Below, piece after piece: positions 1 through 64,000 of a stretch of DNA of 64,000 nucleotides. The notes beneath the pieces were generated by a model that did not search any database, was not told the DNA's origin, and was given only the letters and a program-made list of their open reading frames with translations. Both the position numbers and the translations under genes were made by a program. The DNA lies in contig OX424564.1 in assembly GCA_949152475.1 (NCBI GenBank), positions 27,898,165-27,962,164 on the forward strand, read 5' to 3'. Source of the DNA: Terebella lapidaria (taxonomy: Eukaryota > Annelida > Polychaeta > Terebellida > Terebellidae). Numbering within the stretch: position 1 is the stretch's first letter; every line of letters begins with the position of its first letter.

Positions 1-1590
1 TATCCAGTTTATTGCAACCAAATTTCCTCGGAATGTCAATGTCTTTTTGCCACGGAGCAGATATACATCCTCTTCTGGCATAATCTTCCTCTGAATTCTA
101 GTCACGTCGCTTTATTTTCCGCGGAATTTATGATAACGTAGATTAGAGTGGAATGGTAAATACATTTTGATTGAGGCTGCGCAATACTGAGGGGGACAGA
201 AGCATGTGCCAGCGATATTTCGCATAAAATATACATAATCATGTCTTCTATGATATATTGCACCTCTCCACTACCTAAACACCCCCCATTAAAGTTTATC
301 TGGCACGTGAATATAAATTATAGCGATACTGCATCATCCCAGTCAACGCTGGATTTATTGTGTTACCATCATCAGCATTACACATGCATCCCATATGTGC
401 CAGGATACTGAGGGTATAGCCAGCAATATACAAGTCTTGTGTAATTCGATTTCCCGCCCTGCTCACGAATTACCGTATCAGTTATGTTATTTAAGTGGTG
501 GTTCTTAGTCGACAATGCAATGTTCGTGGCTTTCAAACACTGATTGGCTACCTAACTGGTGAGAAGTAGCACATTTGACAGTTAGTTATTGATGTGTTTT
601 CACATATATTTACTGCTATCCTAGTGTCGATTTTTGTCAAAATAATGAGAGCTAAATATATGTCTTGCATTTTGAATGTCATCAGAGCATTACCCAATTT
701 CACTATCATCAAACATTCCACCTAATTCTTGTTTTATTGCACGTCAATCCTGAGCTAAAAATCAGGACATCGTAGTGCTACCACCGCCATATTTTTGGCG
801 TTTATATTTGTGAGTTGATATTTTGCAATTAATAATAAATATTTTCCATACAATTTACTATTTTGCACATACGAACTTCTTATTCATATATTTCAATTTT
901 TTTTTCATATGCATGGCGGCTCATTGGTATTTGTAAAATATTCAATCTTATATGCAAAATAGTAATTCACATTTGCAAAACAATAAATATATGGTGGTGA
1001 CAGCTCTACGCTGCCATAAAAGTGAGATTGCCATCTCAAATTCCCCTGTCTGCAAAACCCTGATGTTGGGAACCCGCTCTGATGATATACCAATATCGGC
1101 TACAATGCAAACAGGCACCAGAGAGGCAGTTCATATTCTGGGGGAGTGATATTATGCAAATTGCGTTGGTTTGCCGAGTTCCTTTGTGTGATGCTTAATA
1201 TGCTCTGACATTTTTATACTTTACGTGAGGAACTGATGCTTGTAATATTTTTCAATAACTTTTGCTGTTGAATCATAACGACTATCAATTGAAAAATAGT
1301 TTGACATCTAACTAAAAAAATATACCGTGTTTCCAGCCCTCATAAACCGAACTGCCATCTAAACTATACAATAACTTCCCATCAGGTATGTATCAACGTA
1401 TTACCTAAATAGGATATGTTATCGAGCCCACGTGTCGAACTGGAAAGTACAAGACATGGAAACAAAACAACGAGCGTGTGCTGTATACAATTGCTCAGTT
1501 TCGTGATTTGATACATAGCAACAAACATAGCAATTACATCATGCCAGATAGCCTAAAAACTTAAAACAGATTGTAGCAGATTGTAAAAAG
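1..1590. other. Non-coding AT-rich stretch
   Basis: No convincing exon is visible on either strand. The first ~45 bases resemble 14,867-14,910 and 53,800-53,840 (the 'cagtttattg.gaccaaatttcctc' stretch). The window therefore starts inside another diverged copy of the sequence that opens the large duplication. Confidence 0.4.
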
Positions 1591-2190
1591 CTATACGATT
1601 ATTCCAATGTCGTAATGAATCGCACAGAAAATTTAATGCAAGTGGTCTTCCAAAAAACCCAAAAAAGTCCATGTTGTTTACTGCTTTTGAACGCAAGATT
1701 CACAACGAAGACTGATTAGTGATCACCATGGACTTACAATTGTATTCATATTTTACGGGCATACTTATGTTCAAGTTTAGTCAGAATAAACTGCCAATGT
1801 TTTATTCTGCATTTTTTTCAAGAAATGACTTCAATCACATGTACGATACAAGACAAAAAAGCAACTATAGGTCAAATCAGTGTAGATATTTAATATCTTT
1901 TTTCAATGTGAAAATACATGGTCCAAAGATCTGGAATAACATTCCAAGTAATAACTATATGCTTTCGAATCAAAACTGAAAAACCATCTGATCACTTGTC
2001 AAAATATCATATAGCTGTGTTTCATGTCAATTATTACAAAATTGTGTGTTGTTCTATGATGTTTAAGTTTGAAATCTCCATGTATGTATTTTAATTATGT
2101 CAATATTTTAGGTGGAAAATAAGCCTTGTGGTTTCATTTCCCCACCCATGTAAATGTTTATGTTGGGTGAATAAACTACTTATGGCAATA
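1590..2190 (+). mobile_element. 3' end of a degraded LINE (RT C-terminal tail)
   Basis: The open stretch at 1,719-1,979 translates to a tail containing YDTRQKSNYRSN and, about 20 residues later, GPKIWNNIPSN. This arrangement, an NTR/DTR motif and then a 'GP.lWN.lP' motif, is what follows the reverse transcriptase in Jockey/CR1-like non-LTR retrotransposons. The RT core itself is not present upstream, so this is a 5'-truncated copy, the usual outcome of LINE insertion. The 3' end probably lies near AATAAA at 2,170. The clade is inference from short motifs. Confidence 0.6.
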
Positions 2191-3915
2191 AGTGAATGTG
2201 TAATTATCTATTTTTGTCAATCTCTAAGTCATGTCGTTACCATGAACATGGTGAGGGATATCATATGGTGAGGGAACATGGTGAGGGATATCATATATGG
2301 TACTCAAACTCGTTGACAAATCAGCATAAACTCGGCAAATGAAACAAGCAACATGAAATAGAATTCAGCAAATAAATATTTCAGAGATTAAAACATTAAA
2401 AATTCAAATATTTGATTGATGCATTCAGGGACACAGCCATTGCAGTCATTGTGAATTGTTTAATTGGGATTTAGACAGGATTTGTTTATGGACGACATTG
2501 TATGTCATTTGATGTGTTTCACCTACCTTTCTTATTGGCGAACCACAAGAACATGTCACCTAGATGTATGTAACCTATGAATATCAGTCTCCTCCGGTTA
2601 AGCCAACCGATTACAAAGATCTAATACACATATAAAAGATCTAGCAGCAATCAACACCAACGTTTATAACCATCCAAGTAGTCCACAAAATGGTTGATCA
2701 AATAATCTTGATGGATTACCATGTGGTCAGAGAGGTGTAAATGTCAATTAGCTTTTGGTTTAGAGGATATCACACCAAAAGGGGATAGTTGAAACGTGAT
2801 GCAGTGTAAAGTCCACTTTTCAGGATGGGTCATATGTGCTACATATAGAAGTATATATATGTTTTTGAATCCGACGCATGAATTATATCTATTAAATTGT
2901 TTTTTTAAAGAATAGACAAAGCAATGAAGTTGACGTTCATTGCTTTCAGTGTTTCATAGAACAATTTCATTGCTATGTACGTCTCGATTATTAAAGAATA
3001 TGTTCATCTATGATATATAAGATACTACAGGATAGACTTAGCAGGATCGAGTGATTAATTAATTCATATGTAATAAGATTATATTAACATTTCAAGGTCA
3101 AGTCTGACCACAAGTCTGACCACACGAATTTTATACAAGGCCGGGGGGGGGGGGGGGGACGGTTTATTGAAGAACATGTGCAAGGGGACATACTGAGGAC
3201 ATACTAGGACTCATACTGTTGCAATTTGATATATGTCAAGAGGACATCTCTCAGCGCCATCATCAACACTGGCGAATCGTCAGATAGCGAGGGACAGCTA
3301 TTAGTGCAATCGTCGACATCGACAAGCCAACACATCCCGCCTATAGCACGGGACAGCTATCAACAGAAACGCGACATTGGCGAACTGTCATCCCGCCAAA
3401 AGCGAGGGTCAGCATTGACGAACCTTCATAGCCTGCCAATAACGGAGCACATCTATCACCGCATTCGTCGATATTGGCAAACCATCAGATCCCTCCGATA
3501 ACAAGCATGTGCTGTGCGAGGCTGTGCTGTGCTATACTGATGGTATTAACCTAAGTAGGAGTTACCATGGAGTAGTAACCCGCCAAGATCACAGAAAAAG
3601 TTCTGGTGTATCGGGGGTGATCAAACATCATTCAACAGAGGGCAGCATTGTACTATCAGTCCTTTTTGGCGCCAAAATCATAAACGGATATCGTCTGTAA
3701 TCAATAATGACGTACATTTTGGCGGGAAAATTACGTTTATATTGATAACGCCAGCAAAACAGTAAAATGACGTCATAAGACTGATGAAGCAGTGCTGCCA
3801 GCTGGTGATTGCTGATATTTCTGATAACCCCCCCATTCCGGCAAGTCCTCGCTCTTCGAGCGAAAGAGAGCGAGTAATTTCATTTGTCTGTCTGTCCTTG
3901 CGCATAACTTAAACT
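2190..3915. other. Non-coding stretch with small tandem repeats
   Basis: No gene is recognised. At 2,244-2,300 a 30-bp unit beginning GAACATGGTGAGGG is repeated about twice. At 3,141-3,159 there is a pure G run. At 3,245-3,505 a degenerate minisatellite carries repeated 'ggcgaa.cgtca' and 'agcgagggacagct' phrases. At 3,664-3,677 TTTTGGCGCCAAAA is a perfect palindrome containing an E2F-like core. Open frames of 60-91 codons here follow the minisatellite and are not credible genes. Confidence 0.4.
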
Positions 3916-4975
3916 AGGCCAAAGGGCTAAGAAAGGTTACCGGAAAAATGTTTATTTTTCAAAAAACTTTTTTTCATCAAAATTGTTGTATTGATCTTGA
4001 AATGTTGAATCTTGAATCTTGAAAGTTCAAATTCAAGGTCATAACAATACTCACCATATATCATTTCATTTGTACACAGTTGATTCTTAAGCCATAAAGT
4101 TGTGTACAAACAAGATATTAGCCATCTAGTGCTCTGACCTTGAAAATAATATCAAAAGTCAAATCCAAGGGTATGAGCATATATTTCGCATATATCATTT
4201 CCTATGTGTTCACAATTGATTCCTAGCTGTGGAGTCAATGATAAGCAAGATAATAACCATTTTGTACTGTGCCCTTGAAAATGAAGTCAAAGAGCAAATT
4301 CAAAATCATAAGAATATTCGGCATATACCATTTCCTATGTGTCCAGTTTTGCCATTTTGTGTTCTGATCTTGAAAATGAGATTGAAGTTTAAGTTCAAGG
4401 TCATCAGAATATTCGGTGTATATCATTTCCTATATGTGCACAAATGATTCCTAATCTGTGAAGTCGATAATATGCGATATATTACCAATTTTGTGCTTTG
4501 ACCTTGAAAGAGGTTAAAGGTCAAATTGAAGGTCACGAGAATATTCAGCAGATGTGATTTCCTATATGTGCACAATTGATTCCTAATTTGTAAAATCGAT
4601 GACAAGCGAGATATTACCCGTTTCGTGCATTGACCTTGAAAATGAAGTGCAAGATAAGCTCAAGGTCATGAGAATATTCTGTATAGCTCATTTCCTAGAT
4701 GTGAACAATTGATTCCTAATCTGTAAAGTCGATAATAAGCGAGATATTAGCCTTTTTGTGCTCTGACCTTGAAAATGAGGTTAAAGGTCAAATTCAAGGT
4801 CATGACCATATTCAGCATGTATCCTTTCCTATAGGTCCACAATTTATTCCTAAGCTGTAAAGTCATAATAAGCGAGATATTAGCCATTTGCGCTTTGACC
4901 TTGAAAATGACTACAGAGGTCAAAATCTAGGTCATCAAAATATACTTAGTAGGTCATCAAAATATATTTAGTATC
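3915..4975. repeat. Degenerate ~133-bp tandem satellite rich in AGGTCA
   Basis: A unit containing 'gctctgaccttgaaaatgag', 'ttcaaggtcat', 'tcatttcctatatgtgcaca' and 'gataataagcgagatatta' recurs. The 'ttgtgctctgacc' phrase starts at about 4,128, 4,261, 4,357, 4,489, 4,620, 4,755 and 4,892. Spacings are near 131-137 bp except one short unit of 96 bp. A lone diverged relative lies at about 62,150-62,345. The left boundary 'ggccaaagggctaagaaaggttacc' resembles the start of the repeat at 39,173. Confidence 0.75.
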
Positions 4976-5049
4976 AACTCGTGTATATTCTGACATGCTA
5001 AAGCCTCCAGAGTCCGACAAAATCACAAGGGGCCGGTCATTATTTATCA

Positions 5050-5150
5050 GGTAGGTGCGGGGAGGGGGGGGGGGGAGGGTAAAAACTAGGGGGGGGGGGG
5101 GGGGGTCACACTTTCATTTTCAACATTATTGAGGGGGGGGGGGTGTCGGA
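5050..5150. repeat. G-rich low-complexity tract
   Basis: Several runs of 8-18 G lie within 100 bp. Lengths may be unreliable because such homopolymers assemble poorly. Potential to form G-quadruplex is inference only. Confidence 0.6.
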
Positions 5151-5336
5151 GATTGAATTGAGTTATTTTGAGATAATCTGAATGATAAAATAGTTCAATA
5201 ATAAGGTGGAGACAATCCACTCAATATTAGTATATGGACTGTGAATTTTCAGTAAAATCATAATCTCACTGAATCCGGATCCTGCATGGGACCATCCAGG
5301 AACACCAACATCAAGAGATGCCGCGTCCGTGTGCAT

Positions 5337-5550
5337 CAGGGCTCAAAATGTATAATTTTACCCAGGAGCCGAAGGCTCCTATTTCGCTCCTATTCAACAA
5401 TTTTTAGGAGCCAATTGGCTCCTAGAAGCATATGTCAATATTACTTTACAGATTTTCATCAGCCGATTGGCTCGTGAGCTCTATTGCCTGGGAGCAAATC
5501 TGAAATGTTATGAGCCTATGGCTACCCAGAAGTGGCAATTCTGAGCCCTG
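5337..5550. mobile_element. Non-autonomous hAT-like element (214 bp)
   Basis: The element starts CAGGGCTCAAAATG and ends with the complement of CAGGGCTCAGAATTG, giving imperfect terminal inverted repeats of about 14 bp. CAGGGCTC termini are typical of many hAT elements. The flanks are GTGTGCAT at 5,329-5,336 and ATGTGCAT at 5,551-5,558, an 8-bp target duplication matching at 7 of 8 positions, as expected for hAT. Internally there are AGGAGCC/GGCTCCT inverted repeats and no transposase. Confidence 0.7.
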
Positions 5551-5559
5551 ATGTGCATT

Positions 5560-6850
5560 GAACAACGTTCATCACTCAGATTGAAACATTGTCACCAAGA
5601 GTCAACTTTGGACCTAATGGAGCAGCACTACAGCTGAACACGGTGCCAGCAATGACGAACCCAGATCAGCAGGGTCCTGTCACAAACAAACCACGGATCA
5701 ACCAGTCCATACCAACCCCGTGATACCACCCTGAGCAACATATCATCCCTTCCGATGAACCCGAACTAGCATGCCAGAACCACAGACCGGTTTTCCACTC
5801 AAAATTTTGTCAAAACATGACCCCACTGAGGATATTCCCTCAGGACTATCACAAACCATCATGTAAAAGACATGGACCTTTCCACACAGAATGGCAAAAT
5901 AGTCTTGGATCGCCCCGGATGACCCGGGTAGTGAATCTGACTCACATGATCTGGATGGTGGCAGAACATTATGAGCCCATCATAGAGCCAACACACACCT
6001 GATTCAAGACTAGAAAAAAAAAACTTCTGAATGGCCTGATTCACCAATTCTTCCCTGCTCATCAATGATATGTGGAAGAGCCCTCTATTTTTTTGCGAGT
6101 TTGCTATGGTGCCCAGTTAGTCCGTGAGGGTTTTCATACATTTTTTCCATTCCATCAAGAATTTCGGAGTCAAGGAATCAACTGAATGATCTTTGATCTA
6201 GGTCTCGAGTGTTTCAAGTGGGGCTCCGAAACAATGGGCTGTGTAGTGAAAAAGAAAATGAAAGTGATCCTGGATATACATGTCGGGGAGGGGGGGGGGG
6301 TCTGGTTTTGCCCTCAAACACTTGTCATAATTAAGTGCCCATATATAGTATGCATACAAGTAATAATGGTTGTTATGGCATTCACACTTGAAGCGAAGGA
6401 ATGGTGGATGTAAGAAGCGCACAAATCATAATATTCACTCACCTTATAGTATCATAATGTGACAAAAGTCACAATTGTTTTAATAGAAATGTAAATGAAG
6501 CGTATACAGCATTCAAGTATCATAAATATTATGATACTGGTGTCTTATAATTGTCATCAATTGTGAAGCATAGCCTTATATTCATACATGGGGATTGGGG
6601 GGGGGGGGGGGCTCATATTTTTATTTTGGATCTTGGTGGTGGTGGGGGGGGGGGGGTTCTTAGATGTTAAGTCGAAATGGATGGGTTCATTAATTAACAT
6701 CAAATAAGTATTTCACAGAAAAAGCTTTTTTTTTCTTTATGGTGGCATTATGTGTTTCTGTTGAGCTGCACGAATATTTAGAGTACATATGGAATATGCT
6801 TATGCCTAGAAGTCTTTCGTGGCCTTAATATGCTACATACTCAATATCCT
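5560..6850. other. Unassigned stretch, possibly old coding remnant
   Basis: From about 5,560 to 6,000 the composition is less AT-rich. An open frame reads into Pro/Asn-rich sequence and is interrupted, and I cannot assign it to any family. The hAT-like element at 5,337 sits at its 5' side. The rest is AT-rich with G runs at 6,597-6,610 and 6,640-6,655. No gene is called. Confidence 0.3.
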
Positions 6851-7760
6851 GAAACTATCTGGCAATAAAATGTATATTGATGGCTGAATCAAAACAACTA
6901 TAGGACAAATTTAGCGACATGCAGAACATCACGGATGGTTGACCCTTACGTCCTGGAACCCAATCAAAAGAATTGCCCCATTTTGTTACCACCAATTCGT
7001 TGAAGGTCACGGGGTCTGCTGTTTCACAGCGAGAATTTACAAGCAACCGAAGGTGCTAATTTCCTCAATTTAGCGAATCAGCATGTGGACTTAGTAACGA
7101 GCGGCAATCCATTGTAGAATAAATATGATGTGCTGAGAGTACATGTATCATAGGCCTCAGTTTAAATATCAACATACAAGTTAGCCAACAACTATCTAAA
7201 TATTCGTGGTTCTGGTGTATTTTCTTCTACTGGGTTTCAGATGAAGTGTTTTGTTCCGGGATGTAAACAGGGCTCGTGACAATGGGGTGGGAAGTATTTA
7301 TGTATTCATGAACGTGCTTATGAATGATGCTCCTCTTCGATTGGTAACTGTATATCGAGGTTGCTAAAACACACGTCATTACTATCAATTCAAACAGTCG
7401 ATTCAGGTGAGTTATTTTGGGGACGTGGGGTGTTAAAGAGTGTATCCAGGTATTCATCTTTCATGCAATTTATAGAACACAAGCAACGGCAGCTGTCAAT
7501 CACAGGTACTGAATCGAAAACATTGTGACAAACAGATTCTGGTAAATACCATTTCCATAAATAGGGGATAAACTTTCTAAAACAGACAATCAATAAAACT
7601 CCAAATATACATTAATCGATGCATAGATACTCGGGTATGTTTATGTCAACAACATGAGTTGAAAATATGTTTTGACTGTCCTTCAGTGCGTTGAAAATAC
7701 GTGGTGTATTTGCATGTTTGCAAGTGCACCATAAAATGTGTGAACTATTGTTGAATTTAC
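6850..7760. repeat. Ancient repeat unit U, copy 1
   Basis: Shared phrases in the same order tie this to 11,250-12,260, 18,780-19,570, 37,250-38,560 and 57,120-57,912. They include 'gcgacatgcagaacatcac', 'ttgacccttacg', 'acaagcaaccgaaggtgcta', 'ggcaatccattgtag', 'acacgtcatta.t.tcaattcaaa..tcgattcaggtgag' and 'tttatagaacac'. Divergence is high, so I rely on ordered short matches rather than an alignment. No coding content is visible. Confidence 0.55.
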
Positions 7761-7764
7761 CGTA

Positions 7765-8650
7765 TTGACGCGCATAGACGCGCACATTGCTGTTGAAACA
7801 TGCTTTCGTGTTGCGCTACCGTTTGTGATAACATGGGGACATGATTATATTATCTGGGAATTATATTCGGTGTCATATTTATATCATTGTGGATCCAATA
7901 GTAAGGATGACACTCAACGAACAGAACTTGATGAGAAACGACCATGTCTTCTTCGAACTACTGCATTGACCCGAAGTACGTCATGCCACTTGCTTCGACC
8001 ATGGCAATCCATGAACAGTAGTGCGTCAGTCACATTGATATTTTCAGTTGTGTCCGTTTTAAAATACCCCCCATGGCATTCAAGAACAACCTGCCTGAAT
8101 ACAAGCCAATTAATGGAATGCAACAGAAGAAGACATGAGGAGTGGATAAAGTCTATAATTTCTCTAGGCAGGGACAAAATGCTGACACAGCAGTGGATAT
8201 AATGTTAAGGCATACTATGACTACGTATTGACCACCTAATAATAATTTCCCAGACACTCAATATTTTGTGTTATGACAGTTATGTTCAATGATTCCCTAT
8301 CAATCATGGTCCAGGAAATGTGAATGCCCAAAAACCTAACACAGACGATGCTATTGCGGATTATTTTGCTTTGTAAACGTGGAAATAATTATCTTTAAAT
8401 CATGCATATACAACATTTTGAGGTCTTTGAAGTATAAGGTTGCGGTTTTACACTCATCTCAGCAGCTGCTCGGTTTTGAGTGAACGATATATACTTTTCA
8501 CTATTTTTTTTATGAGTTAAAGTTTTTCATCGAATCGTTTGGTGGGCAATTGCATACAAAATGGTTACCGTCAGGCACACTGGCGATGACACTAGCATGG
8601 CTCTAGATCTTAGATTTGATCGAATATTGTGCTCAGTCCAAAATTACATT
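7765..8650. other. Non-coding stretch
   Basis: A 145-codon open frame at 7,765-8,202 (+) and its 87-codon antisense partner have no recognisable motif and lie in mixed-composition DNA. I do not call either a gene. Confidence 0.35.
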
Positions 8651-8654
8651 TGAC

Positions 8655-8765
8655 ATGGCAAGCCCCGGGCGCTATTGCGCAGCGACTAATTGCCACAAGA
8701 GCCAGAAGAAACTACCAGAGACACAATTTTCATTCCCATCAGAAACTGGAATGTTGGCTCATTAA
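8655..8765 (+). pseudogene. N-terminal half of a THAP zinc finger
   Basis: A 36-codon open frame starts with ATG at 8,655 and ends in TAA at 8,763. It reads MASPGRYCAATNC, then HKSQKKLPETQFSFPSE. The start plus C-x4-C and the following F-x-FP match the first half of the THAP DNA-binding domain, which is found in host regulators and in P-element-like transposases. The invariant Trp and the downstream C-x2-H are missing and the frame stops soon after FP. I see no donor giving a clear second exon. It is either a truncated copy or a first exon whose partner is unrecognised. Confidence 0.5.
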
Positions 8766-8769
8766 GATG

Positions 8770-10090
8770 ATGTACCTAGTCTAGATCTTTGCGTCTAGAT
8801 GGTATGTCATAAAAATAACATTTTTTTTGTTGACTGACTCCTCACTCGGCGACTGTTGCTCAGACTGAGCGTGGCTTTTTCAGGTGATTTGCCTACGTTA
8901 GAGCATGCCATAATGAAACTTATTATCTACTGTATACTACATGTGCCCCCAGTTTTAAAAAAGTTGTCCAGTCATTCACCCAATCAATCCCGCAAAGCTA
9001 CAGCCTAAACCACATGAACAAAAGTACCATACTTAATTAGGTCCAGCTCTACCTCTGACAAGCTTTGTGTACTTAATCCACTCTGCCTCAATGACTCAAT
9101 ACACAATATGTATTCAGAACTCTAAGGAAACCCAGATATATTTGGAAATAAAGCTGCTAGATACAGCTGTTGTTTACGATCTTTCCATATTCACTTTTTC
9201 CAAGGTATCAGAAATGGGTATAGAACACCCGCAGGGATGTACTGAAGAAACACGACGCTACAAATCTGAATTAAAACTGTTTCATCTGTACTGATAATTT
9301 AGATGTTTGTAGAATAATCTTCGTGCTATTTCATTAGCTCGAGAAATCACTATAATGCAGTGGCAAAATTCCTACTTAGTTACTTGTTTGATTTTGGTTG
9401 GTTTCCTTCACAGGAAACAGTTTGAAACAAAATTATTTCATATTTGACTATCTGATTACCCGTAAAACACATTTTCGCCTATATTCATCCAAATTAGAAC
9501 TCAATACTAATATTAGATGGATATATTTTCTGGGGATGTGTTAATTTGAAAGCTAGTCTGTGCATGTATGGATAATGGACACAAAAAGTTTGGGTACGGA
9601 TGCACATTCACACCTTACTCATGAATGACTTTTTAGGCATCACAATTCATGATCTCAAAGAAGAGAAGATTGATCTGGAGTGCAGTACCCACAATTTTTG
9701 ATGTCGCGAATCCCCCAGTCGTGACTCGGTCACTCGGCCTCCACCAAAGGAAAGGAAATCATCAAAGGCAAACAAAGAACACTGGATGCTCACTAAGTAG
9801 GTGTCATGTTCACAGGTATTTTGATCACATACTGTTATATGATTACAGCAGAATCTGGTGATACTCTCTTTATTATTTTGTCGTATATTTACCTGAAAAG
9901 TTTTCACTTTAAGATGATTGTAAGTAAGTGTTTGATCTGTTGTTGTTTGTTACACTGTTGAGACACTGTTGCGTTTGTTGCGTCCAGGAGGCATTGAATG
10001 GTCAAAGATCCTAAACTAACTACCAGACTATTACAGTATATGAAAACACCGGTTATGTCCGTTTTATTCCTTTTTATGTGTCCTCATATT
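8770..10090. other. Non-coding AT-rich stretch
   Basis: I see no repeat family or coding segment here. Open frames up to 86 codons at 9,647-9,907 overlap on both strands and look like chance. Confidence 0.35.
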
Positions 10091-10375
10091 CCAAAACCTG
10101 AAGAACGCAACATTTTATCATTGCATGTGATCCATTGTATCATGGAACAACCTAAAACAGTCTTTCGATGACAGACAATGCAGATTACTCGTTACATTGC
10201 TACTGGGTGATCGGATTTTGTCAAAATATTTTGGACCATGTAAACTGTCCTTTATGTGTATGTTGGAAATACATGTAGTCCTCTGTCTTGTACAGTTGCA
10301 TCCATATGTTTTGGTTGTTTGTTTTACATAGAGTTTATTTTGTAAATGATATCTCAACCAAAGTTACTTCGAGTT
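10090..10375. repeat. Diverged repeat paired with 14,375-14,715
   Basis: Phrases shared in order with 14,375-14,715 are 'aagaacgcaacat', 'tatgtgatc', 'gattactcgtt', 'gtcttgtacagtt' and 'gtaaa.gacatctc'. The second member leads directly into the large duplication at about 14,715, so this is probably an older copy of the same genomic neighbourhood. Confidence 0.45.
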
Positions 10376-11250
10376 CCAGTTTCAGAATCATGTTTTGCTC
10401 ACAATCATAATTGTTAGAGTGGGAATGCCATTCCTTCTATTGTCCATCAAGTTTCGGTAGTGACATCTTGTTTGAGGGTTCGATGTTCACATACATCAGA
10501 ATCACGTGTCAGTGAAGTTCCGTCAGCCCGAGGAATAGCAAATGTGACATGAATATTTATTAGTTTTCCGTGATCTGTTGGTTTGGATTATTTACACCTA
10601 GTTTTCCAGTTTTGTGATTTTTTCAATATGACAGTATTGGATATTACCAACTTCGAGTAACAACACTGGGTATGTAGAGACTCACATGCTTATTATATAG
10701 CGGTGACTTTATTCGTCCGCATAACACTGCGTCCTGTACGATAACAACGCTCAGCGGGCAACGATCAACGATCGCTCATGCGCATCGAATGACGTTGACA
10801 TATGAACACATGCACGTATCATATTGTCCTTTATGTTATTCTTTTCATGGTTTATAATAAACACAACATCACCTGGTTTTTCCAGCAAGTGGCCCGATAT
10901 CTGCCCTTGATCCCGCATTTGCCCTCGGCCTTGGGGAGATATCAAGTCTCGGGAAGATATCAAGTCACATACTGGAAAAAACAGGTAATTTTGTCTATAT
11001 ATTATTCACATGTTATTTTGCTTTATTTCGCTTGTAATTGTGATGCTACTTCATTGTTCCAAACAACGCCATATTTACTGTGTTAATATCATCAGACTAG
11101 GTCTTGTGATATAATCTCACGTGGGAAAGAACTCCTAACATTTGTACCAAGATACTCAGGGGGCTCACCTGTGATATACTGTTCTTGCATCAATAATATT
11201 TATATCAAACAGCAAGGACATGAACTGGTCTTTTACCTTGCATGCGTCGG
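10375..11250. other. Non-coding stretch
   Basis: No gene or clear repeat is seen. A short direct repeat 'gggagatatcaagtc'/'gggaagatatcaagtc' lies at about 10,934-10,970. Confidence 0.35.
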
Positions 11251-12260
11251 AGGACTTCGAGCTTATTTCCTCGCAATAAACTAAACATGGTGGCAATATA
11301 TCTACAAGAATCGGTGTCTTGAGAGTCCGGCTATATATTCACCCTGATGAAAGCTCACGTGGGTCCCTGGTGTGTCTCAAGGCCTAAATCTATATTCAAT
11401 GCAAACTCAATATCCTCCAACTGTTTTATGTTAGAACATTTATTGATGGCCGAATGAAAATCAGTCAGATTTAGTGTTATGCAGGACATCATATTTAGTT
11501 GACCCATGCGTACTGCCCAGTTTCAACACCAACAATTTAGAGGAGGTCTCTGGACCAGGATATACGTTACAGCAAAAATTTAAAACAAAACAAAAGGGGC
11601 TAATTTTTCTTCTTGTTAGACTGTATAAATGTGGGTTCTGATGACGAGTGACAATCTTCTTTACAAGACATCCACCATGCTGAGAATATCGCTGATCTCA
11701 ACTACTAACTTGTTTGTTTGTGAAAATGGCAAAATATCACTAACTGAACAAACATGGTTCTACGAATTCCTTCGGTCAATTGTTGTAGGTTAATGTATGG
11801 AGAGCGCGACACAGTGGGCTGGGAAATATTTATAAACATGTTTGTGAACAGCGTTTGTCATGAGTTCGTAACTGTATATCGAGGTTGGTGAAACACACGT
11901 CATAACTGTCAATTCAAATTGTCGATCTAGGTGAGCTATTCCTGGCTTGTGGGGGGGTTAGCGAGTGTATTTAAGTATATATCTTCCATACAATTTATGG
12001 AACACAATCACTTACAGCTGTCAAACTCACGCACTGAATCAAAAACATTGATACATATATTCTGTTAATTATAGCATTTCCTTAAATAGGAGACATCTAT
12101 TGTAGCGTGGTCGACCATTCAACATCCAAATATACACTAGTCGATGTATTGATACTTGCACGTGCTAATATCAACAACATTGAGTGTTGTGCTGACCATT
12201 GTCGCTCAGTACATTGAAACTGCGTGATGAAGCTGCGATATTTGCGCAAGCACCCTGAAA
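11250..12260. repeat. Ancient repeat unit U, copy 2
   Basis: This copy begins near 'ctcgcaataaactaaacatggtgg', matching 37,256-37,290. It continues with 'gttgacccatgcgtac', 'gaaacacacgtcataactgtc', 'aattcaaattgtcgat' and 'atgtattgatacttgcacgt'. It corresponds to the other U copies but is strongly diverged. Confidence 0.5.
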
Positions 12261-13256
12261 TGCACACTCCCGAAAGATAAATGTATACTGCAGAAAATTA
12301 GTTGCTTGTTTGGCTAATTTGATAGAACATTTTGCAACCTTAGATTTTTTGTGCGCGAATAGTAAATCGTGAACATTTCTTGTGAGAACTGGACTGGACC
12401 TCACTGCAATTGTCTGCAAGAAGGTCTTCAACCAGCTTTGTCAAGTGTATGATAATACATGTATACTTGCTGGTCATGAATTCCTAATATTAGAGAGTGC
12501 GTCACCTGATATATGTATAATATTATCGTATTAAGAACGAACTTCCAACGTCAAATGATAGAAATACCCAAGTATCTACTGAATTCAGTTTATTGGATTT
12601 TCCATGTGTGTAAAAAAACCGCTTGAGCTCTATGGTGAAAATACAACATGAAGCAAATGAAAATAAAACGATTCTGATGAAGTTGTCAGAAGTTAAGGTT
12701 TTTTTTATTTGAGAAAACGATATGTACTCGCGTTTGCTGTAGGAGTAATGACAAATTGATCAATGGAGGCAAGAGCGTATTTGTATTTGAATCTGAGCTT
12801 TGTTTGTTGTGTATTTGTGTATGTATTTGAATAAGAGATTTGTTTACTGAGATATTGTTCCCCCGGTTGATTGGGATGAGATTGTGTATGGAAAGCAGAT
12901 GGATACATTTCATGCCATAACTCGTAGACATATATACCCGAACACATGACTTGTAGTCTGACAAGATGCTGCTTTGAAAGCCCCCATGATAAGGATGTTA
13001 GTGATAGAGCAACTGGTGTTTCCAAAGCAGGTTTCATAGTGAGGCAGTAATGGCACGCCCAGCAGCAAAAGTTGCTAACGTCGATGATTTCTTCAACTAC
13101 AGTTAGCAGATCATGACCAAGGATGTAAAACATTGCCAGAGTACCAGAGGACTTTGAAACGATTTTTAAATGAAATACGTGTTTTGGATGTAACATGACT
13201 AATGGGATAGTAACAGTTATCTTGAGATTATTTATAATATTGATGCTCTATTGCAG
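12260..13256. other. Non-coding stretch
   Basis: The 163-codon minus-strand frame at 12,705-13,196 is the longest here, but it has no motif and unremarkable composition. I leave it uncalled. The stretch runs up to the splice acceptor of the broken gene at 13,257. Confidence 0.35.
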
Positions 13257-14015
13257 GAGAACAGATGCTTGTCCTTCTGGGATTTCGTCGTGTGGAGGGT
13301 AGCTGTAGTCATGCACCAGTCGTTATCTCTGCACTTCATGGTAGCTGGACATAAAATCCGCAATGGACTGGTTCTTCGGCTCCATGAAGGAAGCTTTCAG
13401 ACGACATGATGTCTCCTCACTCTCGGCAATGGAGACTGTAGCCAACAGCAGTGCATCAATCAACTTGGCCTAGCTTGCCGGCGCCGAGAGTGATTGGCAG
13501 ACATACTTTCAGTTCCTCCTCGGTACAGTGCCAGGCACGAAAATGTACCAATATTTTCGGATTGAACAAATGTTCACTTGGATATTTATATTTTGATATG
13601 GAAGCTAACCATATATTTCTGATTTAGTATTTGACTGCCATGGTATACATTGCCTATAGGCAATTCGTTAAGAAATCTGAAACTCCTCTTTAGAAAGAAA
13701 TTATATTGTTCAAATTCACGAGCGACTTTTTGAATTTGTGTTTCTCGATTCACAGCTGACAAATCCGGGGTGGTATTTGACAAATACACTAATACCGGTC
13801 AGGAGATTGTTGTGTGCCCTGAACGTACCCAATTAGCAAAAACGTCCCCATCAGCCATGTCCCCTCCTCGATTCGACCAGAAACGTCAGGTCTACCTACA
13901 CAATCACACCATGCACCTTGAGCCTGGTGAATGGATGGACGTCGTTTGTCCAGCCCCAGTATCCAGTGTCGTTGGCGAGTCTTCTGACAGCTACGTCTGC
14001 AATTCAGACAGATGA
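13257..14015 (+). pseudogene. Broken DUF7869-like transposon-type gene, two exons visible
   Basis: A first piece starts at a good acceptor (tattgcag) at 13,257. It carries a Trp-rich WDFVVWRV segment, an MVAGHK motif, then MDWFFGSMKEAFRRHDV and, later, VPGTKMYQYFR. A second piece follows an acceptor at 13,756 and carries FDQKRQVYLHNH and VCPAP. The order (WRV, VAGHTKF-like, DW.fG..k..fRR, vp..k...hFR, RQ.YLY, vCP.P) matches my memory of the DUF7869 family, an RNase H-like domain common in repeated, transposon-like genes of invertebrates. Only the 3' portion is present and it is broken about twice. Which mobile element it came from I cannot say. Family assignment is recall, not a search. Confidence 0.55.
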
Positions 14016-14374
14016 TGGAGCGAAGTCGACACATGGCAAATGATGTGACAGAGGATAAAGCATCTCTAATTGAGGGATAAGGAAATTTCATCATGTTTCC
14101 TACATTAAGATCAGTGATTATTAGTCATATTCCCATAAAATTGCCTTCAGATATTACATGAGAAAACATTTTGGAAACCAAGTTTAGACAGACCTTTGAA
14201 CTTGTTCACAGAAAAAATAGTTTGATATTCAGTTTTTACTTTCCAACATAGATATAATTAATGCAGACTCTCATTTTTAATTACAACGTTCCAATTACAA
14301 CCAAATGCCATAAGCATAAAATAACTGATAGACTTTAACGGGAGGGCACCTGCTATATTCTTCACATATTGTTT

Positions 14375-14715
14375 TTCATATAAAGAACGCAACATGCTAT
14401 CAGGGTATGTGATCAAATACGACAACAATACGAAAATACGAAAGCAATTCGTGATTACTCGTTGCAAGGAACTATTGCCAATTTATCATGAAACAGGTAA
14501 ACAGTCAGGCGTGTGTTAAGGAAACGTGTATTCCGCTGTCTTGTACAGTTACATCATTATGTTCCGATTGACGAGTTTGTACAAAATGTGCGTTTTTGTA
14601 TAATAGGTGCATTTTGCATAATACTATTTGCATCATCAAAATCTAGTTGCATTGGTGGTATTAGGCTGATACTTACATCTGCATAAAATTTACTATGTAA
14701 ACGACATCTCCAGGG
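14375..14715. repeat. Diverged repeat paired with 10,090-10,375
   Basis: This is the second member of the pair described at 10,090. Its end, 'taaacgacatctccaggg', continues into the large duplication and is matched by 'caaacaacatctccagggg' at 53,647. Confidence 0.45.
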
Positions 14716-15110
14716 AATTAAAAATGTCACTTTTAAACATTTCCAAAGAAAACAAGTATGGTTTGTTTGATTGTAATGTCTGTTATGTATTCCTCTGACC
14801 CACTTCGCAGTCTAGTAAGGAATAACCCCAGAAGGCCGTCGAGTCGTGAAAGAATATTACCACCACATAATCAGTTTATTGCGACCCAATTTCCTCTGTA
14901 CGTTCTGCAGTCTGTTTGCTACAGAGCACTCTGTTTGCTACAGTCTTCCTTCGTATGGAATATCCATTTGACGATCTCTTCAAATGTATTTATACGAATG
15001 TAGTATATTCTGGCGTTTTGGTGTTATTTGTCCACAGATGTGATGGAATATCTTTCGTTGAAAGTGCTTAACGCGCTAATGGACACAGACAAACATATAT
15101 TAATGTGCCA

Positions 15111-15430
15111 AGGCCCATTAGGGCTCGCCAAATTTGGTAGTCAGCATTCCTACTACAGACTAGCTCGGCTAGTGAGTATCCTTTTAGCTCACTTGGTAGA
15201 GTGTTGGACTACTGGTCGTCGAGTCCTAGGTTCGAATCTCCTCTCGGGCAAGTGAACCCTAGAACATTGGCACCCAATGTGGGACGGGATTTCCGAAGGG
15301 GGGGGGGATGTGCCAGGGCCTATTCAGGGTTCACCCAATTTGGTAGGCAGCATTCCTACTAGCTTGGCTAGAGGGATATCCCTCTAGCTCACTTGGTAGA
15401 GTGGATATTCTGAACCCTAGAACATTAAGT
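15111..15430 (+). mobile_element. tRNA-derived SINE head, one full and one partial copy
   Basis: At 15,185-15,201 TAGCTCACTTGGTAGAG is a good pol III A box, and at 15,229-15,238 GGTTCGAATC is a perfect B box, 44 bp apart as in a tRNA gene. The acceptor and T stems do not pair properly, so this is a tRNA-like SINE promoter, not a functional tRNA. A second head at 15,366-15,400 repeats the upstream sequence and A box but lacks the B box. Both share a leader 'tggtag.cagcattcctacta'. A further copy is at 54,024-54,105. Confidence 0.65.
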
Positions 15431-17944
15431 TTTAAAGAGCGAATCCAGAGACCTTTGTGTGAGCGATCAGATTCGAATGGTACTCCATGTGAATGTCATA
15501 GAAACCCAGCCAGCTAAACGTGAGACCAGGTGCTCGGAGGAGTGACCATCTATAGAGAATTGGTTTCAGCAATTCATGCCACTAACTACAATTGTTGTGG
15601 CTAAACAAATTCTACGCCTAAACTGGCCCGAAATACACAAAGTAGTTTAGAATCCTGTTCGTCCGAGGAAAGACATGGTTTATTATATGAACACATACGA
15701 ATGTGTTTATGGTCACACACACATGGTCACACATGTTTTGTGAGTTGTTTTGTTCTGAATACAGATTACCGTCTCTGATAAACAACGCATTTCAAAAAAT
15801 CACCATACACGTTATTGAATGGCAAGTACTGAATTTCAGAAGACAGCGATTTCGACGGTTCCACACATTGTCCCTCTTGTTTTGCTCCACTCACCTTGCT
15901 GGCGAGTTGAATAACTACATATAATAGAATATTAATGTCTATCGGGGTCAAGTTACGTTTGTTTCTCAGTTCAAATCAATTTCTGACACATATAACTGAA
16001 TGCCTTTTTCACGTTTGCTGTCGGAAAGGAATCCTAAACCAAGGAAAGTCTGGAAGTTTTCACTAGGTTCGTGATGTATGGATGAATGCTTTTCGTTGAT
16101 GTCAACTGTTGTGAACAGTCTTTGTGACATTTTGTATTTGAATGAATATTTTGAAAGAATTCCCCCTTCGATTGATTTCCAGTCCACGTGCACATGACGG
16201 GTGAGTCTAAGTTACATTATGTTAGGGGATGATAAATGTCACAACAGGTGGATCCATACCCAACTTGCTGATCATCTGATATGTTCCGCGCTTTTCCTGA
16301 TTGTTAATAAAACTATTGGCCAGTGTGTGCACATGTGTAACGACTGTCAGTCTTGAAAACTCGAAGGAAATCAATGGCTTAAGGGTTGACAAAATCCCAT
16401 GCATAACAGATATATATTTTGACAGTATACATAAAATCACCATAGACACCATTATTAACCCTCCTATTTAGGACTATTTCTTGATATCAAATTAAATTAA
16501 AAAATCAAGGGTCTTGAGGTATTTATCGTAGGTATTTCCATGAAAACTACACAAACGTAACTGTGCTAAACTTTAAATGAACAGTATTTCGCAGTCATTT
16601 CATTCACACAATATAGGTTGGTGGTCATGAATGATAGTTTAATATGCACAATCATACATTATTTGCTTTGGTAACTAGCAATTTTAATGGGGTTTTATTT
16701 TCAGTTACGCGCTCATGTACATTGACATCATTGAGCGATATTTGTTCGACATGTATTCGTTCATGTTGTGGGAACACACATTCGGCAGCTGCCCTTCAGA
16801 AAATAAAGTGACATTTGGCAATCAAATGTTGATATGCAATATGTATCAATGACTGGTACTTTTTATATTTACCACCCCTCCCCAGATATATGTGTTTCAG
16901 TCTTGTTCCAGTTTGATTGCAGATTCTGGAAAGTTGAGTAACATGGGGCAATATGTTCTCATCGAGGAAATGAATCACCACACACACTACAAATAAAATA
17001 GATGATATCTTAATCATTAGTATATCCTTTGAAACACATTTTTATTTTATATTTGGAAACATTATGTTCATATTTCGTAGTGTGAAATACATGAATTGTC
17101 GATCACATTTATTTGAATTTCCTTTATTCGGAAATTCGAATTCAGTTCAGGTAATTCGAATATGGTAGACTTAGAACACCACCGCAGTCTTACGCCATCA
17201 ATTTGAATAACGGAATTAGCTGGTAATTGCACTATCGCTTATACAAGTTACGCAGTATGGTCACGTGTCTGCCCTTATTCTGATGGACTGACGTTAGAAG
17301 CAAATGATACTCGACCCTAATACGGATTAGTTAAAAGAACAGTAGGGCAACGATAATCATTAAGTAGCTTATGTATGATCTTTTATTATGTCACAACCTC
17401 TTCATGCTGCTGGAAGGCGTGCAATGTCTCTCTATATTCTACACCTTGAAATTACATTGAAAAGCTCATTAAAGACTGCATTTATTAACACATTTGACCT
17501 GCAAGCGGTCTCACATGGCACTGGGTCAGGTTCAGTTCGTGGATTTCCGAGAAACATGAATTGCTATATTTGAAGCATGCTTCCTTTTTCACATTTATGC
17601 ATACATTTTATATACGATTAGATGTGATTAATATTATGAGGGGTTGGCGTTATGCTAATTGCAGGGTCCTTATGTATCGTTTGTGAGGCATACCGAATAA
17701 AAAATACGGTATAAAAATTTGAATCATGTTGAATATTATTAACTGGTAAAGTTGTTGAACACTTTAATACTGTACAGTGACCATGTCATTCAGGACACTT
17801 AGGGATTATGATAACTATTTTGTTTGGTCAATAAACATGGAACCTATACCCAAGTATAGAGTATCAAGAGCGAACAAACCGAGTCGGAAGAAGATTGTCA
17901 AGTCAAATCGAAAAAAAAAATCTGTATGACCATGAAGAGGAGAG

Positions 17945-18240
17945 CAAGTATCAATATGTTACTATTAATACAACTAGATTTCGATGATGCCAGTCGCAAA
18001 CGTACAATATAATATTTAGAAACAAAGCATGAACAAATAGTTTATCCAAAGACACACAGGCGTCACAGGAACAGAAAGTGTGGGAGGGTGGTTGTTTCTA
18101 TTGTACACCTGATGGAATTAGTATACAACTGTCCAACAATCTATAAAACTAAATTAAAACCCGAAACAAAGCCCATGGAATAGATGAATTACAAGTACAT
18201 AAGTACCTAATCACGAACCAAAAGGTTACTGATTGAATCA
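17945..18240 (+). repeat. S repeat (AAGTATCAATCTATTACCACC family), block A copy
   Basis: This is one member of a dispersed ~328-bp family. Its hallmark is a core reading approximately 'caaagacacactggcgtcat' and then 'caggggcagacagtgtgg', with CACACTG and CAGTGTG forming short inverted arms. Here the core is slightly degenerate ('cacacaggcgtcacagg'). The duplicated counterpart is at 56,395-56,620. Confidence 0.7.
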
Positions 18241-18779
18241 TTATATTTGTGACCTTGCTTTTATTATACACAATACAAAGAGAAAACAAACTAAATTGCT
18301 TACTTCCATCATATACAATACAAAGAAATACGAACTAAATTGCATTCGTCATATTACCGCGCCATTATTGTGATCACAAATGGCTTTTGTTTGACTCTAA
18401 ATTGAACAATCATAATACCCATAGTATGATCCATGATAATCTACGAAATTCTCGACAAATACCTGCAAAATATTTTGATGTCGACGTGAATTAGTGCACT
18501 GTGTATCTCCCGGCCTCTCTTATTGGAAATACAATTGCAACGGCTACATGTATATATAATGGAATATGCATTAAATACATTTCAAGGACAAGAATCAAGC
18601 ACTAAGGACTGCTTATTAATTTTTTTCATCTGATATTGAAACTCCATGTCATGTATTATGGAAAAAGTGTTTGTTCCAGTGAAAAAAAACGATGGTTACA
18701 ATGTCATTGAATGGAATAGTATTGGCAAAACATACAATCGAAGTATATCTATATATGTGTTAACACATATAGCTCAATT

Positions 18780-19570
18780 AAGAATCTAGACAGCTACTAG
18801 GCTGATTCAGCGACACGCGGAACATCATGAACATTTATTTGACCCATGCGTTCCCTAACCAATGAAAAGCATTGCCCTATTTTGTTAACGTTAAATCCCT
18901 GAAGGTCAAGCCACTACGCTCTCTCGTACAAGCAACCGAATGTGCTAATTTCCTTGCATTCACGATTCTACACGTGTGTATTTGTGACCAGTGGCAATCT
19001 ATTTTGGGAGACATCCAGTGCAAATCAGCAGATCAATGTTTTGTGATTTCCAAGAAAACTCAGATTCGAGCAAGAAAAAATAGCAGTAACTGAACAAACA
19101 ACTTAACCTACATCTATTGGAATATTCATGGTTCCCAGACAATTCTTCTTTTGATCTGAAGTTGTCTTTCGTATCGAATGTATTGTAGGCAATAAGCACG
19201 ACAAAGCGTTGTAAATCATTAGTATTCATCTATCCATAAACATGCTCGTAAAGAGCGTTTTTCTACGAAATGTAACTGCATCTTGAAAACACTGGAATAG
19301 ACGTCATACCTGTCAATTCAAACATTCGATTCAGTTGAGCTGTGTCTTCAGTGCCAGCCTTTAAGATTATACTTATGTATTTTTTTCCTGCGATTTATAG
19401 AGCGTGAACAGTAAGAGCTGCCAATTTCAGACACCAAATATTAATATAAGTCATTATAGCAGTACATGTATATAGATCAGGCTAATATGTATAAAGTATA
19501 TACATAGCAAAAACCTCTTGTCGCTAAGTACACCTTGTTTGAATAACAACAGTTAATCAAACAGTTATTA
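18780..19570. repeat. Ancient repeat unit U, copy 3
   Basis: This is a near match to 57,120-57,912 as part of the large duplication and a far diverged relative of copies 1, 2 and 4. It ends at the insertion point of the recombinase-bearing element. Confidence 0.7.
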
Positions 19571-19737
19571 TTATCATTTTTGCGGGCGCTGCTGTCCGTT
19601 GGATGGAAAAGGGGCACATGTTATTCACACAACCATGAACGTCAAATATCGTTTTAGTCCACCGAACTCAAGACGCAGGCATACAATGGCCGGGGCTTTT
19701 GGTTAGAAGGGTCAAGGCCATGCACTTCTCCAAACGA

Positions 19738-19757
19738 AAACAAACATGGCGGACACT
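19738..19757 (+). promoter_or_regulatory. YY1-like start-region motif (ACAAACATGGCGGAC)
   Basis: AACATGGCGG closely matches the AANATGGCGGC YY1 consensus that in animals often sits just downstream of a TATA-less transcription start. It lies about 155 bp upstream of the recombinase ATG. Its ATG is not in frame with the main start across the intervening palindrome. Function as a start region is inference. Confidence 0.4.
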
Positions 19758-19764
19758 CGCACTC

Positions 19765-19879
19765 TAGGTAAAGTTACTTCCATAGAAATAGAGAAGCTCG
19801 CTCTATTTCTATGGTTACTTCACTCTGGGGTGGATCTGTGGGTCGGGCCATCCACCCCAGAGTGAAGTAACTTTACCTA
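19765..19879. repeat. Palindromic micro-element in the 5' leader, interrupted by a smaller one
   Basis: Ignoring a 41-bp insert, the arms are perfect 30-bp inverted repeats. The left is TAGGTAAAGTTACTTC (19,765-19,780) plus ACTCTGGGGTGGAT (19,822-19,835). The right is their complement at 19,850-19,879, around a 14-nt loop. CACTC flanks it on both sides (19,760-19,764 and 19,880-19,884), which looks like a 5-bp target duplication. It lies between the YY1-like motif and the recombinase ATG, so it would form a strong hairpin in the 5' UTR. Confidence 0.75.
19781..19813. mobile_element. 33-bp palindrome nested in the larger palindrome, 8-bp direct repeats
   Basis: CATAGAAATAGAG and CTCTATTTCTATG are perfect 13-bp inverted arms around a 7-nt centre. 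The segment is flanked by GTTACTTC at 19,773-19,780 and again at 19,814-19,821. Removing the 33 bp plus one GTTACTTC restores the perfect outer 30-bp arm, so this is a secondary insertion with an 8-bp target duplication, hAT-like in signature. Its mobilising source is unknown. Confidence 0.65.
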
Positions 19880-19899
19880 CACTCGTCACAGCCGCGGCA

Positions 19900-21921
19900 A
19901 TGCCTGGATCCACCGACGAGTCTCTAGAGGCCGAGATGGAAGTAGCTACAGGTAATACAGCAGATGATGGAGATGTTGCAGCATTACCTGAGGACGGGGC
20001 CGGGGGCAGTGAGAATGAAGCCCATTCGCAGCAGACTGATCAGTCTGACCTGAGTGAAAGTAAGCTGAACGAGTTGGTGATGCAGGCCAAACCAGAGAAT
20101 ACAAAACGGAACACCAAATGGGGAATGAACCGCTTTCAAGCGTGGCTTGATCGACGACGGATGACATGCGATTTCCATTCTGTGAGTTCAGACGAGCTGT
20201 GCCGTTTACTTCGCAAATTTTATGGTGAAATAAAAGGAGCTGACGGAAAATCATCTCTGAGCCCAAGCTCATTGACAGGGATCCGCGCTGCCATCTTTAG
20301 AACATTGATATCTCCGCCCTACAACAGATCAATGAATATAATCAAAGATCCTGAATTCATTCCAGCGAATGAAATGTTTGCAGCAAAATGCAAGCTCTAC
20401 TTCCAAAAAGGAAATGCACGCCCGAAGCACAAGCCTGCCATCGGTGAAGGAGATATGAAACTACTCACCAAGTACTTCTCTACATGGAACGAGGGTCCTC
20501 AGCGCCTGAATGAGTACGTGTGGTTTTCCCTTTGTTTTTACTTTGGGAGACGAGGGCGTGAGGGGTGGACTGGCCTGTCAAAGAACACATTCACGATCAA
20601 GCAGGATGATGACCAAAAGTCTTATCTTACATTCGCAGTCACAGAACAAACAAAGAACCATCAAGGAGGATCCAAGCAAAGGGATCAGGATTATGCTGAC
20701 CAGCGGATGTATGGGCAGCCACTGGAGGCATATCAATTTCTTCTGAGCAGACTCAACGATAACTTAGACCGCCTCTTCCAGACTCCATTGAAGAATTACC
20801 CTGCAAACTCACTGGGAACATGGTTCAAAAATCAACCATTGGGAAAGGACTCCATCTCCAAGATGATGACCAACATCTCAACGAAAGCTGGACTGTCTCA
20901 AACCTACACTAATCATTCGGTTCGAGTGTCGACAGTAACAACGTTATTCCAGGCAGGAGTGTCAACTGAGAAGATATGCTCGATCACAAAACACAAAAAT
21001 CAATGTAGCCTCACACCATATATCAGTGATATGTCGTGCGAGCAGAAACGGGAGTGTGCCAAAGTTCTCCACAATGCTCTGCCAGTTCAAACGGTTAGTA
21101 CACAGTTATACAGTTATGCAGTCAGTCCACACATGGTCAACAATGTTTATGTGCAATCCATAGGTTCTCAATCCAAAACAATCTGAAAATTGCATGATGT
21201 ATTTGATTGTTGCAGAACCAGCTTTCTGCGATGGACATTGCTGTCGAAAACAACCTAGCATCTGTGCCCGAGCAGCCCGACTGTGTGGTAGTGGCCGAAT
21301 GCCCAGAGGGAGATTTACAGGTACGCTATTACCATATTTCACCACTACCAGTATCAGTACTCGTTCCTGTAATACGGATAATGAAAGGTTCTGTGAAGGT
21401 ATCAGTAATTTCAGAAGTAGCCTTGGGTAACACAACAGAATATTTATGCAAAAGTCTCTCCCCCCCCCCCCCCTTTCTTCCCTCCAGGTCACTGCTGTTG
21501 GTGTAGGCGCCAGGCCCAGTTCCCCGCAGCTTGTCGGAGCTGGCCCATACCTGCCTGTGATGACATCACAACAAAATGCACTTGAGGCATTTAGTTATGC
21601 TGACCAGGTAATTAAATGGGTCCACAGTTAATTCATTTGAACATGTAATGTACAGCATGAAAATCAAGATTTGACTACACCGGTACATTCAGTTCTGTCA
21701 AACGTTATTTTACCCTTTGTCAGTGACACTAAATTTTGCCCTTTTCAAAATCCCTACAGGATGTGGCGGATTGGGAACTCCTCAGCGCTGTCGAGCAGTT
21801 TTCGAGTCAGACTGTCAACACTGATGTCACTTCTACTAACCGTTCCACCCAGTTACGCCAAATCATGCCAAATTGTACTTTCAACAATTGTGTGTTCAGC
21901 TTTGGCCCTGATGGACAGTAA
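19900..21921 (+). CDS. Crypton/DUF3504-type tyrosine recombinase, four exons, intact
   Basis: Exons are 19,900-21,093, 21,216-21,320, 21,488-21,607 and 21,760-21,921. All introns are phase 0 with GT-AG ends, giving 526 residues with no breaks. Residues 1-60 are acidic and Ser/Gln-rich, probably disordered. From about 68 to 200 is a SAM-like core-binding region (NTKWGMNRFQAWL, then KPAIGEGDM). From about 200 to 390 is the catalytic domain with R218 (FGRRGRE), a likely K252, H339-x-x-R342 (NHSVRVS), H365 and nucleophile Y374 (SLTPYISD), a complete tyrosine-recombinase set. The C-terminus ends in NCTFNNCVFSFG, like the tails of related DUF3504 proteins. Such enzymes cut and rejoin DNA through a 3'-phosphotyrosine link. 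Relatives are Crypton transposases and the domesticated KIAA1958/QRICH1/ZMYM lineage. Open, spliced and complete, it could be an active element or a young host gene. The empty site in the duplicate copy favours mobility. Confidence 0.85.
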
Positions 21922-22392
21922 TAGTTTGAGCAGTAGTTGTGTTACCTTTACAATTAAGTCTGTTTAATGAACACTCACAATGACAATGTACTGTGTGAGA
22001 TTTAAATACCTGAGCATTTGTAAAATGTAAAGAATTATTTGTCTGGGTCATTCGAAGTGGTCCTAAAGTAAACCTCATACATTCGGAATGGTTTCTTGAT
22101 ACAGAATTTGTGACAATAGGGTTTCAGTGCAGTAGTAGTTGCTTGTATCGCCATGAAGAGGGCAGTGAAATATCAACTGTGAGGAGAGACTGTCTCATCC
22201 TTGAAAACCACTTCAAACATGTCAAATGATCCATTAGATCACTAAAGTGTAAATCCACCTTAGGTCCATATTTCATTTAATTGTGACTGGTTTTGAATCA
22301 AGTTACTCTCATTGGTACTAGTATTCCTGTTTCCAACTTTGCTGTTTTGGACTTTGGCCAGCACAAATGGCCAGCAGTATTTTTGCATTTAT

Positions 22393-22398
22393 GAATAA
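22393..22398 (+). promoter_or_regulatory. Poly(A) signal AATAAA of the recombinase gene
   Basis: AATAAA lies 472 bp after the stop codon, followed within about 25 bp by a T/GT-rich stretch (gtttttttatttg). This gives a plausible 3' end inside the inserted segment. Confidence 0.55.
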
Positions 22399-22628
22399 AA
22401 CATGTTGATCTATCAGTGTTTTTTTATTTGCAACTGATACCTTATGATCGATACGTTATGATAGTGCGTCGGAGGGAGTGCGCTATGACCAGAGTGAGAA
22501 TCCGAGCAATCGGAACAGTCAAACACAAAATGCAAAATTGAGTCGTCCTCAAATGCTAGCTACACAAGTTTACTGTCCTTATCAAGTGTTTCAAGTTCTA
22601 GTCAGACTATGAAAATGATAATAATAGT

Positions 22629-22802
22629 AATAACGATGGTTTGCCAGGCGGTGTGGCGGTTTGAAGGCCCTCCTTGGTCCATTGGACGCCTTCCAGACAT
22701 TGTCCGCCCTCGCCAAGGCTCGGGCAGACAATGACTGTCAGGCGTCCAATGGACCAAGTCGGGCCTTCAAACCGCCACACCGCCTGGCAAACCATCGTTA
22801 TT
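22629..22802. mobile_element. 174-bp GC-rich fold-back element at the right end of the insertion
   Basis: The arms are about 83 bp, start AATAACGATGGTTTGCC, and match their inverted partners with only about seven mismatches by eye around a tiny centre (aaggc). The arms are far more GC-rich than the surroundings. It has no coding content and ends within a few bases of the point where the duplicated flank resumes. It may be a terminus of the larger insertion or a separate fold-back MITE that landed beside it. Confidence 0.75.
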
Positions 22803-23394
22803 GTTATATTAGTACTGGAACACACGACACGACACGACACGACACCGTACACCGTAAACCTTTACCATGGTCAAATATTCTGTTGAATCGGTTTTTCTAC
22901 ACTTCATTGAATATTTGACAGTATATTACGTAGATATTAAATATTTCCTTCCTACACGTCGCAACACTATCAATTCAATCAAATATTAGACTTGATTGAA
23001 TGCTCGAATGGAGGAGAGCCTGCATGTTAGCAAATTTGCGATTTGGCAGTCCCGATAATAAAATATGTTCGAAAAAAAATTACATTATATACGTCCGTTG
23101 TGATCATTTTTGTTGAATAAAATGAGCTAATTTCCAGGAATTATTTATATCTGAAATTAGTTCTAGAAAATATGCCAGATAGTACAAGTTTCTCAACTGG
23201 GAAATTTGCTTTTCAAGTGGGCTCGCAATGCTTTTAGCTGAATAGTTTCCAAACATAGGCATGTCGTGTGTCGAGAAACCAACTAAATGGCAGAGTATGA
23301 AATAACAAAAGAAGTCACATTTCAACTCAAATGTAGTTTTGATTTGGTCCAGTGCATTGCGGATTGTGGCTTTATGAGACACATACCAATAACA

Positions 23395-25605
23395 ACATAA
23401 GATGTTCATTTATTCATGTCCATATCTCAAAATGAAGGAATACTAATGTAAATGTATAAAATTTCGCGTGCACATGTTCGCGTTTTCAACAATACAGCAT
23501 GTTCGCATGGATTTAATTTCGCGTTTTTTCATGTTTCGTTGTTTTCATGTGGGGTCAGTTATATTAGTACTGGTAGTTACTTGCACATGTTTTTTGTACT
23601 GGTCTATTAATGTTAGTATTGCGCACACATGATCCAAGTACTATTGACATGACTAGTAGTACACGCATGTTTGCTTTCATGATATATTGCAATAAACGTT
23701 CACACACATTAGTGTGATAGTGAGTGTCAAGACATGAACACAAAGTACTTGTAAATGCACTGATTGTTTATTACTGAAGGAGCTGTTGTCCTCACAAGGT
23801 ACACTTGGATACTGACGTTCCCCCCCTAGAGTGTCCCCCCTAGAGTGTCTTATGGAAATTCTCTCAGCGACTTATGGGTCATAGTCGTCTTACAAATACA
23901 TTTCTTGAAAGACAGGAAAGGATTTGAAGAGAAATGTGGTCTGCACAGGCCCATAGGCAGGGGGGTTACGGGGTACGTGTAACCCCCCCCCCCCCCCCGG
24001 TTACGGGGTACGCGTAACCCCCCCTCCCCCCTCAAAAAAGAAACCCCCTGAAAACTGATGTCAATATTGTAATATCGTCGTAGGCCTTCCATATGTTTCT
24101 TGCCCTCCAGTAAGAATAAGAGATGAGAATAAATGGACCATGTTTAGCATTACAAGTGTGATTGTGTGACAAGCGCTTTTTTCCAAATATGTGTATCTGA
24201 TTCCAAATATTTTATATACACATGTTGATAAACAAACATGCATTATGGAGAAGAAAATTAACTCTGAAGTATACCTCAGAAGTGTTCTGTGAGTAAACAA
24301 ATTCAAAAAATTTTCTCGGGGGCTTACGCCGTCCCCCGACCCCTCAGAGCGCGAATGCCCAGCGCTCGTTACGCTTTTTCACATGCAATATTAAACCTTA
24401 TTTTTTTGGTAAACCCCCCCCCCCCTCCCCCTGCAGAAATCCTGGCTACGGGCCTGCTGCACACACACATTCCTGCGAATGTTTCTCACATAAATTTTTG
24501 AAAGGAATAGTCAAACCCGGTGAGTTCTTTTCCGTCCTTACAAACACAATGTCACTTTCACCAAACATGTGACAATATGATATGACTTATATCCAACTGA
24601 ATATACAATGGAACTTATGGAAGAACATGATATTGAGCACAAAAAATGAATACCTGAACTACTAGTATTGGTAATTTCATCAGACTTGAACGACACGAGC
24701 AGTGGCTCAGATGGTTCAGACGGCACGGACTGTGGCTCAGACTATGTGGACTGTGGCTCAGACGGCTCATCTTGTGGCTCAGACTGCTCATCCTGTGGCT
24801 CAGATGGCATGGACTGTATGCAGATACAAAAAGTATTATGGTTCTTGTTATGCGCGCGCGTCAGTTTTAACCCTGCGCATCACTCGTTTTTTTTTAAACC
24901 AAAAAAAATATCGCGCGCATCACTTTTTGAGAGGTGAATTTCTTTTTTTGTTTTAGTAAATTGACACCTGTACACCGATTTTTGGGAGATAATGATCAAG
25001 TAAAATGGGTCCCGAGTGTCTTTGACATTGCAAGACATGGTGTATGGCTGGCCAAACAGGGCAAATTCAACCGGGTCGCTTATCAACCAATTTTAGGGGA
25101 AAATGGTTGGTCAAATGGGCCATATTTGACCGGATAAATCATCGGCCGCCAATTTTAGCAAAAAAAAAAGAAAATGAAAAATCGCGTCGTCGCATCACTT
25201 TTCGGGGACCCCAATAACCAGAACCATAATACTTTTTTTTTGCCTTAACGTCCGTCTACTAGTACTAAAAAAACCATCACATACAAAGAAAACGTCAACA
25301 CAAACGTGGGTCAAGCTGACCGTGAAACAAAGAACCTGGAAACCATGGTTCCAGGCTACCAGCGCACAAGCTCAGGAACATAACTTCTTTGAATCGTCAG
25401 CCACCTTTAATATTACCGTATATATATTTTCGCGTGTATTTATTTTCGCGTTTTTTTTTCAAACACGATATTTCACACATTTACAGTATACACATATAGT
25501 GGATCATTTGTAGATGTTTCATATTATCCGAGAGAGTTTGATTGTGATGGTTGTTTCATATCAATAAAATTTTGTTTTGACTCAGGAGTATTGAATGAGT
25601 TCTGG
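23395..25605. other. ~2.2-kb segment missing from the duplicate copy
   Basis: In the second copy 'gagacacataccaa' runs straight into 'aactctgggtatttacc' near 59,600. Here the two phrases are about 2.2 kb apart. The segment holds C runs (23,985-23,999; 24,414-24,425), a GSD-coding minisatellite and AT-rich DNA. I see no target duplication, inverted termini or gene, so insertion here and deletion there are both possible. Confidence 0.6.
24700..24818. repeat. GGCTCAGA minisatellite (codes for CGSD repeats)
   Basis: 'Gtggctcaga' recurs every 24-27 bp with variable spacers. In the frame starting at 24,668 it reads Gly-Ser-Asp-rich (CGSDGSSCGSD), and another frame reads Ala-Gln-Thr-rich. Both are consequences of the repeat. 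No flanking exon structure supports a gene. Confidence 0.55.
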
Positions 25606-26689
25606 GTATTTACCTTCCAGTTGGGTAAAAAGAAAATTGAGTGGTGTTGGTAAATGTACCTGTCAAGTGTCAACGTATTACCAACAGAACAACAAGATTT
25701 TGATGATCAACATAACGAGCCTAAAATACTACACGTTTGGAATAAAAGAAAAAGCCCGACCATATATGTACATCCAAAGTCGCACTGGCGTCATCAGGGT
25801 CAGCTAGTGTGTGAACTATATAGGCGATTCCACTGTATACTCAGATGTAATTCATCAATCTACGCCCTGGAGCATACTTACGGAAAGTTGTTAATATTTA
25901 TACTCAATAAAAGAACACTCCCATAGTATGCAAGAACACTCGAGACAATTAGCAGATGAATATCTCGTGAACATCGATTTGGATCAGAAGTATTTCGCAA
26001 ATGTTTGTTTTAATATTCTGTCAATAACTTCTGCCATTCTATCATGGTTTCACAAAATATCAACATGTTTTTCTCATTTGTGATTATTACCTACAGCATC
26101 AACCACTAAAATCTGATCACAATCTTGGCCCAAAACAAACTGATCAGCCCCTCCCCGATCTAGAACCTCTAGACAGGAATTTGCATTGGTATTATGGTCA
26201 TCCTAGATTTGCCATCGATTCAGATTGCCTGGACTATTGAACAATGTTGGACGAAATGACAGACTAACGGTATCAGGCTTGGGCGTTCACGGTCTGTCCG
26301 CAGTTTTCTCTCGAGCCTAGATTGTTCCTTAATTTATATACTAACACAGTGGCCTATTCGAATTCCAAATCCGTACAGAACTAGGTGCCACCATCTGATA
26401 CTACACAGGCGGAACAAGTCAATCAGACTGTAGAATAGTGTCAACCAGAGAATATACAGTCAACCAGAGAAAGTATTGTCCTAAAGAAAGAATGTCATAT
26501 CAACTTTGCATTATATAAGTTATCAGATAAATTTTTCTTAGAAACACTAGTTGAATGTGGACCATACCACACTGGATAGTCTCAAGTCAATAGTAAACAA
26601 TTCCTATGGTAAATAATCTTTATACAGGTACCTCTTGTGCAAATAAGACACACGAGAAGAGGATCAATGGTTGACAATCCTAAGCTTAC

Positions 26690-27970
26690 AAAAAAAACCC
26701 AAGAAATTATGTCCTCAGCGCTTGTTTATTTTCATGGCTACTAAAGGGTTTTTTCAGTGACAGACAATGTAAAAGTGTTCCATTGATTAGGCAGTGTATC
26801 CACCTGAGAGATTGGTTGAAGACAAGCCGTCTCAGCAAGGACAAACACAAAGATGGGAGGCTATTCCATGGCACACAATGGTTTCATGTATGTGTTTATT
26901 TCCATTCAGAATTTTGCAGAATGAGCAATTCTGCAATTACACAATGCCTAACTCGTCAGTGTATGCATGAATTTCCATGATCAATGGGCAGAACAGTTGT
27001 TCACATCATCGTTCATGGAAAGACAGTTGTATTGAAAGATAATCGGGTACATGAAGATATTTTGAATGCTGATCCTCAACAGTTAGCAGACGACACCAAT
27101 TCACAAACATTTACCATATATTATCAATCAAACATTTTTTGGCACATAAAAATATGGTTGCTTCATTGTTGATATGCCAACTTTTGATGTTCAACAAATG
27201 GTTAAAAAACATTTATATTTCTGACTGACAAGACAGAGCTATAATGACTCGTCTCAATTTCATAATCAAGATTTATAGGTCTTACAGTATAAATCGTGAT
27301 CAATTACGGACCAAGGTATAATTTGAAGGTATGAGCCAATCACCCGAGAATTGTGAAATCAAAAATTTAGATTTCATATCAAAATGTCACAACAATAATT
27401 CTCTCAAAGCTATCACATTCTGACAATAAAGCTTTTTTCCCGTTATTACATTCGTCCTGTCTCTTTGAAAATACTAACACTGAGGATGCTGAGTGAAGTT
27501 TTTTTTTGCATTTGTCCCATGGAGATGAATACCTCTGTATAATGTTTGTGGAGTCACGTTACCTTTCAATCGATGGTCAAATCGATATCTGACACATATA
27601 ATTGAATATCCCACTTCCAGTGTTGTTGTCACCAACGAAATGGTTTGTCACAGAACACCCGAATATTGACTGCATTGGTAATGTGTGCTTCAAATGTTAT
27701 CGTTACTTCTCAATTGATATGCTACACATTTCTTCTGATATTGTTTCAATAATTAAAACATTCAAAGAATTTTACGCAGCTGACTGACTATTTGCTAAAC
27801 ATCTGTCTATTTGCTGAACATCTGTCAGTTCAACACTTACCCAACACGTCACTCAATGCACAGCAAGTTTATCAGAAAGGCTGATAAGGCTTTTTTTCAC
27901 TTTGTCCACTCAAGTGGATGTGCCATTTCTCTGGTAGCTGTGATACGAATTTGTTTGAGTGTTTTTATTA
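26690..27970. other. Non-coding stretch absent from the second duplication copy
   Basis: No gene is recognised. Short AT-rich frames of about 60 codons are chance. At the second copy the sequence jumps from the equivalent of 26,690 directly to the equivalent of 32,200. Confidence 0.4.
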
Positions 27971-30497
27971 CTTGGCCAAATGAAATTTGGTCAAGTATGT
28001 TGGTCGGTTGCGTTTGTTTGTTTGTTTGTTTGTTTGTCAGTACGCACTCTAGCGTCCACAATTCCAGTTCTATCGTTCCCAAACTTGGTCGGAATATTCT
28101 GTAGGACAATGGCTTGGACGAGTTCGATGATGGGCATTCAAGGTCGAATATTGAGGTCAAGGTCATGCAAAATGTCGAAAACACATAAATGGCCATAACA
28201 CCGGTTCTAATCATCCTAGAAACTTCAAACTAAGTTCATATTGTAGACAAACTCGAGTTCTATCTTCCGTGACCTTGACCTTGACATTTGACCTTGACCT
28301 TGAGAAGCTCGCCTGAGGTCGAAGTCAAGGTCAAGTACGAAGGTCGGCACAGCATATCGAGTAGTATATCGTTGGAAAGGTCTTGAGCCCCTGATTCCAG
28401 TGATATCTTATTTTTGGTGCTGCGACGTAAACTGACATCACAATGACGTCATAAACGTCGAAAATACGAAATTTCAAAGGGTCATAACATCGTCAATAGT
28501 GTATGGAATCCCTTGGAATTTGATATGCATTTTGACAGCATTGACCTCTACGAATGGAACTACAAAGGTCAAAGGTCAAGGTCAAGGTTACCGAAATCCC
28601 AGAAAAACACGTTTTCGGTTATAACATCTGCTTGAATCGCAGCAGACTCCTGAAATTTGATCCATATGATTCAGAAGAGATATGGCAATCAGACGTGTAT
28701 GACAATTTCATGATTGGTTTTGAACTTGGTCGGCAAAATGAGGTCACATGAGCAAAACTTGAAGGTCAAATTTTCAAACTTACTGAAACCTATCAAATAG
28801 TACATCAAATGGAAGGTATCGATCGCCTGATACATACTGTTCAATGCTTTTTCAGATGTGACGTTTACTGACGTCACAGTGACGTCATAAACGTCAATTT
28901 TTCATAATTTCAAAAGGCCATAGTGTCCGTAATTCTTTTTTGATTCTGATTAAATTATTCAAGTATAATCTGTATGTCCATACACAAGCAGTGCACAACT
29001 TTCGTGACCCAAAGTCACAGGTCAAAGCCAAGGTCAAGGAATAGGTCAAAATCACATAAATGGCCATAACTTCGGTTCTATATGTCACAAAGACTTCAAA
29101 CCAAATGCATACTGTAAATAAACTCAAAGTCTATCTTCAGGGACCTTGACCGTGACCTTTGACTATGACCTTGACCCAACCGCTCAAGGTCAAACTTTCA
29201 TGAGAAAACAATATCATCTCCGACTCTCAATTTGATGCTTGAATACAATGTATTGTTGGTCCCTTATGTTCCACGTCAATTTTGAGTCTGATCGGATAAG
29301 CCATTGTGACGAAATTGACGTTCTTATGGCAACAAAGTCGGTCCCATTATAAGCAAAATCGCATATCCCGAGCTATCTATACTGATAACTGCCTGAATAA
29401 TGATTGTGAGAATCTGTCAGTAGACTGTCTTATAAGTGAGGTCAAGTTCTTCCAGTTCAAAAACTTTCAAGGTCAATTGTCAAAGCCCGAGGTCAATATT
29501 GACATTCAATGGAAAATCGTGTAGGTCACTATATCTCAACTGTTAATGAAAATAGGAACGCAAAAGTAGAGCCAGAATGTTGTCTTCACCTAGCCTAGAA
29601 ACATCTGTATTTACACCTAAGGCCTACGACCCATAGCCTTTCCAAGTGCCTTGGTCCAATTTGATCTTAAAATTGACCTTGACCTTCACTTTTTAAAAAC
29701 AAATTCAGTAGTAACTCGCAAGCGCCCAACACTACTCCGTCATTGTGAATATTTACGAGGAAACAATGTGTTCAATAACAGTATTATTCCTAGTTCATGA
29801 TGCACTTTTCATATTTGCAATACATTGAAAACTCACCGAGATATCTTTATGGAAAGAGCAGTGGGGGTAAATCTGATCCTCAACCTGTTTATACACCAAT
29901 AAGTTGTGGAAACGATTACCCCCTGTGCACGAGTCCCATTCTAACTATAATGATTCGGTCGTGTAGTAACACAATATACCTCGATTAATCTAAATATTTA
30001 CTTCAAAACAAAATTGCTGTTGTTTTCTAACTTCTAGTGATGTCCAGATGACACAAAGCCTAATAGCCATGATGTATTCACTACAATTTGAGGCACAAAA
30101 CACTCCTTATTATTCAAACTATTGGCGATGACGAACCGGGTTCGAACCGGGTTTGAGAGCACTGTGATAATTTATATCTTGTATATATGCATAGGATATT
30201 GTTACTTGACGAAATCAAGCATTTTGTCAAGTACGTTGATCAGTTCTGTTTGTTACTTGGCCAAATGAAATTTGGTCAAGTATGTTGGTCGGTTGCGTTT
30301 GTTACTTGGCCAAATGAAATTTGGTCAAGTATGTTGGTTGGTTGCGTTTGTTTGTTTGTATGTCAGTAAGCACTCTAGCGTCCACAATTCGAGTTCTATC
30401 GCTCCCGAACTTGGTCGGAATATTCTGTAGGACAATGGCTCGGACGAGTTCGAAGATGGGCATTCAAGGTCAGATTTTTATGAAAGCATATATCAAT

Positions 30498-30930
30498 GTA
30501 AGTATCAATCTATTACCACCAATACATTCAGATTTTGATTATGTTAATAACAAACGTAAAGTACAACATTTTGCAATAGAAACAAAGCCCTACCGAATAT
30601 TTTATCCAAAGACACACTGGCGTCATCAGGGGCAGACAGTGTGTTAAATGTAGTTGTTTCTACTGTACACCTGATGGAATTAGTATACAACTGCCCAACA
30701 ACCTATGAAAAACGTTAATATATAAATCCAATACAAACCCCAAGCCAAAAGGCTACTGAATTGATGGTATCCTCGGGGACAGATTTAACATCCGCCAGCA
30801 GTGACACCTACTCAGTAGTATGAATGTGAGTATCGATCTATTCCTACCAATACATCCAGATTTTGATGATGTTAATAACAAACGTTAAGTACAACATTTT
30901 GTAATAGGAACAAAGCCCGACCAAATATGT
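30498..30930 (+). repeat. S repeat, one full and one partial unit in tandem
   Basis: 'Agtatcaatctattaccacc' begins at 30,500 and a second unit, 'agtatcgatctattcctacc', at about 30,828, giving a period near 328 bp. The first unit has an almost perfect 'cacactggcgtcatcagggg' core at 30,616. The junction shows the family can sit head to tail. Confidence 0.7.
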
Positions 30931-30951
30931 GACCTTGACCTTTGACCTTGA

Positions 30952-31535
30952 TTTAGTATTTAAAGGTCAAATGTTCGAAAATATGCGAATGCATTTTCAC
31001 AATTTTTCTGGCTAAAATTCATAACGAAATGTTTGCAGAATGTACCAGAGTATCCAGTAAGTAGACATGGTTAACAGATCAGAAAATTTGGGTCAACATT
31101 TTAATGTCGAGGTCACAAATTAGATTATGAACACATAACTTGCCATAACTTCGGTTCTAACACACATATGGACTTCAAATTAGGTTCACATTGTACCAAG
31201 CGCCAATGCAGATCTTCTGTGATCTTTGCCTCCGACCTTAGTATTTAGTATTTAAAGGTCAAATGTTCGAAAATATGCGAATGCATTTTCACAATTTTTC
31301 TGGCTAAAATTCATAACGAAATGTTTGCAGAATGTACCAGAGTATCCAGTAAGTAGACATGGTTAACAGATCAGAAAATTTGGGTCAACATTTTAATGTC
31401 GAGGTCACAAATTAGATTATGAACACATAACTTGCCATAACTTCGGTTCTAACACACATATGGACTTCAAATTAGGTTCACATTGTACCAAGCGCCAATG
31501 CAGATCTTCTGTGATCTTTGCCTCCGACCTTTGAC
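30952..31535. repeat. 292-bp tandem duplication, apparently identical units
   Basis: 'Tttagtatttaaaggtcaaa' starts at 30,952 and again at 31,244. Reading both units I see no difference over about 285 bp, ending 'gatctttgcctccgacctt'. This is a very recent event or an assembly artefact. Confidence 0.8.
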
Positions 31536-31838
31536 CTTGACCTTTGAAAGGTCAGCCAAGATCAACTTTTTGCATAAAATCACATTTCATGCAAATCTAT
31601 AGAGCATCATATCAAATCAGAGGACTTGAAGACACAAATTGTCCATAAGACGTTATTGGACGCCATAGTGACGTCATGAATGACCTGAAATGAACACATT
31701 TCGTCATATCTTCAGTTCAAATTACTGGAGAGACCTCGAATTAGATTCATATGAATGAACTCGTAATATGTGACCTAATATGTGATCTTTTGACCTTGAC
31801 GGTGATCTGGTACTGGCTTTATTTCCATTTGGCCAAGT

Positions 31839-31855
31839 GTCGCGCTATGCGCGAC
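31839..31855. other. Short perfect hairpin beside the block end
   Basis: GTCGCGC-TAT-GCGCGAC is a 7-bp GC-rich stem with a 3-nt loop, immediately outside the right inverted repeat at 31,838. Helitron-like elements end in such hairpins, but no following CTRR end is convincing. Confidence 0.4.
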
Positions 31856-32199
31856 AGGCCTCGGGCTCTCGTTTTTGCTTTTACCTGTCACGAGATATCT
31901 TGTGGTTGGTATTTACATACATGTATGTTTATCTCAGTTACTGTAACGTCCAAGAGTCCGATCAATTGCTGAGGAGATGATGGAGGAACATGGTATAATG
32001 TACCTTTGTATCCACCCTCCTATTCAATGACCAATGAGATGTGTGTCATTCAATAATAATGAACGCATGAATTACATTACCATGTTTATTCTTGTAGGAA
32101 TTGCGTATTTCCTGTGTCTGTGTGAACGATGAAAACCAATTTTCCAAACAATAATGTGCGACTGATGTAATGTTTAGCAAAACATTTACAGCTATATCA

Positions 32200-34560
32200 G
32201 TATTCACGGGTCATATTTCATATAACAAAAACAAAGCTCATTCGTTATAATTGAATGAATTCATTATTAAATGATTAATCAGTTATTCAACGATAAGTAA
32301 CCCATGCACATACATGTATGCCTATCCATGACATCGACGTGCAATGCTTTATGTACGCCAGTGTGTCTTTGGATAAATTAATTGATCGGGCATTGTTTCT
32401 ATTGCAAATTGTTGTATTTTACGTTTGTTATTGGAATCATCAACATTTGACTGTATTGATGGTAATAGATTGATACTTACATCCATACCACTGAGCCGGT
32501 GTCACTGCTGGTGGACGTTAAGTCTGTCCCCGAGGATACCAACAACTCAGTAGCCTTTTGGTTCGTGATTATACCGTATGTGCTTGTCATATATCTTTTC
32601 CATGGGGTTTGTTTCGGATTTCTAAATTATTTTCATAGGTTGTTGGGCAGTTGTATACTAATTCCATCAGGTGTACAGTAGAAACAACTACATTTACCAT
32701 AATGTCTGCCCCTGATGACGCCAGTGTGTCTTTTGATAAAGTAATTGGTCGGGCATTGTTTCTGTCACAAATTGTTGTATTTCACGTTTGTTATTGGAAT
32801 CATCAAAATTTGGCTGTATTGGTGGTAATAGATTGATACTTACACTCACATATTAATTCATACGCATTGAACCTGTTACTGTTATGAAGAAGTGTCAGTG
32901 ATAACTGACTAATTTTTTTTATATACCACACAATCTAACGAGGGTAAACTGGGTAACAATAAATGTTTTTGTCCGGGCTGCACCATGTGCACCCGGATAT
33001 ACTAAACTCGCACTCGTTCCGTTTGGTGAGGTCTCCGCATTGACAGACAGGGAGCGATTCCACGGTGGAAATAAGTTGTGCGCTATCATGGGGGACTAGT
33101 ATTCTGTGAACCGTGGTTAATAATAGGTTACAATGTCTCCTGTCAGATGTGAGGGACGTCCGTGATACGACTATCTCGGGAATGCGACAACCCGGGAATC
33201 TTGGTGCGACTTTGTCGGGTAAACCACCTCATACGACTAAGTCGAAAAAATGCGACTATCCTGGGAATCGTGAAATATGATACCGAAAAAATATTGTGAA
33301 TTGCTCATTGACAGAACTAACATACAGTTTTAACGTTAGTATTGATAAAATTAAGATATTTTAGGAATACATAAAATAAAAACACAAATATAACCACTTA
33401 TTTATTCAAAGGGCGTATTCTTATAAAATGCGATCGATATGAAAGATAGGCTGACAATAGTACATGTAACCCAGAAAAATAATGTACATGTAATAGAGGA
33501 TACACTGAAGAGCGCAAAATATAATGAACTTGATGTAAACTAGATGTACAGTATAGGAGATTTATTGAAATATGTGGTGGGCCCCTACATTCATGGCAGA
33601 ATTATTTGATCAAAGTGTCTTTTGTGAAGAAAATATTGATTTAAACTTTAAACTGTGTCAAACAAGTCGCAGTTGGAAAATCAAAGATTCCACTTGAAAA
33701 TCTTTGGTATACTAGTAATTTGCTTAACATTTTTGTTGTTGAACAAACTAGTAATTTGAACGATCCTTTTCTATAACCTGGTCTCATTAGGGACGTAGGC
33801 AGATGATGGTTTTCAATTTTATGTCTTAGTTTACTTCATTAGTGCCTCAATTGTGTAGAATAGATCATGACCTATTATTGTATTTCTTGTGTTAGCGATT
33901 TCATTTGTGTTTTCAGGCCAAGTACAAAGTAGTACATATAGTGTGTCACTGGTAACGTGACATGTGTCACCTAACAATAAAGTAATCAGATGGAATATCA
34001 CCCACTATCTAACGATTATATTCAAAAACAGAAGAAACAAATAAATATGCTGACACAGAAAATAATCATCTTTACCAAATAGACGTATAATTTCACAATG
34101 GTTAACTAATTCAACCTCTGTGAAATGATAAGTATGAGATGGGTGACTATAATTGTACGACACATGTATGACAGCGAATGTATGATAGCGAATGTATGAT
34201 AGCGAATGTTGCATATTCTAAGTATAATATTAAAATATTCTGCATTGATAATTCACAGTGCACAAAACATGAGCAATTGATATTCTCCAGGGATAAAATT
34301 ATGCCAAATCAGACCGGTTTTATCCATGATGCACTTGTTACGAATGTATAAAGTATTTGCATTTATTTGTGCGCAAATTACAGTTATTTTGCATATTACC
34401 ATGGCTCGCAATGCAGTGTCATTGCGCGTTTTACACACCCACATTCATTATTTACAGAATGGATATGTAAGTTTGAAACATGATTCAAATTATTAAAATG
34501 TAATCTGCTGTCACTCAAATTGCATTAAGTATTATTATTCCATTTCTGTATATATATTGT
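32200..34560. repeat. Large duplication, block C
   Basis: 32,200-32,850 matches 60,675-61,315 from 'gtattcacgggtcatatttc' on. After unrelated sequence, 33,750-34,560 matches 62,520-63,945 from 'acgatccttttctata' on, with internal length differences. It contains minus-strand S repeats at 32,335-32,845 but no gene. At about 33,150-33,260 a quasi-repeat 'tgcgacta.c..gggaatc' recurs four times. Confidence 0.8.
32335..32845 (-). repeat. S repeats, tandem, minus strand
   Basis: The complement of the S core occurs at about 32,360 (truncated) and 32,715 ('ctgatgacgccagtgtgtct'). Each is followed by the complement of the family start ('attgatacttacatcc', 'attgatacttacactc') at 32,470 and 32,832. The spacing of about 360 bp agrees with tandem units. 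Confidence 0.65.
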
Positions 34561-35302
34561 TTCGTTGAGAATGACCAACAGCACTAACAATTTGTGACAC
34601 GCACCATGTGCTACACCCAATAAACCATCTACTATGATAGCATTAGAAGCGCATCATAAAGAAACGTGTAGCTGAATATCTATTACAACTTGACCATTAT
34701 ATATTTATAGTAGTGTCTAAATTTTTTAGAAATCTTATCGTATGTTTCACTGGTCTTTCAAACAAATGAATAGTGCAAGCCGTACCAATTTTACCTATCA
34801 TTCGGTATATGTAAGAATTCCGGTGATTCTGTATTTGCTCATTATCCAAGTCAGACATGTAAATTCCTCAATAAGGCTCAATGAATGATACGATTGTTCA
34901 ATGTTTCGTCATGTTTTTTCATTAGAAATGTTTCGAGAAAAAGTAAACCTGATGAACTTTAGTTAATGAGACAAGAATTTTATGATATGTTACCAAATAT
35001 GAAACAACCCGAAGGATATGTTACCAAAAATAAAGCGACAATAACAATTGCATTGGTCATTTTACAACGATATTAATATTTTCACGATTGTCCCCTGATT
35101 GAGTCGGAATTGAAATACGAAATAAGTTGCTCCATTTTGCATGTATATATTTAGAAGCATTGTGATTGACAAACTTGTCTACAGGAAAGTGTGAACTGAT
35201 GTCAAACGTAATATTTTACTGTGAACGTCCAAGACGTCCATTGACGAGGTGTAGTTTAAACAATCAATTTATTTCCACTGTAGAATCGATCTCGACGGCA
35301 GA

Positions 35303-35491
35303 ATGCTGTTTTATACAAAAACGGTCAAGCAGGTTGTGATCCCCAACCGAGAGCAGTACATGTGCAATACTTCATATTTTGTTGGTTATCTATGTAACTA
35401 TGCTTTGTTATGTGCATTGACATATACAAATACGTTACACAAGAGTGATACAACTACTATATGTGTCCCGTATATCTCAACGTCTGGCTGA
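35303..35491 (+). other. 62-codon open frame, first tandem copy (not called a gene)
   Basis: The frame begins MLFYTKTVKQVVIPN and ends PYISTSG. It is kept at the same length in the second copy at 36,422 with nine amino-acid changes, while by eye only about two of the nucleotide changes are synonymous. That pattern gives no evidence for purifying selection. A possible acceptor (gtctacag) lies about 120 bp upstream in both copies. Family unknown. Confidence 0.2.
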
Positions 35492-36421
35492 CTTTGGTAG
35501 TACAGTATGCAATATGGTTAATGAGGTGATGTGATGTTTTGTTTTGATCGAAAATTTGATTTGATGGATGACTGAAGAAAAACACAAATATTTATGTTTG
35601 ACCTTAAAAGCTAAATGACGATTAGCTTTAACATCAGTATAATGATACTACATATCTATAAAAGTCGTTGATATCACGCTGTGATGTGATAGTCGACAAA
35701 CGAAAATATACAACAGCTTATTGTCGGAAAAAAACATGTGCATATCAATTGTGTAACTGTCATGACAAGCTGAGATAATTGTGGTGGGATTGTGATGAGA
35801 CAGCATAATGAAATATAACTCAATATTTTTTTTTAGAAATCCTATCCTATGTTTTACTGGTCTTCCAAACAAATGAATGATGCAAGCCGTACCCATTTTA
35901 CCTATCATTCGAGACATGCAAGGCTTCCGGTGATTCTGTCTTTACTCATCATCTAAGTCAGACCTATCCTTTATTTCCAAATTTCTCAATAATGCTCAAT
36001 GAACGACACGACTGTATTCAATGTTTCGTCATGTTTCTTTATTAAATATGTTTCAAGAAAAAGGAAAACTGATACAAGAACTTCATATGTTACCAAATAT
36101 GAACCAACCCGAAGGATATGTTACCAAAAATAAAATAACAATGACAATAACAATTGCATTGGTCATTTTACAGCGATATTGATGTATTCACGATTGTCCC
36201 CTGATTGAGTCGGAATTGAAATACGAAATAAGTTACTCCATTTTGCATGTTTATATTTAGAAGCATCGTGATTGACAAACTTGTCTACAGGAAAGTGTGA
36301 ATTGATGTCAAACGTCATATTTTACTGTGAACGCCCAAGACCAGCACAGTGGAGAGACATTGAAGAGGTGTAGTCTGAACAGTCAATTTATTACCACTGT
36401 AGACTCGATCTCGACGGCAGA

Positions 36422-36610
36422 ATGACGTTTTATACAAAAACGGTCAAGCAGGTTGTGATCCCCAACCGAGAGCAGTACATGTGCAATACTTCATATTTTG
36501 TTGGGTGTCTATGTAACTCTGCTTTGTTATGCGCATTGACATATGCAAATACGTTACAGGAGAGTGATACCAATGCTATATGTGTCCCGTATATCTCAAC
36601 GTCTGGCTGA
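36422..36610 (+). other. 62-codon open frame, second tandem copy (not called a gene)
   Basis: This is the partner of 35,303-35,491. It begins MTFYTKTVKQVVIPN and ends with the same PYISTSG. It carries no recognised domain and has a single weak hydrophobic stretch in the middle. Confidence 0.2.
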
Positions 36611-36881
36611 CTTTGGTAGTACAGTTGTGTGACGTGATGTTTTGTTTTGATCGAAAATTTGATTTGACGGATGACTGAAGAAAAACCCAATATTTATGAT
36701 TGACCTTAAAAGCTAAATGACGATTAGCTTTAACATCAGTATAATGATGGTACAGATCTATCAAAGTCGTTGATATCACGCGGTGAAGTGATGTTCGACA
36801 AACGAAAATATACACCAGCTTATTGTCGGAATAACATGAGCATATCGATTGTGTAACTGTCATGACAAGCTGAGATAATTG

Positions 36882-37009
36882 GGCCCATGTAGCGCAGCTT
36901 ACTATTTTTTCTAAATTCAATTAAGATTAAAAATGTGCCAGACGGATTAAATATGGTATACATTCAGTGGGTGAGTAGTATTAACAGAGTAAGGTGCGCT
37001 ACTTGGGCT
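36882..37009 (+). mobile_element. 128-bp hAT-like MITE, copy 1
   Basis: The ends are GGCCCATGTAGCGCAGCTTACT and the complement of a near-identical terminus (GGCCCAAGTAGCGCACCTTACT), 22-bp inverted repeats with two differences. Flanks GATAATTG (36,874-36,881) and GATATTTG (37,010-37,017) are an 8-bp target duplication matching at 7 of 8. It is the same 128-bp length as the other two copies. Confidence 0.85.
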
Positions 37010-37110
37010 GATATTTGTGGCGGGATTGTGATAAGACAGCATAATAAAATATAACTCATAATTATTGTATAACAAAATACAAAGGGACTGTTTAGTTTAC
37101 TACCGAACGA

Positions 37111-37238
37111 GGCCCAAGTAGCGCACTTTACTCTGTTAATACTACTCACCTACTGAATGTATACCATATTTAATCCGTCTGGCACATTTTTGGTCTTCAT
37201 TGAATCTAGAAGAAATAGTAAGCTGCGCTACATGGGCC
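37111..37238 (-). mobile_element. 128-bp hAT-like MITE, copy 2 (inverted)
   Basis: This is the same element in the opposite orientation, 101 bp from copy 1. Flanks CCGAACGA (37,103-37,110) and GCGAACGA (37,239-37,246) match at 7 of 8. Together with copy 1 it forms a large inverted repeat that would fold if transcribed. Confidence 0.85.
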
Positions 37239-37249
37239 GCGAACGACAG

Positions 37250-38560
37250 AGTTTATTCGCCTGCAATAAACCGAATATATGGTGGGTAATATATTTTTAC
37301 AAGTCTCGGGTGTCTTATGATTGCATCCAATGACGAGGTTCACAATGCTGATAAATCACGTGGTAGTCCGTTGTGTTATGGAAATATTGTTCTTGATATG
37401 TCGAAGGCTACGCCAAATATATCTCATACCACATATTTTATATTGTTGCCAATATTCAGAAATCATATGTTGTTCATTTGAATGGAAGACCAAGTGTTGT
37501 ACAAGAGGATGGTAAATGTCTGAGATTTAGTGTATATTAAATAATATTGTTTCGAAACAACACTAAAATTCCCTACATTTGAATGGAAGACCAAGTGTTG
37601 TACAAGAGGATGGTATATATCTGAGATTTAGTGTATATTAAATAATATTGTTTCGAAACAACACTAATAATCCCTACATTTTTTCCTTGAAGGATTTGTC
37701 TTAATAATAAAGCGAAATAACAATTGAACAGCTTCAGCAACGTGCGTGGTATCATGATTGTTTGATTCATACGTACAAAAGCCAATGATAACAATCACCC
37801 CAATTCCCCAACAATCCGCTACCTTCAATTGTCTGAAGGTCACCGCAAAACGCTGTATTCATGGGGAAAATTGAGAAGCAACCGACGATGCTGATCTCCT
37901 CGCATTTGCGATTTTATGCGTGCATTTGTGGTGAGCAGCAATCTGTTTTGTCAAAACTATCGTAGATTGCCACTAACGTAATTGGATTATCACTAGTGAG
38001 ATCGAAGAAAATGCTAGATTTGAACAGTTGGAGAATATCAGTAACTGAACAAACACGTGTTCCTATATCCATATGAATAGTAATGCTATCCAGACAACAC
38101 TTCTTTTGATTTTCCAAGGCCCTTTGTTCCCAGATGAAAGCAATAAGTATGCACATAGGTTGGGAGATATTTATATATTCATAAACACGCTAGCGAATAA
38201 CATTTAACAATATGTAAATCGATCTTGAAAGCACTGAAATACGCACCATTACTGCAAATTCAAATAGTCGATTCCATGGAGCTATTTCTGGGATCGCGAG
38301 CCTTTAACGGCTATATTTTCAACAGTTTATAGAACAAGAGCAATTGCAGGCAAACGAATACGGCGTCAACATAGGGTTATATAGATTATGGTAATAACCA
38401 TATAATCTATATATTGATCAGTAGATGACAAACAAAACGCCTAATATACACTGATCAGTGCATTGGTATTTACAGTACCAATGTGAATAACAAGAGTTCA
38501 ATGACATGTGCTGACCCAAGTGATCACGTGCATTGAAATGGCGCGGTGTAGCTGAGTATC
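37250..38560. repeat. Ancient repeat unit U, copy 4
   Basis: It starts 'cgcctgcaataaaccgaatatatggtgg' (compare 11,270) and continues with 'gcaaccgacgatgctgat', 'ttctgggatcgcgagccttta', 'gtttatagaacaagagcaat' and 'cagtgcattggtatttaca'. An internal 101-bp tandem duplication starts at 37,475 and 37,576 and contains the palindrome TTGTTTCGAAACAA. A hairpin with arms TATATAGATTATGGT lies at 38,378-38,413. Confidence 0.5.
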
Positions 38561-39173
38561 AGAACAAATATCGTGGAATAAGTTTCAACACTGTCCGTGA
38601 AAGAGAGTGCTGTTAACAGGGCCAGGTATTCTATTGACCATTTTTATTTGCTTTTCTAATTGATTTAATATGTACATATCCTGCCCCACGTGTGGCAACC
38701 CTTGTTAATGAATACCTAGCCGCCGTGAGCCGTCTTTCAACTCATACTGAAGTAAGGAAAAAACAATGACGGAAAATGTGAGACCCTGCAGCCCCTCATC
38801 TTGAACCTCTTCAACAGAAACAAACATATACACATGGACCCGGGTCATGGTTTCATGAATGATATCACAGGAGCTCAGGATCACAAATCACAGGCATTCA
38901 GCACTACTCTAGTACGGCTATCACCTGAATGAAACGAGTGACGATTGAATTGAAGAGACAAGTAGCCGAGCAGATGACTCACTGGGACAGGCGTCAAGGC
39001 TGACAATGTTACCATCACGTAACGCAGATGTACGCAGCAGTGGTATTGATACACAAGACTGTTTAACTAAATATGTGTGTGTTCATATCAATGTTTGAAA
39101 TATTCATTGTCACTGTACACGGTGGACTTGTTTGTAAACCAAAAGCTGCAGATGAGTACTACTAAAAAAAATT
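38560..39173. other. Non-coding stretch
   Basis: No gene, repeat family or conserved motif is recognised. Confidence 0.3.
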
Positions 39174-39950
39174 AGCCCAAAGGGTAAGATAGGTTACCAG
39201 ACAATTTTGGTTTGGATAATGGAATGTAACAGACCTAGAGATTTATCAATCAAGGTTATCAGTGTGAATATATGACCATGAGATTTACCAATCAAGGTCA
39301 TCCATGTGAACTTCAATGTCACCATTACATGTACGGGTGCGGTATTTGATTTTCTATATGTTCATAATACAAAGATACGTCTGGGTGCAAGTGTATAAGC
39401 TTTATCAGCAAGCATTTCATCTATAGAGGCAAATCCGGGCATTTTTAGACACAGAAATGGCTGTTTTGACCTTTTAAGGTCATCCATTTTTTCAAAGGGT
39501 GAAATTTTTTTCCCCCTGGAAATGGCCCAAAATGGATAGTAATTCGATTTGGGGTGAAAAAATTTTTTTTTCGCCGACTCGTCAAAAATTCCAAATGGCC
39601 GCCACACGCAGACCGGCGATTCAAGGGCAACCAAACTTATACATATCACAGAGGTCCATAAGGGGAATCTTTTGAAACAAAAATTTCAAAACTGTCTGAA
39701 CAGTTTTCGAGAAAAGACAGACAAGGTGCAAATTTGGGCATTTTTCGACCCAAAAATTGCTGTTTTGACCTTTCAAGGTCATCTAAGGTCAAATTCAAGG
39801 TCACCACATAAGTCGCCATATATGACTTCCCATTTGAAAGTGCCAATTTCTAAGCTCTATCTTCAGGCGTTCTATGAGTACAGTTCTGGCAGCTCCTCTA
39901 CGGACGGACGGACGGACGCCGGACACAACGCCATGCCAATAGGTTATCGG
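39173..39950 (+). repeat. X repeat, plus strand (TTAGCCCAAAGGGTAAGAT ... GGACGGACGGACG)
   Basis: It starts 'ttagcccaaagggtaagata' and ends with GGAC repeats followed by 'gccggacacaacgccatgcc'. The inverted counterpart is at 52,700-53,610. Both share the 'ttttttcgccgac'/'aaaatttttcaccctttg' middle and several TCAAGGTCA motifs. GGAC-run ends are common in mollusc repeats. The apparent frames of 60-99 codons are repeat-derived. Confidence 0.65.
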
Positions 39951-39960
39951 ACCATAGGTA

Positions 39961-40034
39961 CGGTAGCCTAAAAACAGAGCCACCTGGCAAGTCCATGGGT
40001 CCGGTAACCTAAAAACAGAGCCACCTGGCAAGTC
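39961..40034. repeat. Short tandem repeat (~46-bp unit, about two copies)
   Basis: 'Cctaaaaacagagccacctg' with 'gcaagtc' occurs twice, at about 39,967 and 40,008, separated by 'catgggtccggta'. Confidence 0.6.
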
Positions 40035-41165
40035 AATGATGAAACGTTATGAAGATAATAGCAAAATTTGTCTGAAAAGTTGTAATAATGTATCAAAGTG
40101 TGATTACGGAAAATATATTGTGCCGAGGTAGGTCTGCGTACTTTAGTATCACATTTTGAAAGAGTGATGGATATGGGATGAGAGTAGGTATCATTTGTGC
40201 ACGTGGAACAAAGCAAAGCGATTTAAATTAGCATCTGAATCGAAGCTGGGACTTGTTATTACATTATAGGCGATATTAGTTGATGGTCGTATTCGATTGG
40301 TCCCATTCGCCTGTTGACTATATTATGCGAGATGAATACAATACGTGAAACTATTCATTTTCTTAAACACCTTTGTGCATTCGAGAGCAAACCGGCCGTG
40401 AATTTCGAGAGCATTCTATCAAAGAGATGGTTTGTACGCTGATATCAACATGTCTTCGAGGTGAAATTCAAGGTCATCACAGTTAAAAGATGAGTACCCA
40501 CTCAAATGTGGCAGTATCTAAAACTATATTTTATTTCGCGGAGTGGAGTGTTTTTCTTGTGTCTTTAAAGACACCATAGCGCAACCATTACAATTAATTA
40601 TTAACCTTTTCACTGCCGGAGTCGACTTTAGTCGACAGGGGGGTTCAATTCCGGAGGCGACTTTAGTCGACCAGAATTAGGGGAAATGAGGGCAAATTGA
40701 AACACGATATATTAACATTAAATTTATGTTCCAGTAGTGAAATTGGTCAGTTCATGTGTGATTAAATTGGTTTGTACTCTTCACGGATTGGATGGATCAA
40801 TGTTTCAATGTAGATGGCCGTTACATATAAATACATCAATTGTTCAACTTTGAAGACCATTCACGAAATAGTATGTTTGGTCATTCATGAACTCACTCTC
40901 CAGACTCATATCCATGGTGTATATATATAATAATATAATGACATGTGTCCAAATATGTAATGACCTAATTACATATTTGCGTTACATGGTTGCACCCTTT
41001 TGGCCAAGTCAGCTGAAATCATTACCACAGAACAAAACTAATCAACATTATGCTGCCTATCTGTACTTGTTCGGACGATGTTTTTTTTTCTAGCGAACAA
41101 TGCATTACGGAACATGATATCACCTTTGCATACATACGAATAGGTAGGATCTCGGATAACAAGTG
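40035..41165. other. Non-coding stretch with a GTCGAC palindromic doublet
   Basis: At 40,617-40,662 the phrase 'gactttagtcgac' occurs twice, once as GTCGACTTTAGTCGAC, preceded by 'ccggag' each time. Nothing else is recognised. Confidence 0.35.
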
Positions 41166-41340
41166 TTGTGTTCTTAAAAACCTCCAGTAAATGTGGACCA
41201 TACCCACACTTGATAGTCTACAGTCAATACGGAACAATTCCTGGGGCAACTAATCATTATACAGGTGCCTCTTGTGCAAATGAGACACACGAGAATAGGA
41301 TCAATGGTCCACAACCCAAAGCTTACAAAACAACTAATGT
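41165..41340. repeat. Third, diverged copy of 26,535-26,690
   Basis: 'Tgtggaccatac', 'gatagtct', 'caattcct', 'tatacaggtgcctcttgtgc' and 'gagacacacgagaa' follow in the same order as at 26,550 and 60,540. This is an old relic of the block A neighbourhood. Confidence 0.65.
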
Positions 41341-44040
41341 TTTTTTTCCCTTGTATAGAGACAAACTATGTGACAGATGCCCATCTTCAGATCGATTATG
41401 TATTGGATGAACTTTCCAAGATGACTGATGATTGTTCGTCTGAGCAACGCATATCTTATTATCTAGACTCTAGTCTTCAATTATTTTGCACCACTCGTTG
41501 CTTATTTTTTTCAGGTTGAGCACATAACTCGTAAGACTTCATCATCTTCATAAATGTTCATTACATGATCAAGAGGTAGAAATGATGTTGTCATGTATCG
41601 TTCTTGTCAAGGTAATGTATGTGATTGATAGTCGCACAGACACTCGATTAATATGATCACACATTATTCAACTCTTGATTGATTTACCTTATCACAATGA
41701 TTTACCGTATCACATCAAACAAGAACTCGATTAAACATATGAATATGGTCGAAAGACAACGAGCGTAAATTTAATGAAGAAACGTTATGAGACACGTTTG
41801 CAAATTCATCAATCACCTTACATGTACAACCCTAAAATGTCTTGACAGCGATCATATTGATGTTCAAATGGGCGTCCATGATTATTTCTGGCGTCCAGGG
41901 CTAAAATTACCTAAATTATATCATAGGTTTATCAGACTTCTATCCAGATTGCGGAATACGCTACGAATTACTTCAATATTCAGAGACAGTGTACCAAAGT
42001 AACCAATGTACATAAGTGTCTGACAATAAAAATCTTGTGTTTTCCTTTATGACATTTGTACTGTCCTTATGCAAATATATGTATAGAGGACGCTGAGAGG
42101 TGTGTTTACATGTCTTGTTTTTGTCCTGGGCAACGGAATAATGAAATAACATGTGTAGGAGTCGAAGAACTTTCAGTCAGTTGAGGGACAATTCAATTTC
42201 AGACACATACAGGTCAGTACATCGCCTTCAGATTTTGTTGTCCGAAGGAACGGTATACGAACTATATCATTCATTATCACTGTACGGAAGCCGTTTTGTG
42301 AGAGCGCCGTGATTCGGGGGGTGAATATCATGAGTTGTGGGCGTGGTAGATATAGAAAATAATATTTTGTCATTAAATGTTTGTTGTCCTTTTTTCCTCT
42401 GAACCACGCAGGCACATTGTTTGAGTAAGTACATGATTAATGGGTGTTAAAACTTGGCATATTTACTCATTACTTGTGTTGAAAATCATTCGTTTCACAT
42501 CTTTTGTCTGTTTTATTGATCTTTAGGCCATTATTTTTTGAATGATTGTTTTACAAACCCGCCGACTCCACATAAAATTGGCCGATAAGAAATAAATTCA
42601 ACAGTTCCTGTTTTTATTTTTGTTTTTACCCACCGACTGGAAAATAATGCCCTGATAAAAATTGACAACATCAAAACGATCAGTCTTTGCCTTCATGGTT
42701 ATGCAAAGGAATTTAGTCTCCTTTCAAACAGATTATATGTCTCACTCTCCCTATCTGTCTGTATGTCTGGTTATCTGTCTGTACTTGATTATGGTATTTC
42801 TACGATAACTTGCTCATAGTTCTCTCCAGATATTACTGACATGTCCTATGCAATGTGCAATGTGTTGGAGTATGATGTTGTGTCCTGATGTCATCGCACT
42901 GTATTAATTTCAATACATAGAGAGTTGAACTTTTATATTTTACTCACCTAACTACAGTCATTGAAATCAAGCTGAAAATTTGGCAAACCCTGTCTTAGTT
43001 GGGTTGCAACGGAACTAGTAACGATTGTGAAAAAAATATTTTTCCATCTATATGCTGTTCATTAAGATTAATTGCTTTTCAACACTATTGGTCATCATTC
43101 TTACTGTTTTTATTCTTGTACGATCAGTACATATATCCATAAGAAATATAGACTGCAAACAATGACATAATATTAGTGTGAAATTGGTGGTTTTCTAATA
43201 AATCACGTATTCCACCTCAAATCACCCAACATCAGCCCCCGTCATCAATGATATTCACCCCAAAATCACGGCGCTCTTGCATAACGGCTAGCGTACGATG
43301 ATTATGGGAATCGGATGCATTTTAGTCATGTATTTAGATTTTTTAGTTATCGATTAATGTCTGAAACATCGAATGATGTGCTTTCCGTCCGCATCCATGA
43401 GACATTCACGTACATTGCATTGTGCGGGTTGTCTCTGAAATATTAATGTGTGCCTGCCTATTGAATCTGTTGATATTTTGAATAGCAGATTCAGACAAAA
43501 CGGTCGGTCATAGCTGACTGATTTTCCATATTTACACATACCACGCAGTGAATGGTGAATTATGTCACAGCAACAAACAGACCATCATATTCACATAGCA
43601 GAATGGCTTCGTGTGTGAATATTCTCGTGCTAGTGGGGTGGTTTTACAGTACCACGACAGTACCACACCATTGCAATTATGCTGTGAACAGCAAAACAAT
43701 GAATCTTTTCTTCTTATATTTTAAGGATAGTCCACGAGGATAGATAATTGCCTGTCTTGCCTATTATCAGTCAACTGACAGCTTGGAAAGCACATTCAAT
43801 GTAAATACCTTTGTGTTGCCACAAGAATGAAATGTCCATGTTGTACCGCTGACGCAATAAACAACAATAATTCGATGTTTTTTTTGCAATGTGGGCAACC
43901 ATCACTCGGGTGTATTGTGGAAAGCCAGAGCTCGTAATTTACAGCTTCACGTTAGGTGAAACATTCTGAATCTGGTCAGCACCTCTCAGTAGGGTAAATC
44001 TAATCATAATTAACTAGGATGATAAAAACCTCTATTACTA
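41340..44040. other. Non-coding stretch
   Basis: Open frames of 60-84 codons are scattered and overlapping, none with a motif. No repeat family is recognised in these 2.7 kb. Confidence 0.35.
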
Positions 44041-44044
44041 AATG

Positions 44045-44118
44045 TCGCCCCAGGGCGCGAACCCCAGACTTCTCGCACTATGAGTTTCGTTGCTACCACA
44101 TCATCTACCTCGCTCTGA
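44045..44118 (-). mobile_element. Possible tRNA-derived SINE head, minus strand
   Basis: On the minus strand GGGTTCGCGCCC (44,053-44,064) is one base off a pol III B box, with a GATGTGGTAGCAACG stretch about 40 bp upstream that could be a weak A box. It does not fold as a standard tRNA. Weak call. Confidence 0.3.
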
Positions 44119-44119
44119 A

Positions 44120-44960
44120 CACAATTGTGGCTCCAGTGGTGTATGGTTCTAATTATAGACTAAAATGGGTCACTAAAATATCACTGTCGCCTGATTGGCT
44201 GAGTGCTCATGGGGGCCAGCTCGTCACAGATTCCGTCGGTTTGCCTCACGACCTCAGCAGTATGTGATATGGTATGTATGCTTCATAACCAATTCTGTAA
44301 TCAAAATTTTAATAATTAAAACCTTCACAATAAGAAAATAAATATTATTTTCAAATGGTAAATTCCTGCCAAAAACAAGTACCCAATCCCTTACAAATGG
44401 ATAAGTCTCACTGTTTGCCATCTGAATGAGGCAGTATCTAAACTATATCAAGGGACATACTAAGTGTACCAGTACAATAAACTCAAATGAGAATGAAAGT
44501 AACTAAATCTTTCTCGCAGGTGAAAGACGCCAGACTTGCCAGAGAAGTAGAGTATGTTCAAAATGGGAATTAATGGTATCATTGCAACAATTACTCCCAA
44601 TATACCACAAAGACACACCGTGTGTCCCGAGGACTAGTGCAAGATTAATTCTAATCCATTGGCACAGAGAAGACAACCGAGCACCGAGAAATCTTAGGAA
44701 CCATTTCATTGCTGATGTGCCATATCCAGTCTAGCTGTATAACAGACGTCAGTGTCGTTCAGCTTGTCAAGAGCGGCATGGTCTAGCAGGATAGATTATC
44801 CTCCTCCATGGTTGAGAAGAGTTCCAATGGCGTTTTCTGAATCTACTCAACCTGTATCTACCCTACTCCACTAAACCACACAACGCAAATAGAGGTTCCG
44901 GACCCAGCTTTGCAATACAAAGATATTTTCGAGTCTGAGGTTCAAAACAAATCGTTCCAA
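44120..44960. other. Non-coding stretch
   Basis: Nothing is recognised beyond chance frames of about 60-80 codons. Confidence 0.3.
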
Positions 44961-44964
44961 TTTA

Positions 44965-45520
44965 TTAAATCCAAAAAACCCAGATTGTGATGATGCCAAA
45001 AAGGAACATAATACAACATTTCATAATGAAAACAAAGACCGACACTATTTACAGCTAAAGCCGCACTGGCGTCAAAAGCGAAGTACGGAACACATCAATT
45101 GCCGCAAGTGATGTCCATCGCGTGCTCGATGGCGGGTCACATTGCATCACATACCATGCCCCAGTGAGATTCCGATATTATGTAACTATATAGAATGTGA
45201 GCTTATGTAGGCTTCGATGGAAATGATGATCTCACTAAAGAGCAGGTAACACACAAACGAGTGTGGGAGAGCCTGTGGAAAAGTGGGAACAGACTTGACT
45301 TTCACAAATGACACGAATGTAAGTATCAATCTATTACCACCGATACAGCCAAATTTTGATGATTCCAATAACAAACGTAAAATACAACATTTTGCAATAG
45401 AAACAAAGCCCGAACAAATACTTTATCAAAAGACACACTGGCGTCATCAGGGGCAGACAGTGTGGTAAACGTAGTTGTTTCTACTGTACACCTGATGGAA
45501 TTAGTATACAACTATCTTAT
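44965..45520 (+). repeat. S repeats, one diverged and one well-preserved
   Basis: 44,965-45,085 is degenerate ('gccgcactggcgtcaaaagc'). 45,318-45,515 is well preserved, from 'aagtatcaatctattaccac' through 'acacactggcgtcatcaggg' to 'acctgatggaattagtatac'. Frames on both strands across the second unit (about 61 codons) recur wherever this repeat occurs and are repeat shadows. Confidence 0.7.
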
Positions 45521-47638
45521 CCAAGAAGAAAGATTATTTATTGGCAAATGCAGCCAACAAACAGAGATTAATCAATTCGCTGAGTGAATATCTACGTCTT
45601 GTGTGGGTGTGTTGTCCATCATGCTCATGGTGATGTGGGCCTACTGATTGTCTCTACAGCAATGCAGTGCTAAGCCAATAAGCCAGCTAAGCCACACACA
45701 GTCTTCGTCTCATCATCGTTCATGGACTATCGGGATGAACAGTGATTAAGAAGCCCTGATTGTCATACATGCTATTGACGGATGCTACATAACATATAGA
45801 CTCTATGGGATATGGAAAAGTAGTGGGCTCTTAGCTAAATGGTTGTTTCAAGAGTGCAAGATATTGCACATACTTTTCAAAGCTGGAGAAAGGGCGTTAG
45901 TGATATTAAAGGTAGAGTACTTGACTCCCAGCATATCAGAAATCCAACCCGACTTCCTGATGAGCTAGAAGCATATCTCTCCAGTCCACTACTCTAATTT
46001 ACCATAAAGCAAATTTAAATCAGTGTAAACCAGAGTACACCGCAATGGGTATATCGAGGGAACGTCCGAAGAAATGGCTTAAAATAGTTCTGGCCCAGGA
46101 CACCAAGGCAAGATGGAAGTGGAGACATCAAGTAATACCTCAAAAGGAGTGGAATGTAGGTTTACTACAGTTCCTGCTTTTTGACTGGTTTTTGACCTTC
46201 GTCAATTCGGTATATTTGCTTCCTATTTTGTAATGATTTTATTTTTTGGAAAGGCTAGGCCTTTTTTTTTCAATGAATATTTATGGTATTTGCAGAAGGC
46301 TGAGTTTGAATTAAATTATTATTCTGTTACTGATTGCTGCAACCCTTGCATTCGTCTGGCGTTGCAGGTGCAAATTGAGCATTCATGACAAGGATGATCT
46401 CGCCGTTCAAAAACCCTTAGTTGCGAGAACTGCCTCCACATCTACTTCGCCATATTATTATGCCATACCACCACTGGTAGCACCATTCTGGCTGACAATA
46501 TAGTCCAGAAACCTGGGCACCCACATCTCCCATCCCCAAAAATCCGTTCCAAAAAATCTGAAAGAGGCATACATATAGAGATGAGTGCTTCATATGTATA
46601 TGTCCAAAATCAATTTGTAGTTCCCTGTTCTGTAGATTACCGGGTATTAATTGTCAAACTTGCTTGAGAGTTAATGTATGAACCAGCGAACGCGGTCTTG
46701 ATGAGGAATCATTACCAAGAGCACGACGCAAACAGATGATAACCAGCATATTCATTTCAAAGAACTTCACACAATAGGAGTAGCATAATATCTCATATCG
46801 AAAATACACGTATCACGCATTTTTTGATAATATGATACGATGCTTACAAGATTTTATGATAGATCGGAGGCCATCAGCGAATATATCCATGGTGTCAGCG
46901 ATGAGATTTTGTGTACATGTAGGCCTACTACCCCAGAACTAGTTGCAGATATTGGATTCCGTTTACTAAGGTGTTCAACCAGTTTCTGAGCTGCCGCGAC
47001 AAGCACAATGCACAATCTTTTCCGATGTTTGTATGCACGTTTGACTGGTGTATACACATGTTTATTTACAATAAATAGGTAATGATCGAAAGGATTGCAA
47101 TGATATATTGAAGACATTGTTTTGTGACAAACATAGTGTGGAGCACCACTTGAGAGCGCGGAGTGAGTACAAACATCCTCAGACAACCCCTTTTCAACAC
47201 TATTCCCGTAGATTTCCACTCGATGACACTAGAAGCAGCAACAAATTATGGGCTTTGTTGGCCAGACTTTTTGATCAGGGAGTTTGTCCGAATGCTGAAG
47301 AACAGAAACACGGTGATATATTTTATTTCTAAATATTCTTATTTTTTCAGCTTCTCAAAGAGATCTACAAACTGCGCCTTATTATTTATTATGTTTAATT
47401 TCTATTTCATGTTTATTGCTGACTAGCGCCGAAATGAAGTCATTTTCCATATATTAGGAGCGTCAATGCCGCCAGCATAAAATTCATGTTAAGTTGTGAA
47501 ATGTACAAATGGGAACAAAAATAAATAAACTGATGTTATGGACGTGTGGAAGTTATCACCTGTTCGAAATATCTTACAAAATGTTGGCTCTAATCATATC
47601 TTTGCTACCCCCTGTCCTACTCCTCTTTGTGCTTCCAG
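45520..47638. other. Upstream region of the second recombinase-like gene
   Basis: No exon is recognised. The 3' end is a pyrimidine tract (ctaccccctgtcctactcct) leading to the acceptor AG at 47,637-47,638, so at least one 5' exon or untranslated exon probably lies somewhere upstream. Confidence 0.35.
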
Positions 47639-50600
47639 CAGATGAATTCGCCACTTCAAATTATGGGTATGACGATAAGGAAGACCGGACAGACGTGATG
47701 AACTTGCTGAATATCATCCAACCTGACAAGATTGTTCGCGATGACGATGAGATTAGTGATGTAGTACCAGTTACACCATGAACATCAACCAATGGGGCCA
47801 ATTCATCATGATGATTCGGAGGTCGCCGACTCCAATGATCCAGAACTTCCCGAAACTAGAATACTACGTGATGAGAGTAATGAAAACATCTATATCCGAC
47901 GAGTTTTGAGATCATTCAAACAGAACACGGCCCACAGGAAGAAAAATGATCGAGTGTACAACTCCGTGCATGCGTGCCTTTACTGTGGTCGAATCGTGAG
48001 TCACATACGTTACCACCTCAAGTCCAAACATAACAGACAGTCAACTGTAAGAATTTTTTTTTCCTGTGGCCAAGAAAAGGCCAGAAATGCTTCGTTAAAC
48101 CTGATTCAGGCAGCTGGATACGACAAGCACAACTGCAAAGTCATAGATGCCGGGACGGGAGAATTGCTCCTCGTGAGAAGACTCCCAATTGTACGGTCCA
48201 TGTCCCAAGTGCCGGGAGTGGATGTTGAAGGACACTATCTCTAGGCAACAGCCAAAATGTCAATCTCTTGACATTCTGTCAGGCAGGTTCAAATCTACAG
48301 CATCAACAATGCTAAAAGAAGAAGTACTGACCTCCATGATCAAAGATGAAATCTCGGATATCGCGAAAAATGACCCACTGATCATGATGCTGGGTGAAAG
48401 CTGGCTAAGACGAAACATATCCAACAGAGGGAAAAGGAAAAATTACGCATCAGGACGAATGAGGCTGGCTGCCAAACTGCTTAAGCAACTGAGGGAATCC
48501 AAAGAAAAATCAGAAGATAGATCCTCAAGTAAATCCCCAGAGAGGAAATCGTCATCGATCATCTCCAAAACCGGTGTGGATTCCCCGTCAGCAACAACCT
48601 CCACTGTTTGTTCATCCACTCCCCCGGCTCCGTTGTGGAACTTCCTCAAACCTGAACATTTCGACGACATCGCCAAAGCTGCCCACATGGTGTCACTTCC
48701 TAACATTGATGATGAAGAACTCCGATCACCTTCTAATGCCATCAAGTTGAAGTACGATCTGGTTCGACTTGTGAATGCTAAGTGGGCATTCATAATGAAA
48801 CATCAATTAGCCGCCAGCGAGGCAGAATCATGCAAGAGATTCCTCGAATTGTTGCGTATCGAGTGGTCTGAGAAGGTAACAAGGATCGCCAAAGCTGTGC
48901 TTGAACAACGACAACTCTTTCAGAATGCCAGGGATTTCATACCCGACTCAAGCGACATTCAAAAGCTGGTGACACATTTGAAGAATGATTTGCGTGAAGC
49001 TTTCAAGTCGAAGGATAGAGATAACAGACGATTCGCCACCAGTGCCCAGGCCCGCCTACTCGTCTATAACAAGCGACGAAGCGGTGAAATCGATTCTGTT
49101 CTGTAAGCACAGCCCTGAATAATTCAGTATTGTCTTTCAGTGTTTCGGTGTTCCTGACATTCTGAAATTCTTCATCTGTTCTTTCTGATATTCTTGCATT
49201 TAAATCGTTGTACTATATAAAGGGTGAAGCATTACGCAGCACGTCAAACACAGCTGGAGGATGTTGACCAGAGCCTGGTTGGAGAACTTAACGAGTTGGA
49301 GAGACACCTGTTGAATTTGCAGAAAATTATGACCGTGCGCGGCAAGGTTAGTGACTGATCACGATTCACTAATTATCAGGTTAGTGACTGATTATTAGGT
49401 TATTGATAATTATCAGGTTAGTGACTGATCAATATAACTGTATTAGTGATAATAGATTGATACTTACATCTATTTAGATTGGGATGAAGAGTATTAAAAT
49501 TGCCGATGTTGGAAGATAGATCAACTATATCCATACAAAAATAGAATTCGTGTTGTACTCGATTGACTTCTATCACGTTGGTGGACAATAGTAATGATGA
49601 TGAATATTTTAGAGATATGTCTCCATTATTCTTTTTCAGAGAAGTAGACCAGTTCCAATACTAATCCCAGATGATAGTAATGATGATCTGGCCTACATAG
49701 CTGATCCTGAGGCACGACGCAGTGCAGGTGTTCGTGAAGGAAATAAATATCTATTTGCTACTGCCGGTAAATTTCTCTACGGTTTCTAGTTTTCAGTCAG
49801 TTTAAACAATGACCGAAATGGTGTGACTTTTAACATTTATTTTCTCTACAGTTTCTAGTTTTCAGTCAATTTGAACCATAACCATATTCTTGTGACTTTT
49901 AAAGTTTATTTGAGATCATTGATATATCTTTCACTCTTAGAAATTTAATGTGTACATATCATGGTGTTTTGAGATACTTAACACATATATGAACGGATGT
50001 GTATTGCAGGTGACGGATCACTGAGGAGCTACGAAAGTGTAAAGTTCATCTGTGAAAAAATTGCCCTCAAAGGTCCAGAACGGATAACATATGTGAACTT
50101 AAGGGAATACACAGCTACCTTGTCGCAGGTATGTCAATTTGTAACAGTTGAGCTTGTGATCAAAGCATAACGGCCGTAGATTTTTCTTCTGCTGGATTCA
50201 TCAAGTTTTAATGGCATTTATGTCATTAAGGAATTCTTTTTTTCTCGAGCAATATTTTGTGTTCGGTTGCTCTCACTCCAGCATATGTTTCACAGGTGCT
50301 GGACATGAATCAGCAACAGCTCCAGTGGCTCTGCCGCCACTTGGTTCACACCAAGAGGGTACACATCGACCATTACAAACATATGTCAGGCCTATTAGCG
50401 CGCACGGAAGTTGCCAAGGTCATTCTGATTCAGGACCTGGGATTAACATCAAAGTTTGCTGGTCGCAAACCCAGCGAGATTACCCTACAAGGTATTCATG
50501 TGCTCATATATAAATTGTTTTCTGAAAATATTGACATCAGTAACTACATTGCTTAATTATCTTGGATTTCCAGACTGCAATATCGTGTGCTAAATTTAAG

Positions 50601-51276
50601 ATATCATATATGATATATATATATATATCTCCCTGGCGTCGGAAACATATTGTAACGATCTATCATTGTGCACTCGTGCAATATTGCCTGCCTGAAATCA
50701 TGATCAAGGAAAATCGAGGGACTGACAGCTCCCAAAATCTGTTGCGGTGTGGAAATAGTGATTGGTCAGTATCAATTATCTCAACAAAGCAAAGATGGTT
50801 GTTGGGTACTTGAATGCATATGTTGTGTCTTTACAGACGTGGTGACCAGTACCAACGAAGCCAGTGCGCCTGCCGGTGAGGGTGTTCAGCCGCATGCAGC
50901 TAGCGATGATAGTGGAGACGACGAGACTTCACCAGTTCGTAAAAAACCTAAAACGTCTGAGCGTATGATGTGGACACAAACTGAAATCGACGAATTGCAA
51001 CGCCATTTCAAAGACTATTTAAAAACCAAAACAACACCTTCCAGAAAGGAGTGTCTCCGGGTGATTGGATTGTCACGGGAGAAAGGGGGACAGCTGTGCC
51101 GTAGGACACCACCTTTGATCATCGAGAAGATTTCGAAAATGAACAAAAATGAATGTCTGTTTGCTGTGGCAGCTTATAGTTTAGATCTGCGTCTATGTGT
51201 GATTAAATTCTATGTGAGCCCGCATTGTTCATTTCTGATCTGCTTTGTTAGCGGATTTTTTTCAAAGTATGTATGA
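47639..51276 (+). CDS. Zinc-motif protein with tyrosine-recombinase-like core and SANT-like tail, frame-broken at 5' side
   Basis: Exons: about 47,639-49,102, then 49,223-49,346, 49,640-49,766, 50,010-50,128, 50,296-50,491 and 50,837 to about 51,276. The five introns are GT-AG with matching phases (2, 0, 1, 0, 1). In order the product has an acidic start, CLYCGRIVSHIRYHLKSKH (C2H2-like), a GAGTGELLLVRR-like link (here DAGTGELLLVRRL), CPKCREWMLKDTI (second Cys pair), a helical region, and then recombinase-like boxes: LVYNKRRSGEIDSVL (box I), VNLREYTATLSQ (box II, Arg kept, usual His absent) and LVHTKRVHIDHYKH (box III His with Tyr nine residues on). A final MWTQTEIDELQRHF segment looks Myb/SANT-like. 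I know the layout from an unnamed family in fish and invertebrates, and the recombinase link is my inference. The frame shifts once near 47,762-47,780 and once near 48,185-48,190 (between LPI and YGPCPKC), so it is a recent pseudogene or has sequence errors. Catalysis is doubtful. Confidence 0.65.
49438..49485 (-). repeat. S repeat fragment in intron of the second gene
   Basis: 'Ataatagattgatacttaca' is the complement of the S family start. It lies in the 293-bp intron 49,347-49,639, directly after a short 'ggttagtgactgat' tandem repeat at 49,346-49,430. Confidence 0.5.
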
Positions 51277-52379
51277 TACTGATCATGTATGATGTATGAT
51301 GCTGATAATAATTTCAAAAACAACTCTCCCACTTTTAATTGGCATAGTAAGTTAGTCGAAATGTGAACTTGCGATGAGTTGTTATGTATTCAAGAAATTT
51401 TAACTTAATTTGATGAAACCTGGAAATTCGTGAAATGTTCTTCACAGAGCCACTTCTAGACAGTCCAGTAGATAGCTTTTTCAATGAAAATTAAGTATTC
51501 GCTGTGTTCTATTCCATGTCTGACATTTAAATGCTTCGGTCATATATTGATGCTTTTCCGGGTGCATCAAGTTGTTGGAACGTTGTACCAAATGGTTTAG
51601 GGCAACCAAACTAAAAAATTTTTTTTCTATTTGTCGACTTACGTAACTCGATATATCGACTTACGTAACTCGATAAAATCGACTTACATATCTCGATAAA
51701 TCGACTTACGTATCACGATAAATCGACTTATGGCTCAGACATTTAAAGTACAAGTAAAACGAATATACATCGACCGTAATATAGGCAAGCCATATACCAT
51801 TTCATTGGTTACCTTGGAAACCATAGGATAAAGAATATATACTCATATTGAGAATTATATGGAGTTTAACAGTCATTACACTAATCACTGAAATGATACC
51901 AAACTATCCAATTGAAGAAGCCGTTCCAGATAACGTTACGGATACACATCATTCCATGTTTAATAGCTAAATAATTTTTAAAAAAAAACAATTATACCAA
52001 TTCATTCATGAACATGTTGCATTGGTTGAAGAGATATGATATAATAACTTCAGTATAGTTGTTATTTCGGTAGTTTGTTCTATATTCTTCGATATTTAAC
52101 GTCATAATGGTCGATCATATAAGCCTACTCAATATAGTGTTCAATATAAATGATGTGACTCTAAGCATATTTCCAGTTTACTTGAACTTTAAATGCTTAA
52201 GACATAAGTCCTTATTTGGTTGTGGTCTTATAAATTTCGTGTCATGAATACAAGAAGTGTTTGTGCCAAGCAGATCAGTTAGCTATAGCTTTCAATTAAA
52301 GTTTCTAGAATGATCTATTTGTGGCGCTCATGAACATCAAGTTCCTAGCGCCTCACTGTCCCACAGTGTAGGAGTTTTG
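51277..52379. other. Non-coding stretch with a ~23-bp satellite
   Basis: At 51,633-51,733 'atcgacttacgtaactcgat' is repeated about five times with small changes. No AATAAA close to the end of the second gene is visible. Near 52,350-52,370 the sequence becomes CACAGTGTG-rich. Confidence 0.5.
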
Positions 52380-52507
52380 GGCCCATGTAGCGCAGCTTAC
52401 TATTTCTTCTAAATTCAATGAAGGTTAAAAATATGCCAGACGGATTAAATATGGTATACAGTCAGTAGGTGAGTAGTATTAACAGAGTAAGGTGCGCTAC
52501 TTGGGCC
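52380..52507 (+). mobile_element. 128-bp hAT-like MITE, copy 3
   Basis: Same ends and length as the copies at 36,882 and 37,111. Flanks GAGTTTTG (52,372-52,379) and GAGTTCTG (52,508-52,515) match at 7 of 8. Confidence 0.85.
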
Positions 52508-52514
52508 GAGTTCT

Positions 52515-52700
52515 GAAGCTCACAATGACTATCCTTAAATACCCCACAGTGTGATAAGTCAGACAAAAGCAAAGTCTCGCAATGTGGTAAGCCCCACATT
52601 GAGAAAGTCGCACAATGTATTGTTCATACGAAAAAATTGAAAAACACATAGTGTGCATTCAACAAAGCCACACAGTGCAGAAAACACACATTGTATCGGA
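52515..52700. repeat. CACA..TGTG-rich simple sequence
   Basis: 'Ccccacagtgtgat', 'gcaatgtggtaag', 'ccacattgag', 'gcacaatgtat', 'cacatagtgtg', 'cacacagtgc' and 'cacacattgta' follow one another. The pattern also precedes the MITE at about 52,350-52,368. Confidence 0.45.
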
Positions 52701-53610
52701 CGTTGGTCCTTCTAGCCGTCCGTCCGTCCGTTAACATTTTTATCGTTAAAGTTTACGAGCGAATCTTTCTGAAATTTTGCACAAAAATGCCTAAAAATAT
52801 TTTTAGAAGGAGGTATTTTTACGTTTCTTGAGTTCGCAGTCTTTCAAAATGGCGGCCGTTTTGGTCGAAAAACGCTCAATTTTAGACTTTGACGGCCATT
52901 TTCTGAAAAACTGATCAGTTTTGAGTTTTTGGTCTCAAAAGATTCCCCTAATATATCTCTGGTCATTTTGAATTTTTGACCGGTCGGCAAAAAAATTTTT
53001 TTTGCTCCAAATCGCTCAAAAATTTTTCACCCTTTGGAAAAAATTTTGGAGTTGGAAAATTTTCGGCACTCTTTTCCTTCATAATGGGAGCTGTCAGGGC
53101 TGTACTCATAGAATGCTTGAAGATAGAACTTAGAAATTGGAACTTTCAAATGGGAAGTCATATGGCGATTTGTGTGGTGACCTTGAATTTGACCTTCGAT
53201 GACTTTGAAAGGTCAAAACAGACATTTTGGGGTCAAAAAATGCCCAGGTTTGCCTCAATAGATGAAACAGGAAGACATATGGCACAACTAATGATGACCT
53301 TGAACTTGACGTCAGATGACCTTGAGTGCCAAATGTCACAATTTACACGGAATGTGTAAATTGACGTGAGTGGCCTAAACGATCCCACCCAGATATATCT
53401 TTGTATTATGAACATATAGAATATCAAATGCCACACACATACATGTAATGGTGACATCGAAGTTCACATGGATAACCTTGATTGGTAAATCTCAAGGTCA
53501 CATGTCAACACTGCGAACCTTGATTGGTAAATCTCAAGGTTTGTTACCTGCCAATGCTGCCATGGCCAAACCAAAATTGTCCGGTAACATCTTAACTTTG
53601 GGCTAATTTT
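52700..53610 (-). repeat. X repeat, minus strand
   Basis: This is the inverted counterpart of 39,173-39,950. It has 'ccgtccgtccgtccg' at the left and 'catcttaactttgggctaat' at the right. The frame at 52,976-53,359 (127 codons) reads through the repeat and is not a gene. It contains several TGACCTTGA/TCAAGGTCA motifs. Confidence 0.65.
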
Positions 53611-54023
53611 ATGTTTTGATTGACGGCGGCGTAGAAAGTATCTATGCAAACAACATCTCCAGGGGAGTAAAATGCAACTTTTGACATTTCCAGTGATGTC
53701 TGTTATGTATTCCTCTGACTTACGTCGCGGTCTAGTCAAGAGTAACCCCAGAAGGCGTCAGGGTCGTAAAAGAATATATATTACCACCATATATTCAGCT
53801 TATTGGGACCAAATTTCATCTGTATGTTCTGCAGTTTAATTGCTACAGAGCAGATGTCTTCTCTGGTGTTTTGGTGTTATTTGTCCACAGATGTGATGTA
53901 ATATCTTTCGTTGAAAGTGCTCAAAGCACTAATGGACACAGACAAACAGATATTAATGTGACAAGGCTCATTCAGGGCTCGCCAAATTTGGTAGTCAGCA
54001 TTCCTACTACAGACTAGCTCGGC

Positions 54024-54105
54024 TAGTGGTTATCCCTTTAGCTCACTTGCTAGAGTGTTGGACTATCACTCGTCGAGTCCCAGGTTCGAATCCCCTCTCG
54101 GGCAA
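54024..54105 (+). mobile_element. tRNA-derived SINE head
   Basis: A box TAGCTCACTTGCTAGAG at 54,039-54,055 and B box GGTTCGAATC at 54,083-54,092. It is the duplicated partner of the head at 15,185, with the same leader. Stem pairing is poor for a true tRNA. Confidence 0.65.
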
Positions 54106-56394
54106 GTGGATTTTCCGAACCCTAGAACATTAAGTTTAAAAAGCGAATCCAGAGACCTATTTTGTGTGAGCAGTCAGATTCGAATGGTACTAATACCATA
54201 TCGAAATCCATGTGAATGTCATAGAAACCCAGCCAGCTAAACGTGAGACCAGGTGCTCGGAGGAGTGACCATCTCTTGCCCAACACAAAATTGATTTCAA
54301 ACATCACTCTATATAGATTTATTCCCTTAGATTTTATTTATAACAGTGGTTTCAGCAATCCATGCCATTAACTCCAATTGTTGTGGCTCAAAAATTCTTG
54401 GCCTAAGCATTTTAGAATCCTGTTCGCCCGAGGAAAGAGCTGGTTTATTATATGAACAAATACGAATGTGTTTATGGCCACACACACATGGTAACGAATG
54501 TTTTGTGAGTTGTTTTGTCCTGAATTCAGATTACCGTTTTGATAAACAACCCATTTAAAAAAATCATCACGCACGTTATTGAATGGGAAGTACTGAATTT
54601 CTTGCTGAGACAGCGATTTCGACCATTCCATACAGTGTCCCTCTTGTTTTGCTCCACTCACCTTGCTGGCAAGTTGAATAACTACATCTAATAGAATATA
54701 AAGGTCTATGGGGGTCAAGTTACACTTCAGTTTTTCAGTTCAAATCAATTTCTGACACATATAACTGAATGCCTTTTTCACGTTTGCTGTCGGAAAGGAA
54801 TCCTAAGCCAAGGAAAGTCTGGAAGTTTCCACTAGGTTCGTGATGTATGGATGGATGCTTTTCGTTGATGTCAATTGTTGTGAACAATCTTTGTGACATT
54901 TTGTATTTGAATGAATATTTTGAAAGAATTTCCCCTTCGATTGATTTCCAGTCCACGTGCACAGGACGGGTGAGTCTAAGTTACATTTTTTGAGGAATCA
55001 TCAATCTCTAACAACAGGTGTATCCATACCCAACTTGCTGATCATCTGATGTTTCGTGTTTTTCCTGATTGTTCTTATAACTATTGGCTAGTGTATGTAC
55101 ATGTGTAACGACTGTCAGTAAGGAAATCAATGGTTCAAGGGTTGACAAAATCCCATGCATAACAGATACTGATATATATTTTAACAGTATACATAAAATC
55201 ACCATAGACACCATTAATAACCCTCCTATTTAAAACTATTTTATTTCTTGATATCAGATTAAATTTGAAAATCAAGCGTCTTCGAGGTATTTATCGTAGA
55301 TATTTCCATGGAAACCGCACAAACGTGACTGTGCTCAATTTCAAACGAACATTGCTTCGCAGTCAATTGTTTGGTTTGTGGTCATGAATGATAGTTGGAT
55401 ATGCTCAATTATTCATTGTTTGCTTTGGTAACTAACAATTTGGATGGGGTTTCATTTTCAGTTACGCGTTCATGTACATTGACATCAATGAGCGATATAT
55501 GTTCGACATGTATTCGTTCGTGTTGTAGGAACACATATTGGGCAGCTGCCTTTCAGAAATATTGTGACATTTGGCAATCAAATGTTGATATGCAATATGT
55601 ATCAAGGACTGATACATTTTTCGTATTTACTCCCCGCCCCCTCTCCGAGATATATGTGTTTCATTCTTGTTTCAGTTTCAATACAGATTTTGGAAAATTG
55701 AGTAACATGCGGCGATATGTTTTCATCAAGAAAATGAATCAGCAGACTCAAAACAAATAAAATAGTTAATATCTTAATCATTAATATTTGCTTTGAAACA
55801 CTCTTATATATTATATTTGGAAACATTATGTTCATATTTCGTTGTGTGAAAATACATGAATTGTCGATCGAAATCACACTAAGTATCACATTAATTTGAA
55901 TCCTTTTATTCAGAAAATCGAATTCAGTGCAGGTAATTCGAATATGGTAGACTTAAAACACCACCACAGTCTTACGCCATCAATTTGAATAACGGAATTG
56001 GATAGCTGGTAATTGCACTTTCGCCTCTTACAAGTTACGCTGCAGGGTCACGTGTCTGCCCTCATTCTGATGGACTGACGCTATAAACAAATGATACTAG
56101 ACCCTAATACGGATTAGTTAAAATAACAGTAGGGCAACGATAATCATTGAGTAGCTTATGTATGATCTTTTATTATGTCACAGCCTCATCATGCTGGAAG
56201 GTACTGTAATACTGTACTTTAATAATGTACAGTGACCACGTCATTCAGGACACTTAGGGATTCTGATAACTATTTTGTTTAGTCAATAAACATGGAACCT
56301 ATACCCAAGTATAATGTATTAAGAACGAACAAGCCGAGTCCGAAGTCAAGTCAAATCGAAAAAAAAATCTGTAGGACCATGAAGAGGAGAGCAA

Positions 56395-56620
56395 GTATCA
56401 ATATGTTACTAATTATACAACTACATTTCGATGATGCCAGTCGCAAACGTACAATAAAACATTTAGAAACAAAGCATGAACAACTAGTTTATCCAAAGAC
56501 ACACGGGCGTCATCAGGAGCAGAAACTGTAGGAGGGGTGGTTGTTTTTATTGTATACAAAGCCCATGGAATAGATGTATTACAAGTACATAGGTACCTAA
56601 TCTCAAACCAAAAGGTTACT
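56395..56620 (+). repeat. S repeat, block A' copy
   Basis: Counterpart of 17,945-18,240. The core reads 'acacacgggcgtcatcagga'. Confidence 0.7.
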
Positions 56621-57119
56621 GATTGTATCATTATATTTATGAACTTGCTTTTATTATACACAATACAAAGAGAAAACAAACTAAATTGCTTGCTTTCATC
56701 ATAAACAATACAAAGAAATACGAACTAAATTCCATTCGTCATATTACCGCGCCATTATTGTGATCACAAATGGCTTTTGTTTGACTCTAAATTGAACAAT
56801 CATGATACCCATAGTATGATCCATGATAATCAACGAAATTCTCGACAAATACCTGCAAAATATTTTGATGTCGACGTGAATAGTGCACTGTGTATCTCCC
56901 GGCCTCTTGTATTGGAAATACAATGGCAATGTCTACATGTATATATAATGGAATATGCATTAAATACATTTTCAAGAACAAGAATTAAGCACAAAGGACT
57001 GCTTATTCAGTTTTTCATCTGATATTGAAACTCCATGTCATGTATTATCATGATTATGGAAAAAATGTTTGTTCGAGTGGAAGACCAGACGTTGTATAAA
57101 ATGATGGTTACAATGTCAT

Positions 57120-57912
57120 TGTCATTGAATAGCTCAAGTACGAATCTAGATGGCTACTAGGCTGATTCAGCAACACGCGGAACATCATGAACATTTGACC
57201 CATGCGTACCCAAACCAATGAAAAGCATTGCCCTATTTTGTTAACGTTAAATCCCTGAAGGTCACGCCACTACGCTTTCTCGTACAAGCAACCGAATGTG
57301 CTAATTTCCTTGCATTCGCGATTCTACACGTGTGTATTTGTGACCAGTGGCAATCTATTATGAGAGACATCGATTGCAAATCTGCAGCCCAATGTTTTGT
57401 GTGATTTCCAAGAAAACTGTCGGATTCGAACAAGAGAAAAATTGCAGTAACTGAACAAACAACTTAACCTACATCTATTGGAATATTCATGTCTCCCAGA
57501 CAATTCGTCTTTTGATCTAAAGTTATCCTTCGTACCCGAATGTGTTGTAGGCAATAAGCACGACAAATGGTATTCATATATTCATATATATTCATAAACA
57601 TGCCCGTAAGAAGCGTTTTTCTACGGAATGTAAATGCATCTTGAAAACACTGGAATAGACGTCATAACTGTCAATTCAAACATTCGATTCAGTTGAGCTG
57701 TGTCGTCAGTGGTAGCTTTTACGATTATACTAATATGTTTTTTTCCTGCGATGTATAGAGCGTGAACAGTGAGAGCTGCCAATTTCAGACACCAAATATG
57801 TCAAAGTCAATATAGCAGTACATGTATATAAATCAAGCTGATATGTATAAAGTCTTTACATAGCAAATCCATCTTGTTGCTAAGTACACGTGGTTTGAAT
57901 AGCAACAGTTAA
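57120..57912. repeat. Ancient repeat unit U, copy 5
   Basis: Close partner of copy 3 (18,780-19,570) through the large duplication. It ends at the TTAA where the element at 57,913 is inserted. Confidence 0.7.
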
Positions 57913-59290
57913 AGACCTAGTAGCATGTCGATTTTCATTTAGTCCATTATGAATAGTTATCTGTAAATTCGAACAAATTTTACAGATACAATCAACGGGT
58001 TTCGAGATATTGAATCAAATAGGCACTCTTTCCGTAAATTGCCGAAGATTTTGATCACGATTTCAGTATGGGTCACGTGGTTGGTGACGTCAGTTGAGGC
58101 AGAACTGAAAGTACATGTAGCCAGCAAGGTAAACTGCATGTCGTATATTCATTCCCGTTGTGTGTGTTTGACAATTCAAGTGAACGGGTAAGATGGTGGG
58201 AATACGGCATTTCTTGTCTTGATATTTAGAATCAGTACTATTTATTCTCCCAGAAGAGAGGTTTGTTGAACTGCAAAATGTCCAGTATTTGTTGGTTTTC
58301 ACGTGTTTTCTTTTCAATCTCATGCATTTTGGAGTGGTTTTCTATCTTTGAGCTGACCGCCCAAATTACGTATTTTACGTTTTTGGCCAGCCATCAAAGC
58401 ACATTTTGCCTCAACTGACGTCATGTTTACGGAAACTGCCGAAGCTATTTTTTTTCATCTGCATGAGAAGGCGATTGCAATACTGGCTCAATATACTCGA
58501 TTATATGTCGCTGTCACTGATTACCAATTAACGCGAACATCTTTTTATCACCAAATGTCAACGATGCCTTTATCTGAACAGGAATAAAACCATATAATGG
58601 TACCTTGCTTCTATGACTTTAATCAAACAGTTATTAGTACTGGAACACACGACAGGACACCGTATATCGTAAACTGTTACCATGGTCAAATATTCTGTTG
58701 ACTCGCTTTTTCTATAACTCATTGAATATTTGAGAGTATATTACGTTGGAGAATAAATATTTCCGACACTCTATCTATTCAATCAAATATTAGACTTGAT
58801 TGAATGTTCGAATGGAGGAGAGCCTACATGTTAGCAAATATGCGGTTTGGCAATCATGATAACTAAATATGTTCATACAAAATATTAGATTATATATGTT
58901 CGTTGTGATCGTATATAAATCAGGCTGATATGTATAAAGTCTTTACATAGCAAAGCCCTCTTGTTGCTAAGTACACGTGGTTTGAATAGCAACAGTTAAT
59001 CAAACAGTTATTAGTACTGGAACACACGACAGGACACCGTATATCGTAAACTGTTACCATGGTCAAATATTCTGTTGACTCGCTTTTTCTATAACTCATT
59101 GAATATTTGAGAGTATATTACGTTGGAGAATAAATATTTCCAACACTCTATCTATTCAATCAAATATTATACTTGATTGAATGTTCGAATGGAGGAGAGC
59201 CTACATGTTAGCAATTATGCAGTTTGGAAATAATTAAATATGTTCATACAAAACATTTTTCTGATAATTAAATATGTTCATACAAAATAT
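57826..59290. repeat. ~375-bp tandem duplication, first unit split by an insertion
   Basis: Unit 1 is 57,826-57,912 plus 58,619-58,910. Unit 2 is 58,914-59,290. Both start 'gtatataaatca.gctgatatg' and end 'tatatgttcgttgtgat'. Copy A has only one unit. Confidence 0.8.
57913..58618. mobile_element. ~706-bp non-autonomous element with TTAA target duplication
   Basis: TTAA occurs at both edges (57,909-57,912 and 58,619-58,622). Two independent empty sites, 19,551-19,560 and 58,990-59,000, read 'cagttaatcaaacag' without the insert. Termini beyond TTAA are AGACCTAGTAGCATG and the complement of AGTCATAGAAGCAAG, imperfect inverted repeats of about 15 bp (11 matches). TTAA targets are used by piggyBac and Kolobok-type transposons. 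The termini do not start CCY as piggyBac ends usually do, so the superfamily is open. Internally TGACGTCAGTTGAGGCA (about 58,087) is inverted at about 58,409. No coding content is present. Confidence 0.7.
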
Positions 59291-59651
59291 TAGATTATAT
59301 ATGTTCGTTGTGATTGTTTTGTTGACAAAAATGAGCTAACTTCCAGGAATTATTTATATCTGGAATTAGTTCCAGAAAATATGCCAGATAGTACAAAGTT
59401 TCTCAACTGGTAAATTTGCTCTTCAAGTGGGTTCGCAATGTTTTTAGCTGAATAGTTTCCAAACATAGGCATGCCGTGTGTCGTGAAACCAACTATATGG
59501 CAGAGAATGAAATAACAAAAGAAGTCATATTTTAACTCAAACGTAGTTTTGACTTGATCCAGTGCATTACGGGTTGTGGCTTTAAGAGACACATACCAAA
59601 AAAACTCTGGGTATTTACCTGAAAAGAAAATTGAGTGGTGTTGGTTAATGT

Positions 59652-59815
59652 ACCTGTCAAGTGTCAACGTATTACCACCAGAACAACCAGATTTTGATGA
59701 TCAACACAACGAGCCTAAAATACCACACATTTGGAATAAAAAATGCCCCGACCACATATGTACATCCAAATTCGCACTGGCGTCATCAGGGGCAGCCAGT
59801 GTGTGAACTGTATAG
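59652..59815 (+). repeat. S repeat, diverged (pairs with 25,655-25,830)
   Basis: 'Gtcaacgtattaccaccaga' through 'cgcactggcgtcatcagggg'. The core is conserved although the flanks have drifted. Confidence 0.6.
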
Positions 59816-60827
59816 GCGATTCCACTGTATACTAGATGTAATTCATAAATCTACATCCTGGAGCATACTTACGGAAAGCTGTTACTATTTATACTCAATA
59901 AAAGAACACTCCCATAGTATGCAAGAACACTAGAGACAATTGGCAGATGAATATCTCTTGAACATCGATTTGGATCAGAAGTATTTTGCAAATGTTTGTT
60001 TTAATACTCTGTCAATAACTTCTGCCATTCTATCATGGTTTCACAAAATATCAACATGTTTTTCTCATTTGTGATTATAACATACAACTAAAATTTGATC
60101 ACAATCTTGGCCCAAAACAAACTGATCAGTCCTCCCCGGTCTAGAACCTCTAGACAGGAATTTGTATCCGTGTTATGGTCATCCTAGATTTGCCATCGAT
60201 TTAGATAGCCTGGACTATTGAACAATGTTGGACGAAATGACAGACTAACGGTATCAGGCTTGGGCGTTCACGGTCTGTCCGCAGTTTTGTCTCGAGCCTA
60301 GATTGTTCCTTAATTTATATACTAACAGAGTAGCCTATTCGCCTTCCAACTCCGTACAGATTTAGGTGCCACCACCTGATACTACACAGGCGGAACAAGT
60401 CAATCAAACTATAGAATAGTGTCTATATACAGTCAACCAGAGAAAGTACTGTCCTAATGAAGGGAAGCCATATGAACTTTGCATTATGTAATATATCAGA
60501 CAATTGTAACTTAGAAACATTCATTGTATGTGGATATACCACACTGGATAGTCTCAAGTCAATAGTAAACAATTCCTATGGTAAATAATCTTTATACAGG
60601 TACCTCTTGTGCAAATGAGACACACGAGAAGAAGACCAATGGTTGACAACCCTAAGCGTACAAAAGAAACCCACGTATTCACGGGTCATATTTCATATAA
60701 CAAAAACAAAGCTGATTCGTTATAATTGAATGAATTCATTATTGAATGATTAATCAGTTATTCAACGATAAGTAACCCATGCACATACATGTATGCCTAT
60801 CCGTGACATCGATGTGCTATGCTTTAT

Positions 60828-61315
60828 GTACGCCAGTTTTTTTTTTATTATTAATTTATTGGTCGGGCATTGTTTCTATTGCAAATTGTTGTATTTTACG
60901 TTTGTTATTTGAATCATCAACATTTGGCTGTATTGGTGGTAATATATTGATACTTACATTCATACCACTGAGCCGGTGTCACTGCTGGTGGACGGTAAGT
61001 CTGTCCCCCAGGATACCATCAACTCAGTAGCCTTTTGGTTTGTGATTAGGTACTTATGTACATGTCAGATATCTATTCCATGGGGTTTGTTTCGGATTTC
61101 TAAATTATTTTCATAGGTTGTTGGGCAGTTGTATACTAATTCCATCAGGTTTACAGTAGAAACAACTACATTTACCACACTGTCTGCCCCTGATGACGCC
61201 AGTGTGTCTTTTGATAAAGTATCTGGTCGGGCTTTGTTTCTATTGCAAAATGTTGTTGTTATTGGAATCATCAAAATTTGGCTGTATTGGTGGTAATAGA
61301 TTGATACTTACATTC
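60828..61315 (-). repeat. S repeats, tandem, minus strand
   Basis: Partner of 32,335-32,845. 'Ctgatgacgccagtgtgtct' lies at 61,190, with family starts at about 60,950 and 61,302. Confidence 0.65.
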
Positions 61316-62349
61316 AGCTATCGCCTCCATATAATCCTCGATATAATAAGCTAAGCGATTATGCAATTTATATGTGCTATTTTATGAGGAAATGCAGACT
61401 TTGCACATTCCATGGTAAACTTGCTTTCAAAATATCTTTCTCTTGTCACCAGAATTATGAGACACATAACCTTGTTATATTATTCAAGTAATACCACCAA
61501 AATACGATGCTGCAACAGAATAACGAATGAGTAATTGATCTTCATCAGATTATTTTACCGGTGGTTTTGTCCGGGCATTTCTCATTGGCGGTGGGTGTTG
61601 TCCGGGCGTTTGGTTCCGCCATATGGTTTTGTCCGGGTGTACCTATGTCTATTTTCGCAATCAAAATGAGCAAAAAGAAAAACTTCACCTCCACATATAT
61701 AAAAAATATATATGTGTGTGGTATATAATCGTCCTGCTTACTGACAAGCACGAAATTAGCTGCGCGGGGCAAGCCTATACGACATGCACAAACTTCCAGT
61801 GCAAACGTCATTGTATATTCAGGAATAAACACTCCTACAGCGAAATGCAGTTGCCGACCACTCGTTTATGGTATGACATGTGCCCTGCCTGCGCGCACAT
61901 CCCAATAAAGGGGCCTCTTGCGCTGATACTCACCTCTCCCTAACCTCAGATCCAAGATAACATAGCCCAAGGGACCCGTAGCTTACCTGCTAGTCAATAG
62001 GTGACCTGCTAATCGATACCTAAAAACCCTGGACACTGTCACCAGTCACCCAAATTTCAGAAATTAATGCATTATGTTCACTTCCAGCTTTGAATACTGG
62101 TAATTATCTCATCGTTATCCAGTAACGATGGTTACTGGACAATATACGTTTTAGACCTTAGCCAAATTGTTCAAGGACCTGGAAAGTATGGTCAAAGATC
62201 AAATCCAAGGTCGCAAGATCATTCATCATACATGTTCACTATTGATTTCTAAGCTGTGAAGTAGATATTGAGCGAGAAATTAGCCATTTTGTGATATGAA
62301 CTTGAAAATGAGGTCAAAGTTCGAACTCAAGGTCACAAAAATATCAAAA

Positions 62350-62500
62350 CAGATGTTTCTACTGTACACTTGGTGAAGTCAGAATACAACTGCCCAACAC
62401 CGTATCAAAACAATTCAGAACTCCGAAACAAACCCCATGAAATAAATAGGTGTATGACAAGTACGTAAGTACCTAATACTAATCACAATCCAAAAAGAAA
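62350..62500 (+). repeat. S repeat, 3' part
   Basis: 'Gtttctactgtacacttggt' to 'gtacgtaagtacctaatac', the downstream half of the S unit only. Confidence 0.5.
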
Positions 62501-63164
62501 TCACCGGCATGATATCACAGCAGGACGATCCTTTTCTATATTCTGGTCTCATTATGGACGTAGGCAGATGATGGTTTTCGATTTTATGTCTTAGTTTACT
62601 TCATTATTGCCTCAATTGTGTACAATAGATTATGAGCTATTTTTTTGTATTTCTTGTGTTAGCGATTTCATTGGTGTATTTGTGGTTTTCAGGCCCATTG
62701 TACTTATACATAGTGCGTCACTCGTAATGTGACACGTGTCACCTAACAAAGAAGTAATCAAATAGAAAAATATCACCCACTATCTGACGATTACATGCCA
62801 AAGCAGAAAGAAATGTGGATATGCTGAGTGATCTTACACAGAATAAGGTCATCATCTTTGCCAAACAGACACAACCATTTCACAATGGTTAACTGATTCA
62901 ACCATTGTGAATAAAAAGTCCATGAGATGGATGCCTATAACCATGATAACTATACCATACATGTATGACAGCCAATGTATGCTTGATTTAGTTGTTACCA
63001 ATGTAATACAAAAAGCATAAGGGATATTGTTCCCCATATGTTAAGTTATATGAAAAAGAATGTTAAGAACCAGATTGTCACCCCGTCATGGACTGTACTT
63101 TAGCCGTGTAACAGTTGGATAGCACCTTTTAAATATTGTTGGGTTTCGGTATATAAACAAGTCT

Positions 63165-63410
63165 AGTATCAACATATTACCACAGATACAACCAAATTTT
63201 GATTATGACAATAGCAAACCCAAAGTACACCACAAAAAATAGAAACAAAACCCGACCAGGTATTCAAACCCAAAGACACCCTAGCGTCATCAGGGGTAGA
63301 CAGTCTGGAAAATGTACGTGTTTCTAATGTACGCTTGATTGAATCAGTATACAACTGTCCCAGAATCAATTGAAACAATTCAAAACTCCGAAACAAACCC
63401 AAACAAAGTT
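63165..63410 (+). repeat. S repeat
   Basis: From 'gtatcaacatattaccacag' through 'gcgtcatcaggggtagacag' to 'aactccgaaacaaaccc'. There is no counterpart in block C at this position, so it is probably a separate arrival. Confidence 0.6.
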
Positions 63411-63939
63411 ATCAATTTTTACTAGATTGATTCATAATTTATTAATATTTTTGACTTATTATCTATAAAATCTGGGTAGACAAATTAATTGAGTACCAAC
63501 CACCATTTGAATGGGATAAATATGCCACTCATGTGTACGACACTGGTCCAAGTTAATAGTTCGTGGAATTGCATACAATATCATGTGAATTGTTCGGCGA
63601 ATATTGATATACTCCAAGTATAATATTAAAAAAATAATCTGCATTGATAATCCACAGTGCACAAAACATGAGCAATTGATATTCTACAGGGATAAAATTA
63701 TGCATATCAGACAGGTTTTATTCATGATGCACTTGTTACAAATGTATACAGTATTTGCATTTAGCTGTGGGCAAATTACAGTTATTTTGCATATTTACCA
63801 TGGCTTGAAATGCAGTGTCGTTGCGCGTTTTACACACCCACATTTATTATTTACGAAATGGATATTTGAGTTTGAAACATGATCCAAATTATTAAAATGT
63901 AATCTGCTGTCATTCAAATTGCATTAATCATTATTCCAT

Positions 63940-63945
<6 letters not shown>

Positions 63946-64000
<55 letters not shown>
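63946..64000. repeat. TA microsatellite at the window edge
   Basis: At least 27 TA units run off the end. The same place in block C (34,548) has only about four units. Confidence 0.9.

Follow-up and report, generated by a model that had tools for sequence, protein, structure and literature searches.

A decayed tyrosine-recombinase-like gene in the annelid Terebella lapidaria, probably the remnant of a transposase from large (CGTC)n-targeting DNA transposons

By description, the published systems closest to the elements reported here are the nimavirus integrases that insert into telomere repeats, and the Cryptons. The parts of the nimavirus study drawn on here describe tyrosine recombinases associated with telomeres or 28S rDNA that carry a C2H2 motif and in which five of seven key residues were found; some of their genes are multi-exon, they insert into microsatellites or rDNA, and they stand apart from Cryptons in the authors' tree (PMC10871703). 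The same parts mention decapod relatives without a viral tie (PMC10871703). Animal Cryptons (CryptonA and CryptonI) are characterized, in the excerpts of the Crypton study used, as tyrosine-recombinase DNA transposons without terminal inverted repeats; they have no terminal repeats at all and no C-terminal domain, and DUF3504 derives from Cryptons (PMC3212892). The gene family analyzed below shares the C2H2 motif and a microsatellite target with the nimaviral recombinases, as far as these are covered in the parts cited, which is a likeness by description and not a statement of kinship. Whereas the nimaviral enzymes are part of large virus genomes, with (TAACC)n or 28S rDNA as the target, the family described here occurs in elements of 19-27 kb with a (CGTC)n target. 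In the open-licence section of PubMed Central, a scope outside which preprints and Repbase lie, no description of the family apart from nimaviruses was found.

The DNA analyzed (the window) is a stretch of 64,000 nucleotides, C11:27,898,165-27,962,164 of the 762 Mb assembly. Reading frames and splice signals outline a six-exon gene at window positions 47,765-51,276. In order, it encodes a C2H2-type motif, a CPxC...C motif, a helical stretch, box I (KRRSGE) and a hairpin lysine (VRGK), followed in the same protein by box II (NLREYTATL), box III (HLVH), a tyrosine nine residues later and a basic tail. The features are:

47,639-47,781, plus strand: candidate N-terminal exon, acidic, in a frame differing from that of the next part; an open reading frame only, located where the preliminary description let the gene start
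47,765-48,166, plus strand: first part of exon 1, with the C2H2-type motif (Cys/His codons 47,975-48,031)
48,167-48,194, plus strand: site of a frame change; the copy on C15 is in frame throughout this site
48,177-49,102, plus strand: second part of exon 1, with the CPxC...C motif (48,201-48,260; His lost), a putative core-binding segment and, at its end, box I KRRSGE
49,223-49,346, plus strand: exon 2, ending in the hairpin lysine motif RGK
49,640-49,766, plus strand: exon 3, an RPVPILIP strand followed by a helix
50,010-50,128, plus strand: exon 4, box II VNLREYTATL (Arg codon 50,102-50,104)
50,296-50,491, plus strand: exon 5, box III HLVH (His 50,347-50,349) and Tyr (50,374-50,376)
50,837-51,276, plus strand: exon 6, whose basic C-terminal segment is conserved as far as about 51,153; the tail beyond is absent from the C15 copy, where the frame stops

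In the preliminary description of this DNA, boxes I, II and III were read in phase over the exons and likened to those of tyrosine recombinases. The boxes are indeed in phase, and their motifs recur in the catalytic exons of the C15 copy and eight other members; the frame is not clean at about 48,167-48,194. Box I is LVYNKRRSGEIDSVL (49,059-49,103), and box III is RHLVHTKRVHIDHY, with its His codon at 50,347-50,349 and the Tyr codon at 50,374-50,376. The hairpin motif VRGK (Lys codon 49,344-49,346) had been overlooked and strengthens the case for a recombinase. Two Cys/His motifs precede the boxes, as described, namely C2H2 at 47,975-48,031 and CPKC...C at 48,201-48,260, the His of the latter being Gln in the window and His in the C15 copy. 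The C2H2 motif is found in all three aligned N-termini, and the only Pfam match of the Cys/His motifs is zf-C2H2_4 at 0.025 in one of the three. Donor and acceptor dinucleotides lie at matching alignment positions in 7-9 of nine members, depending on the site. The exceptions are group G, where exons 4 and 5 are not separated by an intron, groups E and C, in which one acceptor has moved by a codon, and the C15 copy, which lacks the exon 6 acceptor. A SANT- or Myb-like tail, also proposed earlier, could not be upheld, because the Myb and SANT models of Pfam match none of ten tails at E<=0.1. The tail is nevertheless conserved, with six columns invariant in 10/10 sequences; its best Pfam match is SAB (8.8e-4, in two of ten), and a search of the PDB returned no match below 0.19.

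A profile of nine family members (A1), whose rows share 40-47% identity with the C15 row (91% for the window row), contains six residues that are invariant in 9/9: R87, E91, K136, R209, H235 and Y244. The predicted catalytic set comprises the hairpin lysine K136, the box II arginine R209, the box III histidine H235 and the tyrosine Y244, the last being nine residues past the histidine, with the same spacing in the XerD alignment. Of the Arg, His and Tyr positions on whose conservation the preliminary description had made its assignment depend, R87, R209, H235 and Y244 are unchanged in 9/9. For the box II histidine and the tyrosine, which were to be followed through the copies, the outcome is split: the tyrosine is kept in 9/9, while the histidine is absent from 9/9, its position three residues before R209 being occupied by Val in eight members and Thr in one. 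In the tyrosine recombinase superfamily this position varies, and the missing histidine is therefore compatible with activity, which is itself predicted from the sequences. In box I, R87 is present in 9/9 and R88 in 8/9 members (Met in group C). The R-x-x-E spacing of Xer box I fits R88, and either R87 or R88 may be the catalytic arginine.

Aligned with a profile of 80 XerD sequences in hhalign, A1 scored 35.3 (P 3.7e-4, probability 36%), with the Lys motif, box II Arg, LGH and Tyr in register and box I lying beyond the match. Among 200 column shuffles of A1 none reached this score (mean 16.2, SD 3.0, maximum 27.4), and reversed A1 scored 18.8. Thus, the likeness to tyrosine recombinases exceeds chance. 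Unlike XerD, the family has Val or Thr in place of the box II histidine and possesses additional Cys/His motifs, a tail and introns. Searches with individual sequences gave fainter signals. Phage_integrase was matched at 1.7e-4 by one of nine members (group C, residues 124-243), below the curated cut-off, and phrog_216, an integrase family, by two of nine, at best with 3.8e-6 (group G, stopping before the Tyr). Unrelated Pfam families score as well in other members, for example P4Ha_N at 2.1e-4 in group E; the single exons of the window gene have no integrase match in Pfam, and the A1 profile found no recombinase and nothing significant in the PDB (best 0.26, unrelated). Taken as a whole, the profile and residue comparisons indicate that the window gene and its family are homologous to tyrosine recombinases. 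This agrees with the earlier view of a large uncharacterized family with two Cys/His motifs.

The window contains a second predicted recombinase gene, which appears Crypton-like. It is an intronless frame of 464 aa at 19,792-21,183 (plus strand) with matches to DUF3504 (1.6e-6) and Phage_integrase (1.2e-5), neither of which quite reaches the Pfam cut-off. The two genes had been called unrelated, and beyond membership in the same superfamily this holds: A1 and the DUF3504 gene, the latter entered as a single sequence, gave an hhalign probability of 0.1%.

The closest relative of the window gene is the C15 copy, with 90-95% identity in the gene including introns. In the window copy, the frame changes at about 48,167-48,194 (not so in C15), the His of the second Cys/His motif has become Gln, the residue after the box II Arg is Glu instead of Lys, and the residue before the box III His is Val instead of Gly (GH to VH). 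The C15 copy is damaged elsewhere: its frame is broken ahead of the C2H2 motif, and a stop falls inside that motif. A comparison of the two copies across 561 codons gives dN 0.035, dS 0.113 and dN/dS 0.31, which suggests that the gene was under constraint before both copies decayed; between groups E and C, synonymous sites are saturated. Judging by the frameshift, the lost zinc-motif His and the change from GH to VH, the window copy is probably dead, although its element retains a right end. At 4,022-4,943, the window also contains tandemly repeated DNA that resembles, in reverse orientation, a stretch beside the C15 copy.

With exon 5 of the C15 copy as query, 106 candidates were scored genome-wide, yielding 103 places at E<=1 and 89 at E<=0.001. 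Among the best 30 of the 103 loci, 26 pair with another locus over more than 400 bases and form multi-copy groups; identity is 90-93% for the window/C15 pair and mostly 97-99.9% for the other 24. These best 30 loci include four copies of group A, eight of B, two of C, two of D, four of E, two of F and two of G. The two C copies, whose left flank is common to both, may represent a single locus that was duplicated in the assembly. Such a distribution bears on the preliminary proposal of a "domesticated or unclassified recombinase system". Domestication as a host gene family, with segmental duplication as the means of expansion, would account for the introns, which are typical of host genes, for the purifying selection (dN/dS 0.31) and for the identity of 81-95% that the window and C15 copies share in introns and flanks. 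It would not account for copies that are nearly identical, lie on separate contigs and combine precise ends with dissimilar flanks, for the existence of empty sites, or for the decay of both the window and the C15 copies, and we regard domestication as highly improbable. The "unclassified" part of the proposal fares better, given the element ends and the target described below.

Comparison of the ends suggests that the family genes reside in discrete mobile elements, which had not been recognized in this DNA before. Two E copies (on C1 and C4), compared over 28.7 kb each, match at 99.8-99.9% with one internal length difference, and the match breaks off abruptly on both sides. The element so delimited begins with CGTCCTCACGAATG and ends with CGTTGGTACGTCCGT, with CGTCC at both ends and TAGTCCCACAA tandem repeats close to the right end; a self-comparison of one E copy revealed no terminal inverted repeats. 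The 120 bp at either end are 100% identical in 4/4 E copies and 86-89% identical in group C. The two ends were recovered together in E and C only, giving lengths of 19,075, 19,072, 19,099 and 20,546 bases for the E elements and 27,308 bases for the group C copy. The left end of C is CGTTCTCACG, not CGTCCTCACG. Family B has a right end of the same type as E, and its end DNA matches 8/8 B copies and part of one D copy; its left end was not reached within 9 kb upstream, and that of D was not found. The right-end motif TTYGTTGGTNCGTCCG occurs at 15 places in the genome (one in the backward control). At 13 of these it lies 2,435-9,127 bases downstream of a family exon 5 on the same strand, as computed with 28 of the 103 places, and an inspection by eye against all 103 places found no family gene near the other two. 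At the copy junctions of families F and G no CGTC end was seen. Group A was considered as a short form of the element and rejected: its four copies contain family gene pieces out of order and partly inverted, 99% identical between copies (L142:186-7915, L143:2382-8443), and have other ends, without CGTCC. It was probably moved by another system.

In the window, the right end of the element and an uninterrupted version of the target repeat are both present:

52,702-52,730, plus strand: right end of the window element, GTTGGTCC; at 52,717 the (CGTC)n array of the target repeat begins
39,903-39,945, minus strand: uninterrupted target repeat, a CGTC array adjoining AACCTATTGGCATGGCGTTG; an empty site outside the element

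The left end of the window element was not found within the window, where the single copy of the left half of the target is the empty site. Positions 52,717-53,610 and 39,166-39,918 hold oppositely oriented copies of one dispersed repeat, which contains a (CGTC)n array. As far as the junctions indicate, this dispersed repeat is the target of the elements. CGTCCG follows the right-end motif within 9 nt at all 16 right ends examined from five families (eight B, four E, one C, one D, the window and C15), and tandem CGTCCGTC, that is two or more repeat units, at 13 of the 16. The chance levels by place, taken from window positions, are 0.17% for CGTCCG and 0.04% for CGTCCGTC. On the left, CGTC arrays precede three of four E copies, and ACATT precedes the fourth. 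The joined flanks of this fourth insertion match C1:65,494,080-65,494,296 without a break at 87% identity, the empty paralog reading CGT where the joined flanks read CGTCCGT. For another E insertion, with 40 of 352 candidates scored, the joined flanks match many unbroken repeats at up to 98%.

We consider it probable that the window gene once encoded the transposase of a DNA transposon with introns, a (CGTC)n target and a tyrosine recombinase as its driving enzyme, and that this copy has since decayed. The element would be one of several related families in the genome, measuring 19-27 kb where both ends were found. The XerD homology and register, the invariant catalytic residues, the dispersed near-identical copies, the precise ends and the single type of target all point in this direction. 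The combination of a CGTC-type core at both ends, one target type and a recombinase-like gene, with no inverted repeats present, suggests that an excised circle recombines with (CGTC)n in the manner of an integrase. In this model the Cys/His motifs and the basic C-terminal segment would direct the recombinase, which would cut the element out as a circle; the junction of the two ends would contain a short core of CGTC type, perhaps 3 to 7 nt long. Such a junction would connect GTTGGT[A/C]CGTC to CCTCACGAATG. Strand exchange between this core and a (CGTC)n microsatellite would then integrate the element, leaving CGTC-type sequence at both junctions.

Alternatively, the recombinase might be a passenger in elements moved by another enzyme, either a DDE transposase or the reverse transcriptase of family E, and CGTCC might be an ordinary target-site duplication. 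In a microsatellite target a short duplication is indistinguishable from a recombination core, so that in CGTC-rich surroundings both would look alike. Moreover, family E encodes on the opposite strand a pair of RT and GIY-YIG reading frames with Penelope-like resemblance (L042:829-2699, L045:757-1725; Pfam matches below the cut-off). The E piece containing the RT has at least eight matches (150 of 1626 candidates scored), of which four are identical and all in E, and four are diverged and located elsewhere. Since relatives of the RT thus exist outside the elements, the RT is probably a nested Penelope-like insertion that has spread with E. When the E reading frames of at least 110 aa were compared by tblastn with one B copy (9 kb upstream and the 3' part), the recombinase exons alone matched. 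Furthermore, end motif and target are common to B, C, D and E, all of which have the recombinase, and E is without terminal inverted repeats. A passenger role thus seems unlikely to us.

A further alternative is that the elements are pieces or relics of a large endogenous DNA virus with an integrase of this family, comparable to endogenous nimaviruses. The nimaviral recombinases are reported, in the parts of the study cited, to combine C2H2 and SAM-like motifs, to be partly multi-exon and to insert into microsatellites (PMC10871703). The 19-kb E element, by contrast, showed on inspection no viral-looking frame of at least 110 aa (the Pfam searches covered the recombinase, RT, GIY-YIG and DUF3504 frames), and two scans of viral contigs for the family, with 27 and 99 pattern stretches, recovered no relatives. 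A viral origin of the elements is therefore very doubtful.

For the elements as probable recombinase-driven transposons, comparison with described classes yields a mixed picture. With Cryptons, as portrayed in the excerpts cited above, the family shares the character of a tyrosine-recombinase DNA transposon lacking terminal inverted repeats. Unlike Cryptons, none of nine members matches DUF3504 (PF12012) at E<=1, and A1 gave no alignment with the DUF3504 gene of the window. Fungal Starships are large cargo elements with a tyrosine recombinase, short direct repeats at their ends and a DUF3435 domain in the Captain. The elements described here are smaller, their host is not a fungus, and Pfam scans of the members gave no DUF3435 match. 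They also differ from DDE cut-and-paste transposons, as judged by the absence of terminal inverted repeats in one copy of family E. Helitrons have a CTRR 3' end and an A/T target, whereas the E right end is TTGGTACGTCC in (CGTC)n.

Whether the families represent a separate superfamily of animal tyrosine-recombinase transposons, distinct from Cryptons, DIRS and Starships, appears evenly balanced. Its members would have introns, Cys/His motifs in pairs and long stretches of non-coding DNA, and would insert like an integrase into a single microsatellite; for Cryptons the comparison consists of Pfam and one DUF3504 gene. This superfamily may also have been the source of the nimavirus integrases, and the short tandem repeats recognized may differ from branch to branch. 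Elements of this kind would explain a class of predicted multi-exon genes with zinc motifs as transposases, and would provide a possible cellular source of the nimaviral integrases. Animal genomes contain few site-specific integrases, and elements whose ends are defined and whose only target is one short repeat would offer a testable system in which to ask which part of the protein reads CGTC and how a recombinase functions without the box II histidine.

Two minor observations concern the ends and the protein of these elements. The left-end pattern CGTYCTCACGAATG occurs at 18 places in the genome, 12 of them away from known elements, and these 12 might mark the left ends of additional or solitary elements. 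The protein of family E starts with PEHGT/PEQGT pentapeptide repeats, whose length is unequal in the C1 and C4 copies (L043:4100-5629).
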